Below, piece by piece: positions 1 through 64,000 of a DNA stretch of 64,000 nt. The stretch is from an uncultured Pelagibacteraceae bacterium (lineage in GTDB: Bacteria; Pseudomonadota; Alphaproteobacteria; Pelagibacterales; Pelagibacteraceae), in the NCBI GenBank assembly GCA_902567945.1, contig CACFOC010000002.1, positions 37,436 to 101,435 of the forward strand, read 5' to 3'. The notes beneath the pieces were generated by a model. It made no database searches. It saw only the letters and a list, made by a program, of their open reading frames with translations, and was not told the origin of the DNA. Positions within the stretch are counted from its first letter, which is position 1. Each line of letters starts with the position of its first letter. The position numbers and the translations under genes were made by a program.

Positions 1-1
1 G

Positions 2-619
2 CTATTCTTTATTAATATATCTCAAGTAACGATTTTGAAAACTTAAATCATCCTTGAAAGCTCCAAGAAAATAATTAGTCACTGTAGTCGTATCTTCTTT
101 TCTAACGCCTCTATTTGTCATACACTGGTGAGAGGCATCTATGGTAACAGCGACACCTCTTGGTTGTAAAACGTCCATTATGGTTCTCGCAATTTGCATT
201 GTTAAACGTTCTTGTGTTTGCAATCTTTTTGAGAAAACTTCTACTACTCTCGCTAATTTACTTAAGCCTACAACCTTATTTGAAGGGATATAAGCAACAT
301 GTGCCACGCCAGTAATAGGAGCCATATGATGTTCACAATGACTTTGAATGCTTATATTTTTTTCGATAACCATGTCGTCGTAACCTTCCACTTCGGTAAA
401 AGTTTTTGATAAAAATTGGGCTGGATTTTGGGTGTAGCCTCTAAAATATTCTCTGTATGCCTTAATAACTCTTTTTGGCGTTGATTTTAAACCTTCTCGT
501 TCTGGATTTTCTCCTATCCATTCAATAATTGTTTTAACTGCCTCTTCTGCTTTTTCATCAGAGACTTGTTGTGTCTTTTTTTGCAATTGTTCTGTATCTT
601 TGTCTTTAACTAGTTTCAT
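2..619 (-). CDS. folE: GTP cyclohydrolase I
   Basis: Converts GTP to 7,8-dihydroneopterin triphosphate, the first step of tetrahydrofolate synthesis, in the cytoplasm as a homodecamer. The 205-aa protein has the usual length. The zinc-site pattern is visible as SHCEHH (C95, H98) and C166 in HQCM, and the MAPITG and GLSKLARVV blocks are typical of the family. The lysine-rich first 25 residues are a weakly conserved leader. It is divergent from hisI with about 43 bp between starts. Folate supply fits a window rich in folate-dependent one-carbon enzymes. The stop codon lies at the very edge of the window, so the gene is complete. Confidence 0.96.
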   Translation of the reverse strand: MKLVKDKDTEQLQKKTQQVSDEKAEEAVKTIIEWIGENPEREGLKSTPKRVIKAYREYFRGYTQNPAQFLSKTFTEVEGYDDMVIEKNISIQSHCEHHMAPITGVAHVAYIPSNKVVGLSKLARVVEVFSKRLQTQERLTMQIARTIMDVLQPRGVAVTIDASHQCMTNRGVRKEDTTTVTNYFLGAFKDDLSFQNRYLRYINKE

Positions 620-662
620 GTTATTAATTTAATTAATTATTAATATCTATATAATATATTTT

Positions 663-1130
663 ATGTTTAAAAAAAGAGATAATATTCAAGAAGTAGAGGA
701 AGGCAAGTATTTATCGCCTAAATTTGATAAAAATGGCCTTATACCAGTTATAACCACTGACTTCAAAACTGGAGACATTTTGATGCATGGCTATATGAAT
801 GCAGAAGCATTGAAAAAAACTATTGAGACAAAAGAAGCTCATTACTGGAGTCGATCAAGAAATAAAATTTGGCACAAGGGTCAAGTTAGTGGATTTATAC
901 AAAAAATTAAAGAAATAAGAATTGATGATGATCAGGATTCTATTTGGTTAACTGTAGATATTAATGATGGAGCTAGTTGCCATGTAGGCTATCGATCTTG
1001 TTTTTATAGATCAATACCATTAGGTAAAATTGTAAATAGTGAAAAAGTTGAAATGAAGTTTGAAGAAAAAAATAAAGTTTTCGATCCTAAAAAAGTTTAT
1101 AAAGATGAACCAAACCCTACTGAACTTTAA
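663..1130 (+). CDS. hisI: Phosphoribosyl-AMP cyclohydrolase
   Basis: Third step of histidine synthesis: opens the adenine ring of phosphoribosyl-AMP. The motifs YWSRSRNKIWHKGQ and SCHVGYRSCF are diagnostic. The metal motif reads DDDQD (residues 88-92), where many family members have DCDxD, so one cysteine is replaced by Asp; I believe this variant is common in alphaproteobacteria. C106 and C113 are kept. There is no HisE domain; the last 30 residues are a charged tail. The stop overlaps the next start (TAATG), suggesting translational coupling with the DUF2237 gene. Confidence 0.93.
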   Translation: MFKKRDNIQEVEEGKYLSPKFDKNGLIPVITTDFKTGDILMHGYMNAEALKKTIETKEAHYWSRSRNKIWHKGQVSGFIQKIKEIRIDDDQDSIWLTVDINDGASCHVGYRSCFYRSIPLGKIVNSEKVEMKFEEKNKVFDPKKVYKDEPNPTEL

Positions 1131-1507
1131 TGAGTGATAAATTTCAAAAAAATGTACTTGGTGAAAAACTGGAACCTTGTTCAACCGAACCTCTAACAGG
1201 TTGGTTTAGAGATGGTTGTTGCAATACAGATAACAACGATCACGGAATTCATACTGTATGTGCAAGAGTTACTAAAGATTTTTTAGAATGGGCTAAGATA
1301 AATGGAAATGATTTAATCACACCTCATCCAGAATTTGATTTTCCAGGTTTAAAAGAAGGAGATAGTTGGTGTATCTGCGCTGCTACTTATGCTCAAGCAA
1401 TAGATGAGGGAAAAGCTTGCAAAATTTTTTTAAAAAAAACTAACAATAGAACCTTAAACTTAATTCCTCTAGAAAAATTAAAGAAATTTGCAATCGATCT
1501 TTCTTAA
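1130..1507 (+). CDS. DUF2237 family protein
   Basis: A 125-aa soluble protein of a widespread family of unknown function. I recognise it by the pattern of conserved cysteines near the start (C17, C30, C31, C44), the GWFRDGCC and DHGIHTVCARVT stretches, and the WCICAATYAQA block. It overlaps hisI by one base (TAATG) and ends 10 bp before the convergent ETF-QO gene. The cysteines could bind a metal or form disulfides, but no function should be assigned from sequence. Confidence 0.8.
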   Translation: MSDKFQKNVLGEKLEPCSTEPLTGWFRDGCCNTDNNDHGIHTVCARVTKDFLEWAKINGNDLITPHPEFDFPGLKEGDSWCICAATYAQAIDEGKACKIFLKKTNNRTLNLIPLEKLKKFAIDLS

Positions 1508-1516
1508 TTAAATTAA

Positions 1517-3124
1517 TTACATATTTCCGTATTTTGGTCCACCACCACCTTCTGGTGTTACCCATGTAATATTTTGAGATGGTTCTTTAATATCACAAGT
1601 TTTACAATGTATGCAGTTTTGTGAGTTAATAACAAACTTTTCATTTTGTACTTCGTACACGCCAACGGGACAATATCTTTGAGCGGGCTCATCATATTCT
1701 TTTAAAGTGTAGTTAATCGGTAAATTTGAATCTTTTAATTTAAGATGGACTGGTTGATTTTCTGTATGATTTGTTCCTGTCAAATAAACTGAGCTAGTTT
1801 TATCAAATGTTATTTTTCCATCAGGCTTTGGATATTCTATTTTTTTCATTTCATTGGCTGGTCTTAACGCTTCATGATCTGCATGATTGTGTTTCAAAGT
1901 TAAAGGTAATTTTCCTCTGAATAATATCTGATCTAAACCTGTAAAAATAATACCTAATATTAACCCCCAACTGAAACTTGGTTTAACATTTCTTGCTGCA
2001 TGCAATTCTTTATAAACCCAGCTTTTTTTAAATTTTTCTTCGTATATTGATAAATCTTTTTTATTTTTTATATTTTCAATAATAGTTTCAGCAGCGATAA
2101 TTCCACTTTTCATTGCCGTATGGGAACCCTTAATTTTTGGCATGTTAAGTGTCCCCGCATCACATCCGATTAGTAACCCACCTGGCATATACATTTTAGG
2201 TAAACTTTGAAGACCACCTTCAATCAAAGCTCTAGCACCAAATGCTATTCTTTTTCCGCCTTCCAACATTTTCTTAATATCTTTGTGTGTTTTAAACCTT
2301 TGAAATTCATCAAAGGGTGATAAATATGGGTTTTTATAGTCAAGGCCAATAACATAACCAATATAAATTTGTTTTTTTTCGGCATGATAAATAAAACTAC
2401 CGCCGTAAGTTTTGTTATCTAACGGCCAACCAGCTGTGTGCATAACTAAACCTTCTTGATGTTGTTGATCACTTACCTCCCATATTTCTTTAAAACCAAT
2501 ACCGTATTGTTGCGGATTTTTTTCTGCATCAAGATTATATTTTTTAATTAATTGTTTACCCAAATGACCTCTGCAACCTTCAGCAAATACTGTAACTTTT
2601 GCATGTAGCTCCATACCTTCTTGGTAGCCTTCTTTTTTATTTCCGTCTTTGTCCAAACCCATGTCTAAAGTAGCTACTCCTTTAATGGAACCATCATCCT
2701 TATAAAGAACTTCGCTAGCTGGAAAGCCTGGAAATATTTCTACACCTAATTTTTCTGCTTGTTCAGCTAACCAACGACAAAGGTTGGCTAGACTAATAAT
2801 ATAATTTTCATGATTTTTTTGTACTGAAGGCAAAAGCCATGTTGGCCAGCTCAAAGAGCTATTTTTGCCCAAAAATAAGAATTTTTCTTTAGAAACCTTT
2901 GTTTTAATGGGTGCTCCTTGTTCTTTCCATTTTGGTAAAATTTCATCAAGTGCTTTAGTCTCAAAAACATTTCCACTTAAAATATGGGAGCCAACCTCAG
3001 ATCCTTTCTCCAATATACAGACGTTTAAATTAGAATCGAGCTGTTTTAATTTTATCGCAGTAGTTAATCCTGCTGGACCAGCTCCAACAATAACTACATC
3101 ATATTCCATTGCTTCTCTTGGCAT
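1517..3124 (-). CDS. Electron transfer flavoprotein-ubiquinone oxidoreductase
   Basis: Takes electrons from reduced ETF and passes them to ubiquinone at the inner membrane. The 535-aa protein starts with an FAD-binding VVIVGAGPAGL fold, has the GC(D)AGT-type second FAD motif, and ends with a ferredoxin-like 4Fe-4S site (C485, C504, C507, C510; YCPVGVY and NCIHCKTC). It is the last gene of the dehydrogenase-etfB-etfA operon, 21 bp after etfA, so it very likely serves the dimethylglycine dehydrogenase-like enzyme. The true start may be M6 (MEYDVVIVG). Confidence 0.95.
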   Translation of the reverse strand: MPREAMEYDVVIVGAGPAGLTTAIKLKQLDSNLNVCILEKGSEVGSHILSGNVFETKALDEILPKWKEQGAPIKTKVSKEKFLFLGKNSSLSWPTWLLPSVQKNHENYIISLANLCRWLAEQAEKLGVEIFPGFPASEVLYKDDGSIKGVATLDMGLDKDGNKKEGYQEGMELHAKVTVFAEGCRGHLGKQLIKKYNLDAEKNPQQYGIGFKEIWEVSDQQHQEGLVMHTAGWPLDNKTYGGSFIYHAEKKQIYIGYVIGLDYKNPYLSPFDEFQRFKTHKDIKKMLEGGKRIAFGARALIEGGLQSLPKMYMPGGLLIGCDAGTLNMPKIKGSHTAMKSGIIAAETIIENIKNKKDLSIYEEKFKKSWVYKELHAARNVKPSFSWGLILGIIFTGLDQILFRGKLPLTLKHNHADHEALRPANEMKKIEYPKPDGKITFDKTSSVYLTGTNHTENQPVHLKLKDSNLPINYTLKEYDEPAQRYCPVGVYEVQNEKFVINSQNCIHCKTCDIKEPSQNITWVTPEGGGGPKYGNM

Positions 3125-3145
3125 ACGGCGACTATATCAAACTTT

Positions 3146-4099
3146 TTATTTTTGGATAGTATTCAGTTTATTTAGTTCTTCAAGAAACTGCGGTAAAGCT
3201 TCAAACAAATCTGCTTCTAAACCGTAGTCAGCAATACTAAAGATAGGAGCTTCACCGTCTTTATTTATAGCGACAATAATTTTACTTTCTTTCATTCCAG
3301 CTAAATGTTGAATTGCTCCGGAAATACCTACCGCTATATATAAATCGGGCACAACCACTTTACCTGTTTGTCCAACTTGATGATCGTTGCTTATATAACC
3401 GGCATCAACTGCAGCACGTGACGCTCCTACTGCTGCATTTAGTTTATCAGCAATAGCATTTATAAGTTTAAAATTCTCTCCACTTTGCATGCCTCTTCCG
3501 CCAGAAATTACAACTCTTGCAGTTCCGAGTTCTGGTCTTTCTGATTTGGTTTCTTCTCTTTTAATAAATTTAGAAATATTTGGAACATCAATAGCTTCAA
3601 TTTTTTCAATTGAAGAAGAACCACCAGAAGTAGGTGCTGCATCAAATGATGTAGGTCTTATCGTAATACATTTTTTTTTATCATTACTTTTAACTGTTGC
3701 AAACGCATTGCCTGCATAAATAGGTCTAACAAAAGTATCTTCACTGATGATTTTTACTATGTCGCTTACTTGAGATGTGTCTAGTAATGCAGCAACTCTT
3801 GGCATAAAATTTTTTCCAAAAGTATTTGCTGATGCTATTATATGAGTATATTTTTCTGCCAATTCTACAACTAATGGGGTTAAATTTTCTGCTAAATAAT
3901 TTTCATAATTAGCCGAATCGGATTGCAAAACTTTTTTAACTAATGAAACTGCAGCTACTTCTTTACAAACATTGTCACATTTACTACCTGCTACCAAAAC
4001 ATGAACATCTGAATTGATTTTAGATGCTGCATTAATCGAATTCAAAGAAAATGTTCTTAGTTTTGAATTATCGTGCTCTGCTATTACTAAAACTGACAT
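3146..4099 (-). CDS. etfA: Electron transfer flavoprotein alpha subunit
   Basis: FAD-binding alpha subunit of the soluble ETF heterodimer that shuttles electrons from flavin dehydrogenases to ETF-QO. The C-terminal FAD domain carries VVISGGRGM, GASRAAVDAGY, VGQTGKVV and the GISGAIQHLAGM signature. Length (317 aa) is normal. Its start abuts the etfB stop (1-base overlap) and etfQO follows directly, so the three genes are surely co-transcribed. Confidence 0.96.
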   Translation of the reverse strand: MSVLVIAEHDNSKLRTFSLNSINAASKINSDVHVLVAGSKCDNVCKEVAAVSLVKKVLQSDSANYENYLAENLTPLVVELAEKYTHIIASANTFGKNFMPRVAALLDTSQVSDIVKIISEDTFVRPIYAGNAFATVKSNDKKKCITIRPTSFDAAPTSGGSSSIEKIEAIDVPNISKFIKREETKSERPELGTARVVISGGRGMQSGENFKLINAIADKLNAAVGASRAAVDAGYISNDHQVGQTGKVVVPDLYIAVGISGAIQHLAGMKESKIIVAINKDGEAPIFSIADYGLEADLFEALPQFLEELNKLNTIQK

Positions 4100-4848
4100 T
4101 AGATTACTTTTGCCTCATTTTTAAGTTTACTAACAAGTTCAGCTACATTAGCTACCTTAACTCCACCTTTTCTTTTAGGAGGCTCTTCTACTTTTAACTG
4201 TTGAATCCTATTTGAAATATCAACACCTAAATCTTTGGCAATTAATTGTTCGATTGGTTTTTTCTTTGCTTTCATAATATTAGGTAATGAAGCATAACGA
4301 GGCTCATTAAGTCTTAAATCGCAAGTAACAACGGCTGGAAGGTTTATTTCTATTGTTTCTAAACCTTCATCTACCTCTCTAGTGACTTGAATTGTTTTTT
4401 CTTTTACTTCTACTTTTGATGCAAAGGTACCTTGTGCCCACCCTAACATTGATGAAAGCATTTGTCCTGTTTGGTTGCAGTCATCATCGATGGCTTGTTT
4501 ACCCATAAAAACAATATCTGGTTTTTCTTTTTCAATAACTTTTTTTAAAATCTTGGCCACCCCTAAAGGTTCAATATAACTATCTGCTTTAACATGAATT
4601 CCTCTATCTGCGCCAACAGCCAAAGCTTTTCTAACAGTTTCTTGCGCTTTTTCTTCTCCTATAGTAACCGCAATTACTTCTTTTGCTTTGTTTGATTCTT
4701 TTAGTTTTACTGCTTCTTCTATAGCATTATCATCTGGTGGATTAGTTGACATTTTAACATTATCAGTTTGTACACCTTTACCATCCTCTTTAACCCTAAT
4801 TTGGACGTTATAATCTATGACTCTTTTTACTGCGACTAAAATTTTCAT
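4099..4848 (-). CDS. etfB: Electron transfer flavoprotein beta subunit
   Basis: AMP-binding beta subunit of ETF. The 249-aa protein has the family start [13 protein letters not shown], the [16 protein letters not shown] block, and the recognition-loop region [21 protein letters not shown] that contacts partner dehydrogenases. It starts at the base after the stop of the upstream dehydrogenase gene and shares one base with etfA, so this is a single translationally coupled operon. Confidence 0.96.
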
Positions 4849-7281
4849 TTATGCTTTTAATAATTTGTTTTCTGGATCATAAGGACTCTCATCCAAAATT
4901 GTAGCGTCGTGCATTTTACCTAAAATATCAATTTTTAATTTTTGACCTGTTGTCGCAAGTTCAGGTTTAACCATCCCTAAAGCGATTGATTTATTTAACC
5001 TAAAGCCATAATCACCCCCTGTTGCTCTACCAACAACTTTGTTGTTTTGATAAATAGGGTTGTTTCCTAGAACATCTGCATCAGTTATATTATGTACTTC
5101 AAGTGTAACTAACTTGTTTTGAAAACCTTTTTCTCTCCATTTATTAAGAGCTTCTAGTCCTATAAAATTTCCTTTATTTGGGTGTACAAATCTGTCTAAC
5201 CCAGACTCGTAAGGTGAATACTCAATGGATAATTCTGTTCCTACTAATTTATACGATTTTTCAACTCTTAAACTGTTCATAGCTCTAATACCAAAGGGTT
5301 TTATACCTAGATCTTTTCCTGCTTCCATTAATTTATCAAATATATGATTTTGATATTCCATAGGATGATGAAGTTCCCAACCTAACTCTCCTACAAAGTT
5401 TACTCTCATTGCATTAACTGGTGCATAACCCACATTAATTTGTTTTGAACTCAGCCATTTAAAATTTCCGTTTGAAAAATCATCTTTTGAAACTCGTTGC
5501 ATTAGTTCTCTTGCTTTAGGTCCAGAAACAACCAATACACCAATACTGTTTGTTAAATTTTCAAACTGGACTGATCCATCTTTTGGCATCCATTTAAGTA
5601 TCCAGTCATGATCTAATCTTTGAAAGGCACCTGCTGATACTAGATAAAAACTGTCTTCGGCTTCTCTCATAATAGTGAATTCTGAGTGAACACCCCCTTT
5701 TGTATTAAGTGCGTGACATAAATTTATTCTACCAATTTTTTTTGGAAGTTTATTTGCAACTAAATAATCTAAAAATGTCTCTGCTTTTGGTCCTTTAATT
5801 CTGCATTTAGCAAATGCTGTCATATCTAAAAGACCAACATTCTCTTTCACGTTTTTGCATTCTTTTTCTACAGCTTTAAACCATTTTGATCTTCTGAATG
5901 ACCAATCATCTTTTTGTTCCATTCCATCTACTGCAAAAAAATTTGCTCTCTCCCAACCAAATTTTTGACCAAATACGGCGCCAAGATTCTTTAATCTTTC
6001 ATAACATGGTGCAGTTCTTAAAGGTCTTGCTGCAGATCTTTCTTCGTCAGGGTAGTGAATAATAAATACATTTCGATAAGCTTCTTCGTTCTTTTCTTTT
6101 AAATATGACTTGGTTGCATAATCACCATATCTTCTTGGTTCAACGCCAAGCATGTCAATTGTTGGTTCACCATCTATAATCCATTCTGCTAGTTGCCAAC
6201 CTGCTCCGCCCGCTGCTGTAATACCAAAGCTATGGCCTTCATTAATCCAAAAATTTTTCACTCCCCATGCAGGACCAACAATTGGATTTCCGTCTGGAGT
6301 ATAACAGATTGCTCCGTTATAAACTTTTTTTACACCCACTTCTTTAAAGATTGGAACTCTATGGTAAGCACTTTCAATATGAGGTGTAAGTCTTTCTAAA
6401 TCTTCTTGAAATAATTCATATTCTGAATCTTTTGATGGACCATCTACATAACAACATGGTGCACCATCTTCATATGGTCCTAATATTAATCCACCTGCTT
6501 CTTCTCTCATATACCAACGATTGTCACTGTCTCTAAGCACTCCCATTTCTGGAAGACCTTCTTTTTTTCTTTTTTGTATTTCCGGATGTGGTTCAGTAAC
6601 TATGTATTGATGTTCAACTGGTATTACTGGAATATCTAAACCAACCATTTTACCTGTTTGTCTAGCAAAATTTCCTGAACAAGAGACAACATGTTCGCAT
6701 TCAATTGTTCCTTTATCAGTTTCAACAATCCATCCATTTTTTGTTTGTTTAATTCCTACGACAGTTGTGCTTCTATAAATTTCTGCTCCTTTGTTTCTAG
6801 CCCCTGTAGCTAAAGCTTGAGTTAAATCAGCTGGCTGAATATATCCATCTTCAGGATGTTGAATTGCTCCAATCAATCCCTCAGTGTTGCACAGTGGCCA
6901 AATTTCTTTTACTTGTTCTGGCTTTAAAAATTTTACATTAACACCGATTGTTTGTGCTACTCCTGCATATTGATGATATTCATCCATTCTATCTTTTGTG
7001 CTTGCTAACCTTATATTTGACACAACGCTGAAACCTACATTCTTCCCAGTTTCTTTTTCTAATGTTTTGTAAAGATTGACTGCATACTTATGAAGTTGGC
7101 CCACTGAATAGCTCATATTAAAAAGGGGTAATAAGCCTGCTGCATGCCAAGTCGATCCAGAAGTTAGTTCTTTTCTTTCAACTAAAACAACATCTGACCA
7201 TCCTTTTTTTGCTAAATGGTAAAGCATACTTACTCCAACTACTCCACCACCTACTACGACAACTTTAGCTTTTGATTTCAT
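4849..7281 (-). CDS. Dimethylglycine/sarcosine dehydrogenase-like protein (FAD oxidoreductase + GcvT)
   Basis: Two-part enzyme: an N-terminal DAO-type FAD domain (VVVVGGGVVGVSM) and a C-terminal GcvT-like folate-binding half, as in mitochondrial dimethylglycine and sarcosine dehydrogenases. STWHAAGL holds the His (H46 from the start used here) that carries covalent FAD in that family. It would demethylate dimethylglycine or sarcosine, giving 5,10-methylene-THF and passing electrons to ETF. I use the ATG at 7281 (MKSKAKVVVVGGG, 810 aa); the ORF-track start adds 15 unlikely residues. First gene of the ETF operon. The exact methylamine substrate is inferred. Confidence 0.88.
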   Translation of the reverse strand: MKSKAKVVVVGGGVVGVSMLYHLAKKGWSDVVLVERKELTSGSTWHAAGLLPLFNMSYSVGQLHKYAVNLYKTLEKETGKNVGFSVVSNIRLASTKDRMDEYHQYAGVAQTIGVNVKFLKPEQVKEIWPLCNTEGLIGAIQHPEDGYIQPADLTQALATGARNKGAEIYRSTTVVGIKQTKNGWIVETDKGTIECEHVVSCSGNFARQTGKMVGLDIPVIPVEHQYIVTEPHPEIQKRKKEGLPEMGVLRDSDNRWYMREEAGGLILGPYEDGAPCCYVDGPSKDSEYELFQEDLERLTPHIESAYHRVPIFKEVGVKKVYNGAICYTPDGNPIVGPAWGVKNFWINEGHSFGITAAGGAGWQLAEWIIDGEPTIDMLGVEPRRYGDYATKSYLKEKNEEAYRNVFIIHYPDEERSAARPLRTAPCYERLKNLGAVFGQKFGWERANFFAVDGMEQKDDWSFRRSKWFKAVEKECKNVKENVGLLDMTAFAKCRIKGPKAETFLDYLVANKLPKKIGRINLCHALNTKGGVHSEFTIMREAEDSFYLVSAGAFQRLDHDWILKWMPKDGSVQFENLTNSIGVLVVSGPKARELMQRVSKDDFSNGNFKWLSSKQINVGYAPVNAMRVNFVGELGWELHHPMEYQNHIFDKLMEAGKDLGIKPFGIRAMNSLRVEKSYKLVGTELSIEYSPYESGLDRFVHPNKGNFIGLEALNKWREKGFQNKLVTLEVHNITDADVLGNNPIYQNNKVVGRATGGDYGFRLNKSIALGMVKPELATTGQKLKIDILGKMHDATILDESPYDPENKLLKA

Positions 7282-7337
7282 AAATAAATAAGGTAAATTT
7301 CTAAATATAACCATAAGATAGGTCAAGTTAGATTTAA

Positions 7338-7580
7338 ATGATTAAAAAAATTATACTTTTATTGGCAATTGTAGGACCTTTTGGTCTCTATTTTTTCTAT
7401 TCTTGGCTTAAAAAACTTCAAAATAAAAAAATTCCAATAGCAAAATTATCCATAACTAGCTTAATTCTACTCGTTATAGCGCTTGGTTTTTTAAGATTTT
7501 ATGGAGGTTTTGATCCTAATACTAAATATTCACCTGCAAAATATGAAGATGGAGAATTAAAACCAGCTGAAAATAAATAA
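7338..7580 (+). CDS. Small membrane protein, DUF6111-like
   Basis: An 80-aa protein with two predicted membrane segments (residues about 3-24 and 36-54) and a short polar tail reading YSPAKYEDGELKP. The two helices plus a tail ending in an 'EDG.(I/L).P' pattern resemble the alphaproteobacterial DUF6111 family; that match is from memory. It is divergent from the dimethylglycine dehydrogenase operon, and its stop shares one base with the next start (TAATG). Function unknown. Confidence 0.6.
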   Translation: MIKKIILLLAIVGPFGLYFFYSWLKKLQNKKIPIAKLSITSLILLVIALGFLRFYGGFDPNTKYSPAKYEDGELKPAENK

Positions 7581-8041
7581 TGAAAATATTAATTAAATTA
7601 TTAGTTATTTTTTTTCTTTTTATAAAAATTTCTTATGCCGATCTTGTTAAACCAAATCCAAATCTTGGACCTTTTGATGTGCTTATGATTCAATTAAACT
7701 CACTAAAAAATAACGATAAACCGTTTAAAGATGCTGGTATTGAACAAACATGGGAATTTGCGCACCCTAACAACAAAGTAGTGACAGGTCCTTTAAATAA
7801 ATTTAAACAAATGATCTATAGTGAAAAATATAAAATATTAATAAGTCATGAAAATAGTGAAATAACAATATTAGAAGAGACTAAAGATATGTCTGTATAT
7901 AAAGTTACCGTCTTAACAAAAAATAAAAAAAAGTACTACTATATATGGCAGGTAGAAAGAGTTTTAATAGAAGGAGATTTAAAAAATTGTTGGATGACAA
8001 CGAGAGTATCAAATCCAAAATATGTAGGGGAAATTATATGA
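7580..8041 (+). CDS. Secreted protein of unknown function, DUF4864-like
   Basis: A 153-aa protein with a clear Sec signal peptide (positive start, hydrophobic run LLVIFFLFI, cleavage likely near SYA-DL). The mature part has the layout 'WEFAHPNNK..TGPL..F..MI....Y', resembling DUF4864-type proteins; the match is tentative. It is probably periplasmic. It overlaps its upstream neighbour by one base and the next ORF by ATGA, giving a coupled three-gene operon. Function unknown. Confidence 0.6.
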   Translation: MKILIKLLVIFFLFIKISYADLVKPNPNLGPFDVLMIQLNSLKNNDKPFKDAGIEQTWEFAHPNNKVVTGPLNKFKQMIYSEKYKILISHENSEITILEETKDMSVYKVTVLTKNKKKYYYIWQVERVLIEGDLKNCWMTTRVSNPKYVGEII

Positions 8042-8169
8042 CCGAAGAATTAGATAATATTTGTGAAGAGTGTAAAAAAGAAGACGAAAGTGTTTCTCAA
8101 AATTTAATTAAACATGGATATAAAATTTGTAATTCTTGTTATACTTCAAAAACAATTTTTCCAATTTAA
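8038..8169 (+). CDS. 43-aa CxxC-CxxC zinc-ribbon-like microprotein
   Basis: The ORF track gives a longer frame from 7945, but its first 31 residues sit inside the upstream gene. The ATG at 8038 forms an ATGA overlap with that gene's stop, the usual coupling in this genome, so I use it. The 43-aa product has two cysteine pairs, CEEC and CNSC, spaced like a small zinc ribbon, with no membrane segment. I do not recognise a family. It overlaps the convergent Yip1-like gene by 4 bp at the stops. Confidence 0.5.
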   Translation: MTEELDNICEECKKEDESVSQNLIKHGYKICNSCYTSKTIFPI

Positions 8170-8687
8170 GCTGGACCAAAAATTCTTAGTAACATTATCA
8201 AAACTATGGCTTGTACTAAAAATCCTATAACAACAACTCCGATTGCTCTCCAGGTACTTTCGTAATCCAAAGCTTGTCTTACAGCTATAACCATTGCGAT
8301 AAACATCCAAATCCCAGCTCCAATAAAAGTTATACTCATTATTTCTGGTGTAAAACCAAAAACTCTGATCAGTCCTGGTGCACTAGAAAAACCTATTGTT
8401 CTTAATAGTTCGCCATGATCAGATTTAGTTGTTGGTTCAGGAAAAAGTTTTGCACCAATAAAATAAATTAAATAAGCCCATATGTACCAACTTACCAGCG
8501 AAAGGACTGGAGCCATTAAAAAATTGGAAGCACCTAAAGATAACGCCCCAACTCCAGCGGCCAAACTTGATAAAATTACTACTAATGCTGCCTGAAATGT
8601 TGCAGATTTATCTGCTTCAACTTCTTCATAGAGACTTACATCCAATTTACATGCTCTTATAATTCTGTTTACAAATACTGAATTCAT
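8166..8687 (-). CDS. Yip1-family integral membrane protein
   Basis: A 173-aa protein with a short cytoplasmic start followed by about five hydrophobic helices (from residue 30 to the end). The pattern, including the mid-protein SWYIWAYLIYFIGAKLFPEP segment and FSSAPGLIRVFG, fits bacterial Yip1-domain proteins, whose role is unknown. It is transcribed alone, divergent from marC. Confidence 0.65.
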   Translation of the reverse strand: MNSVFVNRIIRACKLDVSLYEEVEADKSATFQAALVVILSSLAAGVGALSLGASNFLMAPVLSLVSWYIWAYLIYFIGAKLFPEPTTKSDHGELLRTIGFSSAPGLIRVFGFTPEIMSITFIGAGIWMFIAMVIAVRQALDYESTWRAIGVVVIGFLVQAIVLIMLLRIFGPA

Positions 8688-8735
8688 TTTTTCTCTATAT
8701 CATATTATTGCCACGAAGATATACGAAATAAAGAC

Positions 8736-9362
8736 ATGCTAAAAACTTTTATAAATTCTTTCGTATTATTTTTTATTACAATAGACACTATAGGAAATTT
8801 ACCGTTCTTTTTAAGTCTAACTGAGGATGCAAAATTCAAAAAAAGAACTCAAATAGCAATAAAGAGCACAATAATAGCTTTCTTTATATTAATTGCTTTT
8901 GCTTATATCGGTAGATATTTGTTAGAAGCCTTAGGTGTTACCTTAGACTCTTTAAAAATTGCCGGAGGAATTATTCTGATGTTTATAGCAATTGATATCC
9001 TTTTTGAAAAAAGAAAAATTAGGAGAGAAAAAAAAGTAGAGGAAGCGCTAGATGAAAAAAATTATGATGAAATTGTAGTTTTCCCAATTGCTATACCTTT
9101 TATTGCTGGCCCAGCTACATTAGCTACAATAATTCTTTTAATAGGAAACTACGCAAATTTTCCTGAATCTCATATAACTGTTGTTTTGGCATTAATTGCA
9201 GCTTTAATTGTCAGTTTGTTATTAATGATAGGTGGTAGTTATATTGTAAAGTTTTTACCTAAACAATTTTTGCATACTACTGCTAGAGTAATGGCTTTCA
9301 TACTTGCCGCGCTCGCAACGCAATTTGTTATTGATGGTATCAAAGCTAGCTTTAGTATTTAA
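8736..9362 (+). CDS. MarC-family integral membrane protein
   Basis: A 208-aa, roughly six-helix inner-membrane protein of the MarC/UPF0056 family. The family hallmarks TIDTIGNLPFFLSLT at the start and FPIAIPFIAGPATLATII in the middle are plain. The family was once linked to antibiotic resistance, but its role is not established. It ends directly against the convergent methyltransferase gene, with stops at adjacent bases. Confidence 0.88.
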   Translation: MLKTFINSFVLFFITIDTIGNLPFFLSLTEDAKFKKRTQIAIKSTIIAFFILIAFAYIGRYLLEALGVTLDSLKIAGGIILMFIAIDILFEKRKIRREKKVEEALDEKNYDEIVVFPIAIPFIAGPATLATIILLIGNYANFPESHITVVLALIAALIVSLLLMIGGSYIVKFLPKQFLHTTARVMAFILAALATQFVIDGIKASFSI

Positions 9363-10787
9363 CTATTTATTTAAAGTAGCCAACACCTCAGCTTCACGAG
9401 TATTTGCATTGAATGACTGAGTAAAAGGTATAGGTACAACTACCGCATCAACTGGTTTATTGGAGTATTTTTTTGGTAAATGAACTTTGTATTTTTTACC
9501 AAAATTTCCGATTGGAAACCCTTTAGGACTTTTGTGCCCTTCATATGGAACATATCCCATTGCAATGTTTTTTTTCTTTTCTGGGTGATACCAAGGAGAT
9601 GTAATATAACCTATTGGTTTTCCTCCTTTTACATCTGAAATTAGCCAAAAGTCTGGAGCATATTCTTCTATTGGTTTTCCTCCTAGTTCCATACCTACGA
9701 GTTGAAGTTTGTAAGGTTTTTTTCCTTGTTGAATTTCTTCTTTCATTTTTTCTAAAGCTTCTTTTCCCACATAGTCTGTTTTTTTATTCCATTCACCTTT
9801 GCCAGACAAAGAAACTTGATAACCCAAGTTACACTGAAAAGGATTATGTTCATTATCCATATCTTGACCCCAAGACAAAATTCCTGCTTGGATTCTTCTA
9901 TGGTGAGCAGGAGCAATAACCATTAGCTTATGTTTCTTTCCAGCTTTAAGAACAGCATTCCACATATCCTCTGCGTATAAAGTGGCATCACGAAGATAAA
10001 TTTCATATCCAGCTTCACCAGAAAATCCTGATTGAGAAATCACACAGCTTCTACCTCCTACTTTGGCTTCCGCCAGACCATAAAAAGGCATGTTATCTAA
10101 ATCAACTTGATCTCCAATTAAATCATTTAATAGTGCTTTTGATTTAGGGCCTTGTATTTGTACTGGACATGCATCTATTTCATCTATTTCTACATTGAAT
10201 TTTTTATCAGCATTAACACCTTGTAAGTACATTCCAATATCAGAATCTGACAAACTAAACCAAAACTCATCATCAGCCACTCTTAATAAAACTGGATCGT
10301 TTAATACGCCACCTTTATTATTACAAAGAATAACGTAACGACCTCTCATTGTTGAAATTTTAGTTGCATCGCGTGTTATTACATAATCTGTAAATTTTTC
10401 TGCGTCTGGTCCTTTCACGCGAATTTGTCTCTCTACAGCTACATTCCACATTGTTACGTGATTTTTAATTGCTGCATATTCAACCATAGCTCCACCTTTT
10501 TCAGGTTTTACATAACCTCGTGGATGATATACACGATTATAAACTGTAGCTCGCCAGCAGCCGGCTTTCATTGATAAATGCCAGTAGGGAGATTTTCTTA
10601 CTCTTGTTGAAATTAACAATTCTACTTTTGTTGGTCCGCTTTGTCTTAAGTTGTACGGCACGTGTCGATCTGACTGATCAACAGATGTAACGTGTCTAAC
10701 TTTATCGTAATTAACCTTTTCAGGTTTAAATGAAACTGATTTATGTTTTTTAACTTTATTTTTTTTAGATTTTTTCTTTTTAGGCAT
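9363..10787 (-). CDS. DmdA/LigM-like tetrahydrofolate-dependent methyltransferase (GcvT fold)
   Basis: A GcvT/aminomethyltransferase-fold protein. The core from residue 60 on (VRKSPYWH, NHVTMWNVAVERQIRVKG, LNDPVLLRV, SGFSGEAGYEIYL, DNEHNPFQCNLG) follows DMSP demethylase DmdA rather than glycine-cleavage T protein. It is longer than the roughly 370-aa SAR11 DmdA I remember: a Lys-rich leader (MPKKKKSKKNK) of about 60 residues and a C-terminal extension (VDAVVVPIPF) like that of vanillate demethylase LigM (about 470 aa). It would move a methyl from a sulfonium, amine or ether to THF. Its start overlaps the MetF-like stop by 8 bp. Substrate unknown. Confidence 0.75.
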   Translation of the reverse strand: MPKKKKSKKNKVKKHKSVSFKPEKVNYDKVRHVTSVDQSDRHVPYNLRQSGPTKVELLISTRVRKSPYWHLSMKAGCWRATVYNRVYHPRGYVKPEKGGAMVEYAAIKNHVTMWNVAVERQIRVKGPDAEKFTDYVITRDATKISTMRGRYVILCNNKGGVLNDPVLLRVADDEFWFSLSDSDIGMYLQGVNADKKFNVEIDEIDACPVQIQGPKSKALLNDLIGDQVDLDNMPFYGLAEAKVGGRSCVISQSGFSGEAGYEIYLRDATLYAEDMWNAVLKAGKKHKLMVIAPAHHRRIQAGILSWGQDMDNEHNPFQCNLGYQVSLSGKGEWNKKTDYVGKEALEKMKEEIQQGKKPYKLQLVGMELGGKPIEEYAPDFWLISDVKGGKPIGYITSPWYHPEKKKNIAMGYVPYEGHKSPKGFPIGNFGKKYKVHLPKKYSNKPVDAVVVPIPFTQSFNANTREAEVLATLNK

Positions 10788-11484
10788 AATTATTCTCCAT
10801 CAACCATTTGTTTGTTTCTTTAAGACCACCAAAAGTATAAATATGAAAATTATTTGTTGAGGATTTAAGTTTTTCAATTATATCACTTGGGTCTTTTGGT
10901 TTTAATAAATCTACAGCCTTAGTTACATTAGATTTAAGAAAATTAATTGAATTTTTTGCCCCAACAATATTTGCAAACTTTAATAAACTACTTATTTTTA
11001 GAGGCCCAGTAATTCCTACATGAACTGGTAAAGTTTGCTTAGAAATATATTTAGCTATTGGATTAACATCTAATAACCATTGTGTAACTATATAGTCAGC
11101 GTAAGGTTTTTTATCGATCATAGCTTTTTCTAAATCTGGATCGGATATATCAGGGGACCCATCTGGATGTCCAGCGATTCCTATCTTCCAACCCTCAAAT
11201 AATCCCGTCTCTAATAATTGTAAAGAACAGTGAAAATCTCCAATGGGTTGCGCGCTCCCCCCTATTACTAGAGCTTGTTTTACTCCCCCATCCTTACATC
11301 TACTTACATAATCTTTTAATTCAGCTTGATTTTTTAAAGAACGAGCAGGAAAATGAGGTACTGGATTAAAGCCAGATTTAACAAGTTCAGTGGCTTTAGT
11401 TGCCACCTCTCTGTAATCATTACCCGGAAGCATAGTAATATAAACATCTTTAATTTTAGGTAATTCTGAAAGATCAGTCTTCAT
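10780..11484 (-). CDS. MetF-like methylenetetrahydrofolate reductase homologue, short and atypical
   Basis: A TIM-barrel protein of the methylene-THF reductase type, 234 aa from the ATG used here (MKTDLSELP; an in-frame ATG at 11514 adds 10 residues). Recognisable parts are NPVPHFPARSL, GIAGHPDGSPD and the VTQW strand, matching PHL, YPExHP and FTQ of MetF. The FEFFPP block with the catalytic Glu and the RGD motif with the flavin-site Asp are absent (MLPG and IGGSAQP instead). It may be flavin-independent or non-reductive. It is coupled to the demethylase gene, so a role in handling methyl-THF is likely. Confidence 0.65.
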   Translation of the reverse strand: MKTDLSELPKIKDVYITMLPGNDYREVATKATELVKSGFNPVPHFPARSLKNQAELKDYVSRCKDGGVKQALVIGGSAQPIGDFHCSLQLLETGLFEGWKIGIAGHPDGSPDISDPDLEKAMIDKKPYADYIVTQWLLDVNPIAKYISKQTLPVHVGITGPLKISSLLKFANIVGAKNSINFLKSNVTKAVDLLKPKDPSDIIEKLKSSTNNFHIYTFGGLKETNKWLMENNYA

Positions 11485-11489
11485 GGTAA

Positions 11490-11501
11490 TTTCTATAGAA
11501 A
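11490..11501. promoter_or_regulatory. 12-bp perfect palindrome near the MetF-like start
   Basis: TTTCTATAGAAA is a perfect 12-bp palindrome 5 bp upstream of the ATG at 11484 (minus strand). It could be an operator or part of a -10 region (TATAGA). AT-rich palindromes of this length arise by chance in such a genome, so this is only suggestive. Confidence 0.25.
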
Positions 11502-11523
11502 AATTCATAATCAACGGGATATA

Positions 11524-11548
11524 CCAGCGGTCCCTGGGGACTGTCCAG
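11524..11548. promoter_or_regulatory. GC-rich hairpin with competing pairing, intergenic
   Basis: In an otherwise AT-rich divergent intergenic region, the plus strand reads CCAG-2nt-GTCC-CTGG-GGAC-3nt-CCAG. GTCC/GGAC can form a stem whose loop, CTGG, is complementary to the CCAG on either side, so a compact pseudoknot or switch between two folds is possible. The symmetry works on either strand, so it could sit in the 5' leader of the Rieske operon or of the MetF-like operon. I cannot match it to a known riboswitch class. Confidence 0.4.
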
Positions 11549-11550
11549 TA

Positions 11551-11564
11551 ATTTCATTTGAAAT
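11551..11564. promoter_or_regulatory. Inverted repeat, possible operator of the divergent catabolic operons
   Basis: ATTTCA-TT-TGAAAT is a perfect inverted repeat directly beside the GC-rich hairpin and about 37 bp before the Rieske gene start. Its position between two divergent catabolic operons suits a regulator site. No regulator gene lies next to it. Confidence 0.3.
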
Positions 11565-11601
11565 CTATTGCCTATTTATACGGAAATGCTAGGATTTTTC
11601 T

Positions 11602-12798
11602 ATGACTGAGAAGCTTAATGGAAAAAGAAATATCTATGATATCGTAAAAAAAGAAAAATTAGATGTTGTTAATGAACCAATAGAAAAAGCCCACGGTCTT
11701 CCTAACGAATGCTACAATAATATTGAATATAGTAAAATAGAAAGGAAAAAACTCTTCGAAGATAAATGGGTTGTAATAGGTGTTGCTAGTTCAATACCCA
11801 AGCCTGGAGATGCAAAACCTTTCGATTTACTAGGAATACCTTTAATTTTATTAAGAAATAAAAAAAATCAAATCAAAGTCTATCATAATGTTTGCAGTCA
11901 TAGAGGATATAAAATTTTACAAAAAAAATGCTCTATAAAAAACGTAATAAGATGTCCTTACCATTCCTGGTCTTATAATTTAGATGGCAGACTTGTAACC
12001 ACTCCTCATTTGGGAGGAATGGATAAGCACGAATCTAAGAATTTTGATAAGTCTTCAAGTAATCTTAAAGAAGTTCGTTCCTATGTTTGGTTAGATATGA
12101 TTATCGTAAACATTTCTAATAATGAAGTATCGTTTGATGAATATATTAAACCATTAAAAGATCGATGGTCTAAGTTTTGGCCAGAAAAAGATCAAAAACT
12201 AATTAAACACTCAAATGACTTTGGTTATTTTAATTTAAAAGCAAAGTGTAATTGGAAATTTGCTATTGAAAATTATTGTGAAAGTTATCATTTACCCTGG
12301 GTTCATCCAGGTTTAAATAGTTATTCTAAAATTAGTGATCATTATCATATACAAGGTTTGCCAAATAGATTCGCTGGGCAAGGCACTATCGTTTACAATC
12401 CTAGGCTAAAAGGAAAAAATAAATTTCCATGTTTTCCTAATTGGCCAAAAAGTAAAATAAATATAGCTGAATATGTTGCTCTTTTTCCTAATGTGATGAT
12501 GGGCATTCACAAAGATCATTACTACGCATATTGGCTAGAGCCAGTAAATCATGAATTTACTATAGAACACATGGAAATTTATTATGTAGGTAATGAAGCT
12601 GCAAATTCAAAAAAATTTAAAAGCTTGAGAAAACAAAATTTAAAACTCTGGCATAGTGTTCAATTAGAAGATGTTCATATTATAGAAGGCATGCAAGAGG
12701 GAAGAAATTCTCCTTCGTATAATGGTGGAAACTTCTCACCAGTTATGGACAATCCTACTCACCATTTTCATAAATGGGTAGCTACAAATTTGGTTTAA
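11602..12798 (+). CDS. Rieske non-heme iron oxygenase, alpha subunit
   Basis: A 398-aa ring-hydroxylating-type oxygenase. The N-terminal Rieske 2Fe-2S site is C98/H100 (CSHRGY) and C118/H121 (CPYHSW). The catalytic iron ligands are H230 and H235 (ESYHLPWVH) and D357 (QLEDVHI). The shape is closest to Rieske monooxygenases that demethylate quaternary amines (glycine betaine, carnitine or stachydrine type), but aromatic substrates are possible. No reductase or ferredoxin is encoded beside it. First gene of the operon; the next gene starts 1 bp after its stop. Confidence 0.85.
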   Translation: MTEKLNGKRNIYDIVKKEKLDVVNEPIEKAHGLPNECYNNIEYSKIERKKLFEDKWVVIGVASSIPKPGDAKPFDLLGIPLILLRNKKNQIKVYHNVCSHRGYKILQKKCSIKNVIRCPYHSWSYNLDGRLVTTPHLGGMDKHESKNFDKSSSNLKEVRSYVWLDMIIVNISNNEVSFDEYIKPLKDRWSKFWPEKDQKLIKHSNDFGYFNLKAKCNWKFAIENYCESYHLPWVHPGLNSYSKISDHYHIQGLPNRFAGQGTIVYNPRLKGKNKFPCFPNWPKSKINIAEYVALFPNVMMGIHKDHYYAYWLEPVNHEFTIEHMEIYYVGNEAANSKKFKSLRKQNLKLWHSVQLEDVHIIEGMQEGRNSPSYNGGNFSPVMDNPTHHFHKWVATNLV

Positions 12799-12799
12799 T

Positions 12800-14035
12800 A
12801 TGAGATTTAATAGAAAAATTATCCCAGATACAAAACCTAAACAAACTTTTGTAACAAAAAAAAGATTAAGAGAAGATGAAATAGATTTTGCTAAACTTAG
12901 ATCTTACAGATTAGATCGAGTTAAAAAAGAATTAGAAAAAAATAATCTTGAAGCTTGTATATTATTTGACCCTGTTAATGTCAGATACGCACTTGATTCA
13001 GTAAATATGAGTATCTATAATATGCATAATTTAACGCGTTATTGTTTTATACCCGTCAACGGCCCAGTAATTCTTTATGAATATTTTAACTGTGAAAAAT
13101 TATCTGAACATTTAAATTTAATTAATGAAATTAGACCGGCTATAACTTGGGATTATTTTAGTAATGGAGATCAAGCTGGAATCCAATTAGAAAAATGGAT
13201 TAATGAAGTAAATGATTTATCAAATTCATATTTTAAAACTAAAAAATTGGCAATTGATGTAATTAATGGTCCAGCAATAACAGCTCTGAATAAATCTGGT
13301 ATTGAAGTTGTGGATGCAAAATCAATAGTTGAACAGGCAAGAGTTATTAAATCACCAGAAGAATTAAAATGTATGAAGGCAGCTATCGATGTTGCAGAAA
13401 TTGCAGTTAACAAAATGAGAAATGAAGTAAAAGCTGGAATGACTGAAGATGAACTTTGGTCAATCTTACACAAAACTAATATTGAACATGGTGGAGAATG
13501 GGTTGAATGTAGAATTTTATCATCTGGAGAGAGAACAAATCCATGGATGCAGGAAAGTAGCAATAAAATAATTCAAAGTGGTGAAATGGTATCTTTTGAT
13601 ACTGATATGGTAGGTCCCTATGGATATTGCGCAGATATTTCCAGAACTTTTGTTGAGGGACATAAATTTAGTGAGGAACAAAAAAAATTATACTTAATGG
13701 CAGCTGACCAAATAAATCACAATTCTAGATTAATTAAATCAGGGTTATCTTTTAAAGAATTCACTGAAAAATCTTGGAAACTTCCAGAAGAATATTATGG
13801 CAATAGATATTCATGTATGGTGCATGGAATTGGCCTTTGTGATGAATGGCCACAGATAAAATATCCAACTGATGGTGGTCAAAGAGAAGGTTATTTTGAA
13901 AAAAATATGACTATTACAGTTGAAACTTATATTGGAAAAGTTGGTGGAAAAGAAGGAGTAAAATTAGAACAACAATATTTAGTTGGTGAAAATGGACTTG
14001 AGTTAATGTCCCACCATCCTTTAGAAGATTTATAA
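12800..14035 (+). CDS. DddP-like M24-family protein (candidate DMSP lyase)
   Basis: A creatinase/aminopeptidase-P fold protein, 411 aa. It follows DMSP lyase DddP closely in GGEWVECRILSSGERTNPW, SFDTDMVGPYGYCADISR and CMVHGIGLCDEWP. The two-metal site residues I recall from the Ruegeria lacuscaerulensis enzyme are all present with matching spacing: D267, D269, D279, H342, E375, E390, plus the proposed base D348 and Y337. The second Asp of DTD separates DddP from ordinary M24 peptidases. DddP splits dimethylsulfoniopropionate to DMS and acrylate. The neighbours do not prove that substrate, so I leave the symbol blank. Confidence 0.78.
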   Translation: MRFNRKIIPDTKPKQTFVTKKRLREDEIDFAKLRSYRLDRVKKELEKNNLEACILFDPVNVRYALDSVNMSIYNMHNLTRYCFIPVNGPVILYEYFNCEKLSEHLNLINEIRPAITWDYFSNGDQAGIQLEKWINEVNDLSNSYFKTKKLAIDVINGPAITALNKSGIEVVDAKSIVEQARVIKSPEELKCMKAAIDVAEIAVNKMRNEVKAGMTEDELWSILHKTNIEHGGEWVECRILSSGERTNPWMQESSNKIIQSGEMVSFDTDMVGPYGYCADISRTFVEGHKFSEEQKKLYLMAADQINHNSRLIKSGLSFKEFTEKSWKLPEEYYGNRYSCMVHGIGLCDEWPQIKYPTDGGQREGYFEKNMTITVETYIGKVGGKEGVKLEQQYLVGENGLELMSHHPLEDL

Positions 14036-14040
14036 TTAAA

Positions 14041-14892
14041 ATGAATAGTAGATTAGAAAACATTGTCGACCTTAAAAAATATCCAATTCAAGATTTAAAT
14101 TCTCCATTGATAAAAGAATTAATAAAAAAATGTAAAAGAGATTTGGATCAGTTTAGTTGTGCTACTATTCCTAATTTTATTTTACCTAAATCTTTAAAAA
14201 TAATGAACGTAGAGTTAGAAAAAAAAATTGATGAAGTTTATATGTCAAAACAAAGTATCAACGCATATTTATATTCTAAGGATGATCCTTCGTTGCCCAA
14301 AGATCATCCTAAAAGAATATTTATGGAACGTTATAATGGATATTTAAATTCAGATATTTTTCCAAAAGACTCGGAGATGAAATTTCTTTATGAACAAGAT
14401 GAACTTTTAAATTTTGTGTCTGCATGTCTTGGAATATCACCTATTTATCGCTGGGCAGACCCTTTGGCTTGCCATGCGTACAATGTTATGAGACCAGAAG
14501 GTATTCTTCCTTGGCATTTTGATAGCTGTGAGTTTACTTTAAGTTTCATGATACAAAAACCTGAAAAGGGTGGAATATTTGAGTATTGCCCGAACATTCG
14601 TAAGCCAGGAAATGAAAATTTAGAAGAAGTTAAAAAAGTGCTTGATGGAGATCGTAAAAGAGTTCGTCAATTAAAATTAGAACCTGGAGATCTCCAAATT
14701 TTTAAGGGTCGTTTTACGCTTCATCGTGTTACAAAAATAGAAGGTAATCGTTCAAGGTATCTTTGTATACCTGCTTACGTACTAGACCCTTGGAGAGTTA
14801 ACACTCCTGAACATGCTAAGGCTATTTATGGAAAAGTTTTACCAATTCATATAGAAAGAAATAAAGCTAGATCAGACGGTCTAGCTGATTAA
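14041..14892 (+). CDS. PhyH-type Fe(II)/2-oxoglutarate-dependent dioxygenase
   Basis: A 283-aa jelly-roll oxygenase of the phytanoyl-CoA dioxygenase superfamily. The iron triad is visible as H159 and D161 (WHFDSCEF) with the distal H228 (TLHRVTKI); R237 or R239 would hold 2-oxoglutarate. The family hydroxylates small molecules or lipids with release of succinate and CO2. It starts 5 bp after the DddP-like gene and 3 bp before the aldolase. A sensible role is to add a hydroxyl that the aldolase can then use for C-C cleavage. Substrate unknown. Confidence 0.78.
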   Translation: MNSRLENIVDLKKYPIQDLNSPLIKELIKKCKRDLDQFSCATIPNFILPKSLKIMNVELEKKIDEVYMSKQSINAYLYSKDDPSLPKDHPKRIFMERYNGYLNSDIFPKDSEMKFLYEQDELLNFVSACLGISPIYRWADPLACHAYNVMRPEGILPWHFDSCEFTLSFMIQKPEKGGIFEYCPNIRKPGNENLEEVKKVLDGDRKRVRQLKLEPGDLQIFKGRFTLHRVTKIEGNRSRYLCIPAYVLDPWRVNTPEHAKAIYGKVLPIHIERNKARSDGLAD

Positions 14893-14895
14893 TTT

Positions 14896-15627
14896 ATGAC
14901 AGACAAAGATATTAATATTAGACAAGAACTTGCAGCTTTATATCGTCTACTAGATATGTATGGAATGAGTGATTTAGCAAATCAATGTGCAGGAGCACGT
15001 TCAGTTGAAAATAAAGATAATTATTTTATTCATCCTTATGGGATGTTTTATAATGAGATAAAGGCTTCTTCCTTGATAAAAATTGACAAAGACGGGAAGC
15101 CAGTTGAACTAAATAGTCCGTGGTTAAATGATGGATGTATTAACCTTGCTAAATGGATTTTTCCTGCAAGAGAAGACACCAATTATTTTGTACATGGTCA
15201 TTGCGAAGAAGTTATGGCTGTTGGTGGCACAGAAGAAGGATTACAATATTTTTCACAAGCGGCAGTATATTTAAATCATCTTATTGGATATGTTGATTAT
15301 GAATTTGTCGAGGATAACGAATATGGTAAAAAATTTATGTCACTTATAAAAAAGCATGAAATTTTAATTACACGTAATCATGGTTATTATACTGTTGGAA
15401 AAACTGCAGCAGAGGCATTTTTTAAAGCATATTATTTAAAACAAGCTTGTTCAGTTCAAATTAAAAATTTATCAATGAGATTAACGCCGCGCCCAATAGA
15501 TAAGCAAAAAGTTGAATACTGCTGGCAAAATATGTCTAAATCCGAAGATTATAATTATGACGGCAAAACTGAATGGGCCGCTCTATTAAGAAAATTGGAT
15601 AAAGAGCAACCAGATTATAAATTGTGA
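14896..15627 (+). CDS. Class II aldolase/adducin-family protein
   Basis: A 243-aa protein of the fuculose-1-phosphate aldolase/ribulose-5-phosphate 4-epimerase fold. Metal ligands H100 and H102 (FVHGHCEEV) and H162 (RNHGYYTVG) are in place. Such enzymes break or make C-C bonds next to a hydroxyl, or decarboxylate. It sits between the 2OG oxygenase and the Gfa gene in one operon, with a GTGA overlap to the latter, which points to a small catabolic substrate and not to sugar metabolism. Confidence 0.8.
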   Translation: MTDKDINIRQELAALYRLLDMYGMSDLANQCAGARSVENKDNYFIHPYGMFYNEIKASSLIKIDKDGKPVELNSPWLNDGCINLAKWIFPAREDTNYFVHGHCEEVMAVGGTEEGLQYFSQAAVYLNHLIGYVDYEFVEDNEYGKKFMSLIKKHEILITRNHGYYTVGKTAAEAFFKAYYLKQACSVQIKNLSMRLTPRPIDKQKVEYCWQNMSKSEDYNYDGKTEWAALLRKLDKEQPDYKL

Positions 15628-15989
15628 AAAAAACTAGCAAAACAGAAATTTTAACCTGTCATTGCAAAGAAGTGAAAATTGAATTGAAGTTAGATAAGGA
15701 TCTTGAAGAATTGGTTAGGTGTAATTGTTCTTTATGCATAAAACGCGGTTCAATTATGGCTAAAATAAAATTAAATAAGCTAAAAATAATAAAAGGCGTT
15801 GAAAAATTGAAGCGTTATAAATTTGGAAAAAATAAAGCTGAACATTTCTTTTGCTCTATATGCGGAATATATACACATCATAAATCATACACTAATCCTG
15901 AAAATTACGAATTCAATGTTGCGTGTTTGGATAATATTGATACTTTTAAATTTAAAGATGTTCCTGTTTTTGATGGAAAGAAATTATAG
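15624..15989 (+). CDS. Gfa/CENP-V family zinc protein
   Basis: A 121-aa glutathione-dependent formaldehyde-activating (GFA) domain protein, GTG start overlapping the aldolase stop (GTGA). Zinc cysteines: C12, C14 (TCHC), C33, C35, C38 (CNCSLC), C77, C80 (CSIC). Family members bind zinc, and some have been linked to glutathione-formaldehyde adducts. Being last in an operon with a Rieske oxygenase that could release formaldehyde makes a protective role attractive but unproven. A paralogue is at 39503-39871. Confidence 0.8.
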   Translation: MKKTSKTEILTCHCKEVKIELKLDKDLEELVRCNCSLCIKRGSIMAKIKLNKLKIIKGVEKLKRYKFGKNKAEHFFCSICGIYTHHKSYTNPENYEFNVACLDNIDTFKFKDVPVFDGKKL

Positions 15990-16003
15990 TAAACTTAGTT
16001 AGT

Positions 16004-17437
16004 TTAGTTCCAGCCACCAACTGTTTTGACTTCTAAAAATTCTATAAGACCTTCAGTTCCAGCTTCACGGCCAATTCCTGAATGTTTATATCCGCCAAAA
16101 GGAGAAGCAACGGCTATACCAACTCCATTAACGTCTACCATTCCAGATCTAAGTTTTCTTGCCACTCTTTGGACTTTTTCTTTATCTTGAGTTTGAATAT
16201 AATTTGTCAAACCGTAAGGAGTGTCATTTGCTATTGAAATAGCTTCTTCTTCATTTTCAAAAGGAATTATAGATAATACTGGTCCGAAAATTTCGGTTCT
16301 TGCAATTTCCATTTGATTATTAACATCAGCAAAAACAGTCGGTTTTACATAATAACCTTTTTCTAAACCTTTAGGTTTACCAGTCCCGCCCGCAACTAAT
16401 TTTGCTCCTTCGTCTATTCCTTTTTGAATTAAAGTTTGAATTTTATTGAACTGTACTTCGGAAACCACAGGCCCAATATGATCTCCGTCTTTTTGTGGAG
16501 AATCCACCTTAGTGTTATTTGCTAATTCTTTTACTTTTTCTACAGTTTCTTTGTAAATTGATTTTTCAACAAGCATTCGTGTAGGAGCATTGCAGGACTG
16601 TCCTGAGTTTCTAAAACATCTTAGAACACCTCGTGCTATCGCTTCTGAATCGGCATCTTTAAAAATTATGTTTGCGCCTTTTCCACCTAATTCTAAACTA
16701 ATTCTTTTAAAATCTTTTGCAGCATTTTGAGAAATTAATGCACCAGCTCTGGTTGATCCTGTAAAAGAAATCATATCAATATCAGGATGACTGGTTAAAG
16801 CATCTCCCGTAACAGCTCCGTCTCCATTTACTAAATTAAAAACACCTGGGGGAAATTTGGCCTCATCAATCATTTCAGCAAGTAACATTGATGACAAAGG
16901 CGCTATCTCTGATGGTTTTAAAACTACTGTACATGCTGATGCTAAAGCAGGAATTACTTTTAAATTAACTTGATTGATTGGCCAATTCCAGGGTGTAATC
17001 AAAGCACAAACACCTTTTGGCTCATACAATAATTTTTGATTATTTTTTTCTTCACCTAAATCTTTTTCAAATTTGAAATCTTTTAATATATTTTTAAAGG
17101 ATTTAATGTGGCTAGCTCCTGTGGCAGCTTGCATTTCTGTTGAAAATTTCATGGGAGCCCCCATCTCAAGAGTAATCAATTTTGCCATATCAGCCCATCT
17201 TTTTTTATAAATAACATATAATTTTTCCAATAATTCTAATCTCTCTTCTTTTTGTGAGAAAGCCCAAATGCCAAAAGCTTTTTTTGCAGCACTAACTGCA
17301 TTGTCTATATCTTTTTTTCCTCCAAGAGATATTTCTGCACAAGGTTCTTCATTTGATGGGTCAATTACTTTGTAATTTCTAGGCTCTATTGGAGAGACCC
17401 ATTTTCCATTGATATAAAATTTTTTTTTGTCTAACAT
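16004..17437 (-). CDS. NAD(P)-dependent aldehyde dehydrogenase
   Basis: A 477-aa ALDH-superfamily enzyme. Catalytic N151 (PWNWP), E249 (LELGGKGANII) and C282 (NSGQSCNAP) are all present, so it should be active in oxidising an aldehyde to the acid. The overall type is that of betaine-aldehyde or semialdehyde dehydrogenases. It converges on the Rieske/aldolase operon with a 14-bp gap and could oxidise the aldolase product, though it is on its own transcript. Substrate not determinable. Confidence 0.88.
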   Translation of the reverse strand: MLDKKKFYINGKWVSPIEPRNYKVIDPSNEEPCAEISLGGKKDIDNAVSAAKKAFGIWAFSQKEERLELLEKLYVIYKKRWADMAKLITLEMGAPMKFSTEMQAATGASHIKSFKNILKDFKFEKDLGEEKNNQKLLYEPKGVCALITPWNWPINQVNLKVIPALASACTVVLKPSEIAPLSSMLLAEMIDEAKFPPGVFNLVNGDGAVTGDALTSHPDIDMISFTGSTRAGALISQNAAKDFKRISLELGGKGANIIFKDADSEAIARGVLRCFRNSGQSCNAPTRMLVEKSIYKETVEKVKELANNTKVDSPQKDGDHIGPVVSEVQFNKIQTLIQKGIDEGAKLVAGGTGKPKGLEKGYYVKPTVFADVNNQMEIARTEIFGPVLSIIPFENEEEAISIANDTPYGLTNYIQTQDKEKVQRVARKLRSGMVDVNGVGIAVASPFGGYKHSGIGREAGTEGLIEFLEVKTVGGWN

Positions 17438-17471
17438 TCGATCAAAATAACTTATCTTTTTACTAAAGTAA

Positions 17472-18278
17472 ATGAATTATTTAAATGTACCAAAAAAAAG
17501 TTTAGGACAAAATTTTTTAATAGATAAAAATATCATAAACAAAATTATCAAACTCGTTAACATAGATAAAAATAATACAATTTTAGAAATAGGAGCTGGT
17601 AATGGAAATTTAACGAGCAAAATTATTAATACAAATGTAAAAAAAATAATTGCTGTCGAAAAAGATAGAAAATTATCAAGCTTTCTGAAAAACCGTTTTA
17701 AAGACACAAAAAATTTAGAGATAATAAATGATGACATCTTTAATTTAATTCAAGTTGAAAATTTCGGGAGAAATATTATTGTATTTGGTAATCTTCCATA
17801 TAATGTTTCTACACAAATATTAGCTTCATTTATAACAATTAATAAATGGCCACCCTGGTATACAAATTTAATTTTTATGTTTCAAAAAGAAGTGGCTGAT
17901 AGAATTCTTGCTAAACCGGGTACTAAAAACTTTGGTAGACTGTCAGTGCTTGCTAATTGGAGATTAGAAGTAAAAAAATGTTTTGATGTCTCAAAAAATT
18001 GTTTTTTTCCCAAACCAAAAGTAATTTCTACTGTTTTATCTTTTAAACCAAAAAATAAAGATAAATTTAATATAAAAAATCCAAAAAATATTGAAAATGT
18101 CACAAGAGTGCTTTTTTCTTCAAGAAGAAAAATGATCAATAAAAATTTTTTAAAATTATTTAGTGGGAACAAGTCTATAGCAAAAAATTTAAACCTAGAT
18201 TTAACTCTGAGGCCTGAAAAATTGAGTTATGAAATGTTTTATAGGATAACTAAAGAATATGAGCGATTACTGCATTAA
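17472..18278 (+). CDS. rsmA: 16S rRNA (adenine(1518)-N6/adenine(1519)-N6)-dimethyltransferase
   Basis: KsgA-type dimethylase of two adjacent adenines in the 3' hairpin of 16S rRNA. Signatures: KSLGQNFLIDKNI at the start, the SAM loop LEIGAGNGNLT, and the catalytic NLPYN. Length (268 aa) is normal. It overlaps the convergent gmk gene by 12 bp at the 3' ends. Confidence 0.95.
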   Translation: MNYLNVPKKSLGQNFLIDKNIINKIIKLVNIDKNNTILEIGAGNGNLTSKIINTNVKKIIAVEKDRKLSSFLKNRFKDTKNLEIINDDIFNLIQVENFGRNIIVFGNLPYNVSTQILASFITINKWPPWYTNLIFMFQKEVADRILAKPGTKNFGRLSVLANWRLEVKKCFDVSKNCFFPKPKVISTVLSFKPKNKDKFNIKNPKNIENVTRVLFSSRRKMINKNFLKLFSGNKSIAKNLNLDLTLRPEKLSYEMFYRITKEYERLLH

Positions 18279-18899
18279 TTTGTCAATTCTACTTTTTATT
18301 TCCTTCATATCTTGAATTTCTTTTTTTCCTTTTTTCTCAGATATTATAATATTTAATATTTTGTTATAACATTCTTCTAAATCATCATTGACCACTACAT
18401 AATTATATTCATTCCAATGTGATAATTCTTGAGTAAATTTATTCATTCTTTCTATAATCATTTTTTCTTGACCTTCGTGTCTTGTAAGTAATCTTTCTTT
18501 TAATACCTTTTTATTAGGTGGTAGTATAAAAAAAGTTACAAGTTTTAAATCTTTTATTTTTTTTAATTGCTGTGTACCTTGCCAATCTATATCAAATAAT
18601 ACATCTTTTCCCTGTGACAACAAATCAATGACAGGTTGTTTAAGAGTTCCATAATAATTATTAAATATTTTTGCATATTCAAAAAAATTCTTGGATTTTA
18701 TTAGTAAATTAAATTTAGATTCATCTACAAAATGATAATCTTTTCCATCTATTTCATTTGGTCTTGATTTTCTTGTGGTGTGAGACACCGAAATAACAAA
18801 ATTTTTATTATTTGCGCTAAGCTTTTTAGTTAAAGTAGTTTTTCCTACACCTGATGGTGAAGATAGAATAAACATCATGCCGTTTTCTTTCAAAGACAT
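18267..18899 (-). CDS. gmk: Guanylate kinase
   Basis: Phosphorylates GMP to GDP. P-loop SSPSGVGKTT near the start and the family core VSHTTRKSRPNEIDGKDYHFV are clear; 210 aa is the usual length. The start could be M8 or M9, just before the P-loop strand. It lies downstream of acpP with a 43-bp gap. Confidence 0.95.
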   Translation of the reverse strand: MSLKENGMMFILSSPSGVGKTTLTKKLSANNKNFVISVSHTTRKSRPNEIDGKDYHFVDESKFNLLIKSKNFFEYAKIFNNYYGTLKQPVIDLLSQGKDVLFDIDWQGTQQLKKIKDLKLVTFFILPPNKKVLKERLLTRHEGQEKMIIERMNKFTQELSHWNEYNYVVVNDDLEECYNKILNIIISEKKGKKEIQDMKEIKSRIDKLMQ

Positions 18900-18942
18900 A
18901 CAAAATTGAAGTGAATGACATTTGTTAGAACGTCAATTTTTT

Positions 18943-19182
18943 TTAGGCTGATTTTCCTTCAATAAATTTTATTGCATCTCCAACAGTAAGTATTTTTTCA
19001 GCTTCGCTGTCGGAAATCTCAGATCCAAATTCTTCTTCGAAAGCCATTACCAGCTCGACTGTATCTAAACTATCAGCGCCTAAATCATCAATAAAATTTG
19101 CTTCTTCTGTTACTTTTGATTCGTCGACTCCAAGGTGGTCTGCCACCATTTTTTTCACTTTACTTGAAACTTCTTTTGTCAT
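18943..19182 (-). CDS. acpP: Acyl carrier protein
   Basis: A 79-aa acidic protein with the phosphopantetheine site GADSLD (S38). It carries the growing acyl chain in fatty acid synthesis. It follows fabG with a 54-bp gap in the classic fabD-fabG-acpP order; the gap may hold its own promoter, as high ACP levels are needed. Confidence 0.97.
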
Positions 19183-19236
19183 TTGTAATTCCTTAATTAG
19201 ATTTATTTTTCTTTAATAAATTATTAATTATCTTTG

Positions 19237-19971
19237 TCAAGACATATACATACCGCCATTAACATGCATTGTTTCGCCAGTTATATACGATGCTTGGTCT
19301 GAAGAAAGAAAGGCTACACAATTTGACACGTCCTCCCCTGTTCCAAGTTTTCCCATGGGAATTCTGGAAGTTAGATATAATTTAACTTTTTCAGCAATAT
19401 TCATAGTCATGTCAGAAATTATAAATCCTGGCGATACGCAATTAATTGTAATATTTTTTTTAGCATATTCAATCGCAAGACTTTTGGACATTCCTATGAT
19501 TCCAGATTTAGAAGCTGAATAATTTGATTGGCCTAAATTACCTGTGTGTCCAACAACTGACGTAATATTTACAATTCTTCCAAATTTTGTTTTTAGCATT
19601 TTTTTAATAGAATGTTTTGATAATAAAAAAGTAGAAGTTAAATTAATATCTATAACTTTTTTCCATTCTTCATCCTTCATTCTTAAAGAGAGATTGTCCT
19701 TATTCACGCCAGCATTATTTATTAATATATCTAATCCACCTAATTCTAAAGAAACATTATCTATAAATTCCTCAATTCTTGAGTGGTCAGATATATCGAA
19801 TTTTTTAACCTTTATGCTTGGAAATTGTTTTTTGATTGAATCTAGCTTTTCAGTATTGGTTCCTGATCCCAGAACTTCCCCACCTAATGAAACAAATTTT
19901 TTAACTAATTCTTTTCCTATGCCTCCACTTGCTCCTGTAATTAAAATTTTTTTATTTTTAAAACTAATCAT
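19237..19971 (-). CDS. fabG: 3-oxoacyl-ACP reductase
   Basis: Short-chain dehydrogenase that reduces beta-ketoacyl-ACP with NADPH. Cofactor motif GASGGIG, NNAG, and catalytic S138, Y151, K155 (YSASK) are present; 244 aa is typical. Its start overlaps the fabD stop by 8 bp, so the two are coupled. Confidence 0.95.
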   Translation of the reverse strand: MISFKNKKILITGASGGIGKELVKKFVSLGGEVLGSGTNTEKLDSIKKQFPSIKVKKFDISDHSRIEEFIDNVSLELGGLDILINNAGVNKDNLSLRMKDEEWKKVIDINLTSTFLLSKHSIKKMLKTKFGRIVNITSVVGHTGNLGQSNYSASKSGIIGMSKSLAIEYAKKNITINCVSPGFIISDMTMNIAEKVKLYLTSRIPMGKLGTGEDVSNCVAFLSSDQASYITGETMHVNGGMYMS

Positions 19972-20890
19972 TTATATTTTTTATATCATCAATTGAGTTA
20001 ACATTTAACATTTTAACATTTTTATCTATTTTTTTTACTAAACCAGATAGTACTTTACCAGGTCCAATTTCTAAAAATTTAGAAACACCCTTTTCTATCA
20101 TAAAATTTACGCTTTCTCTCCATCTAACTCTTGAGGTTATTTGATCAATTAATAGTGGCTTAATTCTGTTCTGTTCATTTTCTTCTTTTGCAGTAACATT
20201 ACTAATAATACTGGGATTAGGTTTAGAAAAGTCAGTATTTTCAATTTTATTTTTCATATTTTCTGCAGCTTTAATCATTAATGAACAATGAAATGGAGCA
20301 CTTACTGGCAAAAGTATACACTTTTTATTTTTTTTCTTTAAAATATCGCGAAACACTTCTATTGATTTTTTTTTTCCACTTACAACTACTTGACCATTAC
20401 TATTGTCATTAGCAATTTCGCAAGCTTCTTCCTTCGACGAAGTATTAATTTCTTTTTCAATTTCATTTATTGTCATTCCAATTATAGCCATCATGGCTCC
20501 TTGGTCCGCTGGTACAGCACTTTGCATTGCTTTTCCTCTTTCGTGTAATAAATAAACTGCCCTGTCTATTTTCAATGATCCTGCGCAAACTAAAGCTGTA
20601 TACTCACCTAATGAATGACCAGCAAAAAACTTGGATTGATTTAGATTTAAGCCATATTGTTCATTCAAAACATTAAATATTGAAACACCTACGGTCAAGA
20701 TTGCAGGCTGCGTATTTTCGGTTAATTTTAATTTTTCCTCAGGTCCATTTAATATTATATCAGACAAAGAAAAACCTAAAGTTTCGTCAACTTCTTTAAA
20801 AATTTTTTTTACAGAATCAAATTTACTATAAAAATCCGAGCACATTCCTACGCGTTGAGAACCTTGTCCTGGAAATAATACAGCCAACAT
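19964..20890 (-). CDS. fabD: Malonyl-CoA-ACP transacylase
   Basis: Moves malonyl from CoA to ACP. Starts MLAVLFPGQGSQ; nucleophile S93 sits in AGHSLGEY and the catalytic His in SAPFHCSLM. The ORF track starts 34 residues earlier with an aromatic, non-homologous leader; the ATG at 20890 gives the expected 308 aa. First gene of fabD-fabG-acpP, divergent from rpsF. Confidence 0.95.
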   Translation of the reverse strand: MLAVLFPGQGSQRVGMCSDFYSKFDSVKKIFKEVDETLGFSLSDIILNGPEEKLKLTENTQPAILTVGVSIFNVLNEQYGLNLNQSKFFAGHSLGEYTALVCAGSLKIDRAVYLLHERGKAMQSAVPADQGAMMAIIGMTINEIEKEINTSSKEEACEIANDNSNGQVVVSGKKKSIEVFRDILKKKNKKCILLPVSAPFHCSLMIKAAENMKNKIENTDFSKPNPSIISNVTAKEENEQNRIKPLLIDQITSRVRWRESVNFMIEKGVSKFLEIGPGKVLSGLVKKIDKNVKMLNVNSIDDIKNIND

Positions 20891-20964
20891 AAGATAATAA
20901 ATTATAATATAATTGAATTTTAACTGTTGTATATTGAAAATATTAATAGTATAAAACCACGACC

Positions 20965-21004
20965 TCTGCCAATAAAAAGGCGGATTATTCAAAATTGTTT
21001 TGAA
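20965..21004 (+). promoter_or_regulatory. Leader hairpins upstream of rpsF, possible S6:S18 autoregulatory site
   Basis: Upstream of rpsF, TCTGCC and GGCGGA can pair (6 bp with one G-U) around an A-rich loop, and TTCAAAA-TTG-TTTTGAA forms a second perfect 7-bp inverted repeat ending 20 bp before the ATG. Many bacteria have an S6:S18-binding leader at this place. I cannot confirm the conserved S6-leader core, so the assignment rests mainly on position. Confidence 0.35.
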
Positions 21005-21024
21005 TTAACCAAGGAAAAACGTAA

Positions 21025-21372
21025 ATGAATTGTTACGAACACACATTGATATTGAGACAAGATTTAGCAGAATCTCAAAATAAAAAATTAATAAGTAAAT
21101 ACGAAGATATTATTAAAAATAATTCAGGTAAAATCATTAAAATAGAAGAATGGGGTTTTTTGAACCTAGCACGCCCAATTAAAAACAATAAAAAAGGTTT
21201 TTATTTACATATAAAATTTGAAGGCATTGGGAAAACCATTGAAGAACTGGAAAGAGCAGAAAATATTGATGACAAATTAATTAGGTATTTAACTATTAAA
21301 GTTGACAAACATGACACAGAAACAAATTATTTTGCAAAAAAAGAAGTACAAATAAATGAAAAGAAGAAATAA
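21025..21372 (+). CDS. rpsF: 30S ribosomal protein S6
   Basis: Small-subunit protein that pairs with S18 on the platform. The start [16 protein letters not shown] and [19 protein letters not shown] are typical; 115 aa with a short charged tail. Its 3' end overlaps rpsR by 17 bp, consistent with the conserved rpsF-rpsR-rplI-dnaB order. Confidence 0.96.
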
Positions 21373-21637
21373 GAGCAAAGGTAAAGGTGGTGACAGAAGA
21401 ACAAGTTCGCACTCAAAATTAAGTCTATTCCAAAAACCTGGAATAAAATTTTTCAGACCTTGTCCTCTTTCGAGCAAAGGTGCTCCGATTATTGATTACA
21501 AAAATATTAAAGTTTTGAAAAAATATATTTCAGAAAGTGGAAGAATTTTACCATCAAGAATAACTTCTGTGTCACAAAAAAAACAGAAAGAACTGGCTAG
21601 AGCGGTAAAAAGAGCAAGACTTTTATCACTAATTTAA
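21356..21637 (+). CDS. rpsR: 30S ribosomal protein S18
   Basis: S18 binds S6 and 16S rRNA. The conserved block [25 protein letters not shown] is present. The first 40 residues are longer than in E. coli and very basic (SKGKGGDRR). The start overlaps rpsF by 17 bp. It contains a cysteine (RPCPL) of the kind seen in zinc-type S18, but only one, so this is a non-zinc form. Confidence 0.95.
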
Positions 21638-21646
21638 AATAAAAAA

Positions 21647-22105
21647 ATGGAAGTAGTATTATTAGAAAATATTAAAAATTTAGGTCAAATAGGCGACATA
21701 GTTCGTGTAAAAAGAGGACATGGTAGAAATTTCCTAATAAAATACGGCAAAGCTTTAAAAGCTTCCAAAGAAAACATTGATTTTGTAAACAAAAAAAAAG
21801 ATGAACTTAATGTTAAAAATTTGGAATTAAAAAAAGATGCAAAAAAAATAAATGATATTATTAATGGTAAAAGTTATAAATTCTCTAAAAGAGCAAAAGA
21901 AAATCTAGAACTATATGGGTCTATTAAACCGCTAGAAATATCGAAACGTATCGAAGAAGAAGATAAAGTAAATATCAAAGCATCACAAATTGATTTTGTT
22001 AGTGAAATTAAGAAAATTGGTACCTTTAAAGCTAAAATAAATTTGCACGCTGAAGTTCAAGCCTTAATTCATATTGAGGTTGTAAAAGAAGAAGAAAAGT
22101 CATAA
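21647..22105 (+). CDS. rplI: 50S ribosomal protein L9
   Basis: Two-domain L9: the N-terminal rRNA-binding part (MEVVLLENIKNLGQIGDIVRV, GRNFLI) followed by a long lysine-rich helix and a C-terminal domain. The 152-aa length is normal. It is 9 bp after rpsR in the same operon. Confidence 0.95.
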   Translation: MEVVLLENIKNLGQIGDIVRVKRGHGRNFLIKYGKALKASKENIDFVNKKKDELNVKNLELKKDAKKINDIINGKSYKFSKRAKENLELYGSIKPLEISKRIEEEDKVNIKASQIDFVSEIKKIGTFKAKINLHAEVQALIHIEVVKEEEKS

Positions 22106-22200
22106 AATTTTAGCTTGATTTTTCCACAGAATTTTTATTTCGTGTATAACTTTCAGGTTTTTTTTATCCTTTATTTAGTATTAAATATCCAGCAAATAAA

Positions 22201-23628
22201 ATGACTTCACAGCCTTTTAAAATTGTAAATAACTCACCAAAACAATTACCTTGTAACATAGAAGCAGAACAGGCGGTCATAGGCTCAATATTAGTTTCTA
22301 ATGAAATATACGATGAGGTAAATGTAATAATTGATTCTGAAAAATTTTTTGATCCAATACATAAAAAAATTTATGAAATAATTCAAAAACTAATAAATAA
22401 GGGCCTTTTAGCAAATCCAATTACTCTTAAAAATTATTTTGAAAATAATGAAGGCTTAAAAGAATTGGGTGGTCAAGAATATTTAATAAAAATAACAAAA
22501 TTCTCTACTTCTGCAAAACAAGCAATAGATTATTCAAATATCATACATGAGATGCATTTGAGAAGAGAGCTAATTAAAATTTCAGAAAATGTATTAAATG
22601 AATCTTCAACTAATGAAATGACTATATCTGGAGAAGAAATTATTCAAAATACTGAAAAGTTCTTATTTGATCTAGCTGAGAGAGGTCATTTTAGTCAATC
22701 CATAATGAAATTTGATAATGCTTTAAAACTAACAATCGATATGGCAAGAAGTGCCTATCAAAATGAAGAAGGAATAGTTGGTGTTCCTACAGGATTAACA
22801 GATCTTGATTCAAGATTAGGAGGTATGCACAAACAAGATTTAGTTATCATAGCTGGAAGGCCTTCAATGGGTAAAACTGCACTTGCAACCAATATTGCCT
22901 TTCATGCAGCAAAAAATATCGAAAAAAAAGGGAATAAATCAACCGTAGCTTTTTTTTCTCTAGAAATGTCATCTGAACAACTTTCCACAAGAATTTTATC
23001 TGAACAATCAAGAATAAAATCTAATGACATTAGAAGAGGAAAAGTATCAGAAAAAGAATTTGAAAAATTTATTGAAACTTCAAAAAATATCGTTGATCTA
23101 CCTTTATATATTGATGAAACTCCTGCAATTACAATTTCAGCATTGAGCAATAGAGCTAGAAGGATTAAAAGACTTTTTGGTCTTGAACTTGTAATTGTTG
23201 ATTATATTCAATTAATGAGGTCTGCTGGAAAAAAAGAGTATAATAGAGTTCAAGAAATTTCTGAAATAACACAAGGATTAAAAGCGCTAGCAAAAGAACT
23301 TGATGTTCCTGTTCTGGCATTGTCTCAGCTCTCTCGGGCGGTTGAACAAAGAGATGATAAAAAACCGCAATTAGCAGATTTACGTGAGTCTGGATCCATT
23401 GAACAAGATGCCGATGTGGTAATGTTTGTTTTTAGAGAAGCTTATTATCAAGAAAGAAAAGAGCCCAATTTAGGGTCCATAGAGCATGCAGAGTGGCAGC
23501 AAAAGATGAATGAAATATCAAATCTAGCAGAAATTATGATCAGCAAACAAAGGCATGGACCAACCGGAAATGTTAAAGTTGAATTTGAAGCGATGTACAC
23601 TAAATTCAAAGATATAGAAAACAATTAA
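22201..23628 (+). CDS. dnaB: Replicative DNA helicase
   Basis: Hexameric 5'-3' helicase of the replication fork. The N-terminal DnaB domain (PCNIEAEQAVIGSIL) is followed by the RecA-like motor with Walker A GRPSMGKTA, the VIVDYIQLM Walker B strand and the SGSIEQDADVVMF motif. No intein interrupts it; 475 aa is normal. It lies 95 bp after rplI in the conserved gene order. Confidence 0.96.
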   Translation: MTSQPFKIVNNSPKQLPCNIEAEQAVIGSILVSNEIYDEVNVIIDSEKFFDPIHKKIYEIIQKLINKGLLANPITLKNYFENNEGLKELGGQEYLIKITKFSTSAKQAIDYSNIIHEMHLRRELIKISENVLNESSTNEMTISGEEIIQNTEKFLFDLAERGHFSQSIMKFDNALKLTIDMARSAYQNEEGIVGVPTGLTDLDSRLGGMHKQDLVIIAGRPSMGKTALATNIAFHAAKNIEKKGNKSTVAFFSLEMSSEQLSTRILSEQSRIKSNDIRRGKVSEKEFEKFIETSKNIVDLPLYIDETPAITISALSNRARRIKRLFGLELVIVDYIQLMRSAGKKEYNRVQEISEITQGLKALAKELDVPVLALSQLSRAVEQRDDKKPQLADLRESGSIEQDADVVMFVFREAYYQERKEPNLGSIEHAEWQQKMNEISNLAEIMISKQRHGPTGNVKVEFEAMYTKFKDIENN

Positions 23629-23641
23629 CTTTAACATTTCA

Positions 23642-26095
23642 ATGTTTGAAAGAATCTATAAAAATTCAATAATTGAAAAACCTAAACTCACTCTATTATT
23701 TCTCATATTTTTGTTATTAGGTTTTAGCTATTTCGCAAAAAACTTTCAGTTAGATGCTTCTTCTGATACTTTACTTCTGGAAAACGATCCAGATCTAAAA
23801 TATTTAAGAGAAGTAAACAGTAAATTTGGTTCTAAAGATTTCTTAGTTTTAACTTATACCCCTAATGATGATCTAATAAATCCTAACTCTATTACAAATC
23901 TTACAAATCTAAAAAATGATTTGAATAATTTGCATTGGGTGAACAACGTAATAACTATTTTAGACGTTCCGTTGTTAAAAAATAACGATGATCCTTTGTC
24001 AGAAAGAATTAAAAACTTTAAAACTTTATCGAGTAAAAATGTAAATATAAAAAGAGGTTTTAATGAAATTATTAATAGTCCAATTTATAAAGAGTTTGTT
24101 ATTAGTAATGATGGAAAAACTAGTGGTATATTAGTTTATATCAAGGTTGATGATAAAATTGTTGAACTTATTAAAACTAAAAATAAGTATTTAGATAAAA
24201 TTGACAAAAATAATTTAAATTCTTTAGAAAAAAAGGAATATAAAAAATTTTTAAAAAAATATGATAGTTATAGAAAATTATATAATCAAAAAAATCATCA
24301 AAATATAAACGAAATTAGAGCTATAATAAAAAAACATAACAATCATGCAAAAATTCATTTAGGCGGAATCCCAATGATTGCAGATGATATGATGACTTAT
24401 GTAAAAAATGACATAATAGTTTTTGGTGCTGGAGTATTTGTTTTTATAGTTTGTACACTTTGGTTTGTTTTTAGAAGTTTTTTGTGGGTATTAATTCCTC
24501 TTTTAAGTTGTTTTTTTTCAGTTTCTATCATGGTAGGCCTACTTGGATTATTAGGTTGGAAGGTAACGGTGATATCTTCAAATTTCATAGCACTGATGTT
24601 AATACTTACAATGGCAATGAATATTCATATGAGTGTTCGTTATTTACAATTTAAAAAAGAAAATCCAACAGTCACTAACAATGAAGCGACACTTTGGACA
24701 TCAAAAAAAATGTTTTGGCCAATATTATATACAGTACTTACTACAATTTGTGCTTTTTTATCTCTTATCTTTAGTGGTATTAAACCAATAATAGATTTTG
24801 GTTGGATGATGACCTTGGGGTTGCTAGTTTCTTTAACTATTACTTTTACTTTATTACCAGCAATTTTAAATGTTTTGATTAAAGAAAATAAAAATTTTAA
24901 CGATCAAAAAAAATCAAAAATTACTTCTTTCTTAAGCTCAGTAGCTAAAAAAAATACTAAAACAATTTTTTTATCATCTTTACTTATAGTTCTTATAAGT
25001 ATTTTCGGAATTACAAGACTTGAAGTTGAAAACAGTTTTATTAATTATTTTGATAAAAAAACTGAAATTTATAAAGGAATGAAATTAATAGATGAAAAAC
25101 TCGGAGGGACAACTCCTCTTGATGTAATATTAAAATTTCCAGATAAACCAGAAGAAGAAAAAACAGATGATGATTTTGATAGTTGGGATGATGAAGATCA
25201 AGATGATTCAAAATATTGGTTTACTAGAAATAAAATAGAAAGAATTACTAAAGTTCATGAGTATTTAGATAGTTTAGATGCTGTTGGTAAAGTAATTTCT
25301 TTTGCATCAATGGTTCAAGTAGCAGAAGATTTAAATGACGGTAAAGAGCTACAAGGATTAGAAATGGGTGTTTTATATACTAAAATACCAGATACAATTA
25401 AAAAAGAAATAATTGACCCATATATATCTATAAAAAATAACGAGGCAAGAATAAGTTTGAGAATTCTGGATTCTAAAAAAAATCTAAGAAGAAATGAACT
25501 TATTAAAAAAATTAATAATGATTTAGAGAATAAAATAGGTTTAAAATCTACAGATTTTAAGTTAGCAGGTGTTCTTATTTTATTTAATAATCTTTTACAA
25601 AGCCTATTTAAATCACAAATATTAACTTTGGGAGTTGTTATGGTGGGCATAACTTTAATGTTTCTAATTCTTTTTAGAAATATAACTTTATCTTTAATAG
25701 GAGTAGTTCCAAATTTTATGGCTGCTTTTCTAATTCTCGGAATCATAGGTTTATTAAAAATACCTTTGGATATGATGACAATCACTATAGCTGCCATAAC
25801 CATTGGTATAGCCGTTGATAACAGCATCCATTACATATACAGATTTAAAGAAGAATTTAAAAAAACCAAAAATTATAATAATACTTTAGACACGTGTCAC
25901 AACACCGTAGGTATTGCTATTTTAAATACCTCAATAACAATAGTCTTTGGTTTCTCAATTTTGGTGTTGTCTAATTTTATACCTACAATCTATTTTGGTG
26001 TATTCACTGGCTTAGCAATGTTATTAGCTATGATTTCTGTTCTAACTCTATTGCCAAAACTAATTTTGGTAGTAAAACCATTTGGTAATGAATAG
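23642..26095 (+). CDS. MMPL/RND-superfamily membrane exporter
   Basis: An 817-aa membrane protein with two repeats, each a large periplasmic loop followed by about five or six helices (helices near residues 15-30, 260-415, 440-460 and 655-810), like SSD/MMPL transporters that move lipids or hydrophobic compounds. GIAVDNSIHYIYRF in the second half is the family motif 4. The second loop has an unusual acidic stretch (EEEKTDDDFDSWDDEDQDD). It starts 13 bp after dnaB and overlaps the CvpA gene. Cargo unknown. Confidence 0.8.
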   Translation: MFERIYKNSIIEKPKLTLLFLIFLLLGFSYFAKNFQLDASSDTLLLENDPDLKYLREVNSKFGSKDFLVLTYTPNDDLINPNSITNLTNLKNDLNNLHWVNNVITILDVPLLKNNDDPLSERIKNFKTLSSKNVNIKRGFNEIINSPIYKEFVISNDGKTSGILVYIKVDDKIVELIKTKNKYLDKIDKNNLNSLEKKEYKKFLKKYDSYRKLYNQKNHQNINEIRAIIKKHNNHAKIHLGGIPMIADDMMTYVKNDIIVFGAGVFVFIVCTLWFVFRSFLWVLIPLLSCFFSVSIMVGLLGLLGWKVTVISSNFIALMLILTMAMNIHMSVRYLQFKKENPTVTNNEATLWTSKKMFWPILYTVLTTICAFLSLIFSGIKPIIDFGWMMTLGLLVSLTITFTLLPAILNVLIKENKNFNDQKKSKITSFLSSVAKKNTKTIFLSSLLIVLISIFGITRLEVENSFINYFDKKTEIYKGMKLIDEKLGGTTPLDVILKFPDKPEEEKTDDDFDSWDDEDQDDSKYWFTRNKIERITKVHEYLDSLDAVGKVISFASMVQVAEDLNDGKELQGLEMGVLYTKIPDTIKKEIIDPYISIKNNEARISLRILDSKKNLRRNELIKKINNDLENKIGLKSTDFKLAGVLILFNNLLQSLFKSQILTLGVVMVGITLMFLILFRNITLSLIGVVPNFMAAFLILGIIGLLKIPLDMMTITIAAITIGIAVDNSIHYIYRFKEEFKKTKNYNNTLDTCHNTVGIAILNTSITIVFGFSILVLSNFIPTIYFGVFTGLAMLLAMISVLTLLPKLILVVKPFGNE

Positions 26096-26636
26096 TTTAG
26101 TTGAATTCATACAAAATAGTATTTCAGCCTTTGATCTCATAGTTTTATTAATTACTTGTTATTCTATGGCACAATGCGCAGCTAAAGGATTTATGAGAAG
26201 CCTTTTGTCATTTTCTAAGTGGCTTCTTGCTTTAATAATAACAATAATCTTAGTTCCAAAATTAAATCCATGGGTAGAAAATTTAGTAGAATCAAAGTTT
26301 ATCGCTGATATAGGTTTGGGAATTTTTATATATATAATTTCACTTTTTGTAATAATTAATATAGGAAAAGCTTTAAACAAAGCTATTACTTTAACTGGGC
26401 TTGGAAGTGTTGATAAAACTTTTGGTTTATTTTTTGGTGTTTTTAAAGGATATATAATTTGCGTATGTTTTTTTTCATTATTAAATTGGTTTTATCCACA
26501 TCAAAAATGGCCGATCGAAACTGAAGACACTTATTCTTTCCAAATAATATATAAAGGAAGTGAATTTCTGATTGAAGAATTTCCAAAAAGTAAAGACTAT
26601 TACGACGAGACAGAAGATAAAATTGAAAAAATTTGA
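26088..26636 (+). CDS. CvpA-family membrane protein
   Basis: A protein of about 182 aa with four hydrophobic helices and the CvpA features AAKGFMRSLLSFSKWL and GSVDKTFGLFFGVFKGY. In E. coli CvpA is needed for colicin V production and for envelope stress tolerance. I prefer the ATG at 26088 over the TTG at 26082; either way the start lies inside the exporter gene's end, so they are coupled. Confidence 0.85.
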   Translation: MNSLVEFIQNSISAFDLIVLLITCYSMAQCAAKGFMRSLLSFSKWLLALIITIILVPKLNPWVENLVESKFIADIGLGIFIYIISLFVIINIGKALNKAITLTGLGSVDKTFGLFFGVFKGYIICVCFFSLLNWFYPHQKWPIETEDTYSFQIIYKGSEFLIEEFPKSKDYYDETEDKIEKI

Positions 26637-26661
26637 TATCAACTAAGATTTAAATTTTAAT

Positions 26662-28002
26662 TTAATTAAAGCCAAAAATTCTAGATTTTGCTGTCAAAAT
26701 ATATAATGAACCATTACTAATGATTGGAGAAGACGTTAATGAATCTCCAATTTTTGTGAAATATTCAGCTTTGCCAGAAGTTGCGGAAGATACAATTAAA
26801 AAACCATTTAATGTAGTTGCGTAAATTTTTTCAGATCCTAAAATAAAACCTGTTATAATTGTTTTTTGTTTTCTTTTTTTTAATATTTTCAAAATATTTG
26901 TTGACCAAATTATTTTTCCAGTATTCTTATCAAGATTAACAAAAAAACCATCCTCTGAAATTAAAAATATATGCTTTCCGTCAATTATTGGAGTGTTTAT
27001 TGAATTTATATAATTACTCCAATTAAGATAACCGGTGTTTAAGTTAAAAGAAAAAACAGCATCGGTAGTTGAAAAAATTATATCGTTATCCCCTATTACA
27101 ATGTCCGATGATTTAAAAAAATCAGAAGAAAAACTTGATGCGCCAGCAACATTTATAGACCAATATAATTGTCCGTTAACTGAATTAATTTTTAATAAAT
27201 CTCCTGACGACCCTAACATAATTATATTTCCAGATTTTGAAATAGACAGAGATAAATGATTTTGTGCTTTTATAAATGAATTTATGGATCTAATATCCCA
27301 AAGTATTGTTCCACTATTTATATCTAAACAAATAAGTCTATTATCTTGATTGATTATAAAAATTTTATCATCAAAAATTTTTAATTTAGATTTTAGTGGA
27401 ATGGTATGATTTTTAACCCAATTAAGATTTCCATTATTAACATCGATAGAATAAATAAAACCTATATTATCAGCTATATAAATTTTATCTTTATAAACTG
27501 AAAATGTTAAATTTTTATATATTTTTTTATATATTTTTTTGTATATATTTATTTTCCAGTTTATTTTTCCTTTTTGAGTAACACTAAAAATTGATCCTGT
27601 ATCATCAGAAAAAATAACGTTATCTTTAAATATTAGCGGCGATGATTTAATTGCTGAAATATCAAACTTATTTTTTCCTACCTTTTTTTTAAGGAAGTTA
27701 TTTTCGATGCCCGGTAAATAAATATTTCCTAAATTATTTTGCAAATTTAATCCAGGCATGATCCAAAAATCATTTTTTCTAGAGTTATTTAATTTTATAA
27801 TTCCATTTGATGGGATTTCTTTTAGATTAGATTTTTTTGAAGAATAAACCTGTATTATGTTACCTTTGCTTTGTTGTATTTCTAATTCAGCAATTCTTTT
27901 TATTTCATCAATTCCATCCCATATACCTGATTTATTATCGAACGAACAATTAGAAAGAAATAATAATAAAAAAGGATATATGAATTTTGTATATTTATTC
28001 AT
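26662..28002 (-). CDS. bamB: Outer membrane assembly lipoprotein BamB-like (PQQ repeat propeller)
   Basis: A 446-aa beta-propeller with repeated 'G.L.W' blades (GNLNWVKN, GTILWDIRS, GQLYWSINV, GYLNWSNYI, GKIIWSTNI). The start is a lipoprotein signal peptide with lipobox LSNC (C19). In the BAM complex it helps fold outer-membrane proteins. The gene before it encodes a YfgM-like protein, the same pair order as in E. coli, which supports the call; the der GTPase is not adjacent here. Confidence 0.85.
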   Translation of the reverse strand: MNKYTKFIYPFLLLFLSNCSFDNKSGIWDGIDEIKRIAELEIQQSKGNIIQVYSSKKSNLKEIPSNGIIKLNNSRKNDFWIMPGLNLQNNLGNIYLPGIENNFLKKKVGKNKFDISAIKSSPLIFKDNVIFSDDTGSIFSVTQKGKINWKINIYKKIYKKIYKNLTFSVYKDKIYIADNIGFIYSIDVNNGNLNWVKNHTIPLKSKLKIFDDKIFIINQDNRLICLDINSGTILWDIRSINSFIKAQNHLSLSISKSGNIIMLGSSGDLLKINSVNGQLYWSINVAGASSFSSDFFKSSDIVIGDNDIIFSTTDAVFSFNLNTGYLNWSNYINSINTPIIDGKHIFLISEDGFFVNLDKNTGKIIWSTNILKILKKRKQKTIITGFILGSEKIYATTLNGFLIVSSATSGKAEYFTKIGDSLTSSPIISNGSLYILTAKSRIFGFN

Positions 28003-28642
28003 CTAAAATGAGAGTAAGTCGCGATCTTGCATATTCATAAAATTCTCTTTGTAAATTTTTTAATGATAAAGTTTGAATATAAAAATCTTTTGCTTTCAAA
28101 TATTCATTCTTAGAAGAAAAATAATCTCCTAATAATAACAAAGCATGCGGCTTCCATATAGAATCCTTGTTTATTAGAGGATTTAACGAATCTAACATTT
28201 TTACTTCATCTATAGAATCTGACTCAAATAAAGCTTTCTTAAAAATTAATAAATCCTTAATCTCTTTTTCAAATTTATTCTCTTTTAAGATGTGGTCAAA
28301 AATATTTAATAGTTCTTTTTGATCCTGAATTAAATTTTCATTTAATATTATAAAAAACGCTAAAGTAGAATATGTTTCATTATTTGAAAAAATTATTTCC
28401 TTTAAAATATTAGTTGCTTTATCTATTTCATTATTTTCTAAATATACTTTAGCGTTGATATAACTATTTGATAAATTAATGATTTTTTTTTCTTTAAAAT
28501 TTAAATAAAATGTTACTGAAGAAAGCGTGACTATTATAAAAATAATAGAACTTAAAATTAAAATTTTATTACTTTGATAAAATCTTTTTAATTTTGATTT
28601 TTCTGTAACATCATACTGCGTTTCTAATAAATTTTGATTCAT
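27995..28642 (-). CDS. YfgM-like membrane-anchored TPR protein
   Basis: A 215-aa protein with a cytoplasmic start, one membrane helix (about residues 29-49) and a periplasmic helical region with TPR-like repeats. The layout matches the YfgM family, an ancillary Sec translocon/chaperone partner in E. coli. Its end overlaps the bamB start by 8 bp, the typical neighbour. Confidence 0.72.
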   Translation of the reverse strand: MNQNLLETQYDVTEKSKLKRFYQSNKILILSSIIFIIVTLSSVTFYLNFKEKKIINLSNSYINAKVYLENNEIDKATNILKEIIFSNNETYSTLAFFIILNENLIQDQKELLNIFDHILKENKFEKEIKDLLIFKKALFESDSIDEVKMLDSLNPLINKDSIWKPHALLLLGDYFSSKNEYLKAKDFYIQTLSLKNLQREFYEYARSRLTLILDE

Positions 28643-28669
28643 TTAAATAAATTCATTAAAATTAAAGTT

Positions 28670-29452
28670 TTATTTATTGTACACATTATTTGACGAAGGA
28701 AATTTTTTATTTTTAATATCTTGACTGTATTTTTTTACACTAATTTCAATCATCTTTTTTACATTAGAATATTTTCTTACAAATTTTGGATGAAAGTTGC
28801 TCAATCCAATCATATCATCTGTGACTAGTATTTGACCATCACAATGTCTGGATGCACCAATTCCTATAGTAGGAACTTTTACTTGATTAGTAATTTCTTT
28901 TGCTAAACTTTCTATTACACACTCTATTACAATAGCAAAAACTCCACATTCTGAAAGTACAATAGCATCTTCTAAAATTGTTTTTCGCTGATTAATATTT
29001 TTTCCTTTTGTTTTAAAATTTACTGCATGCTGTGGAAGTAGTCCAATATGACCCATTACTGGAATTTTTTTCTTTATTAAATGTTTTATAATGCCAGATA
29101 TCTTTTTTCCTCCCTCAAGTTTAACAGCATGACATTTTGTTTCTTTAATAACTCTCTTTGCATTTTTAAATGCTAAAAATTTGTTACTATATGTTTTGTA
29201 AGGCATATCAAAAACTATTAGACTTTTCTTTGCTGCTCTTTTTACTGCTTTTGCGTGCAAAAGCATAGTTTCAAATTTAACATCTCTGGTTGTTTTAGAT
29301 CCGTATAGAACCATACCAACTGAATCACCGACTAAAATTATATCACAGTATTTATCGAGAATTTTTGCTATAGGCTCAGAATATGCGGTCAAACATACGA
29401 TTGGACTTTTGTATTTTTTTTTTAAAATACTTTTGATTTGTCTGTTAAACAT
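28670..29452 (-). CDS. panB: 3-methyl-2-oxobutanoate hydroxymethyltransferase
   Basis: First step of pantothenate synthesis: adds a hydroxymethyl from 5,10-methylene-THF to 2-oxoisovalerate. Signatures: VGDSVGMVLYG, KLEGG, HIGLLPQ, GIGAS and QILVTDDMIG. The 260-aa length is normal. Another user of the one-carbon folate pool. panC is not in the window. Confidence 0.95.
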   Translation of the reverse strand: MFNRQIKSILKKKYKSPIVCLTAYSEPIAKILDKYCDIILVGDSVGMVLYGSKTTRDVKFETMLLHAKAVKRAAKKSLIVFDMPYKTYSNKFLAFKNAKRVIKETKCHAVKLEGGKKISGIIKHLIKKKIPVMGHIGLLPQHAVNFKTKGKNINQRKTILEDAIVLSECGVFAIVIECVIESLAKEITNQVKVPTIGIGASRHCDGQILVTDDMIGLSNFHPKFVRKYSNVKKMIEISVKKYSQDIKNKKFPSSNNVYNK

Positions 29453-29454
29453 TT

Positions 29455-29883
29455 CTATGGGGTTAATATATTAAGTTTTTCTTGTAATACTTTTTGTTTT
29501 AAACATAAAGATTCACAAGCCATATTAAATTTTTCCAATAATTTTTTTGCTTCTTCGTAGTCAGATAATTTAATTTTAAGCATAGTAAGAAGATAAATGG
29601 CCTCTTCATTTTTAGGATTAAGTAACAGAACTTTATTTAAATTACTTTCCATCTCGTAATCATTTTCAGACTCATCAAAAATTTTAGCTAAATATAAATA
29701 TGATTTTTCACTTTTTGGATTAAACACCAAATCTCTTTCAAAAAAAAATTTTGAATCATCATATTTTTTATCATCAAATAATTTTTTCCCTTCATCAAAA
29801 TATTCAGATTGTGCAGCAAATGCACCTGAAACTGTGAACAGGAATATGACAAAAATTTTTAATAAAAATAAGTTGATTTTCAT
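29455..29883 (-). CDS. Secreted TPR-repeat protein
   Basis: A protein of about 142 aa starting at the ATG at 29883 (MKINLFLLKIFVIFLF), a good signal peptide with cleavage near AFA-AQ. Three TPR-like helix pairs follow (residues about 30-125). The ORF-track start adds 14 hydrophobic residues that look like upstream sequence. It is probably periplasmic and a protein-protein adaptor. It sits 2 bp before panB, but no functional link is evident. Confidence 0.65.
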   Translation of the reverse strand: MKINLFLLKIFVIFLFTVSGAFAAQSEYFDEGKKLFDDKKYDDSKFFFERDLVFNPKSEKSYLYLAKIFDESENDYEMESNLNKVLLLNPKNEEAIYLLTMLKIKLSDYEEAKKLLEKFNMACESLCLKQKVLQEKLNILTP

Positions 29884-29949
29884 TATGTATTTATAAATTA
29901 ATAATATAATTATATTATGTATCATACTTTTAAAAAATTAAAGAGCTTT

Positions 29950-30558
29950 TCAAATTCCCTTGCAATAAATGTAAATTTCTTTTGACTCTTTTTTGCTTGA
30001 TAATGGTTTATATTTAACTACTTTTTTAAAGTATTTTTTGGCATTTTTATTGATTTCTTCAAATACTGACCCCATAAATAATTTTGATAAAAAAACTCCA
30101 TCTTTGTTTAAAATTTTTAAGGCTAGATCCATAGCCCTTAGACATAGTTCTCCTGTTTTGTACGAGTCTAGATTTTTATTCCCAGAAGTGTTTGCTGCCA
30201 TATCTGATATTACAACATCGATTTTTTTTTGAAAAAAGCCAAAAATTTTAATTTCAATTTTTGAATCTAGTAAGTCTCCTTGCATAAATTCAACTCTTTC
30301 TATTTTTTCCATTAATTTAGTATCAATGGCAAGAATTTTACCATCAAATATTTTTTCTCTTGCTGCTTGTGACCATCCGCCGGGAAATGATCCTAAATCT
30401 AAAAGATTTGTTTTTTTATGTAAAAATTTAAACTTTTTATTCATCTCTATTAGTTTAAAAGCTGACCTTGATCTATAACCCTGCGCTTTGGATTTTTTAA
30501 AATATGGATCCCTATGCTGTTTAATTATCCAGTTTTTTGAAATTTTATTTTTTTTCAA
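29950..30558 (-). CDS. rlmE: 23S rRNA 2'-O-ribose methyltransferase RlmE (FtsJ)
   Basis: Methylates U2552 of 23S rRNA. The SAM-binding loop DLGSFPGGWSQ, the YRSRSAFKLIEM start with the first catalytic Lys, and the VISDMAANTSG segment with the catalytic Asp identify it. The 202-aa length is standard. Confidence 0.94.
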   Translation of the reverse strand: MKKNKISKNWIIKQHRDPYFKKSKAQGYRSRSAFKLIEMNKKFKFLHKKTNLLDLGSFPGGWSQAAREKIFDGKILAIDTKLMEKIERVEFMQGDLLDSKIEIKIFGFFQKKIDVVISDMAANTSGNKNLDSYKTGELCLRAMDLALKILNKDGVFLSKLFMGSVFEEINKNAKKYFKKVVKYKPLSSKKESKEIYIYCKGI

Positions 30559-30579
30559 TTAATTCTACTATTTTTATAA

Positions 30580-31374
30580 TTAAAGTATATCTTCTGTATC
30601 TTCTTCACTTAGACGGATAAAAGATTTTTTATTTAATCTTCTATAATGAAAAAAACTTAGTGGTATTAACAGTACATAAATTACTCCAGTAAAAAATAGA
30701 GTCTCGAATGTATAAAAAATTATAAGACTTACATAAATTCCAATACCTAATAATAAAAATATTGCTAAATGCCTTGGTATTATAATTCTTTTTAATGAAT
30801 AAGTTGGTACTTTGCTTACCATTAATATAGATGTTATTAGAATTGCACCTGAACTCAAGACTGCATAGTTTTCAAATTGAATTAAATTAGTTAAATTTAA
30901 TATTAAGGGAAGCAATACTAAGCCAGCCGCAGCAGGAGACGGCACTCCTTCAAAAAAATTTATTTTCCAATTTTCATTTTCATCTATAGTAGTTAAGTTA
31001 AATCTAGCTAATCTAAGAGCACAACAAACGGTATAAATTAAAACAAACATCCATCCAAATTTTCCAACTTCATTTAAAGCCCAAAAATACATTATAAATC
31101 CAGGAGCAACTCCAAAGCTTATTACGTCGGTAAGTGAATCCAATTCTTTACCCACTTTTGAAGTTCCTTTAATTAATCTAGCTACTCTACCATCTAGCGT
31201 ATCAAGGATCGCAGCAAACCCTATTGCTATAACTGCCATCGAATAATTTAAATCTATTGCAAACTTGATTGAACTTAACCCTAAACAAACTCCAAAAATT
31301 GTTAAAGCATTTGGTAAAAGTGATTTAGGATTTTTTTTTGGAATTAATTTAAAATCTTTTTTATTTTCAATCAT
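30580..31374 (-). CDS. pssA: CDP-diacylglycerol-serine O-phosphatidyltransferase
   Basis: Makes phosphatidylserine at the inner membrane. The CDP-alcohol phosphatidyltransferase motif is complete: LDTLDGRVAR followed by GKELDSLTD. Around eight helices. I take the start at MIENKKDFK (31374), 1 bp past the psd stop; the ORF-track start lies within psd. With psd it supplies phosphatidylethanolamine. Confidence 0.93.
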   Translation of the reverse strand: MIENKKDFKLIPKKNPKSLLPNALTIFGVCLGLSSIKFAIDLNYSMAVIAIGFAAILDTLDGRVARLIKGTSKVGKELDSLTDVISFGVAPGFIMYFWALNEVGKFGWMFVLIYTVCCALRLARFNLTTIDENENWKINFFEGVPSPAAAGLVLLPLILNLTNLIQFENYAVLSSGAILITSILMVSKVPTYSLKRIIIPRHLAIFLLLGIGIYVSLIIFYTFETLFFTGVIYVLLIPLSFFHYRRLNKKSFIRLSEEDTEDIL

Positions 31375-31375
31375 A

Positions 31376-32026
31376 TTATTTTCTTTTAGCCAAAATAGTT
31401 TCACCAGCAATCGTGTTTTGATTTGGTTTTACCATTAACTCAAAATTTTCAAAATATAAATCTACCCTACTTCCAAATCTTATAATTCCAAATCTGTCTC
31501 CCTGTTTAATATCTTCGTTTTCTTTAACTTCACAGACAATTCTTCTAGCAATTAATCCTGCTATTTGAACTAAAATTATTTCTTGTCCATTGGAACTTTT
31601 TACGCTGATATAGTTTCTTTCATTTTCTTCGCTAGCTTTATCTAATGATGCATTTATATATTTGCCTGGTTTATAAAATATTTTATTAATTTTTCCTGAG
31701 ATTGGTATTCTATTAACATGACAATTGAAGACATTCATAAAAATACTTACTCTGGTATATTTTTTTTTTTCTAATCCTAACTCATTTGGTCCATCAACTT
31801 CGGTTATTTGTGATATAACTCCATCAGCAGGACTAATTAAGTAATTTTCATCTTGAATAGTAAATCTTTCTGGATCTCTAAAGAAGTAATAAACCCATAT
31901 TGTTAAAATTAAACTTATTATTCCTAAAAAATTAGAAATTAATAAAAGGATAAATGTTATAGCAGCAGCTATGGCTAAAAACCTATAACCTTCTTTATGT
32001 AGCTTTGGAAACAAAATGTCTATCAT
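31376..32026 (-). CDS. psd: Phosphatidylserine decarboxylase
   Basis: Short, pyruvoyl-dependent decarboxylase (216 aa) turning phosphatidylserine into phosphatidylethanolamine. The self-cleavage site is RFGS (G185-S186); the N-terminal helix anchors it to the membrane. PADG and HVNRIP are also typical. First gene of psd-pssA, divergent from icd. Confidence 0.94.
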   Translation of the reverse strand: MIDILFPKLHKEGYRFLAIAAAITFILLLISNFLGIISLILTIWVYYFFRDPERFTIQDENYLISPADGVISQITEVDGPNELGLEKKKYTRVSIFMNVFNCHVNRIPISGKINKIFYKPGKYINASLDKASEENERNYISVKSSNGQEIILVQIAGLIARRIVCEVKENEDIKQGDRFGIIRFGSRVDLYFENFELMVKPNQNTIAGETILAKRK

Positions 32027-32088
32027 ACCAATATATTTTGTAATTTTATGTTAATATGTATATTAAGTAACGAAATTCAATTAATAAA

Positions 32089-33303
32089 ATGGCAAAAATT
32101 AAAGTAAAAAACCCAGTAGTTGAACTAGACGGCGATGAAATGACAAGAATAATATGGGATTTCATCAAAAAAAAACTAATTTTGCCTTATCTAGATTTAA
32201 AAATTCAATATTTCGATTTAGGTATTAAAAATCGAGATAAGACATCAGACAAAGTGACTGTTGAATGTGCTAATGCAATAAGAGATATAGGGGTCGGTAT
32301 AAAATGCGCAACAATAACTCCAGATGAAAACCGTGTAAAAGAATTTAAATTAAAAAAAATGTGGAGATCGCCAAATGGAACAATTAGAAATATTTTGGGT
32401 GGAACTGTTTTTAGAGAACCTATAATTTGTAAAAACATTCCAAAATTAGTACCAAGTTGGACTAATCCAATTGTAATTGGAAGGCATGCTTTTGGTGATC
32501 AGTATAGAGCAACAGATTTTAAAGTTCCAGGAAAAGGAAAATTAGAAATAAAATGGACCTCAGAAGATGGAAAAGAAAAAAAAGAGTTTGAAGTTTTTAA
32601 TTTCAGTGGCCCCGGTGTTGCTTTATCAATGTATAACTTAGATAAATCTATTAAAGATTTTGCCAGAGCATGTATGAATTATGGTTTGAACAGGAAATGG
32701 CCAGTTTATCTTTCGACTAAAAATACAATTTTAAAAAAGTATGATGGTAGATTTAAAGACTTATTTCAGGAAGTTTATGAAAATGAATTTCAAGAAAAAT
32801 TTAAAGAAAGAAAAATAACTTACGAGCATAGACTTATAGATGACATGGTAGCATGCGCAATGAAGTGGAATGGAAATTATATTTGGGCGTGTAAAAATTA
32901 TGATGGTGATGTACAATCTGATACAATTGCTCAAGGATTTGGTTCTCTTGGTTTAATGACTAGTATTTTAATGTCTCCAGACGGCAAAACTATAGAATCA
33001 GAAGCCGCGCATGGAACTGTCACTAGACATTATAGAATACATCAACAAGGTAAGGAAACTTCCACAAATCCTATTGCTTCTATTTTTGCGTGGGCTAGAG
33101 GTTTGTATCATAGAGGAAAAATAGATGGTAACGAAGATTTAAAAAAATTTGTTAAAACTTTAGAAAAAGTTTGTATACAGGCAGTTGAAAATGGCTCAAT
33201 GACCAAAGATCTAGCCATGCTTATTGGAAAAAATCAAAAGTATCTTAGTACAAATCAATTTCTTGAAGTTATAGATTCTAATTTAAAAAAAAATCTTAAT
33301 TAA
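32089..33303 (+). CDS. icd: NADP-dependent isocitrate dehydrogenase
   Basis: TCA-cycle enzyme forming 2-oxoglutarate and NADPH. The 404-aa protein is of the eukaryote-like dimeric type ([56 protein letters not shown]). It overlaps the convergent alaS gene by 8 bp at the stops. Confidence 0.96.
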
Positions 33304-35971
33304 TTTTTTTACTTAAACTTTCAATAGCTTTCTCAATTTTATCTTTGTTAGATCCACCAGCTTGTGCAAAATCTTTTCTTCCCCCTCCACCTTTTCCACC
33401 TAAGATTTCAGAAGCAATTTTTACAAGTGTCACTGCATTAAATTTTTCAGTTAATTGATTTGTAACACCGACAGCAACACCAACTTTTCCTTCAAAAATA
33501 GCAAATGCAACTACAATACCCTCTTTTATCTCTTTTTTGCTTTGATCTATTATATTTCTTAATTCTTTCGGCGGAAAATCGGTGAGAACTTGATTTCTTA
33601 GAGTAAACGATCCTATTTTTTTATCGTTAATAACATTTTTACTTTTATTTCTAATAATATTTTGAATTTTAATCGTTTCTAATTGTTTGTTTAGATTTTT
33701 AACATTTTCGGTAAGCTCAAGATTGCTATGGTATTCAGGTTCAATTTTATATTTTAACAATTCTTTTTTAATTAAATCTATTTGTTCTTTTAGATTTTCT
33801 TCTTTTAAAGATTTATCTTTTTTTAAATTTTTTTCATAATCTTCTAACTGCTTATCTCTTAAAGCCTCTACTCTTCTGACGCCAGCAGCGATTGATGATT
33901 GGTTTATTATCTTAAATTTACCAATATCTTTCGTATTTCTAACATGTGTACCTCCGCAAAGTTCAGTTGAAAAATAATTACCATTTTCTTTACCCATTGA
34001 CAAAACTCTAACTTCATCCCCATATTTTTCACCGAACATTGCTAGAGCACCTTTTTCAACTGCCTCTTTGGGCGTCATAATTCTAGTTTTAACATCAGCA
34101 GCAGTATTAACCATGTCATTTACATACATTTCTATTTTTTCAATTTCCTTTTTTTCAATAGGTTTGTTGTGACTAAAATCAAATCTAAGTTTTTCAGGAC
34201 TTACTAGAGAACCTTTTTGAGTCACGTGCTTACCAAGAGTTCTTCGCAAAGCCTCATGAAGTAAATGTGTTGCTGAGTGATAAGCTCTAGCATTATTTCT
34301 TCTATTAACATCAATTTCCATATTTACACTTTGATTGACTTTCAAAACACCTTTTTCAATTTTTCCTAAATGAACATAAAGATCACCCATTTTTTTTTGT
34401 GTATCTTCAATAATGACTTTACAATCATTAGAATAAATTATTCCTCTATCACCAACCTGACCACCTGACTCAGCATAAAAAGGTGTTTGGTTTGTTATTA
34501 TCTCTACTTTATCGCCAGTTTTTGCTTCTTTAATAAAATCTTTACCTTTTGATATTTTAAGAATAACTCCTTCTAATTTATCAAATTCATAACCTAAAAA
34601 TTCTGTAGGATTAAGTTGTTCTCTAATTTTAAACCACTTCTCTTCTAAGGATTGATCTCCAGATCCTTTCCAATTCGCACGAGCTAGTTTTTTACTTTTT
34701 TCCATTTCTTTATCAAAACCAGCATTATCAACTCTTATATTCTTATTTTTTAAAATATCTGCGGTAAGATCTAGTGGAAATCCATAAGTATCATATAATT
34801 TAAAAGCAACTTCACCTGGAAAAGAATTATTTTTTACCTTGTTTAGATTGTCGTTTAAAATTTCAATACCTCTATTAAGCAATAAAGAAAATTTTTCCTC
34901 TTCTGTCTTTAGCGTCTCTATAATTAAAGGTTCTGCTCTCTCTAACTCAGGATAGGAATCTGACATTTCTTTAATTAATGTGGGTACCATTTTATAAAAA
35001 ATTGCTTCTTTACTCCCTAGTGTATGTGAATGTCTCATTCCTCTTCTCATTATTCTTCTTAAAACATAACCTCTTCCTTCATTTGAAGGCAAAACTCCTT
35101 CTGCTATCAAAAATGAACTTGCTCTAAGATGATCCGCTATAACTCTATGGCTAGCTATATTTTCTTTTGTAACCTTAGTTTTAGTTAAACTTGAAGAAGC
35201 TTCGATTAAAATTTTAAAATGATCAGTTTCATAATTGTCATGAGTACCTTGTAGTAAAGCTGAAATTCTTTCTAAACCCATTCCAGTATCTACTGATGGT
35301 TTTGGAAGACTTATCCTTTTATCTTTTGAAACCTGTTCGAATTGCATAAATACCAGGTTCCATATTTCTATAAAACGATCTCCATCTTGATCTTTGCTTC
35401 CTGGTGGACCGCCTTTTAAATTCTCTCCATGATCATAAAAAATTTCAGAACATGGTCCACAAGGACCTATATCTCCCATCGACCAAAAATTATCACTTGT
35501 AGATATTTTGTAAATTCTGCTTTCTGGCAAACCTGCAATTTTTTTCCATAAATTAAAAGTTTCTTTATCTTCTGAATATACACTTACACTAAGCTTATCT
35601 TTTGATATTTTAAATTCTTTGGTAATCAAGTTCCATGCTAATTCAATAGCAACATCTTTAAAGTAATCTCCGAATGAAAAATTTCCCAACATTTCAAAAA
35701 ATGTATGATGTCTTGGTGTGTAGCCAACATTTTCTAGGTCGTTATGTTTTCCTCCGGCCCTGACGCACTTTTGAGATGTTACTGCTCTCCTGTAATCTCT
35801 TTTTTCAAGGCCTGTAAAAACATTTTTAAATTGAACCATTCCAGAATTGGTAAACATTAATGTTGGGTCATTACTTGGAACTAAATTACTAGAATCCACC
35901 ATTGTGTGTTCTTTGTTTGAAAAGTAATTTAAAAAAGATTTTCTTACATTTTTTAATGTTTTTTCAGTCAT
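33296..35971 (-). CDS. alaS: Alanine-tRNA ligase
   Basis: Full-length 891-aa enzyme: aminoacylation domain ([21 protein letters not shown]), editing domain with [12 protein letters not shown] and CGGTH zinc motifs, a coiled linker rich in Lys and Glu, and the C-terminal [13 protein letters not shown] end. Located downstream of recA behind a terminator hairpin. Confidence 0.97.
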
Positions 35972-36013
35972 CTATCTTATAAATACAGCTTTTTAGAATG
36001 ATGTCTAGATATG

Positions 36014-36043
36014 AAGAAAGGCGCCTAAATTGGCGCCTTTCTT
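36014..36043 (-). terminator. Strong hairpin between recA and alaS
   Basis: A 12-bp perfect stem (AAGAAAGGCGCC paired with GGCGCCTTTCTT) closes a 6-nt loop. It is one of the most GC-rich short stretches in the region and lies about 24 bp after the recA stop. No long T tract follows, but the stem itself ends in TTTCTT. It most likely ends the recA transcript and insulates alaS. Confidence 0.75.
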
Positions 36044-36066
36044 AAGAGAGCGATAATTGTAATTAT

Positions 36067-37164
36067 TTAATTTTTTTTGGTAGGTTCTGTTTTCTCTGCT
36101 ACAGGGTTTCCTTCTATCTTTTTAGCAATTAATCCAGCTTTAGTTCTAATTGCCATTTCAATTTCTGCTGCTACTTTAGGGTTTTTTTCAAGAAAAATTT
36201 TGGTATTTTCCCTGCCTTGACCAATTTTTTCACCTTTGTAAGCATACCAAGCTCCTGCTTTTTCGACTATATTGGCCTTAGCTCCTAAATCAACAAGCTC
36301 ACCTACTTTGCTAATACCTTTTCCATACATTAAATCAAATTCAACTACTTTAAATGGTGGTGAAACTTTATTTTTAACTACTTTGACCCTTGTTGAATTT
36401 CCAATAATTTGGTCTTTGTCTTTAATTGCTCCAATTCTTCTTATATCCATTCTGACAGACGAATAGAATTTTAAAGCATTTCCTCCTGATGTAGTTTCAG
36501 GATTGCCAAACATAACACCAATTTTCATTCTAATTTGATTTATAAATATAACCATAGTGTTGGTATTTGCGATTGAACTAGTTAACTTTCTAAGAGCTTG
36601 ACTCATCAACCTAGATTGTAATCCTACATGATGATCGCCCATTTCGCCTTCAAGTTCAGCTCTTGGAGTTAATGCTGCTACTGAATCTATAACCAAAACT
36701 GAGATCGATCCTGATCTAATCAAAGTATCTGCTATTTCCAAAGCCTGTTCACCTGTATCTGGTTGAGATATTAAAAGCTCTTCAGTTTTAACACCCAATT
36801 TTTTTGCATAAACCGGATCTAAAGCATGTTCGGCGTCAACAAATCCACATATTCCACCAGTTTTTTGTGACTCAGCTATCACTTGCAAGGCTAAAGTTGT
36901 CTTTCCTGAGGATTCTGGACCATAAATTTCTACAACTCTTCCTTTTGGTAAACCACCAATCCCGAGGGCAAGATCTAAACTTAAAGATCCTGTTGATATA
37001 GCCTCGATGTTCATAGCGGCTTTTTGGCCAAGCTTCATCACCGAGCCTTTTCCAAAATTTTCATCAATTTGACTGATTGCTGCTTCTAAAGCCTTATTTT
37101 TCTCTTTGTTTTCTGCTTCTTGATTTTTACCTGATTTTACTATTTTTAAGTTATTTTTAGTCAT
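36067..37164 (-). CDS. recA: RecA recombinase
   Basis: Strand-exchange protein and SOS co-protease. The Walker A motif [10 protein letters not shown] and the core ([36 protein letters not shown]) are intact; 365 aa. An SOS-like box lies about 50 bp upstream of its start (see 37214-37228), which suggests LexA control. Confidence 0.98.
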
Positions 37165-37213
37165 AATTTACCTTTTTTTTTTAAAATTTAGTTAACGAAT
37201 CACATCTTTAAAT

Positions 37214-37228
37214 GTACACATTTTGTTC
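37214..37228 (-). promoter_or_regulatory. SOS (LexA) box of recA, one mismatch
   Basis: The plus strand reads GTAC-N7-GTTC, one base off the alphaproteobacterial LexA site GTTC-N7-GTTC, 50-64 bp upstream of the recA start. Its place and the perfect copy before umuD make chance less likely. Confidence 0.55.
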
Positions 37229-37291
37229 TTTTTATCAATAGTTAATTAAATCCAATAAATTCAATGTTTTTTTAAAAGAATAGAAGAATTT

Positions 37292-38575
37292 TTACTTTAT
37301 CAAGTTTAGTTGTCTAGCTGTAAGTCTTCCTATTGCTGCTAATAAATCAAATTGAGATATCAAAAAATTTCTTTCCGCGCTTGCTAAATCGATTCTAGAA
37401 TTTAATAAAATTGTACGCGATTGAATAACTTCTAAAGTAGTTCTGCTGTTTCCTGATTCATACTCTAAAGTTATTCCTTCGTTTGCAATTTCTGCTGCTT
37501 TTACTTGTGACCTTATCGATTCTAATACACTTCTAGAAGTTATATAGTTAGACCAAGCATTAGCTATATTAGTTTCGTTTTGTCTCTTTTGATCTTGAAA
37601 TAAAAGCTCTTTTTGGTTTCTAAGCTCTTTTGTTTTTCTTAAACCATATAAATTGCTACCCCCAGCAAATAAAGGCCATGTTGCTGTTGCGGTTACCGTT
37701 TGTTGTGTTCTGTCATTCACTGTCGCACTAATATCATCCTGTTCCGCTACCTTGTAAGACAAGGTTGCTGATGGTGAAAGTTCTGATCTTGCAATAACTA
37801 CATCTAATTTGGACTGCTTATATTCTAGCTTTGCTATTTGCAAGTCAGGATTCTCTGAATTAGATATACTGTAAGCTGCAGCTAAACTTTCGGGTAAATT
37901 CAAATTAATTTCTTTTACTTCCTTAATATTTTTTATGTCTTTTTTTCCAGTTATTTTAATAAAGTTTGCTCTACTAGTTACTAAATCATTTTGAGCTGTA
38001 ATTAACTGAGCATTAGCGCCAGCAAAAGAAGATTCTGACTGTGCCAAGTCTGTTAAATTGATTTCACCTTTTTCCAGCCTATTTTGATCAGTTTCAACCT
38101 GTCTCTCCAGTAAATCAACGTTCATTAAATTAATATTTACTTTTTTTCTGTTTAACAATAAATCAGTGTGTGCTTTTGCTGCTTCTAATAAAATTTCTTG
38201 CTCAATTTTTTTAAGTTTAAATTCTGCTAAAGTTTGTCCATATTGTTTTTTTTTTAAATTTGCAACTCCACTAAATCCTTGAAAAACTTTTTGTTCCACA
38301 GTTACAGATTGTTCAGATGGTCGGAAATTTGTATCACTTCCAGGTACTTTATTATCTTGCTCTCCTACATAGCCTGAAATTGTAACGCTTGGCAAAAACT
38401 CACTGATGGCTCCTCTTCTTTCTTCTTTAGATGCTCTCATGCTTGCTCTTTCTGCATTTAATTTAGGATTGTTTAAATAGGCTGAGTTTAAAGAATCAAG
38501 TAAGGTATCCGCTTTTAAGAGATTAATCTTTAAAGCTAATATTAAAACTAATAAAATTTTAAATAAAAACTTCAT
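37292..38575 (-). CDS. tolC: TolC-family outer membrane efflux protein
   Basis: A 427-aa outer-membrane channel with a signal peptide (MKFLFKILLVLILALKINLLKA) and the duplicated OEP fold: long heptad-rich helices (QVETDQNRLEKGEINLTDLAQSE and AAEIANEGITLEYESGNSRTTLEV) between beta-strand regions. It partners inner-membrane exporters for type I secretion or drug efflux; none is adjacent. It starts 7 bp after the kinase gene. Confidence 0.9.
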   Translation of the reverse strand: MKFLFKILLVLILALKINLLKADTLLDSLNSAYLNNPKLNAERASMRASKEERRGAISEFLPSVTISGYVGEQDNKVPGSDTNFRPSEQSVTVEQKVFQGFSGVANLKKKQYGQTLAEFKLKKIEQEILLEAAKAHTDLLLNRKKVNINLMNVDLLERQVETDQNRLEKGEINLTDLAQSESSFAGANAQLITAQNDLVTSRANFIKITGKKDIKNIKEVKEINLNLPESLAAAYSISNSENPDLQIAKLEYKQSKLDVVIARSELSPSATLSYKVAEQDDISATVNDRTQQTVTATATWPLFAGGSNLYGLRKTKELRNQKELLFQDQKRQNETNIANAWSNYITSRSVLESIRSQVKAAEIANEGITLEYESGNSRTTLEVIQSRTILLNSRIDLASAERNFLISQFDLLAAIGRLTARQLNLIK

Positions 38576-38582
38576 TTAACTA

Positions 38583-39503
38583 CTACCTAAACAATATTTT
38601 TTTAACTTCATGATTTTTTTTCAATAACATAACTACTGATGCAGATTTACTTAAATCTTTTAGCATTTGCAAAGTAATTCTTTGGTAAAACATAATAAAA
38701 CGCTTTATTTGATTATAGGTCATTATTTTTTTATTTAAATGCGACCTTTTTTTTAATTTTGTTTCTTGTAATAATCTCCACTTAAAGACCATATCAAAAC
38801 TAGGCACTTTCAGAAAAATTAAATGATCTATCATGGAAAAAACTTTTTTATATTCTTTTTTAAGTTTTTCATTTACCTGCTTTCTCCATATCAACCTTCT
38901 ATCCTCTTTTTTTTCAAGAATGTTTATTGGTTTTTTTATTAAAGAATTAGATTGAGGTTTTGCTCCAACGCACCACCCTTCTAATATAACTATTTCTGGT
39001 TTTTTGCTTATTTTTGACCAATATTTATTTTTCATACGATCATCTGTAGATTTATCAAATTTTGGTATTTTGAATTCTTTAAATTTATTTTTTTTCATAT
39101 TATTAAAAAAAAATTTTACTAACCTGATGTCATGAGTTCCAGGAACACCTCTCGTTTTGAATAAGGGATGAATTTGCTTTGACATTATATTTCTTTCGTT
39201 CAAAGTTTTATAAAAGTGATCAATTGAAGCAACGCGAACATTTCTTTTAAAAAATTTATTTAAAATAATTTTTAAAATACCTGTTATTGTTGTTTTTCCA
39301 GATCCTTGTCCTCCTGATAAACCTAAAAATAAAGTTTTTCCTTTTTCTTTATATTTTTTTTCGATCCAAAATGAAATTGGTATATAATTTTTCTTAAGAT
39401 TATTTATGTTTGTAATTTTGGATTTGTTAATAATTTTTTCCTTTTTTAAAAATTTTAAATAATCTTTTTTTACCTTTAAAAAACAATCTTCAGCTTCTTT
39501 CAT
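38583..39503 (-). CDS. D-glycerate 3-kinase-like P-loop kinase
   Basis: A 306-aa P-loop protein (GLSGGQGSGKTT, residues about 81-92) with ILEGWCVGAKPQ and VASIDHFYKT, matching the glycerate kinase (GLYK/Tda10) family that phosphorylates glycerate to 3-phosphoglycerate. In an organism living on glycine, serine and one-carbon compounds this would return carbon to the trunk pathways. The start overlaps the Gfa stop (TAATG). Confidence 0.75.
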   Translation of the reverse strand: MKEAEDCFLKVKKDYLKFLKKEKIINKSKITNINNLKKNYIPISFWIEKKYKEKGKTLFLGLSGGQGSGKTTITGILKIILNKFFKRNVRVASIDHFYKTLNERNIMSKQIHPLFKTRGVPGTHDIRLVKFFFNNMKKNKFKEFKIPKFDKSTDDRMKNKYWSKISKKPEIVILEGWCVGAKPQSNSLIKKPINILEKKEDRRLIWRKQVNEKLKKEYKKVFSMIDHLIFLKVPSFDMVFKWRLLQETKLKKRSHLNKKIMTYNQIKRFIMFYQRITLQMLKDLSKSASVVMLLKKNHEVKKILFR

Positions 39504-39871
39504 TACTTTTTATCAAGGGGGTGGTTAACTCCATCATTAACTCCGATGTTTTTATATTCAAAAGGATTCACCCCTTCTATGCATGCAATATTTATCATAT
39601 AAACTTTATCATGATTGCTTCTTGGATTTGTGTGAGTATAAATTCCACACTTTGAGCAAAAATAATGTTCAGCTACTTTTGTGTGATATTGATAAAGAGT
39701 TAAAAGATCTTTTCCCTTAATAATTTTAAAATTCTCAGGGCTAATTGGTGTCATTATGTAACCCTTCCTCTTACAAATTGAACAGTTACATCTATTAAGC
39801 TTTTCAAATCCCTTCTCTTGTAATTTTACTTCAGCCTCTACTCCTCCGCAGTGACATGTTAATTTTTTCAT
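39503..39871 (-). CDS. Gfa/CENP-V family zinc protein, second copy
   Basis: A 122-aa GFA-domain protein with cysteines C6, C8 (TCHCGG), C28, C30, C33 (CNCSIC) and C72, C75 (CSKC). It is clearly paralogous to the one at 15.6 kb: shared blocks are KI-IKG, AEH-FC and CGIYTH. It is coupled to the glycerate-kinase-like gene. It might deal with formaldehyde-glutathione adducts, but many family members have no known reaction. Confidence 0.8.
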   Translation of the reverse strand: MKKLTCHCGGVEAEVKLQEKGFEKLNRCNCSICKRKGYIMTPISPENFKIIKGKDLLTLYQYHTKVAEHYFCSKCGIYTHTNPRSNHDKVYMINIACIEGVNPFEYKNIGVNDGVNHPLDKK

Positions 39872-40057
39872 TTATTTATTTTTAATTTAAATTCTTTAGC
39901 ATGATTTTCATATCGTGGTAATAGTTATCCACATCATAACTAAATCTAGTTTTAATGTTCATGCTTTGATTCAGTTTAGATTCTTTTTTGGACTCAAAAT
40001 ACAACCTAATAGTTACTTTTTCACAGCTTGCTATATTGTGTTTCATATTATAAATTA

Positions 40058-40072
40058 GAACAAAATAAGAAC
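40058..40072 (+). promoter_or_regulatory. SOS (LexA) box of umuDC, perfect match
   Basis: GAAC-AAAATAA-GAAC is an exact match to the alphaproteobacterial LexA consensus GAAC-N7-GAAC. It ends 3 bp before the umuD ATG, so a bound repressor would block transcription at or just after the start site. Such closeness hints at a very short or leaderless transcript. Confidence 0.75.
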
Positions 40073-40075
40073 ATT

Positions 40076-40468
40076 ATGAAAGCACTATTGCCATTTCATT
40101 TAAACAAAGTCGGGGCTGGATTTCCTTCTCCAGCAACAGATTATGTGGAAGACGACATAGATCTTAATGCTCATTTAATAAAAAATATACCATCTACCTT
40201 TATTATCAGAGTCCAAGGTAAATCTATGACTGACGTTGGTATTCATGATGGTGATCTTTTAATAGTAGATAAAAGTTTAAATCCAAAAAATTTTTCTACT
40301 GTAATTGCCAATGTTAATGAAGAGTTGGTTGTAAAAACTTTCATAAAAAAAGAAAATCAATCCTTTTTAACTTCTGGATCAAAAAAAATTAAAGATAAAA
40401 TCAATTTAACTGATAATCCTGAAATTTTTATTTGGGGTGTAGTAACTTACGTAATTCATGCTTTATAG
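40076..40468 (+). CDS. umuD: UmuD-like translesion polymerase subunit / S24 peptidase
   Basis: A 130-aa LexA/UmuD-type self-cleaving protein from the ATG at 40076; the TTG at 40028 in the track would read through the SOS box. Cleavage site A14-G15 (VGAGFPSP), catalytic S50 (GKSMTD) and K87 (VVKTF). After RecA-stimulated cleavage it forms polymerase V with UmuC. It overlaps umuC by 11 bp. Confidence 0.92.
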   Translation: MKALLPFHLNKVGAGFPSPATDYVEDDIDLNAHLIKNIPSTFIIRVQGKSMTDVGIHDGDLLIVDKSLNPKNFSTVIANVNEELVVKTFIKKENQSFLTSGSKKIKDKINLTDNPEIFIWGVVTYVIHAL

Positions 40469-41738
40469 CAAAAATAAAATAGCTTTAGTAGATTGTAACT
40501 CATTCTATGTTTCATGTGAAAGATTATTTAACCCCTCGATAGTTAAAAAACCAGTGGTTGTATTATCGGGTAATGACGGGTGTGTAATTTCTCGATCAAC
40601 AGAAGCTAAGACTTTAGGAATTAAAATGGGAGAACCCTATTTTAAAGTGGAGAGAATAGTAAAAGAAAATGATGTAAAAATTTTTTCAACAAACTTTGCT
40701 TTATATGGAGATATATCAAGAAGAGTTATGAAAACTTTAAAGCAATTTTCGCCACAAATGGAGATTTATTCTATCGATGAAGCTTTTTTAGATTTAACTT
40801 CAGTAAAAAATGAAAATTTACTAGAACATGGTCATGAAATTAGAAAAACTATTTTAAAATGGACTGGTATACCAACTAGCATTGGAATTGCAACAACAAA
40901 AACTTTAAGTAAAGCTGCGAATTATATTGCAAAAAAAGAAAAGTCGGGAGTTATTGATTTAATAAATTCTAAACAAATAGATAAACTTCTTTCAGAAATT
41001 AAAATAAATGATGTTTGGGGCGTAGGACGTCAACTAACAAAATTCTATATCAGAAATGGAATAAATACAGCCTATGATCTTAAAAAAATTCATAACGGAT
41101 GGATAAAAAAAAATACAAATGTTTTTGGGTCACGCACAGCAATGGAGTTAAAAGGATTTTCGTGTATATCTTTAGAGCCTCATGAAGAAAAAAGAAAAAG
41201 TTGTTGTGTATCAAGATCGTTTGGAAGAAAAGTCACAAAACTAGAAGAATTAAAAGAATCTATTACAACACATTGTCTTAATGCTGCAGAAAAAATTAGA
41301 AATGATAATCAAACAGTAAAAAAAATAACTGTCTTTATAAAAACAAGCCCTTTTCAAATAGGAAAAAAATATTACGCAAATTCAAAAGATATAGATTTAC
41401 CAATAAGAACAAATGATAGCATTACCTTAATAAAATACTCTCTAATTATATTAGAAAATATTTATAAAGAAGGATATCAATATCAAAAGACTGGTATAAT
41501 TTTTTCAAAATTAAAAGATGTCAATATTTATAATAAAAATTTGTTTTCAACAATTAATAATGAAGAAAAGAGAACTAAATTAATGAAAGCAATCGACTAC
41601 ACGAATATAAAATATGGACGTCATGCTTTAAGTGTTGCGCAAGCAGGGTTCAAGAAAAAATGGAATACTAGAAGACGCTTCTCATCTAGAATTGATACTG
41701 CATGCTTTGATTTGTTACCTTTTGTCAAAACTTCCTAA
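40458..41738 (+). CDS. umuC: UmuC-like Y-family DNA polymerase
   Basis: A 426-aa error-prone polymerase. The start ALVDCNSFYVSCERLF holds the first metal Asp, and YSIDEAFLD holds the others; the little-finger region and the UmuC-specific C-terminus follow. Coupled to umuD. The last 24 bp overlap the convergent glycosyltransferase gene. Confidence 0.94.
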   Translation: MLYSKNKIALVDCNSFYVSCERLFNPSIVKKPVVVLSGNDGCVISRSTEAKTLGIKMGEPYFKVERIVKENDVKIFSTNFALYGDISRRVMKTLKQFSPQMEIYSIDEAFLDLTSVKNENLLEHGHEIRKTILKWTGIPTSIGIATTKTLSKAANYIAKKEKSGVIDLINSKQIDKLLSEIKINDVWGVGRQLTKFYIRNGINTAYDLKKIHNGWIKKNTNVFGSRTAMELKGFSCISLEPHEEKRKSCCVSRSFGRKVTKLEELKESITTHCLNAAEKIRNDNQTVKKITVFIKTSPFQIGKKYYANSKDIDLPIRTNDSITLIKYSLIILENIYKEGYQYQKTGIIFSKLKDVNIYNKNLFSTINNEEKRTKLMKAIDYTNIKYGRHALSVAQAGFKKKWNTRRRFSSRIDTACFDLLPFVKTS

Positions 41739-42602
41739 AAGATCAATACTACCAATATTATCTAAAGAGCTATCAAATTCAGCAATATTTGAACGCATAG
41801 ATATTTTAAAAATAATTAAAACAAAAATTAATAAAAGAAATATAGGAAGTAGAGTAAGTAAAGAGATATTTTTAAAAATCAAAAACGAATAAAGTAAAAA
41901 AAATAAAATTGACCTAAAAATTACTATATTTCTAAATACTGAAATTATAGCTAGTGAATGAAATACAAGAGCATTAAAATTCATTTTTGACGGTCCAAAA
42001 TATCTAGTTCCCCTTATAGAAGGTATAGATTCTCGATTATTAATAGTTTTTACAATCGAACTAGAATAAGAGTTCCACAAATATGATTTCTGGATTAATT
42101 GATCTACGTGGTCTCTAGGAAGGCATGTAAAATTACCAAATTTTATTAATTTACCAGTAAATATGAAAGTTAGTAGTTTATGTGCTTGATACAAAGTCTT
42201 AAAAATCAATCCCTCAGATCTTTTAAATCTATTTCCAGTTACAGTTATATTAGGTTTATTTTTAACTTTTTCAAAAAAGTAATTGAGTTCTTCTGGTCTA
42301 TCCTCTCCATCCGCATCCATAACAATTACATGTTCAAAATCTTCATTTTTATAAATATATTTTAGTCCAGCGGCAATACATCTTTGATGCACTGTATTTT
42401 TTTTCATATTCAAAATTTTGACTGATTTTATTTTTTTAAAATTAAAATCAAATTCGGGTCTTTTTTCTGTTGAAGCATCGTTAACAAGAATAATAGAAAC
42501 TAACGCATCCCAGTTTTCAATTTGTAAATCAATTTCACTAAGTAATTTTGAAACAGATTTCCAGTCATTAAAAAGGGGAATTAAAATTATAAATTTTTTC
42601 AT
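41715..42602 (-). CDS. GT2-family glycosyltransferase with C-terminal membrane helices
   Basis: A 295-aa GT-A enzyme. The start FIILIPLFNDW, the VNDAST segment and the metal motif DADGED are typical of family 2. Two hydrophobic helices near residues 215-265 anchor it to the inner membrane, as in dolichol/undecaprenyl-phosphate sugar transferases. Its start overlaps the stop of the GT39-like gene (ATGA), so the two likely act in sequence on a lipid-linked sugar. Confidence 0.78.
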   Translation of the reverse strand: MKKFIILIPLFNDWKSVSKLLSEIDLQIENWDALVSIILVNDASTEKRPEFDFNFKKIKSVKILNMKKNTVHQRCIAAGLKYIYKNEDFEHVIVMDADGEDRPEELNYFFEKVKNKPNITVTGNRFKRSEGLIFKTLYQAHKLLTFIFTGKLIKFGNFTCLPRDHVDQLIQKSYLWNSYSSSIVKTINNRESIPSIRGTRYFGPSKMNFNALVFHSLAIISVFRNIVIFRSILFFLLYSFLIFKNISLLTLLPIFLLLIFVLIIFKISMRSNIAEFDSSLDNIGSIDLLGSFDKR

Positions 42603-43981
42603 TTGCTACCAAGCATACATATTTTATTATTTTCTATTACAAAAGAAACTCCATGATCACACTCTCCATTAACAATTAAAAAACCATTCTGCCCAATAGT
42701 TTTTACAAAATCTTCCATTGATTTATCAACAAAGGCGGAAGAATGTGTATACCATTTTGGTCTTGAGTCTAAATGATAAGATAAATTACCTGCATGCCAT
42801 TCATCACCAATAACTGATTCTATAGTATTAGAAAAATTTTTATTCCATTCTTGCTGAACTTTATTTGCAATAATTTTTCCTGGATAATCTGTTCTTTTAT
42901 CTTTTTCAGAAATGGATATGTATAAATAAGCTAATGGAGAAAAACTAAAAAAGATTAGAAAAATTATCAAAAAATTTTTTATTTTTTTTAAAACAATTTT
43001 TTTTTGAAAAATATAAATAAACAATACGCCAAAAAATAAATAAAAAGGTGTCATCCACATTGTTCTGATTTTAGTTCCCAAAATTAATGATGTAAAAAAA
43101 ACTAAAATAATAGGAACAAGATTAACAGCTAATAAAAATAATAACTTCTTATCTTTAGTTTTTAGTTTAATTTTAAAGTTTTTAGTAAAAAATAAAAACA
43201 TAATGAAAAAAGGCAAAAGTATTGTTGTCTGTTTTCCAAGAAAAATTAAAGGGTGAGTTAGATGATTTAAAATGCTAATTTCATCTTTTGAGGTTCTGCT
43301 TAAAGCATATGTAATTGTAGTATAATCATTTTCTACCAGCCAAATTATATGTGGTATCAAAATTAAAAAAAATGATAACAATGAAATTAAAAATTTAAAT
43401 TTAAATTTTCTTGTAAATATGAAGTAAATAAAAAATATATCAATGGCAACCAATAAGTAAATAAATAAATACTTTGATAAAATACCTAAAGCAGCAAATA
43501 ACCCAAATAAAAACCAATCTACAGCTTTATTTTTTTTAATACCTCTCCAACAAAAAAAAACTGTTAGCGCCCAGAAAGGTAATTGGCTAATGTTAACATT
43601 AAATTCAGGTGTGGTAAAATTATAGAAATAAATAACTTCTAACAAAAAAACTGAGATTAAACTGTAAATTTTATTTTGAAAGAATTCTTTTGAAAAAACA
43701 TAAACTACAAAAAAAGAAAATATAACAAATATTTGACTCAACAAATAGTAAGCCCAATCTTGATTTCCAAATATTTGATAAATAAATCCAACAGCCCAAG
43801 CACTAAAAGGTGGATGTTTGCTATAACCCCAATCTATATATGTACTCCATGCTAGTGCTTCTATAGTATCCAATGGTAAATTTATATTTGATATGGTGGG
43901 AACTAAAGTCCAAACAAATAAATGAGTAATCAAAAAAAATATTAACGTTTTGTCAATATTGCTATTTTTAATAAACATCAT
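42599..43981 (-). CDS. GT39/ArnT-like polytopic glycosyltransferase
   Basis: A 460-aa membrane protein with about ten helices and a C-terminal periplasmic tail. The first loop contains DTIEALAWSTYIDWGYSKHPP, the Asp/Glu-bearing loop of PMT/ArnT-type enzymes that use polyprenyl-phosphate sugars. Together with the coupled GT2 it suggests modification of lipid A or another envelope glycan. Target unknown. Confidence 0.72.
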   Translation of the reverse strand: MMFIKNSNIDKTLIFFLITHLFVWTLVPTISNINLPLDTIEALAWSTYIDWGYSKHPPFSAWAVGFIYQIFGNQDWAYYLLSQIFVIFSFFVVYVFSKEFFQNKIYSLISVFLLEVIYFYNFTTPEFNVNISQLPFWALTVFFCWRGIKKNKAVDWFLFGLFAALGILSKYLFIYLLVAIDIFFIYFIFTRKFKFKFLISLLSFFLILIPHIIWLVENDYTTITYALSRTSKDEISILNHLTHPLIFLGKQTTILLPFFIMFLFFTKNFKIKLKTKDKKLLFLLAVNLVPIILVFFTSLILGTKIRTMWMTPFYLFFGVLFIYIFQKKIVLKKIKNFLIIFLIFFSFSPLAYLYISISEKDKRTDYPGKIIANKVQQEWNKNFSNTIESVIGDEWHAGNLSYHLDSRPKWYTHSSAFVDKSMEDFVKTIGQNGFLIVNGECDHGVSFVIENNKICMLGSK

Positions 43982-44006
43982 TTAAATTTATACAAATTTA
44001 TGGTGC

Positions 44007-44034
44007 TTGACACCCAGAAAAACGTAAATATACT
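44007..44034 (+). promoter_or_regulatory. Sigma-70 type promoter of dksA
   Basis: TTGACA, 16-bp spacer, TATACT, followed by a GC-rich discriminator (CACGGCC), 33 bp before the dksA ATG. This is the clearest -35/-10 pair I noticed. GC-rich discriminators are typical of promoters under stringent (ppGpp) control, so feedback by DksA is possible. Confidence 0.7.
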
Positions 44035-44066
44035 CACGGCCTTTGAAATAACATAAAGTAGCAAGA

Positions 44067-44474
44067 ATGGCTAAAAAATATACACCAAACGAAAAAGAAA
44101 AGTATATGTGCGCAAAGCACAAAACTTACTTCAAAAAAAAATTGGTGGAGTGGAAACAAGAAATTATAGAAAATAATACTAAGAGTTTATATTTAAGTGA
44201 TTCTGGATCTGAAATCTCTTCACCTGATATAGTGGATCAAGCTTCATCCCAAACGGAAAAAAACGTTGAAATGCGTACAATAAATAGACAAAGAAAACTT
44301 TTAAACAAAATTGAAAAAGCTATTAAAAAAATTGAAAATGACACCTACGGATACTGTGAAGAAACAGGAGAACCAATTGGATTAAAAAGATTAATAGCTA
44401 GACCTATAGCCACATTATCTATTGAAGCTCAAGAAAAACACGAAAAAAACGAAAAAATATTTGCCGATATTTAA
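44067..44474 (+). CDS. dksA: DksA-type RNA polymerase-binding transcription factor, zinc-less form
   Basis: A 135-aa protein that binds the RNA polymerase secondary channel and works with ppGpp. The coiled-coil tip DxA motif is D57-Q58-A59. The zinc-finger region reads YGYCEETGEPIGLKRLIARP: of the four E. coli cysteines only C97 remains (T100, S118 and A121 replace the others). I believe this is the usual alphaproteobacterial form and that it folds without zinc. It has its own strong promoter. Confidence 0.92.
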   Translation: MAKKYTPNEKEKYMCAKHKTYFKKKLVEWKQEIIENNTKSLYLSDSGSEISSPDIVDQASSQTEKNVEMRTINRQRKLLNKIEKAIKKIENDTYGYCEETGEPIGLKRLIARPIATLSIEAQEKHEKNEKIFADI

Positions 44475-44475
44475 T

Positions 44476-45102
44476 TTAAATTTCAGGTATAGCTTCGCCT
44501 GAATTTAAGCAATCGTAACCTCTTATTACAGCTTCACGTTTAGAAATTGTTTCATACCATTTACATAAATTTTTATAATTTTTTAAACCTATATCGTGCC
44601 AGTTATGCCTAGCAATCCAAGGGAAGGTTGCTATATCTGCAATAGAATAATTTTTTCCAGCCAAAAAATCTGATTTTGACAAATGTTCATCCAAATCTTT
44701 GTACAATTTCTTCGCAATATTAAAATATCTTTCTTCTCCAAATTTACTTTTTCCAGGATTGTAATGATGGAATTGGTGATGTTGCCCTAACATTGGTCCA
44801 ATATCCCCCATTTGTGCCATCAACCACTGATTTATAAGATTTCTATTATCACTATCATAAAATTTACCACTTAATTCTGCTAAATAAATTAGAATGGCAC
44901 CAGACTGAAAAAAACTAACTTTATTTTGGTGGTCGGTTATTGCTGGTATTTTGCTAAGAGGACTTATTTTTCTAAATTCAGAACTAAACTGTTCACCTTT
45001 TGCTAGATTTATTAATGTTATTTTATAATCAAATTTTATTTCTTCTAGCATTATAGATATTTTTCTACCATTAGGAGTGTTGGCATAAAATAGTTCAATC
45101 AC
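44476..45102 (-). CDS. Glutathione S-transferase-like protein
   Basis: A 208-aa GST fold: thioredoxin-like start (IELFYANTPNGRKISIMLEE), the cis-Pro SKIPAITDH strand, SGAILIYLAE, and an all-helical half with NYSIADIATFPW. I choose the GTG at 45102, which overlaps the reductase stop by 8 bp; the track start adds 18 residues inside that gene. The layout matches YfcG/YghU-type disulfide-bond reductases or GSTs. Third gene of the ferredoxin-reductase operon. Confidence 0.82.
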   Translation of the reverse strand: MIELFYANTPNGRKISIMLEEIKFDYKITLINLAKGEQFSSEFRKISPLSKIPAITDHQNKVSFFQSGAILIYLAELSGKFYDSDNRNLINQWLMAQMGDIGPMLGQHHQFHHYNPGKSKFGEERYFNIAKKLYKDLDEHLSKSDFLAGKNYSIADIATFPWIARHNWHDIGLKNYKNLCKWYETISKREAVIRGYDCLNSGEAIPEI

Positions 45103-46117
45103 TTTTTTTGACACCCAATCTTTCCTGCATACTTTTTGAGGTTGTAGTATATTCAAATCTATATGTTTCGTTTGGTTTTGCTATTTTAAAACATGCTCGA
45201 GCAGCTAGAGCTCCTTCATGAAAACCTGATAAAATTAATTTAAGTTTGCCTGGGTATGAACAAATGTCTCCTATTGCAAAAATACCTTTTTTATTTGTTT
45301 GAAAATTTTCTGTATTTACTGGTATTGTTTTTTTTTCCAAGTTTAATCCCCATTCTGCAATAGGTCCGAGTTTCATTATTAATCCAAAAAAACCAAGAAC
45401 GCAATCGGTTGGAATTTTTTCAATTTTTCCTTCTTCACTTTTAATAGTTATAGAACTGATTGTTTTTTCTCCATCAATTGAATTAATTTGAAAAGGCGTT
45501 TTTATTTTTAATTTACCTTCTTTTTCTAATTTTCTTGCAATTTCAGCGCTATGTTCTGCGCCACGAAATTCATTTCTTCTATGTACCAATGTCACTTCAG
45601 AAATTTTAGATAATTCTATTGCCCAATCTAAAGCTGAGTCACCACCACCAAAAATACAAATTTTTTTGTTTTTAAAATAATTTTTATCTTTCACTGAATA
45701 AAAAAGACTATTATTTTCAAATTTTTCTATTCCTTTAATTAAAAATTTTCTTGGCTCAAAAGAACCTACTCCACCAGCAATTATAACGTTTGGAGAGATA
45801 AAAGTTTTTTTCTTGCTAGTTGTAACTTTCCAATTATTTTCATTTTTAGAAACCGATTGAACTCTTTCGTTTAAATGAAAATTGGGTTTAAAAGGTTTAA
45901 TTTGTTCCAACAAACTATTTGTTAAACCTTCTCCCGTGCATTCAGGTATAGCGGGAATATCATAAATAGGTTTATCAGGATAAAGCTCTATACATTGACC
46001 ACCAATTTTATCTAAATTATCTATCACTTCAGCTTTGAGGCCAATTATACCTAATTGATGAACAACAAATAATCCAACTGGTCCAGCGCCAATTACTATA
46101 GCATCAGTCTTAATCAT
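45095..46117 (-). CDS. Ferredoxin-NADP reductase, thioredoxin-reductase-like type
   Basis: A 340-aa flavoprotein with FAD (VIGAGPVGLF) and NADP (CIFGGGDSALDWA) folds and the ISY of this class: IGGQCIELYPDKPIYDIPA at the start and a FEYTTTS tail that stacks near the flavin. There is no CxxC redox pair, so it is a ferredoxin/flavodoxin reductase and not a thioredoxin reductase. It lies 7 bp after the ferredoxin gene, its obvious partner. Confidence 0.88.
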   Translation of the reverse strand: MIKTDAIVIGAGPVGLFVVHQLGIIGLKAEVIDNLDKIGGQCIELYPDKPIYDIPAIPECTGEGLTNSLLEQIKPFKPNFHLNERVQSVSKNENNWKVTTSKKKTFISPNVIIAGGVGSFEPRKFLIKGIEKFENNSLFYSVKDKNYFKNKKICIFGGGDSALDWAIELSKISEVTLVHRRNEFRGAEHSAEIARKLEKEGKLKIKTPFQINSIDGEKTISSITIKSEEGKIEKIPTDCVLGFFGLIMKLGPIAEWGLNLEKKTIPVNTENFQTNKKGIFAIGDICSYPGKLKLILSGFHEGALAARACFKIAKPNETYRFEYTTTSKSMQERLGVKKSD

Positions 46118-46124
46118 AATTGAA

Positions 46125-46457
<333 letters not shown>

Positions 46458-46529
46458 CTAAATATATGCTAATTAAAATAATGCAATAGATAAAATGATA
46501 TGTTTTAATAGTTTTATAGATTTTTACCT

Positions 46530-48425
46530 ATGGCGACAAAATATCATGAAATATATCAAAGATCTATAAAGGATCCTGAGGGTTTTTGGTCAGAAGTAGC
46601 TAAAAATATTTTTTGGTACAAAAAACCTACAAAAATTTTAAACTCTAGTAAACCACCTTTCTATAAATGGTTTACAGATGGAACTACAAACACTTGTTAT
46701 AATGCTGTTGACCTTCATGTAAAAAATGGAAATGGAAAAAAGATAGCTATTATTTATGATAGCCCAATTACAAATTCTCAAAAAAAAATAACTTATGATG
46801 AATTAAAAAATCAAGTTTCAATTTTTGCTGGAGCTTTAGCAAATCAAGGAATAAAAAAAGGAGATAGAGTCATAATCTATATGCCGATGATTCCTGAAGC
46901 GGTAATTGGAATGCTGGCTTGTGGAAGAATTGGAGCTGTTCATTCTGTAGTTTTTGGTGGTTTCGCTCCAAATGAACTTGCCAGTAGAATAGATGATTCA
47001 AAAGCAAAAATTATTTTATCATCATCATGTGGTTATGAGCCAGGAAGAACAGTTGAATATAAACCTCTTCTAAAAAAAGCAATTGAATTAGCAAAACACA
47101 AACCGGAAAAATGTATTATCTATCAGAGAAAAGATTTTAAAGTTGATTTAGAGAAAAATGAAATTGATTGGAACGATGCAATAAAAAATGCAAAACCTGT
47201 AGAGTGTGTTGAGATGAATGCCAACGACTATGCTTATATTCTTTACACATCAGGAACAACAGGTGTTCCTAAAGGAATTGTTAGAGACATTGGTGGACAT
47301 ATAGTTGCACTTAAGTGGACAATGAAAAATATTTATAACATTGATCCAGATGATGTGTGGTGGTCAGCGAGTGATATTGGTTGGATAGTTGGACACTCTT
47401 ATATCGTTTATGCCCCACTCTTCCATGGATGTACAACAGTACTATTTGAAGGAAAGCCTGTTGGTACACCTGATGCTGGGGTTTTCTGGAGAATTATTTC
47501 TGAACACAAAGTAAAATCACTATTCACAGCCCCTACAGCATTTCGTGCAATTAAAAAAGAAGATCCTAATGGAAATTTCTTTAAAAAATACGATTTATCA
47601 AAATTTGAATCTTTATTTCTGGCAGGAGAAAGAGCTGATCCAGATACATTAAAATGGGCAGAGAGTTTATTAAAAGTTCCAGTCATTGATCACTGGTGGC
47701 AGACAGAAACTAGTTGGGCCATTAGTGCGAATTGTGCAGGGATAGGATTAGAAAAAACAAAATACGGATCAGCATGTAAACCAGTTCCAGGTTATGATGT
47801 GCAGGTATTAAAAAGCGATGGCAAACAAGCGAAACCAAATGAAATGGGTGATGTAGTTGTGAAACTACCACTTCCTCCTGGAACTTTTCCAACACTTTGG
47901 GGTGCTGATCAAAGATATAAAGAAACTTATATGTCAAACTATCCTGGTTACTATCAAACGTATGATGCAGGACATATTGATGAAGATGGTTACGTTTGGA
48001 TTATGTCGCGAACCGATGACATTATTAATGTTGCCGGTCACAGATTATCAACGGGCGCCATGGAAGAAGTTTTAGCAGAACATAAAGATGTTGCAGAATG
48101 TGCGGTCTTAGGAATTGCAGATAAATTAAAAGGACAATTACCCATTGGTTTATTAACGCTTAAAGCTGGAGTTACTAAAAAACATGAAGATATTTCAAAA
48201 GAATGTGTGCAGATGATTAGACAAAAAATTGGTCCTGTTGCAGCTTTTAAAACAGCAATTGTTATAAAAAGGCTACCTAAAACAAGGTCAGGTAAAATCC
48301 TAAGAGGAACTGTTAGAAAAATTGCCGATGGTGAAACATATAAAATGCCCGCAACTATCGATGATCCTGCTATTTTAGACGAAATTAAAGAAGATCTAAA
48401 AAAAAATAATATTTTAAAATCTTAA
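46530..48425 (+). CDS. prpE: Propionyl-CoA synthetase-like acyl-CoA ligase
   Basis: A 631-aa AMP-forming synthetase. ATP site YTSGTTGVPKGIVRD, the DIGWIVGHSYIVYAPL and HWWQTETSW blocks, and the catalytic Lys in TRSGKILRG. The GHSYIVYAPL and GTPDAG context follows PrpE more than acetyl-CoA synthetase. PrpE-type enzymes activate propionate, and in DMSP users also acrylate or 3-hydroxypropionate, which would suit the DddP-like gene. It overlaps the convergent dihydroorotase gene by 12 bp. Confidence 0.85.
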   Translation: MATKYHEIYQRSIKDPEGFWSEVAKNIFWYKKPTKILNSSKPPFYKWFTDGTTNTCYNAVDLHVKNGNGKKIAIIYDSPITNSQKKITYDELKNQVSIFAGALANQGIKKGDRVIIYMPMIPEAVIGMLACGRIGAVHSVVFGGFAPNELASRIDDSKAKIILSSSCGYEPGRTVEYKPLLKKAIELAKHKPEKCIIYQRKDFKVDLEKNEIDWNDAIKNAKPVECVEMNANDYAYILYTSGTTGVPKGIVRDIGGHIVALKWTMKNIYNIDPDDVWWSASDIGWIVGHSYIVYAPLFHGCTTVLFEGKPVGTPDAGVFWRIISEHKVKSLFTAPTAFRAIKKEDPNGNFFKKYDLSKFESLFLAGERADPDTLKWAESLLKVPVIDHWWQTETSWAISANCAGIGLEKTKYGSACKPVPGYDVQVLKSDGKQAKPNEMGDVVVKLPLPPGTFPTLWGADQRYKETYMSNYPGYYQTYDAGHIDEDGYVWIMSRTDDIINVAGHRLSTGAMEEVLAEHKDVAECAVLGIADKLKGQLPIGLLTLKAGVTKKHEDISKECVQMIRQKIGPVAAFKTAIVIKRLPKTRSGKILRGTVRKIADGETYKMPATIDDPAILDEIKEDLKKNNILKS

Positions 48426-49727
48426 CGGTTTACCATTAGCTTTTTCAATAAGCTTACCATCCCAAACAATTGCTTTTCCATTTACAATCGTTCCTAAAGG
48501 AAAACCTTTTACTTCATAACCATCAAATGGTGTCCAGCCACATTTACTTGCAATCCAATCGTTTTTAATAACTTTTTTCATATTCATATCCACGATGGTT
48601 AAATCAGCATCATATCCTTCTTTGATATAACCTTTGTTTTTTATTCCAAAAATTCTTACTGGGTTTTCACAAACTAATTTTATGAATTGGTTTAAGGTTA
48701 ACTTATTGTTGTTGATGTGATTAAGCATAAGCGGAACTAAGGTTTGAACTCCTGGCATTCCTGATGAAGTTTGAGGATATTCTTTCTTTTTATTTTCTAA
48801 ACTATGTGGAGCATGATCTGAACCTATGGTATCAACCACACTATCCTTTACAGCTTTCCAAAGTATATCTTGATGTTTCTTTTCTCTAATTGGTGGATTC
48901 ATTTGAGCAAGCGATCCTAACAATTTGTAACATTGTGGAGCACTTATAGTTAAGTGTTGTGGAGTAATTTCAAAAGTGACATTCCCTTTATACCTTGATA
49001 AAAATTCTACTTCTTCTTTTGTCGTTACATGTAAAACATGAATTTTTTTCTTATAACGCTCTGCAATTTTTACTACTCTTCTTGTTGAAGACATTGCACA
49101 TTCTTCATTTCTCCAAATTGGATGAGAACTAACATCGCCTTTTTTTATAAATTTTTTTCTAAGATTTAAAATTTCCTCATCTTCCGAATGAATGGCAACA
49201 ACTTTAGAACTATTTGAGATGACTTTTTCGATATCTTTTTCATCTTTCACTAAAAGATTTCCTGTGGAAGATCCTGCAAATAATTTTACCCCGCAACAAC
49301 CTTCGAGCTTATCTACCTTTTGCAAATCTTCCATATTTTGTGGAGTTGCACCAAAATAAAAAGCATAATTAGAAAACATTCTATTTTTGGCTAAACTAAG
49401 TTTTTTATTAAATTCAGCTTGATTAGAAGTTGGTGGATTGGTATTTGGCATCTCAAATACTGAAGTGACCCCACCTAGAACTGCTGCTTTACTTCCTGAT
49501 TCTAAATCTTCAACATCTGTTGAACCAGGCTCTCTAAAATGAACTTGAGTGTCTATAATTCCAGGTAAAATTGTAAGATTGTTAGCATCCAAAACTTTTT
49601 GATTAGAGTTATCTAATTTACCAATTTCTTTTACTATTCCGTTAGATATACCTATGTCGGTTTTTTTTAATTGGCCGCCTATAAAACAGTTGCCATTTTT
49701 AATGATAAGATCAAAAGAAGAAGGCAT
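48414..49727 (-). CDS. pyrC: Dihydroorotase
   Basis: Amidohydrolase closing carbamoyl aspartate to dihydroorotate in pyrimidine synthesis. Metal motif DTQVHFREPG, the lysine to be carboxylated in GVKLFAGSS, HSED and HVLHVTT histidines, and the GSDHAPHS Asp are present. I start at MPSSFDLIIKNG (49727, 437 aa); the track adds 41 residues that run into ygfZ. Some hydantoinase-type relatives look similar, but the dihydroorotase call is the most likely. Confidence 0.86.
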   Translation of the reverse strand: MPSSFDLIIKNGNCFIGGQLKKTDIGISNGIVKEIGKLDNSNQKVLDANNLTILPGIIDTQVHFREPGSTDVEDLESGSKAAVLGGVTSVFEMPNTNPPTSNQAEFNKKLSLAKNRMFSNYAFYFGATPQNMEDLQKVDKLEGCCGVKLFAGSSTGNLLVKDEKDIEKVISNSSKVVAIHSEDEEILNLRKKFIKKGDVSSHPIWRNEECAMSSTRRVVKIAERYKKKIHVLHVTTKEEVEFLSRYKGNVTFEITPQHLTISAPQCYKLLGSLAQMNPPIREKKHQDILWKAVKDSVVDTIGSDHAPHSLENKKKEYPQTSSGMPGVQTLVPLMLNHINNNKLTLNQFIKLVCENPVRIFGIKNKGYIKEGYDADLTIVDMNMKKVIKNDWIASKCGWTPFDGYEVKGFPLGTIVNGKAIVWDGKLIEKANGKPLRF

Positions 49728-49756
49728 TCTCTGGCTATTTAATATATTATAGTATG

Positions 49757-49772
49757 CATATTTGCAAATATG
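49757..49772. promoter_or_regulatory. 16-bp palindrome over the ygfZ start codon
   Basis: CATATTTGCAAATATG is a perfect 16-bp palindrome whose last bases contain the ygfZ ATG. It lies in the short divergent gap to the dihydroorotase gene and could be an operator. A handful of such palindromes are expected by chance in this AT-rich window. Confidence 0.25.
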
Positions 49773-50684
49773 GAAATTAACGAAACTACAATTCTTGATG
49801 ATAGAGGTTTTATAAAGATAAATGGCGAAGAAGCTACATCTTTTCTTCAAAACATTGTCACTAATGATATTGAAAAAATAACAGATAATTTTACATTATT
49901 TTCATCAATTTTTACTCCTCAGGGCAAATATTTATATGAATTTTTTATATTAAAATTTGAAGATGGATATTTGCTAGAATGTGAAAAAAAAATAACTTTA
50001 GAGATTATAAAGCTTTTTAATTTCTATAAACTTAGGGCAAAAGTAAATTTAATAGATGCTACTAAAAAATATACTAACATTATTATTTCTTTAGAAAAAT
50101 TTAAAGAAATTACCAAATCCCAGCACGTGAAAGGTTCAACATCATCTTGTGAAAAAGGATCAACTTTATCTTGTGAAAATGAACGAATTTATGTTGACCC
50201 AAGGCATAAAGGCCTTGGAGCAAAAATAATTACAAAAATTGAAAATACTGAAAATATAATTAAAAAGCTTGATTTAAAAAAAATTGATAAAAAAAAATAT
50301 TATGACATGAGTTTTAGTTTAGGAATTCCTCAAATTGATTTAAATAAATTAAAAGACAAAATCTTTGGTATTGAAAATAATTTGGATGAATTAAACGGAA
50401 TAGATTTTAAAAAAGGTTGTTATGTGGGGCAAGAAAACACTTCAAGAATTAAACTAAGAAATAAACTAAGAAGAAGAATATTGCCTGTTCAAAAAATTAC
50501 AGGAGAAATTTATGAAAATGATATCATTAAATATAAAGATCTCGAAATTGGAAAAATTATGATTAGTAAGCCCTATTCATTCGGGCTAATTAAAGTTGTT
50601 GATCCAGATATTAAAGAATTTAATAATATTGATTTGATTTGTGGTAATTCAAAAATAAAAATAATAAAGCCCGATTGGATTTAG
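49770..50684 (+). CDS. ygfZ: YgfZ/GcvT-domain folate-binding protein
   Basis: A 304-aa folate-binding protein used in repair or maturation of Fe-S enzymes such as MiaB and RlmN. The signature KGCYVGQE is intact, with FLQNIVTND at the start and the C-terminal barrel. A tandem KGST.SCE duplication (residues 121-136) sits between its domains and is not part of the family fold. Unlike the methyltransferases in this window, it is not expected to be an enzyme of catabolism. Confidence 0.9.
   Translation: MEINETTILDDRGFIKINGEEATSFLQNIVTNDIEKITDNFTLFSSIFTPQGKYLYEFFILKFEDGYLLECEKKITLEIIKLFNFYKLRAKVNLIDATKKYTNIIISLEKFKEITKSQHVKGSTSSCEKGSTLSCENERIYVDPRHKGLGAKIITKIENTENIIKKLDLKKIDKKKYYDMSFSLGIPQIDLNKLKDKIFGIENNLDELNGIDFKKGCYVGQENTSRIKLRNKLRRRILPVQKITGEIYENDIIKYKDLEIGKIMISKPYSFGLIKVVDPDIKEFNNIDLICGNSKIKIIKPDWI
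50130..50177 (+). repeat. 24-bp tandem duplication inside ygfZ
   Basis: Two adjacent 24-bp units identical at 21 of 24 bases, in frame, encode KGSTSSCE-KGSTLSCE. The even number of codons keeps the gene open. It seems to be a local slippage duplication in a variable linker. Confidence 0.85.
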
Positions 50685-50702
50685 CAGGAAGATTTTTATT
50701 GC

Positions 50703-51692
50703 TTAAATTTTTAAAATCCATTCATCTTTTTTCTCCTCGCTCAAAAAAGAAGCTTTAAATGAATTAATAATTAAAGTTTTTATATCAACGATAGAAAGAT
50801 CCAGTGCGGACTGAATTTCAATCAAATTTTTGTTTAAATAACCTCCAAAATATGCTGGATCATCAGAATTTACCATCACCATTAATTTTTCATCTAGCAT
50901 TTTTTTTAAATTATGTTCTTTAAGATTGTTAAAGACTTGTAATTTTATATTTGAAAGAGGACAAACTGTTAAAGGTGTTTTGTCATTACGCAACTTTTCA
51001 ACTAATTTTTTATCTTGAAGACACTGAACTCCATGATCAATTCTCTTTACATTAAGAAGATTTATAGAATCCCAAATATAGTCTGGGGGGCCCTCTTCAC
51101 CTGCGTGCGCAAATGTTAAAAAACCTTTTTCAATTGATTTTTCAAATAATTTTTTAAATTTTCTTGGGGGATTACCTATTTCAGATGAGTCTAATCCAAC
51201 GCCAAAAATTTTATCTTTATGAACTAATGCTTGATCTAATATTTCAAATCCTGATTTTTCACTTAGATGCCTTAAGAAACACATTATAATTTTAAAACTT
51301 AGCCCAAACTCTCTATTGGCTTTTTGAAGTGCTTTGTAAATACCGTTTATAACAATTTCAAATTCAATACCTCTATTAACATGTGTTTGTGGATCAAAAA
51401 AAATCTCTGTATGAACTATATTGTCTTCTTTACATTTTAATGCGTAAGCCCAAGTTAAATCGAAAAAATCTTCTTCCTTTATTAAAACTTTTGCTCCTTC
51501 GTAATAAATTTTTAAAAAAGATTCTAGATTGCTAAAGCTGTAAGCGGCTTTAATCTCTTGAATATTTTTAAAAGGAATAGAAATATTGTTTCTCTTAGCT
51601 AATTCGAACATATGAACAGGCTCAAGAGTTCCTTCAATATGCAAATGCAATTCGGTTTTAGGAACTTTTTTTATAAATTCAACAATATTCAT
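50703..51692 (-). CDS. Adenine deaminase, adenosine-deaminase family
   Basis: A 329-aa zinc amidohydrolase: KTELHLHIEGTLEP at the start, HAGEEG, DHGVQC, and the metal Asp in NSDDPAYFGGY. The DDPAYFGGY stretch follows the adenine deaminase branch (Aah1-like) more than classic adenosine deaminase, so adenine to hypoxanthine is the likely reaction in purine salvage. It begins 8 bp after the tRNA-Leu CCA end and may share its transcript. Confidence 0.82.
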   Translation of the reverse strand: MNIVEFIKKVPKTELHLHIEGTLEPVHMFELAKRNNISIPFKNIQEIKAAYSFSNLESFLKIYYEGAKVLIKEEDFFDLTWAYALKCKEDNIVHTEIFFDPQTHVNRGIEFEIVINGIYKALQKANREFGLSFKIIMCFLRHLSEKSGFEILDQALVHKDKIFGVGLDSSEIGNPPRKFKKLFEKSIEKGFLTFAHAGEEGPPDYIWDSINLLNVKRIDHGVQCLQDKKLVEKLRNDKTPLTVCPLSNIKLQVFNNLKEHNLKKMLDEKLMVMVNSDDPAYFGGYLNKNLIEIQSALDLSIVDIKTLIINSFKASFLSEEKKDEWILKI

Positions 51693-51699
51693 AATTTAT

Positions 51700-51785
51700 T
51701 GGTGCGGTTGAGAGGATTTGAACCTCCACGACATTGCTGCCATAAACCCCTCAAGCTTACGTGTCTACCATTCCACCACAACCGC
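51700..51785 (-). tRNA. tRNA-Leu (GAG)
   Basis: A complete cloverleaf on the minus strand: acceptor GCGGTTG/CAACCGC, a long class II variable arm (GGCAGCAATGTC), T arm GAGG-TTCAAAT-CCTC, anticodon loop TTGAGGG giving anticodon GAG (reads CUC/CUU). CCA is encoded. The class II arm and the A discriminator fit leucine. Confidence 0.95.
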
Positions 51786-51842
51786 AACAGTGCGTCAGAA
51801 TAAATGAATGACAACTTATCTGCAAGTTGATAGATTTTATAT

Positions 51843-52838
51843 ATGGAAATAACTGAGCTAATAAAAAAGGAAACTGATCCTATTTATCAAAAAATTTCAA
51901 AAGTTATTCCTGAAATTGAATGGGCCTTTCATGCTCCCTTGATTCATAAGATTAATAGGTTAAAAAAAGAAAAAAACGCAGTTGTGTTGGCGCATAACTA
52001 CCAAACGCCAGAAATTTTTCACGCCGTAGCTGATATCGCAGCTGACTCTTTGGCACTTGCTGTTGAAGCAGAAAAAACTAATGCCGATATTATTATTCTA
52101 TGTGGAGTTCATTTTATGGCAGAAACTGCAAAACTAATGAGTCCAAATAAAAAAGTTTTACTACCCGATATGGGAGCCGGATGTTCTTTGGCATCATCAA
52201 TTACAGGAAAAGATGTAAGAATGCTTAAGGAAAAATATCCTGGAGTACCTGTTGTAACTTATGTAAATACTTCTGCTGAAGTTAAAGCTGAATCTGATAT
52301 TTGTTGCACATCAGCAAATGCGGTTAGAGTAGTTGAATCCTTAGGATCAGATAAAGTTATATTTTTGCCGGATCAATATATGGCAAAATACGTACAATCA
52401 AAAACAAAGGTTCAAATTATATCTTGGGTTGGAACTTGTATTGTACATGAAAAATTTAGTGCTCAAGAAATTAAAGATATAAAAAAACAAAATCCTGGAA
52501 TTAAAGTTCTTACTCATCCCGAGTGCCCCCCGGAAGTTATTGCGGCTTCAGATTTTACTGGCTCTACTTCAGGAATGAGTAATTATGTTAAAAAAAATCA
52601 ACCAAAAAAAGTAATGTTGGTTACTGAATGTTCTATGAGCGACAATGTTCAAGTAGATAATCCAAACGTTCAGTTTATTAGACCATGCAATTTATGTCCT
52701 TATATGAAATCGATTAGCTTACCAAAAATTTTAGAATGTCTTGAGAAAGAAAATAACGAAATTCTTATACCTGAAGTAGTTATTAATAAAGCCCGAAAAT
52801 CGGTTGAACGTATGGTTGCTGTAGGCCGTAGTCATTAA
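51843..52838 (+). CDS. nadA: Quinolinate synthase
   Basis: A 4Fe-4S enzyme condensing iminoaspartate with dihydroxyacetone phosphate in NAD synthesis. The AHNYQTPEI start, DMGAGCSLA, HPECPPEV and NLCPYMKSI motifs hold the cluster cysteines. The 331-aa length is normal. It is coupled to nadC, 3 bp downstream; nadB is not in the window. Confidence 0.95.
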   Translation: MEITELIKKETDPIYQKISKVIPEIEWAFHAPLIHKINRLKKEKNAVVLAHNYQTPEIFHAVADIAADSLALAVEAEKTNADIIILCGVHFMAETAKLMSPNKKVLLPDMGAGCSLASSITGKDVRMLKEKYPGVPVVTYVNTSAEVKAESDICCTSANAVRVVESLGSDKVIFLPDQYMAKYVQSKTKVQIISWVGTCIVHEKFSAQEIKDIKKQNPGIKVLTHPECPPEVIAASDFTGSTSGMSNYVKKNQPKKVMLVTECSMSDNVQVDNPNVQFIRPCNLCPYMKSISLPKILECLEKENNEILIPEVVINKARKSVERMVAVGRSH

Positions 52839-52841
52839 AAC

Positions 52842-53657
52842 GTGATAATAAAAAAAATTGTAGAACAAGCTATGTCAGAAGATCTGAAACCTTCTGGAGA
52901 TATCACTACAAAACTCATTAAAAAAAATGCAAAAATTAAAGTTAAAATTATTTCAAATGAAAATTGTGTAGTTGGTGGTTTAAATTTTGCAAAGGAAGCT
53001 TTTAAATATTCAGATAAAAAAATTGTTTTTAAAACAAAAATTAAGGACGGAAAGAAGATAAAAAAAGGCAAAGTTATTGTATCAATATATGGAAAACCTA
53101 AAGCAATTTTAAAAAGTGAAAGAGTGGCTCTCAATTTTTTAAGTCTTATCTCTGGTGTAGCAACAACAACGAGAAAGTTCGTAGACAAAGTTAAAGGAAA
53201 AAATTGTAAAATTTGTTGTACAAGAAAAACAGCTCCTAATTTAAGATCAATACAAAAATATGGCGTTAAGTTAGGTGGAGGACTTAATCATCGGTTTAAC
53301 CTAAGTGATGAAATTTTAATAAAAGATAATCATATCGCTATAGAAGGAAATATTCGAAAATTAGTTAAAAAGGCCATAAAAAATAAAAGAGGAAAAATAA
53401 TTACTGTAGAAATAGATAATCTTAATCAGTTTAAAAAAATTATAGGTTTAAAATTTGATAGAATTTTGTTTGATAATATGAATCTGAAAAATCTTAGAAA
53501 AGGAGTTAAACTTGCAAAAAAAATATATGAAACAGAAGCTTCTGGCGGAGTTAATTTAAAAAATGTAAGAAAAATTGCTTCAACCGGAATTAAAAGAATA
53601 TCAGTTGGGCAAATTACTCATAGTGCCCCAGCAATAAATTTCAATTTAGAAGTTTAA
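52842..53657 (+). CDS. nadC: Nicotinate-nucleotide pyrophosphorylase (carboxylating)
   Basis: Converts quinolinate to nicotinate mononucleotide. The GTG start at 52842 follows nadA by 3 bp. Motifs: SGDITTKLI, ERVALNFLSLISGVAT, CTRKTAPNLR, GGGLNHRF, EASGGVN and the ISVGQITHSAP end. Length 271 aa is standard. Confidence 0.95.
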   Translation: MIIKKIVEQAMSEDLKPSGDITTKLIKKNAKIKVKIISNENCVVGGLNFAKEAFKYSDKKIVFKTKIKDGKKIKKGKVIVSIYGKPKAILKSERVALNFLSLISGVATTTRKFVDKVKGKNCKICCTRKTAPNLRSIQKYGVKLGGGLNHRFNLSDEILIKDNHIAIEGNIRKLVKKAIKNKRGKIITVEIDNLNQFKKIIGLKFDRILFDNMNLKNLRKGVKLAKKIYETEASGGVNLKNVRKIASTGIKRISVGQITHSAPAINFNLEV

Positions 53658-53661
53658 TAAA

Positions 53662-56289
53662 TTATTTTTTTTTTAAATAAGCTTGAGCAGCAGACAATCG
53701 CGCTATTGGAACTCTGTAAGGAGAACAAGAAACATAATTTAGTTTAGCTTTTTCACAAAATTCAACACTTGCAGGATCACCTCCGTGTTCCCCGCAAATA
53801 CCTAATTTAAGCGTTTTCTTTTGTTTTCTTCCTCGTTCTGTAGCAATATTAATTAATTCTCCAACTCCTTTATCATCAATGCTTACAAAGGGGTCTTTAT
53901 TAAAAATTTTATTTTCTACATAATCATTTAAAAATTTTCCTGAATCATCTCTACTAATTCCAAAAGTTGTTTGGGTTAAATCATTAGTTCCAAAACTAAA
54001 AAAATCTGCGTATTTTGCTATATCATTTGCCCTTAATGCAGCTCTTGGTAATTCAATCATTGTACCTACAAAATATTTTATTTTTATTGAATTTGCTTTT
54101 TGAAATTTTTCAGCAATTTTATCAACTAAACTTCTAAGTATTTTTATCTCTGCTGCTGTTGAAACAAGAGGTATCATAATCTCAGGTATAACTAATTTTA
54201 TTTTTTGTTTTTTACACTCTGCTAGAGCCTCAAAAATTGCTTGGCATTGCATCTGATAAATTTCAGGAAAAGAAATACCAAGTCTACATCCTCTATGTCC
54301 TAACATGGGATTTTGTTCGTGAAGTTCTATAATTCTTGATTTAATATCGTGATGACTAATATTTAACTCTTTAGCTATATCATCAATATCTTTATCAGTT
54401 TTTGGCAAAAACTCATGTAATGGTGGATCCAAAAGTCTCACAGTTACAGGTAGCCCATTCATAATTTTAAAAATTTCGAAGAAATCACTTTTCTGATACG
54501 GAAGTATCTTTGTTAAGGCTTTTTCTCGATCTTCTGGTGTTTTAGAAAGTATCATTTGTCTTACCGAAATAATTCTCTCTTCATCAAAAAACATGTGTTC
54601 TGTCCTACATAAACCTATACCTTCCGCTCCAAAATCTCTTGCAGTTTTGGTGTCTGTGGGTGTTTCAGCATTAGTTCTTACTTTTAACTTTCTATATTTA
54701 TCTGCCCAACTCATTAATGTCGAAAAATCACCTGAAATATCTGGTTTAACTGTTGGAACTTTACCCAACATTACTTTTCCGCTTCCTCCGTCGATAGTGA
54801 TGACCTCTCCTTCTTTAACTTCAAAATTTCCTGATTTAAATAGTTTGTTTTCGTAATCAACTTTAATTGCACTTGAACCTGAAACACACGGTTTACCCAT
54901 ACCTCTAGCAACTACAGCTGCGTGGCTAGTCATTCCTCCTCTTGCTGTAAGAATACCTTTTGCTGCATGCATTCCATTTATATCTTCTGGAGAAGTTTCA
55001 ATTCTAACCAAAATTGTATCTTGCATTTGTTCTTTTAATCTTTCTGCTTCATCTGCTGAAAAAGTAACTTTTCCACTAGCAGCTCCTGGAGATGCAGGCA
55101 AACCAGATGCTATTATTTTTTTTTCCGCTTTTTCATCTAGTGTTGGATGTAATAAAGTATCTAGCGTATTTGGATCTACCCTTAAAATGGCTTCCTTATT
55201 AGTAATTAATTTTTCTTTTACCATATCAACCGCAATTTTTATTGCTGCCTTTGCGGTTCTTTTTCCTGATCTTGTTTGTAACATCCACAATTTATTATTT
55301 TCAACCGTAAATTCTATATCCTGCATATCTTTATATTTATTCTCTAATTGTTTAAAAATTTTTTTTAACTGCTGAAAAATTTTTGGCATCGATTTATTCA
55401 TTGTAAGAATATTTTGAGGTGTTCTTATACCAGCTACCACATCTTCACCTTGTGCATTAAGTAGATACTCTCCAAATAATTTTTTTTCTCCTGTTGAAGG
55501 ATTTCTTGTGAAGGCAACGCCCGTAGCACAATTTTCACCCATATTTCCAAATACCATAGCTTGCACATTCACAGCTGTACCCCAATGGTCGGGAATATAA
55601 TTTATCTTTCTATATGTTCTTGCTCTTTTACTATTCCAAGATAAAAAGACAGCACTAATTGCTCCCCATAACTGTTCATTTACATCTTGCGGAAAATTCT
55701 TTTTTGTTTTTTGTTTGATTACATCTTTAAAATTATTAATCAAACCATCCCAATCATTCTCATCAAGTTCAGTGTCTTGAATAACTCCTTTTGTGTGTTT
55801 GTAATTTTCAATTAATTCCTCAAATAAATACGATTCAACCCCAAGAACTACATTGCTATACATCTGAATAAATCTTCTATAGCTATCTTTTGCAAATCTT
55901 CCATTAGAAGTATTGTTCTTAAGAGCAATAACAGTCTTATCGTTTAGACCCAAATTCAAAATTGTATCCATCATTCCTGGCATTGATACTCTTGATCCAG
56001 ATCTTACTGAAACTAAAAGGGGATTTAGTGTACCTCCAAATTTTTTTTTTGTAATTTTCTCAATAATAGCTATTTCTTTTTTTGTTTGTTGAACAATTTT
56101 TTTTGGTATTTTTTTATTATTTTTATAAAAATAATCACAAATTGTTGTTGAGATAGTAAGGCCTGGTGGCACTGGCAAACCTAATTTAGCCATTTGAGCT
56201 AAATTTGCTCCCTTGCCTCCAAGAATATTCTTTTCTTTTGGATTTCCTTGAGTTTGAAAATTGTTAAATCTATAAATTAACTTTACCAC
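53662..56289 (-). CDS. ppdK: Pyruvate, phosphate dikinase
   Basis: Full-length 875-aa enzyme interconverting pyruvate and phosphoenolpyruvate. It has the ATP-grasp half (GGKGANLAQMAKLGLPVPPG), the phospho-His in GGMTSHAAVVARGMG, and the PEP barrel ending GICGEHGGDPASVEF. It lets a cell lacking some glycolytic enzymes start gluconeogenesis from pyruvate. The start is next to the glyS stop, so it probably belongs to the sppA-glyQ-glyS transcript. Confidence 0.97.
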   Translation of the reverse strand: MVKLIYRFNNFQTQGNPKEKNILGGKGANLAQMAKLGLPVPPGLTISTTICDYFYKNNKKIPKKIVQQTKKEIAIIEKITKKKFGGTLNPLLVSVRSGSRVSMPGMMDTILNLGLNDKTVIALKNNTSNGRFAKDSYRRFIQMYSNVVLGVESYLFEELIENYKHTKGVIQDTELDENDWDGLINNFKDVIKQKTKKNFPQDVNEQLWGAISAVFLSWNSKRARTYRKINYIPDHWGTAVNVQAMVFGNMGENCATGVAFTRNPSTGEKKLFGEYLLNAQGEDVVAGIRTPQNILTMNKSMPKIFQQLKKIFKQLENKYKDMQDIEFTVENNKLWMLQTRSGKRTAKAAIKIAVDMVKEKLITNKEAILRVDPNTLDTLLHPTLDEKAEKKIIASGLPASPGAASGKVTFSADEAERLKEQMQDTILVRIETSPEDINGMHAAKGILTARGGMTSHAAVVARGMGKPCVSGSSAIKVDYENKLFKSGNFEVKEGEVITIDGGSGKVMLGKVPTVKPDISGDFSTLMSWADKYRKLKVRTNAETPTDTKTARDFGAEGIGLCRTEHMFFDEERIISVRQMILSKTPEDREKALTKILPYQKSDFFEIFKIMNGLPVTVRLLDPPLHEFLPKTDKDIDDIAKELNISHHDIKSRIIELHEQNPMLGHRGCRLGISFPEIYQMQCQAIFEALAECKKQKIKLVIPEIMIPLVSTAAEIKILRSLVDKIAEKFQKANSIKIKYFVGTMIELPRAALRANDIAKYADFFSFGTNDLTQTTFGISRDDSGKFLNDYVENKIFNKDPFVSIDDKGVGELINIATERGRKQKKTLKLGICGEHGGDPASVEFCEKAKLNYVSCSPYRVPIARLSAAQAYLKKK

Positions 56290-58356
56290 TTAAATACCTT
56301 CTATTTTTGAAAAATCTATAAAGTTATTATACGTCTTACAAAACATTTGCAACAATTCTAAGCGATTTTTTTTTATATCTGAATTATCATCATTTACAAC
56401 CACATTATCAAAAAAATTGTCTGTTATTAATTTGGTGTCAGCTAATATTTTTAGTGTTTCGTCATAATTTCCTTTTTCTTTTGAAGTTGAAAAATATTTT
56501 CGTATATCGTTTATTTTTTTATATAAATTTTCTTCTTCTTCTTTTTTAAACAAGGAAGATTCTGGCATTCCAGAAAGATTTTTTTTATCATTTTTTAACT
56601 CATCATCAATAATATTTGAAACTCTTTTATATGTTCCAATAATATTTTTATATATATCGCTATTAATATTTTTATTAAAAGCTTGACATTTTTTATTAAA
56701 TTCTAAAAAATCGTCACTAAAGTGTGAGCTGCTAACTGCTTCTATTATGTCATTTCTTATTTTTTTTTCTTTCATTAAATTTTTAATTCTTTCTTTCAAA
56801 AAATATAAAATATCTTTTACAACATTATTGTTAGTAAATTTTACGCCTTGTTCTCCATAAACGTTAACAGAATAGTTAATTAAATCTTTTAATTTAATAG
56901 TTAATTTATTTTCTAGTATTATTCGCAACAACCCAATCGCTGTTCTTCTTAAAGCAAAAGGATCTTTTGAGCTGCTCGGTTTTTCATCTATGCCAAAGAA
57001 ACCAACTAGTACATCAATTTTATCAATTATGGCTACCGCTGCGCCAATTTTATTTTTTGGAACCTGACTATTTATTCCTACAGGGAGATAGTGATCGCTG
57101 ATCGCAGTAGCAACATCACTTTCAAACCCCTGTTCAATTGCGAAATATTTTCCCATGATACCTTGCAATTCAGGGAACTCTCCTACTAAATCTGATACTA
57201 AATCTGATTTACAAATTGATGCAGCTATTTCTATTTTTTCTTTACTTAAGTTTAGTTGACTAGAAATTATAGGAGCTATCTTTCTCAATCTTTGAGTCCT
57301 GTCATAAAATGTTCCTAGTTTTTTAAAATAAAATAAGTTTTTTAATTTACTTACTTGTTTTACTAAGCTTTGAGTTTTATTTTTTTCCCAAAAAAAACTT
57401 GCATCTGATAATCTTGCTTCGATTACTCTTTGATTTCCTTTTTTGATATAACCTTTTATGTCCGCTAAATTAGCAACTAATAAGAACAAATTTGTTAATT
57501 TATCGCTTTCATCAAAAAGAGGAAAATATTTTTGATGTTGTTGCATTGTAACGATTAAAATTTCTTGAGGAATCTTTAAGTATATTTCATTAAACTTTCC
57601 CATAATAACATTAGGTCTTTCGACTAAATTAACAACCTCTTCTATTAATTTTTCATCAAATTTATTTTTTAATTTTTTTGAAACACAGATACTATTCATC
57701 TTTTTAACTATTATATTTTTTCGTTTTTCTTGATCCAAAATAATATTTTGTGACTCAAGAATATTTAAGTATGAATTAAAATCAGAAACTTTTTTTAATT
57801 TGTCTTCAGAAATACTATCTATAATTGTTAGATTGCCGCTCTTAATGTGAAAAAAATTAAAATTTATTACTTTATTGTTAAATATAGCAATAATAGATCT
57901 TAATGGCCTGCCCCAATTTAAATCATAATTTGACCATCTCATTGATTTTTTCCATGTGTACAAATGAAGAGTTTCTGGAACTATTAACTGTAATTCTTTT
58001 GAAACATCTATAATTTTTGGTTTGATGTTTGCAAAATAAAATTCTCCCTTTTCAATATTTTTTCTGTAAATATCAGACTTATTTAAATTATTTGATTTTA
58101 TAAAACCTTCTAAAGCTTCATTTGGTGCATTAGCTCTTGGACCTTTTATAACTTTTTGTTTTTGCTCTAATTTTTCAGAAATGCCATCTATGGTGAAAAC
58201 GAGTCTTTTAGGAGTTGAAAAGGATTTACTTTGCTTAAAATTAATTTCTTTTTTTTTTAATTTATCTTCCAACAATTGTTTAATTTTTTCTCTGGCATCT
58301 ATTTGAAGTTTTGCTGGAATTTCTTCGCTAAATAGCTCTATAAATAGCTCAGCCAT
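56290..58356 (-). CDS. glyS: Glycine-tRNA ligase beta subunit
   Basis: A 688-aa beta subunit of the heterotetrameric bacterial enzyme. The start ELFIELFSEEIPAKLQ and the PFALRRTAIGLLRI region are typical. It works only with the alpha subunit encoded just upstream (2-bp gap), whose frame is disrupted in this sequence. Confidence 0.95.
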   Translation of the reverse strand: MAELFIELFSEEIPAKLQIDAREKIKQLLEDKLKKKEINFKQSKSFSTPKRLVFTIDGISEKLEQKQKVIKGPRANAPNEALEGFIKSNNLNKSDIYRKNIEKGEFYFANIKPKIIDVSKELQLIVPETLHLYTWKKSMRWSNYDLNWGRPLRSIIAIFNNKVINFNFFHIKSGNLTIIDSISEDKLKKVSDFNSYLNILESQNIILDQEKRKNIIVKKMNSICVSKKLKNKFDEKLIEEVVNLVERPNVIMGKFNEIYLKIPQEILIVTMQQHQKYFPLFDESDKLTNLFLLVANLADIKGYIKKGNQRVIEARLSDASFFWEKNKTQSLVKQVSKLKNLFYFKKLGTFYDRTQRLRKIAPIISSQLNLSKEKIEIAASICKSDLVSDLVGEFPELQGIMGKYFAIEQGFESDVATAISDHYLPVGINSQVPKNKIGAAVAIIDKIDVLVGFFGIDEKPSSSKDPFALRRTAIGLLRIILENKLTIKLKDLINYSVNVYGEQGVKFTNNNVVKDILYFLKERIKNLMKEKKIRNDIIEAVSSSHFSDDFLEFNKKCQAFNKNINSDIYKNIIGTYKRVSNIIDDELKNDKKNLSGMPESSLFKKEEEENLYKKINDIRKYFSTSKEKGNYDETLKILADTKLITDNFFDNVVVNDDNSDIKKNRLELLQMFCKTYNNFIDFSKIEGI

Positions 58357-58358
58357 TT

Positions 58359-59253
58359 TTATTTTTGACTTTCCAACCAGCTTTTTCCTGAGCCCTTGGC
58401 TAATTCTCTTATTCTAGAAATATACTCAGTTCTTTGAGCAACTCCAATAACGCCCCTAGCATCTAACAAATTAAATATATGACTCGCTTTTAAGCACTGA
58501 TCGTAAGCAGGTAATGGAAGTTTTTTTTCTAACAAAAATTTGCATTCCAATTCTGCAATCTCAAAATTTTTTAACAAATGTTCTATATTAGCAAATTCAA
58601 AATTATATGCGGAATACTCTTTTTCAGCCTGATGAAAAATTTCTTGATATTTTATACCATCATTATTCCATATAAGATCAAACACGTTATCCTTGCCTTG
58701 TGTAAACATGCATATTCTTTCTAATCCATAGGTGAGCTCAACAGAAACTGGCTTACACTCAATTCCTGCCATCTGTTGAAAATAAGTAAATTGAGTAATT
58801 TCCATACCATCACACCATACTTCCCAGCCTCGGCCTGCTGCTCCCAATGTAGGGCTTTCCCAGTCATCTTCAACAAACCTAATATCATGTTCTTTATAAT
58901 TTATTCCAATCTTAGATAAGCTTTTTAAAAAAAATTTTTTTAATTTCTTCGGGAGATGGTTTAATTATTACTTGGAATTGATAGTAATGTTGCAATCGGT
59001 TTGGGTTTTTTCCATATCTTCCATCAGTAGGTCGCCTTGATGGTTGAACGTATGCTGCTTTCCAAGATTTTGATCCTAGCGAACGTAGTGTAGTAGCAGG
59101 ATGAAATGTACCCGCCCCAACTTCCATGTCATAAGGTTGTAGTATAACACATCCATAATTTCCCCAGAATTTTTGTAAATTTAATATTGTTTCTTGAAAA
59201 TTTACAGGAGTTGGCTTACCTTTTTTCTTTTTTAAATTTATTTTTTTAGGCAT
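58359..59253 (-). CDS. glyQ: Glycine-tRNA ligase alpha subunit, interrupted by an apparent one-base frameshift
   Basis: The ORF track shows two pieces: 113 aa from 59253 ([18 protein letters not shown] to [17 protein letters not shown]) and 162 aa to 58359 ([16 protein letters not shown] onward). Together they make a full alpha subunit. Dropping one T from the minus-strand run A7-T8-A5 (58922-58941) restores a continuous frame reading [13 protein letters not shown], then [15 protein letters not shown], exactly as the family expects. The gene should be essential, so an assembly or sequencing error, or slippage during transcription, is more likely than true loss. Confidence 0.9.
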
Positions 59254-60075
59254 TTATAAACCAAATTTTTGCCATTGAGCTCTTTCCTCTAAAATATTTG
59301 CAATGTTATCAACTTGACGATCTAGAGATGTTGATAATTTTTTAGCTAAAAAACTTTTTGGTTTATCAAGTTTTTTAATAATTATGTCTTCTCCAAATTT
59401 TTCTCTTAAAATTTGCTCCGCATTACCAATTCCATCTATTAAACCTAGCTTTAAAGAAGTAGATCCTGACCAAAACTCCCCTGTAAAAGTGTTATTTTTT
59501 TCAGTATCTATAAGCTTTGAACCTCTGCTTTCTTTAACAACATTAATGAAATCTGAGTGTAGTTCTAATTGTATCTTTTTTAGTCTTTCTATATCTTCTT
59601 CTTTTTCCTCTTTAAAAGGGTCAAGAGTGCTTTTGTTTTTGCCTGCAGTATATACTCTTCTTTCTATTCCAATTTTTTTTATAGCATCCTGAAATCCAAA
59701 AGAAGCACTAATTACGCCTATTGAACCTACAATAGAACTTGAATTTGCATAAATTTCATTTCCTGCACATGCAATAAGATATCCTCCTGAAGCCGCCACA
59801 TCTTCAGCAAAAACTAACACTTTTTTATTATTTTTTTTTGCCATTTTTTTTATATAACTATAAATTAAATGCGATTGGACTGGTGATCCGCCAGGCGAGT
59901 TAATAGATATAGCAATCGCTAAAGCTTTCTTAATTGCAAATGCCTTATCAATAATTTCTTGTTGGCTTGCAAAGTTTATTCCTTGTCTGAATCTACCTAC
60001 TGACCCAATAATCCCTGATAATCTAATATGGGGTACTATTTTTTTCTTTTTAAAAATTTTAAAAATTGAAAACAT
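59254..60075 (-). CDS. sppA: Signal peptide peptidase SppA-like serine protease (S49)
   Basis: A 273-aa S49 protease of the short SppA type. The nucleophile S96 is in AASGGYLIACAG and the general base K148 in GKNKSTLDPF, 52 residues apart as I recall for the Bacillus enzyme. The usual N-terminal membrane helix is missing or very short; the start is only a basic patch, so membrane attachment is unclear. Its stop abuts glyQ. Confidence 0.85.
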   Translation of the reverse strand: MFSIFKIFKKKKIVPHIRLSGIIGSVGRFRQGINFASQQEIIDKAFAIKKALAIAISINSPGGSPVQSHLIYSYIKKMAKKNNKKVLVFAEDVAASGGYLIACAGNEIYANSSSIVGSIGVISASFGFQDAIKKIGIERRVYTAGKNKSTLDPFKEEKEEDIERLKKIQLELHSDFINVVKESRGSKLIDTEKNNTFTGEFWSGSTSLKLGLIDGIGNAEQILREKFGEDIIIKKLDKPKSFLAKKLSTSLDRQVDNIANILEERAQWQKFGL

Positions 60076-60225
60076 GAATGATATATATTCTAATTACCAT
60101 AGTTTTTAGATTCTTTTAAATTTTAAGTAAAGTTATAAAGCTACCTTAGGTTGTAATTTTTTGGGTGCGTCACTAGTGATCTAAAAGAGTTTTTTTTAAT
60201 ATAAAATAAAAGCTATAATTGCTTC

Positions 60226-61239
60226 ATGGGATCAGTAATTCCTTTAAAAAAAGAAATAAATAATTCCTATTTAAGGTTAAAGAATCTTGTTGGAAGTAAA
60301 TTAGACGATGTCAGCCAGCAAATTAGATATAAGCTCGCTAGTGAAATAAACCTAATTCACAAAATGACGGACTACCATGTTAAATCCGGAGGAAAAAGAA
60401 TCAGACCTTTATTAACATTAGCCTCAGCAAAATTGTGTGGGTATAAAAATGGAAATAGAGACATAAACTTAGCCGCATGTATAGAGCTAATTCATAATGC
60501 AACTTTATTACACGACGATGTAATTGATAATAGTAATCTAAGAAGAGGAGTTAAAACTGCAAATTCAATTTGGGGAAATCAATCTTCTATTCTAGTTGGA
60601 GATTATCTTTTTAGCCGTTGTTTTGAAATGATGGTAGAAGATGGATCACAAGAAATATTAAAATTATTATCTTCAACCTCATCAAGAATAGCTCAGGGAG
60701 AAGTTTTGCAATTAGAAAAAAAGGGAGAGGTAGATCTTTTAGAAGAAACATATTTTAATATCATTAATATGAAAACAGCAGCTTTATTTTCTGCAGCTAC
60801 CAGGGTCGGAGCATGTTTGGGAGATAGAAGTAAAAAAGAAAAAGATGCTTTAGAATCTTATGGAAAAAATCTTGGTTTGGCATTTCAAATAGCTGATGAT
60901 GCTCTAGATTACTTTTCAATAAAAACAATCTTTGGAAAAGAAATTGGTAAAGATTTTTATGAAGGAAAAACTACATTGCCTTTAATTATAATCTATCAAA
61001 GAGCCAATAATGAAGAAAGAAATTTTCTTAAAGGAATATTTAAAAAAAAAAAAAGAAACGAAGAAGATTTCAGTGAGACTTTAGCGTTAATAAATAAATA
61101 TAAAGCCGTTCAAGCAAGTTTTAAAAGAGCAGAATATTTTGTTAATGTTGCTTATGATGCTCTTGGGATATTTCAAAACAGTGAAGAAAAAACAGTTTTA
61201 CAAAATTTAACTGAATTTAGTCTTAATAGATCTTTTTAA
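60226..61239 (+). CDS. ispB: Polyprenyl diphosphate synthase (quinone side chain)
   Basis: A 337-aa trans-prenyltransferase. First Asp motif LLHDDVIDN, GGKRIRPLL, and second Asp motif QIADDALDY are present. Length and type match octaprenyl/decaprenyl synthases that make the ubiquinone tail, the acceptor used by ETF-QO. Chain length cannot be read safely. It overlaps the convergent pdxH by 4 bp. Confidence 0.88.
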   Translation: MGSVIPLKKEINNSYLRLKNLVGSKLDDVSQQIRYKLASEINLIHKMTDYHVKSGGKRIRPLLTLASAKLCGYKNGNRDINLAACIELIHNATLLHDDVIDNSNLRRGVKTANSIWGNQSSILVGDYLFSRCFEMMVEDGSQEILKLLSSTSSRIAQGEVLQLEKKGEVDLLEETYFNIINMKTAALFSAATRVGACLGDRSKKEKDALESYGKNLGLAFQIADDALDYFSIKTIFGKEIGKDFYEGKTTLPLIIIYQRANNEERNFLKGIFKKKKRNEEDFSETLALINKYKAVQASFKRAEYFVNVAYDALGIFQNSEEKTVLQNLTEFSLNRSF

Positions 61240-61859
61240 GGATAAAGTATTTCTTTTTTCCAAGTATTCGAAATTTTACTATATTTAAGTCTTTCGTGAA
61301 TTCTAAATTGATCTCCTAACCAAAATTCAATCAAAGATGGACATAAACACCATCCAGACCAATGTTTGGGTCTAGGTACATTGTTTTTATCTTTATATTT
61401 GTTTTTTAGTTCAGTAATTTTTTTTAAAAATTCTTCTCTTTTATTCATAACTTTTGATTGATCTGAAGCCCAAGCTCCAATTTTACTTTCATAAGGCCTG
61501 CTAGCAAAATAAGAATCTGCGTCTTCGTTGCTTACCTGAATAATGTTTCCTGAAATCCTAACTTGTCTCTGAAGACTCTTCCAGTGAAAACACATAGACG
61601 CTTTAGGAATTTTTTTTAGATCATGGCTTTTTGGACTGTTCATATTAGTATAAAAAACGAATCCCTCTTGTTTTAACTCCTTTAAAAGGATCATTCTTAC
61701 GCTGGGTTCGTTATTTTTGTTTACCGTTGCCAAAGAAAAGGCATTTGGATCATTAATCTCTTTTTTTTCAGCTTCCGACATCCATATTCTAAATAATTCC
61801 AAAGGATCGCCTAAATCCATAAAACAAGAGTTTAAACCTAATGAGTTTTTTTGATTCAT
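61236..61859 (-). CDS. pdxH: Pyridoxamine 5'-phosphate oxidase
   Basis: FMN enzyme that makes pyridoxal phosphate. Signatures: LATVNKNNEPSVRMILLK, the FYTNMNSPKSHDL loop, RPKHWSGWCLCPS and EFWLGDQFRIHER near the end. At 207 aa it is the normal size. Confidence 0.95.
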   Translation of the reverse strand: MNQKNSLGLNSCFMDLGDPLELFRIWMSEAEKKEINDPNAFSLATVNKNNEPSVRMILLKELKQEGFVFYTNMNSPKSHDLKKIPKASMCFHWKSLQRQVRISGNIIQVSNEDADSYFASRPYESKIGAWASDQSKVMNKREEFLKKITELKNKYKDKNNVPRPKHWSGWCLCPSLIEFWLGDQFRIHERLKYSKISNTWKKEILYP

Positions 61860-61893
61860 AAAATAGTCAAAATATTCTATATAATATAATCTA

Positions 61894-62976
61894 ATGTCAT
61901 TTAATACATTTGGAAAGATATTTCGTTTTACTACATGGGGAGAATCTCATGGTCCCGCTATAGGGTGCATTGTAGATGGTTGTCCACCCAACATTTCTTT
62001 ATCTGAAAAAGACATACAAATAGATATGGATCGTAGAAGACCTGGAAAATCTAAATTCACATCACAAAGAAAAGAGTCAGACAAAGTAGAAATATTGTCA
62101 GGAGTTTTTCAAGGAAAAACAACAGGAACACCTATCTCAATGATTATTTATAATGAAGATGCAAGATCTAGAGATTATGAAACTATAAAAAATAAATTTA
62201 GACCTGGTCATGCTGACTACACTTATTTTTTAAAATATGGAATAAGAGATTATCGTGGAGGAGGTAGACAGTCTGCTAGAGAAACAGCTTCAAGAGTAGC
62301 GGCAGGATCAATTGCAAAAATTGTCCTTAATAAATTAATTGGAAAAAAATTTAAAATTACTGGCGCTGTAATACAATTAGGAATTTTAGGTTGTAATAAA
62401 AAAAACTGGAATGAAAAAGAAATAAGAAAAAATCCATTTTTTTGCCCAGATAAAAAATCTGTGGATTTATGGGAAAAATATTTATTAGCCGTGAGAAAGG
62501 CTGGTTCTTCTTGTGGTGCTATAATTGAATTGAGAGCGTCAGGAATCCCTGTAGGCTTAGGAGCTCCTATTTACTCTAAATTAGATGCAGATCTAGCAAG
62601 TGCTTTGATGAGCATTAATGCTGTTAAAGGAGTAAATATTGGTTCCGGTATGAGTTCTGCTTTTTTAAGTGGAGAAGATAACTCTGATGAAATTGAAAGT
62701 ACTTTAGGGAAAGCAAAATTTGCATCAAATAACGCTGGAGGAATATTGGGTGGAATATCTTCAGGTCAAGAAATTATAGTTTCTTTTGCAGTAAAACCAA
62801 CCTCTTCAATTTTAAAAAGTAGAAAAACTATCGATAAAAAAGGAAGAAACACAAATATTTCTGTAAAAGGTAGACATGATCCATGTGTTGGCATTAGAGC
62901 TGTTCCAATTGGTGAAGCAATGATGTCGTGTGTAATATTAGACCACTATCTATTAAATCGAGCTCAGTGCAGTTAA
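61894..62976 (+). CDS. aroC: Chorismate synthase
   Basis: Last step of the shikimate pathway, needing reduced FMN. The start [33 protein letters not shown], the [17 protein letters not shown] loop and SGRHDPCV-type end ([14 protein letters not shown]) are diagnostic. 360 aa is standard. Divergent from pdxH, convergent with dxs. Confidence 0.97.
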
Positions 62977-62993
62977 GAATTTAGAATTATAAA

Positions 62994-64000
62994 TTAAATA
63001 AATTTTTTATTTTTTGGTATTAATATATTTGATTTTAATGCATCAATAGCTTTTTGTTCAATAGCTTTAGCGTCTAATCCTGCTATTTTATACATTTGTT
63101 CTGGAGTATCGTGATCAATAAATTGATCAGGTAAAACCATAGATCTTATTTTTAATCCTCTATCGAAAATGCCTTTTTCTGATAACATTTGAAAAACGTG
63201 AGAACCAAAACCTCCTATCGAACCTTCTTCAATAGTTATTAAAGCTTCATGATTTAAACAAAGATCTATAATTAATTTTTGATCAAGTGGTTTCGCAAAT
63301 CTCGCATCTATTACTGAAGTAGAAATTCCTTTTACATCTAGCTCTTTCGCTGCTTTTAAGCATTCAGATAATCTTGCTCCAAAATTCAGTATGGCTACTT
63401 TTTTTCCTTCTTTAACAATTTTTCCTTTTCCTATAGTTAATATTTCGTTTATATCAGGTAGTTCAATACCTATCCCATATCCTCTAGGATACCTGAACGC
63501 AGATGGCCCATCATTTATATTTACTGAGGTATTTATCATTCGAACAAGTTCAGCTTCATTGCTGGCAGCCATAACAATAAAATTAGGTAATGTAGTTAAA
63601 TAAGTAATATCAAAAGCACCTGCGTGAGTTGGCCCATCCGCACCTACCAAGCCAGCTCTATCAATTGCAAATCGAACTGGTAAATTTTGTATGGCAACAT
63701 CATGTACAACTTGGTCGTAGGCTCTTTGAAGAAAAGTGGAATAAATAGCTGCAAAGGGTTTATATCCTTCTGTTGCTAAACCAGCAGCAAATGTCACAGC
63801 ATGTTGTTCTGCAATACCCACGTCAAACATTCTATCAGGAAATTTTTTTCCAAAAATATCCATACCAGTTCCTGAAGGCATTGCTCCTGTTATTCCTACA
63901 ATCTTAGTATCATTTTCAGCATGTTTAATTAGAGTATTTGCAAAAACTTTTGTATAAGACAAAGTGCTGACCTTAGGTTTAGTTTGTTCGCCAGTTACAA
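62994..64000 (-). CDS. dxs: 1-deoxy-D-xylulose-5-phosphate synthase, C-terminal part (cut by window edge)
   Basis: The frame stays open past the TTG listed in the track and runs to the window edge ([19 protein letters not shown]), so this is the 3' half of a gene of about 640 codons. The pyrimidine-binding domain ([16 protein letters not shown] with the catalytic Glu), GPTHAGAFD and RYPRG are visible, followed by the C-terminal transketolase domain. It makes DXP for isoprenoids, thiamine and PLP; pdxH and ispB nearby use the same supply lines. Confidence 0.95.

Follow-up and report, generated by a model that had tools for sequence, protein, structure and literature searches.

In Ca. Pelagibacter ubique, the DmdA-related aminomethyltransferase gene SAR11_1265 adjoins the metF gene SAR11_1264. 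This pairing was noted in 2011, when demethylation of MMPA was given as a speculative role of SAR11_1265 (Sun et al., 2011; PMC3160333), and a GcvT-metF pair is therefore already known and is not new. The other described relatives of the locus considered here are the group V Rieske oxygenases, which act on quaternary-ammonium compounds (the carnitine monooxygenase CntA/YeaW, GbcA, and Stc2), the DMSP lyase DddP of the M24 family, and the halogenases HalD and BesD. We analyzed a 64,000-nucleotide stretch of DNA from an uncultured Pelagibacteraceae bacterium (the window), in which eight genes at positions 9363–17437 had been proposed to form a single catabolic module for a methylated onium compound. 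All eight ORFs were found at these positions. Their domain assignments, which we checked with Pfam and NCBIfam profiles, held apart from three corrections. The features are as follows.

9363–10787, minus strand: GcvT-fold, DmdA-related folate-dependent demethylase (PF01571, 141 bits)
10780–11514, minus strand: short methylene-THF reductase-like (MetF-like) protein, 8-bp overlap with GcvT; matches PDB 7xg9
11515–11601: 87-bp intergenic region from which the two operons diverge
11602–12798, plus strand: Rieske non-haem iron oxygenase (PF00848, PF00355)
12800–14035, plus strand: DddP-like M24-fold metalloenzyme, 1-bp gap after the Rieske gene; DddP residues kept
14041–14892, plus strand: HalD-type Fe(II)/2-oxoglutarate (2OG) oxygenase (PF23169), probably a hydroxylase
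14896–15627, plus strand: class II aldolase/adducin-family protein (PF00596)
15624–15989, plus strand: Gfa-domain protein (PF04828), 4-bp overlap with the aldolase gene
16004–17437, minus strand, convergent: aldehyde dehydrogenase (ALDH; PF00171)

The MetF-like gene is translationally coupled to GcvT, and the pair resembles SAR11_1265–SAR11_1264 by description; unlike the situation in the window, a Rieske gene goes unmentioned in the 2011 paper. In most SAR11 relatives, the gap between GcvT-MetF and the Rieske gene is filled by ProW, ProX, BHMT, FAD-GcvT, and methyltransferase genes. A search of Rfam at gathering scores detected no RNA element at the module.

Family assignments and active sites

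The GcvT-fold protein had been labeled LigM-like, but this resemblance is marginal (34.4 bits against a cut-off of 580), and its identification as a LigM O-demethylase was rejected. The nearest curated family is DmdA, to which the protein scored 240.6 bits, under the cut-off of 410; its orthologues in relatives also scored ~240 bits. In the alignment, the folate-site residues Glu178 and Tyr180 of DmdA were retained, and the position of Trp171, a DMSP-contact residue of DmdA (PMC7487153), was occupied by Phe within the motif QSGFSGEAGYEIY. We therefore do not regard the protein as DmdA, and genuine DmdA genes are present separately in related genomes. The MetF-like label is upheld by a match to the MTHFR structure 7xg9 that spans residues 18–239 of 244 (E = 1.1e-31), but no Pfam model matched the protein, and its score with TIGR00677 was 23.6 bits, under the cut-off of 310.

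The Rieske protein carries the bridging Glu (E227) and the 2-His-1-Asp iron ligands (H230, H235, and D357) of group V, as well as Y225, the aromatic residue at the position of CntA Tyr203 that marks subgroup Va. These five residues correspond to Y203, E205, H208, H213, and D323 of CntA (listed from Y225 to D357) and were invariant in the relatives. The protein nevertheless differs from group V in several respects. In our tree, it fell in a separate, supported subfamily related to the group V oxygenases, and with the GbcA model it scored 124 bits, short of the cut-off of 670. Cys206 and Cys209 of CntA are replaced by S228 and L231, so that it lacks the Cys-X-X-Cys pair near the iron, a feature of some group V members. 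Additionally, an FAD_binding_6-type reductase (PF00970) was found in none of 13 SAR11-order genomes. A rubredoxin-type reductase adjoins the Rieske relatives in other bacteria, which suggested rubredoxin as the electron donor in SAR11 as well; the domain search did not support this: the SAR11 genomes searched yielded neither a rubredoxin nor a rubredoxin-reductase domain.

The DddP-like label of the M24 protein was borne out by its residues and not by its score. All six DddP metal ligands are present (D267, D269, D279, H342, E375, and E390), as are the proposed catalytic residues Tyr366 and Asp377 (Y337 and D348 here), and all of these were invariant in the relatives. The score with the NCBIfam DddP model was 355.6 bits, under the cut-off of 600, and, unlike DddP, the protein is linked to nitrogen-betaine genes. 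An Oceanisphaera protein encoded near a Rieske operon scored 626.5 bits, over the cut-off.

The gene at 14041–14892 had been labeled PhyH, i.e., a phytanoyl-type oxygenase, which we rejected since its product had no PhyH match in Pfam. The only Pfam models that matched at E = 0.001 were HalD (PF23169; 45.3 bits, cut-off 26) and WelO5, and a weak similarity to BesD was found in the PDB. In halogenases of this kind, the HxD motif is replaced by HxG/A. The window protein, in contrast, retains the Asp (H159-F-D161), with no Gly or Ala in its place, and H159, D161, H228, and R239 were invariant in 25 sequences; we therefore discarded the halogenase assignment and consider the protein to be probably a chain hydroxylase. 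The models for gamma-butyrobetaine and trimethyllysine dioxygenases did not match it. AlphaFold gave poor models of this oxygenase and of the Rieske protein (mean pLDDT, 50 and 57, respectively).

Linkage and distribution of the genes in SAR11 and other bacteria

The original prediction was to be judged by co-occurrence of the genes outside this genome, and this was found both in other SAR11 loci and in other bacteria. GcvT and MetF on the minus strand and the Rieske, M24, and 2OG oxygenase genes on the plus strand form a five-gene set that recurs in dozens of SAR11 loci, and the five core genes are co-located beyond chance. Among 80 SAR11 loci, 57 had an ORF that clustered with GcvT, and the MetF-like proteins formed a cluster of 60 ORFs adjoining GcvT. 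In 99 sampled Pelagibacteraceae genomes, GcvT was present in 49, the Rieske gene in 28, the 2OG oxygenase gene in 22, and M24 in 20. M24 occurred in 20 of the 28 genomes with the Rieske gene and in none of the 71 without it, and the spacing between the two genes was 0–6 bp in 16 of the 18 genomes compared. Thus, the Rieske, M24, and hydroxylase genes are a tight inherited unit beside GcvT-MetF in some SAR11 lineages. GcvT may serve another pathway, since 22 sampled genomes had it without the Rieske gene. Similarly, six of the seven sampled complete or near-complete genomes of one group (g3) had the Rieske gene without M24, which indicates that the oxygenase can be kept in the absence of M24.

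The view of all eight genes as one module stood for the five core genes and failed for the aldolase, Gfa, and ALDH genes, which are exchangeable in relatives and hence not integral. These three are lineage-dependent cargo that is not conserved with the core. The window aldolase had a close relative in 1 of the 80 loci (L065, 76%) and a Gfa-like gene was found in about 16. With 40.7 bits for PF04828 and 24.2 bits for the Gfa equivalog TIGR02820 (cut-off, 234.55), the Gfa-like protein was rejected as a bona fide S-(hydroxymethyl)glutathione synthase. Close relatives of the window ALDH occurred in eight loci and were confined to the clade of the window. Its best NCBIfam model was betaine-aldehyde dehydrogenase (TIGR01804; 431 bits, under the cut-off of 668.6). 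It differs from the ALDHs linked to Rieske genes in other bacteria and showed 35% identity to that of the SAR11 contig L016, where the order is Rieske-ALDH-M24-2OG oxygenase and the ALDH is nearest to those of other bacteria.

Outside SAR11, 2OG oxygenase and M24 genes lay within 5 kb of each other in six cases, where about 0.3 would be expected. This pairing recurs in proteobacteria, as do those of Rieske with ALDH and of M24 with a betaine methyltransferase. A plasmid of Pseudomonas MPC6 carries the cassette Rieske-ALDH-rubredoxin reductase-DAO-EutQ-MFS-M24 and a second cassette, 2OG oxygenase-M24-FrhB, with BCCT and ProXWV transporters. In S. meliloti and Parasedimentitalea, M24 lies next to MttB and DMGDH-type genes, and in two further loci (L107/L108) next to BHMT; in SAR11, the core genes cluster with ProX/ProW, BHMT, and DMGDH-like genes. 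Taken together, the linkages shared outside SAR11, the MPC6 cassettes, and the gene order of L016 are a strong argument against a chance neighborhood, which we rejected for the core on the excess of 2OG oxygenase-M24 pairs and the confinement of M24 to genomes with the Rieske gene. The Leisingera and L107 loci, in which a Rieske gene lies with enolase-family, DapA-family, FAD oxidase, and ALDH genes, resemble the catabolic clusters for (hydroxy)proline betaine, whereas the SAR11 module showed neither an epimerase nor a DapA gene. M24 and a HalD-like oxygenase are not known to belong to the (hydroxy)proline-betaine pathway, and a literature search on homarine or proline-betaine pathways yielded nothing usable.

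A proposed betaine pathway and its alternatives

We assign a probability of about 0.5 to the core being a SAR11 module for the catabolism of a carboxylated quaternary-ammonium osmolyte, i.e., a betaine. As a class, the methylated onium substrate originally predicted is probably correct, and we consider an N-betaine likelier than a sulfonium compound, based on the Rieske signature and the neighboring BHMT, DMGDH-like, ProX/ProW, and MttB genes; the transporter and BHMT genes may, however, be mere neighbors in a betaine-rich genome region. Also weighing against the betaine module are the negative searches for a Rieske electron donor in SAR11, the genomes with GcvT but no Rieske gene, the g3 genomes with the Rieske gene but no M24, and a second M24 allele that is discordant with Rieske. 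From the features of the genes we infer the following order of reactions. A ProXW-type ABC transporter would import the betaine, and the Rieske enzyme would oxidize a carbon on the quaternary nitrogen, resulting in N-demethylation or in a CntA-like C-N cleavage to an aldehyde. The 2OG oxygenase would hydroxylate the carbon chain, and M24 could hydrolyze or eliminate the modified intermediate at its dinuclear metal site. The chain would be finished, depending on the lineage, by exchangeable downstream genes (class II aldolases of two kinds, a carnitine-dehydrogenase-like enzyme, the Gfa-like protein, ALDH, and FrhB). GcvT-MetF would transfer another methyl group to THF and then oxidize the methyl-THF to methylene-THF.

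The locus could also be a gene island, with GcvT-MetF, Rieske-M24, and the 2OG oxygenase plus cargo as two or three independent small operons at a tolerant chromosomal site. The nested but unequal gene counts would fit this, as would the inserts at the SAR11 site that vary by lineage, the 2OG oxygenase gene lying ~125 kb away in one genome (G339), and the distance correlations, in which M24 was the weakest. Rieske, M24, and 2OG oxygenase genes are, however, found together outside SAR11 in several arrangements, and a site that tolerates inserts in SAR11 leaves this unexplained. The island is therefore a better account of GcvT-MetF and the cargo than of those three genes, and we regard it as rather unlikely overall.

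Two further explanations retain a module but change its substrate. If it served DMSP or a related sulfonium compound, GcvT-MetF would demethylate DMSP or MMPA, as proposed for SAR11_1265 (PMC3160333), and M24 would be a DddP-family DMSP/DMSOP lyase. The complete set of DddP residues in M24, the proximity of GcvT to DmdA, and the Oceanisphaera protein near a Rieske operon are consistent with this, but GcvT and M24 both fall under their cut-offs, Phe replaces the DMSP-contact Trp171, true DmdA genes occur elsewhere in related genomes, and the Rieske signature and BHMT/MttB neighbors indicate nitrogen compounds, which makes a sulfonium module distinctly unlikely. We give little credence to the carnitine/gamma-butyrobetaine/trimethyllysine series, in which the 2OG oxygenase would hydroxylate the beta carbon, a carnitine-dehydrogenase-like enzyme (c16) or an aldolase and ALDH would process the product, and glycine betaine would pass to BHMT. 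The c16 gene lies directly downstream of the 2OG oxygenase gene in many SAR11 loci, genome G211 has a 2OG oxygenase-dehydrogenase-aldolase operon whose aldolase is 59% identical to a SAR11 aldolase (c28), and betaine-aldehyde dehydrogenase is the top model of the window ALDH. However, c16 reached 353 bits against a cut-off of 414 for carnitine dehydrogenase, the dioxygenase models of this series did not match, A. baumannii holds CntA and a separate member of the window Rieske subfamily, and the cis-3-hydroxyproline-dehydratase-like enolases in the G211 and Leisingera neighborhoods point to proline-type betaines.

Beyond the betaine module in SAR11, we tentatively suggest a widespread, undescribed strategy of betaine degradation that alpha-, beta-, and gammaproteobacteria, SAR11 among them, would share. 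It would combine a distinct Rieske subfamily that has a non-classical electron donor (rubredoxin elsewhere), a hydroxylase of the HalD type, and an M24 enzyme that resembles DddP and would act on a nitrogen osmolyte as DddP does on DMSP. Many M24 genes now labeled DddP-like or “Xaa-Pro peptidase” may need reassigning. The patchy distribution of the Rieske gene (28 of 99 Pelagibacteraceae genomes) would mark the lineages that use a specific compound. SAR11, the most abundant bacteria of the ocean, process much of its labile dissolved carbon, and each methylated osmolyte open to them bears on the turnover of carbon and nitrogen.

Gene layout and family assignments

The window is part of an 869-kb SAR11 (Pelagibacteraceae) genome that is 71.6% complete. 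The original prediction had described eight ORFs at 9363–17437, and these were recovered as described. On the minus strand, the GcvT-fold gene and a short MetF-like gene share 8 bp; a divergent gap of 87 bp separates them from five plus-strand genes (in order, Rieske, M24, 2OG oxygenase [PhyH], class II aldolase, and Gfa-like) that are spaced by 1–5 bp or overlap. The ALDH gene is convergent to this run, with 14 bp between the ends. Two other features of the window are as follows.

4849–7326, minus strand: FAD oxidoreductase–GcvT fusion, DMGDH/sarcosine dehydrogenase-like, close to the module; relatives (88–97%) lie near the module, on either side, in many SAR11 loci
39917–40006, minus strand: Rfam RF01827 (SAR11_0636 sRNA), 70.2 bits, barely exceeding the gathering score of 67

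Pfam and NCBIfam upheld the predicted families and corrected several labels. For GcvT, DmdA was the closest curated model (240.6 bits; cut-off, 410), and the LigM label was far off (34.4 bits; cut-off, 580). In the alignment, GcvT has Phe in place of DmdA Trp171, a position singled out in PMC7487153, and retains the folate Glu and Tyr; separate DmdA genes scoring above the cut-off are present in related genomes. The 2OG oxygenase matched HalD (PF23169), and its residues H159, D161, and H228, which do not vary among relatives, probably indicate a hydroxylase rather than a halogenase. In NCBIfam, the Gfa-like protein missed the Gfa equivalog cut-off by far, and the aldolase and ALDH reached none of the specific model cut-offs shown. 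M24 scored 355.6 bits, below the DddP cut-off of 600, and retains the full set of six DddP metal ligands as well as the two catalytic residues proposed in PMC4108388.

Rieske residues Y225, E227, H230, H235, and D357 correspond to CntA Tyr203, Glu205, His208, His213, and Asp323, and an aromatic residue at the Tyr203 position has been linked to quaternary-ammonium substrates (PMC7948474). The Cys pair treated in PMC10952381 is Ser/Leu in this protein. In the tree, the Rieske protein falls in its own supported subfamily, separate from CntA/YeaW and a GbcA-type protein.

Conservation and co-occurrence in SAR11

A genome scan located close Rieske relatives at 80 loci; every one of these is in a Pelagibacteraceae record or a record labelled merely alphaproteobacterial or Pelagibacterales. 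When the window proteins were mapped onto these loci and all ORFs were clustered, the predicted recurrence outside this genome was found for the five-gene core (Rieske, 79 ORFs; M24, 70; MetF, 60; 2OG oxygenase, 59; GcvT, 57), many loci being interrupted by contig ends. The aldolase, Gfa, and ALDH, in contrast, did not hold up as integral parts: the window types occurred in one (>60% identity), about 16, and eight loci, respectively, all among those closest to the window. Elsewhere they were substituted by a second class II aldolase (cluster c28), a carnitine-dehydrogenase-like protein (c16), an FrhB-type flavoprotein (c31), or an alcohol dehydrogenase. In many relatives, the MetF–Rieske interval contains ProW, ProX, BHMT, a DMGDH-like FAD–GcvT fusion, and a SAM methyltransferase. 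In many SAR11 loci, the M24–2OG oxygenase interval holds small APS-kinase-like and NMN-adenylyltransferase-like genes (L064:16488–16898; L051:13259–13633), which are absent from the window's closest relatives.

Six loci related to the window (L004, L005, L007, L008, L009, and L016) carry a second M24 allele, 71–77% identical to the window M24, next to a Rieske gene 84–92% identical to the window's; this difference suggests that M24 alone was replaced.

A tool-drawn sample of 99 Pelagibacteraceae genomes contained 49 with GcvT, 28 with Rieske, 22 with the 2OG oxygenase, and 20 with M24. Rieske was present in every M24 genome (Fisher p = 7e-15) and in 21 of the 22 2OG-oxygenase genomes; these p values, which take no account of common ancestry or incomplete genomes, reflect nesting, not independent events. 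Rieske and M24 were 0–6 bp apart in 16 of the 18 genomes whose positions were compared. Pairwise distances of the five core proteins were all correlated (r = 0.37–0.72, permutation p = 0.001), as common species history alone would also predict, and the lowest correlations involved M24, the protein with the second allele. In the Rieske-less genomes G324, G330, G352, G357, G368, G370, G372, G377, G382, and G390, the GcvT matches contain one or two internal stop codons, which could be match-edge effects or decay.

Linkage outside SAR11

Linkages of Rieske, M24, and PhyH extend beyond SAR11. In a sample of 289 genomes of the class (alphaproteobacteria), M24 lay ≤5 kb from a 2OG oxygenase six times (about 0.3 expected), and in five of these pairs the genes were on the same strand and <250 bp apart. 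Rieske adjoins M24 in one genome (G079), and in L107, from a 1.4-Mb AT-rich alphaproteobacterial lineage, both are in one cluster, separated by ALDH, a DapA-family protein, DAO oxidase, and BHMT. M24 in the L107/L108 lineage is next to BHMT (two tandem copies in L108), DAO oxidase, DapA-family protein, and ALDH. Pseudomonas sp. MPC6 has a Rieske–ALDH–rubredoxin reductase–DAO–EutQ–MFS–M24 cassette and, about 26 kb off, PhyH (54% identical)–M24 (49%)–FrhB (49% to SAR11 c31), together with BCCT and ProXWV transporters. The Rieske–ALDH pair is common to Oceanisphaera, Cupriavidus, Leisingera, and one Acinetobacter baumannii record. In Sinorhizobium meliloti and Parasedimentitalea, M24 adjoins MttB-type trimethylamine methyltransferases and FAD-dependent oxidoreductases.

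SAR11 contig L016 has the order Rieske–ALDH–M24–PhyH, and its ALDH shares 45–48% identity with the Rieske-linked ALDHs in the non-SAR11 bacteria above but 35% with the window ALDH; the Rieske-linked type is missing from the window. From these linkages and identities, a common history reaching beyond SAR11 is probable for Rieske, its ALDH, M24, and 2OG oxygenase.

The operon Rieske–ALDH–rubredoxin reductase–DAO(–EutQ/cupin) is conserved in Pseudomonas, Oceanisphaera, Cupriavidus, and A. baumannii (L188:1–7534; L189; L190; L196), the last of which has a separate CntA; rubredoxin is fused to its reductase in Oceanisphaera and Cupriavidus. As for electron supply in SAR11, 13 genomes of the order were searched for FAD_binding_6 domains, and 17 (15 Pelagibacteraceae and two of the L107/L108 family; 14 were ≥90% complete) for rubredoxin and rubredoxin-reductase domains; none of these domains was found.

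Proposed function

The literature searched, which lay largely outside subscription journals, contained no description of a HalD-type hydroxylase combined with a DddP-like M24 and a Rieske protein of this distinct subfamily. The predicted module for stepwise demethylation and chain cleavage of a methylated onium or methoxy compound is sustained in kind, as methylated onium catabolism, by the Rieske signature and the neighboring genes; its eight-gene membership and some labels are not. Because of this signature and the neighbors ProX/ProW, BHMT, DMGDH-like, MttB, and BCCT, the results point to a quaternary-ammonium carboxylate as substrate and away from DMSP or a methoxy aromatic.

GcvT–MetF, which is distributed more widely than Rieske–M24–PhyH, may belong to the same pathway or to another. 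The pair fits SAR11_1265–1264 by description; removal of the second DMSP methyl has been speculated for those two genes (PMC3160333), and a study of sulfur limitation lists them at about ten-fold lower expression in its later conditions (PMC5069961). GcvT–MetF would transfer a methyl to THF and then oxidize it. Rieske–M24–PhyH likely represents a single pathway, as opposed to an island made up of two or three. In the proposed scheme, Rieske would oxidize a carbon attached to the quaternary nitrogen, chain hydroxylation would fall to the 2OG oxygenase, and hydrolysis or elimination to M24; lineage-specific aldolase or dehydrogenase genes would provide the final steps.

Follow-up and report, generated by a model that had tools for sequence, protein, structure and literature searches.

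SAR11 bacteria are among the most abundant on Earth and have kept few regulators. The LexA operator of Escherichia coli, CTGT-N8-ACAG, differs from the SAR11 box described below. In Caulobacter crescentus, the SOS response operates through a GTTC-N7-GTTC operator and covers 47 genes in 31 transcription units (PMC12700426). For SAR11 itself, two transcriptomic studies of HTCC1062 report that recA, lexA, umuD and umuC are co-induced upon infection by HTVC027P, in experiments performed without lexA or recA mutants (PMC12753301), and that lexA, recA and mucA cluster together in late iron stress (PMC2864753). In that infection, nrdA rises 3.1-8.9-fold and nrdB 2.5-5.8-fold, which the authors, in the portion available, discuss as a matter of phage dNTP supply and not of SOS (PMC12753301). 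In E. coli and Vibrio cholerae, nrdAB goes up after damage but independently of LexA, and a mobility-shift assay for LexA at V. cholerae nrdAB was negative (PMC2500167, PMC5963079).

Here, we consider a window of 64,000 nt, i.e., the whole stretch of DNA that was analysed and to which all coordinates refer, from an uncultured Pelagibacteraceae bacterium (GCA_902567945.1, contig CACFOC010000002.1, positions 37,436 to 101,435). It codes for RecA (365 aa; 36067..37164 on the minus strand, with its ATG at 37164; TIGR02012 552 bits, PF00154 470.6 bits) and, on the plus strand, for UmuD (130 aa; 40076..40468; NF007621 137.9 bits against a cut-off of 110, with an S24 peptidase domain) and UmuC (426 aa; 40458..41738). 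The latter displays the PF00817 (IMS), PF11799 (IMS_C) and PF13438 (DUF4113) domains, all over their cut-offs, and scores 412.5 bits against the NCBIfam model NF002955, slightly below its cut-off of 431. It is also the sole Y-family polymerase gene detected: nine Pelagibacteraceae genomes and three from the sister family each gave a single PF00817 match. The cleavage region of UmuD, GAGFPSPA, places the cleavage site at Ala14-Gly15, and its alignment with UmuD of solved structure (8gmt_B) begins at residue 6; thus, its N-terminal arm up to A14-G15 (window 40076-40120) is about 10 residues shorter than that of E. coli UmuD, which is cleaved at C24-G25. As the sister-family UmuD shows a Cys-Gly after about 12 residues, the short arm is common to the Pelagibacteraceae and the sister family, whereas the residue preceding the glycine is not. 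The distance of about 3 kb between recA and umuDC in the window (36067-41738) recurs in some genera; in loci L016-L030 and most of those up to L060, recA falls outside the fetched flanks of umuDC and the umuD box is still unchanged. The comparisons below make us confident that recA and umuDC belong, together with lexA and nrdAB, to a small SOS regulon with predicted LexA binding over its promoters.

The predicted LexA box of umuDC, GAACAAAATAAGAAC, is a perfect GAAC-N7-GAAC at 40058..40072 (plus strand), separated by 3 nt from the umuD ATG (40076), exactly as the first-pass annotation of this DNA had reported. It is adjoined upstream by a putative -10 element, TATAAA (40049..40054, plus strand), which we recognize by sequence, and a TATAA-type sequence lies beside the box in most relatives. 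Flanking DNA varies among the best 80 umuC loci and the window, yet a perfect box is seen in 80/80 readable promoters, with a gap to the ATG of 0-4 nt and, once, 8 nt. These best umuC relatives are all Pelagibacteraceae; in the sister family, GAACAAAACAAGAAC is found 17 nt upstream of umuD. A separate survey of boxes, spanning up to 11 genera, recovered the umuDC box in all 16 genomes tested. Most of the 80 relatives have an in-frame stop immediately 5' of the umuD ATG and offer no alternative start; hence, the ATG at 40076 is very probably the true start, and an upstream TTG (40028) is for the same reason unlikely to serve as one. The very short umuD leader proposed in the first-pass annotation would fit a TATAAA -10 element just 5' of the box.

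The cognate regulator is encoded elsewhere in the genome, outside the window, which bears out the presence of lexA on which the annotation had made its reading depend: the protein (P0001) matches TIGR00498 with 175.8 bits (cut-off 110.95) and has intact LexA_DNA_bind (PF01726, 58.1 bits) and Peptidase_S24 (PF00717, 109.9 bits) domains. Aligned with LexA of known structure, its GKIAAGTPI, GDSM and MLKRL motifs correspond to a predicted Ala-Gly cleavage site and a Ser/Lys dyad. A perfect box stands 23 nt before the lexA ATG and, in most Pelagibacteraceae, a second operator of the inverted variant form GTAC-N7-GTTC ends 1-3 nt from the ATG; the box survey found a lexA box in 18/18 genomes tested. 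In the complete genome G058, the lexA start (L356/L331) is out of frame with MLTKKQ, reading MLTKKQKIY and then a stop, with an apparent indel in an early A-run; this may reflect either a sequencing error or a genuine shift of the start codon. The earlier proposal that LexA controls recA and a complete umuDC thus draws support from both box conservation and an intact lexA, with the control itself being a prediction.

Beyond these three promoters, a fourth box, which like that of lexA is outside the window, lies in the divergent region between a phosphohexomutase gene and nrdA, which codes for the ribonucleotide reductase large subunit and is followed by the small-subunit gene nrdB. This box is perfect in 27/27 readable loci, 79-93 nt before the nrdA ATG, even as its seven inner bases vary, and it is present in all 17 genomes tested from 11 genera. 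The searchable open-access literature yielded no earlier report of LexA at SAR11 nrdAB. One may argue instead that LexA targets only lexA, recA and umuDC, that the site upstream of nrdA serves the phosphohexomutase gene or another factor, and that nrdAB is induced via NrdR or dATP depletion. The box is indeed common to both genes of the divergent pair and lies on the upstream side of the putative nrdA -35, and NrdR-like boxes were seen by eye farther downstream of it; given these boxes and the LexA-independent damage induction of nrdAB in E. coli and V. cholerae, something other than LexA could account for the rise of nrdAB in SAR11. However, the distance from the box to the nrdA ATG is nearly constant (89-92 nt in 16/17 genomes), as opposed to 54-81 nt to the phosphohexomutase gene; a conserved TTG, belonging to a putative -35 hexamer of nrdA, follows directly 3' of the box; and nrdAB rises in the same infection as the SOS genes (PMC12753301). 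We hence regard this alternative as unlikely, albeit the most serious of those considered. On the preferred reading, with LexA acting at nrdAB, the conserved predicted box would furnish a simple cause for the rise of nrdAB during phage infection.

The predicted LexA box of recA, GAACAAAATGTGTAC, has the form GAAC-N7-GTAC and lies at 37214..37228 (minus strand), 49 nt before the recA ATG. It sits between a putative TTG-type -35, TTGATA (37233..37238, minus strand), and a putative -10, TACATT (37211..37216, minus strand), both called from sequence and 16 nt apart, so that the GTAC half-site, which overlaps the -10, provides its first bases. The form GAAC-N7-GTAC occurs in 30/30 recA-linked promoters, which also keep the TTG of the -35 and the TACAT(T/A) of the -10; seven more Pelagibacteraceae genomes from other genera have the same box (37/37 read in total). 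It extends to the sister family, and GAAC-N7-GTACATT is found at recA in three sampled non-SAR11 alphaproteobacteria (L310, L312, L313). Hence, the single mismatch that the first-pass annotation had noted is present, but it does not mark a weaker copy: it belongs to a strictly conserved variant between the -35 and -10. Being one position off the consensus, this box might be taken for a LexA site that has decayed, binds weakly or does not function, with recA expressed constitutively. This view is very improbable: 29 of the 30 linked promoters agree over the full 15 nt, the half-sites are the same in the three non-SAR11 alphaproteobacteria, the GTAC variant recurs inverted in the second lexA operator, and recA is induced along with lexA in the infection study (PMC12753301). 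As GTAC is seen both in outgroup recA promoters and, inverted, at lexA, it looks to be a genuine half-site variant. A second, perfect GAAC-N7-GAAC box stands 50-53 nt upstream of the proximal recA box in the sister family (L306-L309, L311, L314) and likewise in two of the three outgroup genomes (L310, L312); none of the Pelagibacteraceae recA promoters read has this distal box.

How far do such boxes exceed what AT-rich DNA would throw up by itself? Within the window, the perfect motif is observed once against 0.68 expected, and one-mismatch matches number 28 against a shuffled mean of 30.3; by these counts alone, neither the umuD nor the recA box is above chance, and we accept the boxes as real because of their conservation and not because of their counts. 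The annotation had called for a genome-wide scan, whose outcome is favorable: the 869 kb assembly has only seven perfect copies. Four fall within genes; the other three are intergenic and sit at SOS-type promoters, namely upstream of umuD, upstream of lexA and in the region that separates nrdA from the phosphohexomutase gene. For the extent of the regulon, we compared two complete genomes of different genera, G024 and G030 (the latter read except for its last 11 kb). Exact intergenic GAAC-N7-GAAC or GAAC-N7-GTAC sites in G024 are confined to umuD, recA, lexA and nrdA, whereas G030 has these four together with mraZ and one isolated site. Markov-resampled intergenic DNA gives 0.35-0.43 GAAC-type sites per genome, as against 3-4 observed, and 0.27-0.34 GTAC-type sites, as against 2-3 observed. 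Among 883 ortholog pairs of the two genomes, exact sites are present in both only at umuD, at recA, at lexA and in the region between the divergent nrdA and phosphohexomutase genes; no ortholog pair has a summed mismatch of 1, and going up to a summed mismatch of 2 brings in no other convincing shared promoter, the two-mismatch pairs resembling background. A GAAC-N7-GTAC site upstream of a carbamoyltransferase-like gene in G030 has two mismatches in its G024 counterpart and looks like a chance match. No conserved exact box was found for uvrABC, although published SAR11 data show these genes rising. It is hardly credible that AT-rich DNA has produced these motifs by chance and that no regulator recognizes them, for even if the window holds no more one-mismatch matches than shuffling predicts and one perfect copy there is roughly an even bet, the 80 umuD promoters are perfectly conserved amid varying flanks, the same promoters carry boxes in every genus tested and both complete genomes show the intergenic excess.

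A further box shows a more restricted distribution. Genera g5, g7, g9 and g12 have it in perfect form 85-145 nt upstream of mraZ, and it is absent in the genomes tested from g1, g2, g3, g6, g8, g11 and g13. Its positions are L233:19041-19055 in G030 and L348:1501-1515 in G058, while the boxes of G026, G039, G041, G042, G064 and G065 are known by coordinates only. In both genomes read (G030 and G058), mraZ is followed by ftsZ, which we identified by eye from its GGAGGNA and GGGTGTGAAPV motifs. The G030 box is preceded by TATAAAT, as at umuD, and a TTGACT-type promoter lies further downstream. This points to a possible clade-specific tie of SOS to the division gene cluster through the mraZ box. 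Bacillus subtilis LexA binds a LexA box at the mraZ homolog of gut bacteria in vitro (PMC3998124); the SAR11 genera g5, g7, g9 and g12 resemble those bacteria in having a predicted LexA box before mraZ, but the gut-bacterial box is of the Gram-positive type (PMC3998124) and that of SAR11 of the alphaproteobacterial type.

In terms of distribution, umuC is present in 42 of 49 good-quality relatives, and five of the seven that lack it are, as counted from the table, non-SAR11 outgroups; LexA is, like umuC, near-universal among the relatives. Within the Pelagibacterales, 42 of 44 good-quality genomes carry umuC, and umuDC under LexA is hence the rule in SAR11 and not the notable feature of a streamlined genome that the annotation had taken it to be. 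Given this core status and the already published SOS co-induction in SAR11, the finding as it was noted is an ordinary one. What is new here is the very small conserved regulon, the nrdAB box and the genus-restricted mraZ box, with LexA binding at them being predicted. Viral contigs hold only distant relatives of umuC, with UmuC about 43% identical or less, and gave three N-terminal LexA matches at about 52%, so that we set aside a phage origin for either gene; by these comparisons, umuC appears to be no recent gain from phages. The outgroup alphaproteobacteria G146 and G147 (1.4-1.7 Mb, 99% complete) gave no LexA match and may thus have lost the SOS system altogether.

Briefly, we advance the following mechanism. 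LexA would bind GAAC-N7-GAAC or its GTAC variant at lexA, recA, umuDC and nrdAB and thereby block RNA polymerase: at recA, the box would occupy the spacer between -35 and -10; at umuDC, it would cover the likely transcription start; at lexA, two operators would extend the occupied region to the ATG; and at nrdA, LexA would sit just 5' of the -35. Upon damage or in some phage infections, RecA filaments would set off the self-cleavage of LexA at Ala-Gly, and RecA, UmuD'2C (Pol V, the only Y-family polymerase) and ribonucleotide reductase would then increase together. Such a joint rise of Pol V and ribonucleotide reductase would match lesion bypass with dNTP supply. LexA binding, repression and the LexA-dependence of nrdAB are inferences in this scheme. 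As a broader proposal, we consider it fairly likely that LexA in SAR11 has been pared down to four promoters and rewired directly to nrdAB, coupling bypass to dNTP supply, with an extension in g5, g7, g9 and g12 to an extra promoter of mraZ, which precedes ftsZ in both genomes read, so that SOS would be tied to the division gene cluster.

The DNA-damage switch of these organisms is apparently limited to four promoters in all genera tested, and this limit suggests what a minimal SOS response must contain: (i) a sensor; (ii) a repressor; (iii) one mutagenic polymerase; (iv) a supply of dNTPs. Further, the nrdAB box offers a simple and testable reason for the increase of host nrdAB when pelagiphages infect. 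From the boxes as a set, mutagenesis and phage-response behavior can be predicted in uncultured lineages.

Set against the known systems, the regulon comprises the same genes that are co-induced in the HTCC1062 transcriptomes (recA, lexA, umuD/mucA and umuC), along with nrdAB, which goes up in the infection data (PMC12753301); LexA operators are not described in the accessible portions of those reports (PMC2864753, PMC12753301) and are described here. With Caulobacter, SAR11 shares the direct-repeat operator, LexA, RecA and, by prediction, the autoregulation of lexA and the inclusion of recA in the regulon, but against 31 transcription units there, SAR11 has four promoters conserved between complete genomes (PMC12700426). 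Also unlike Caulobacter, the SAR11 UmuDC is the only Y-family polymerase detected and nrdAB has a conserved box. The likeness to E. coli lies in the Ala/Cys-Gly cleavage region and S24 domain of UmuD, the UmuC with DUF4113 and a umuDC predicted to be controlled by LexA; in contrast, where E. coli nrdAB is LexA-independent (PMC2500167), SAR11 nrdAB comes with a conserved predicted LexA box.
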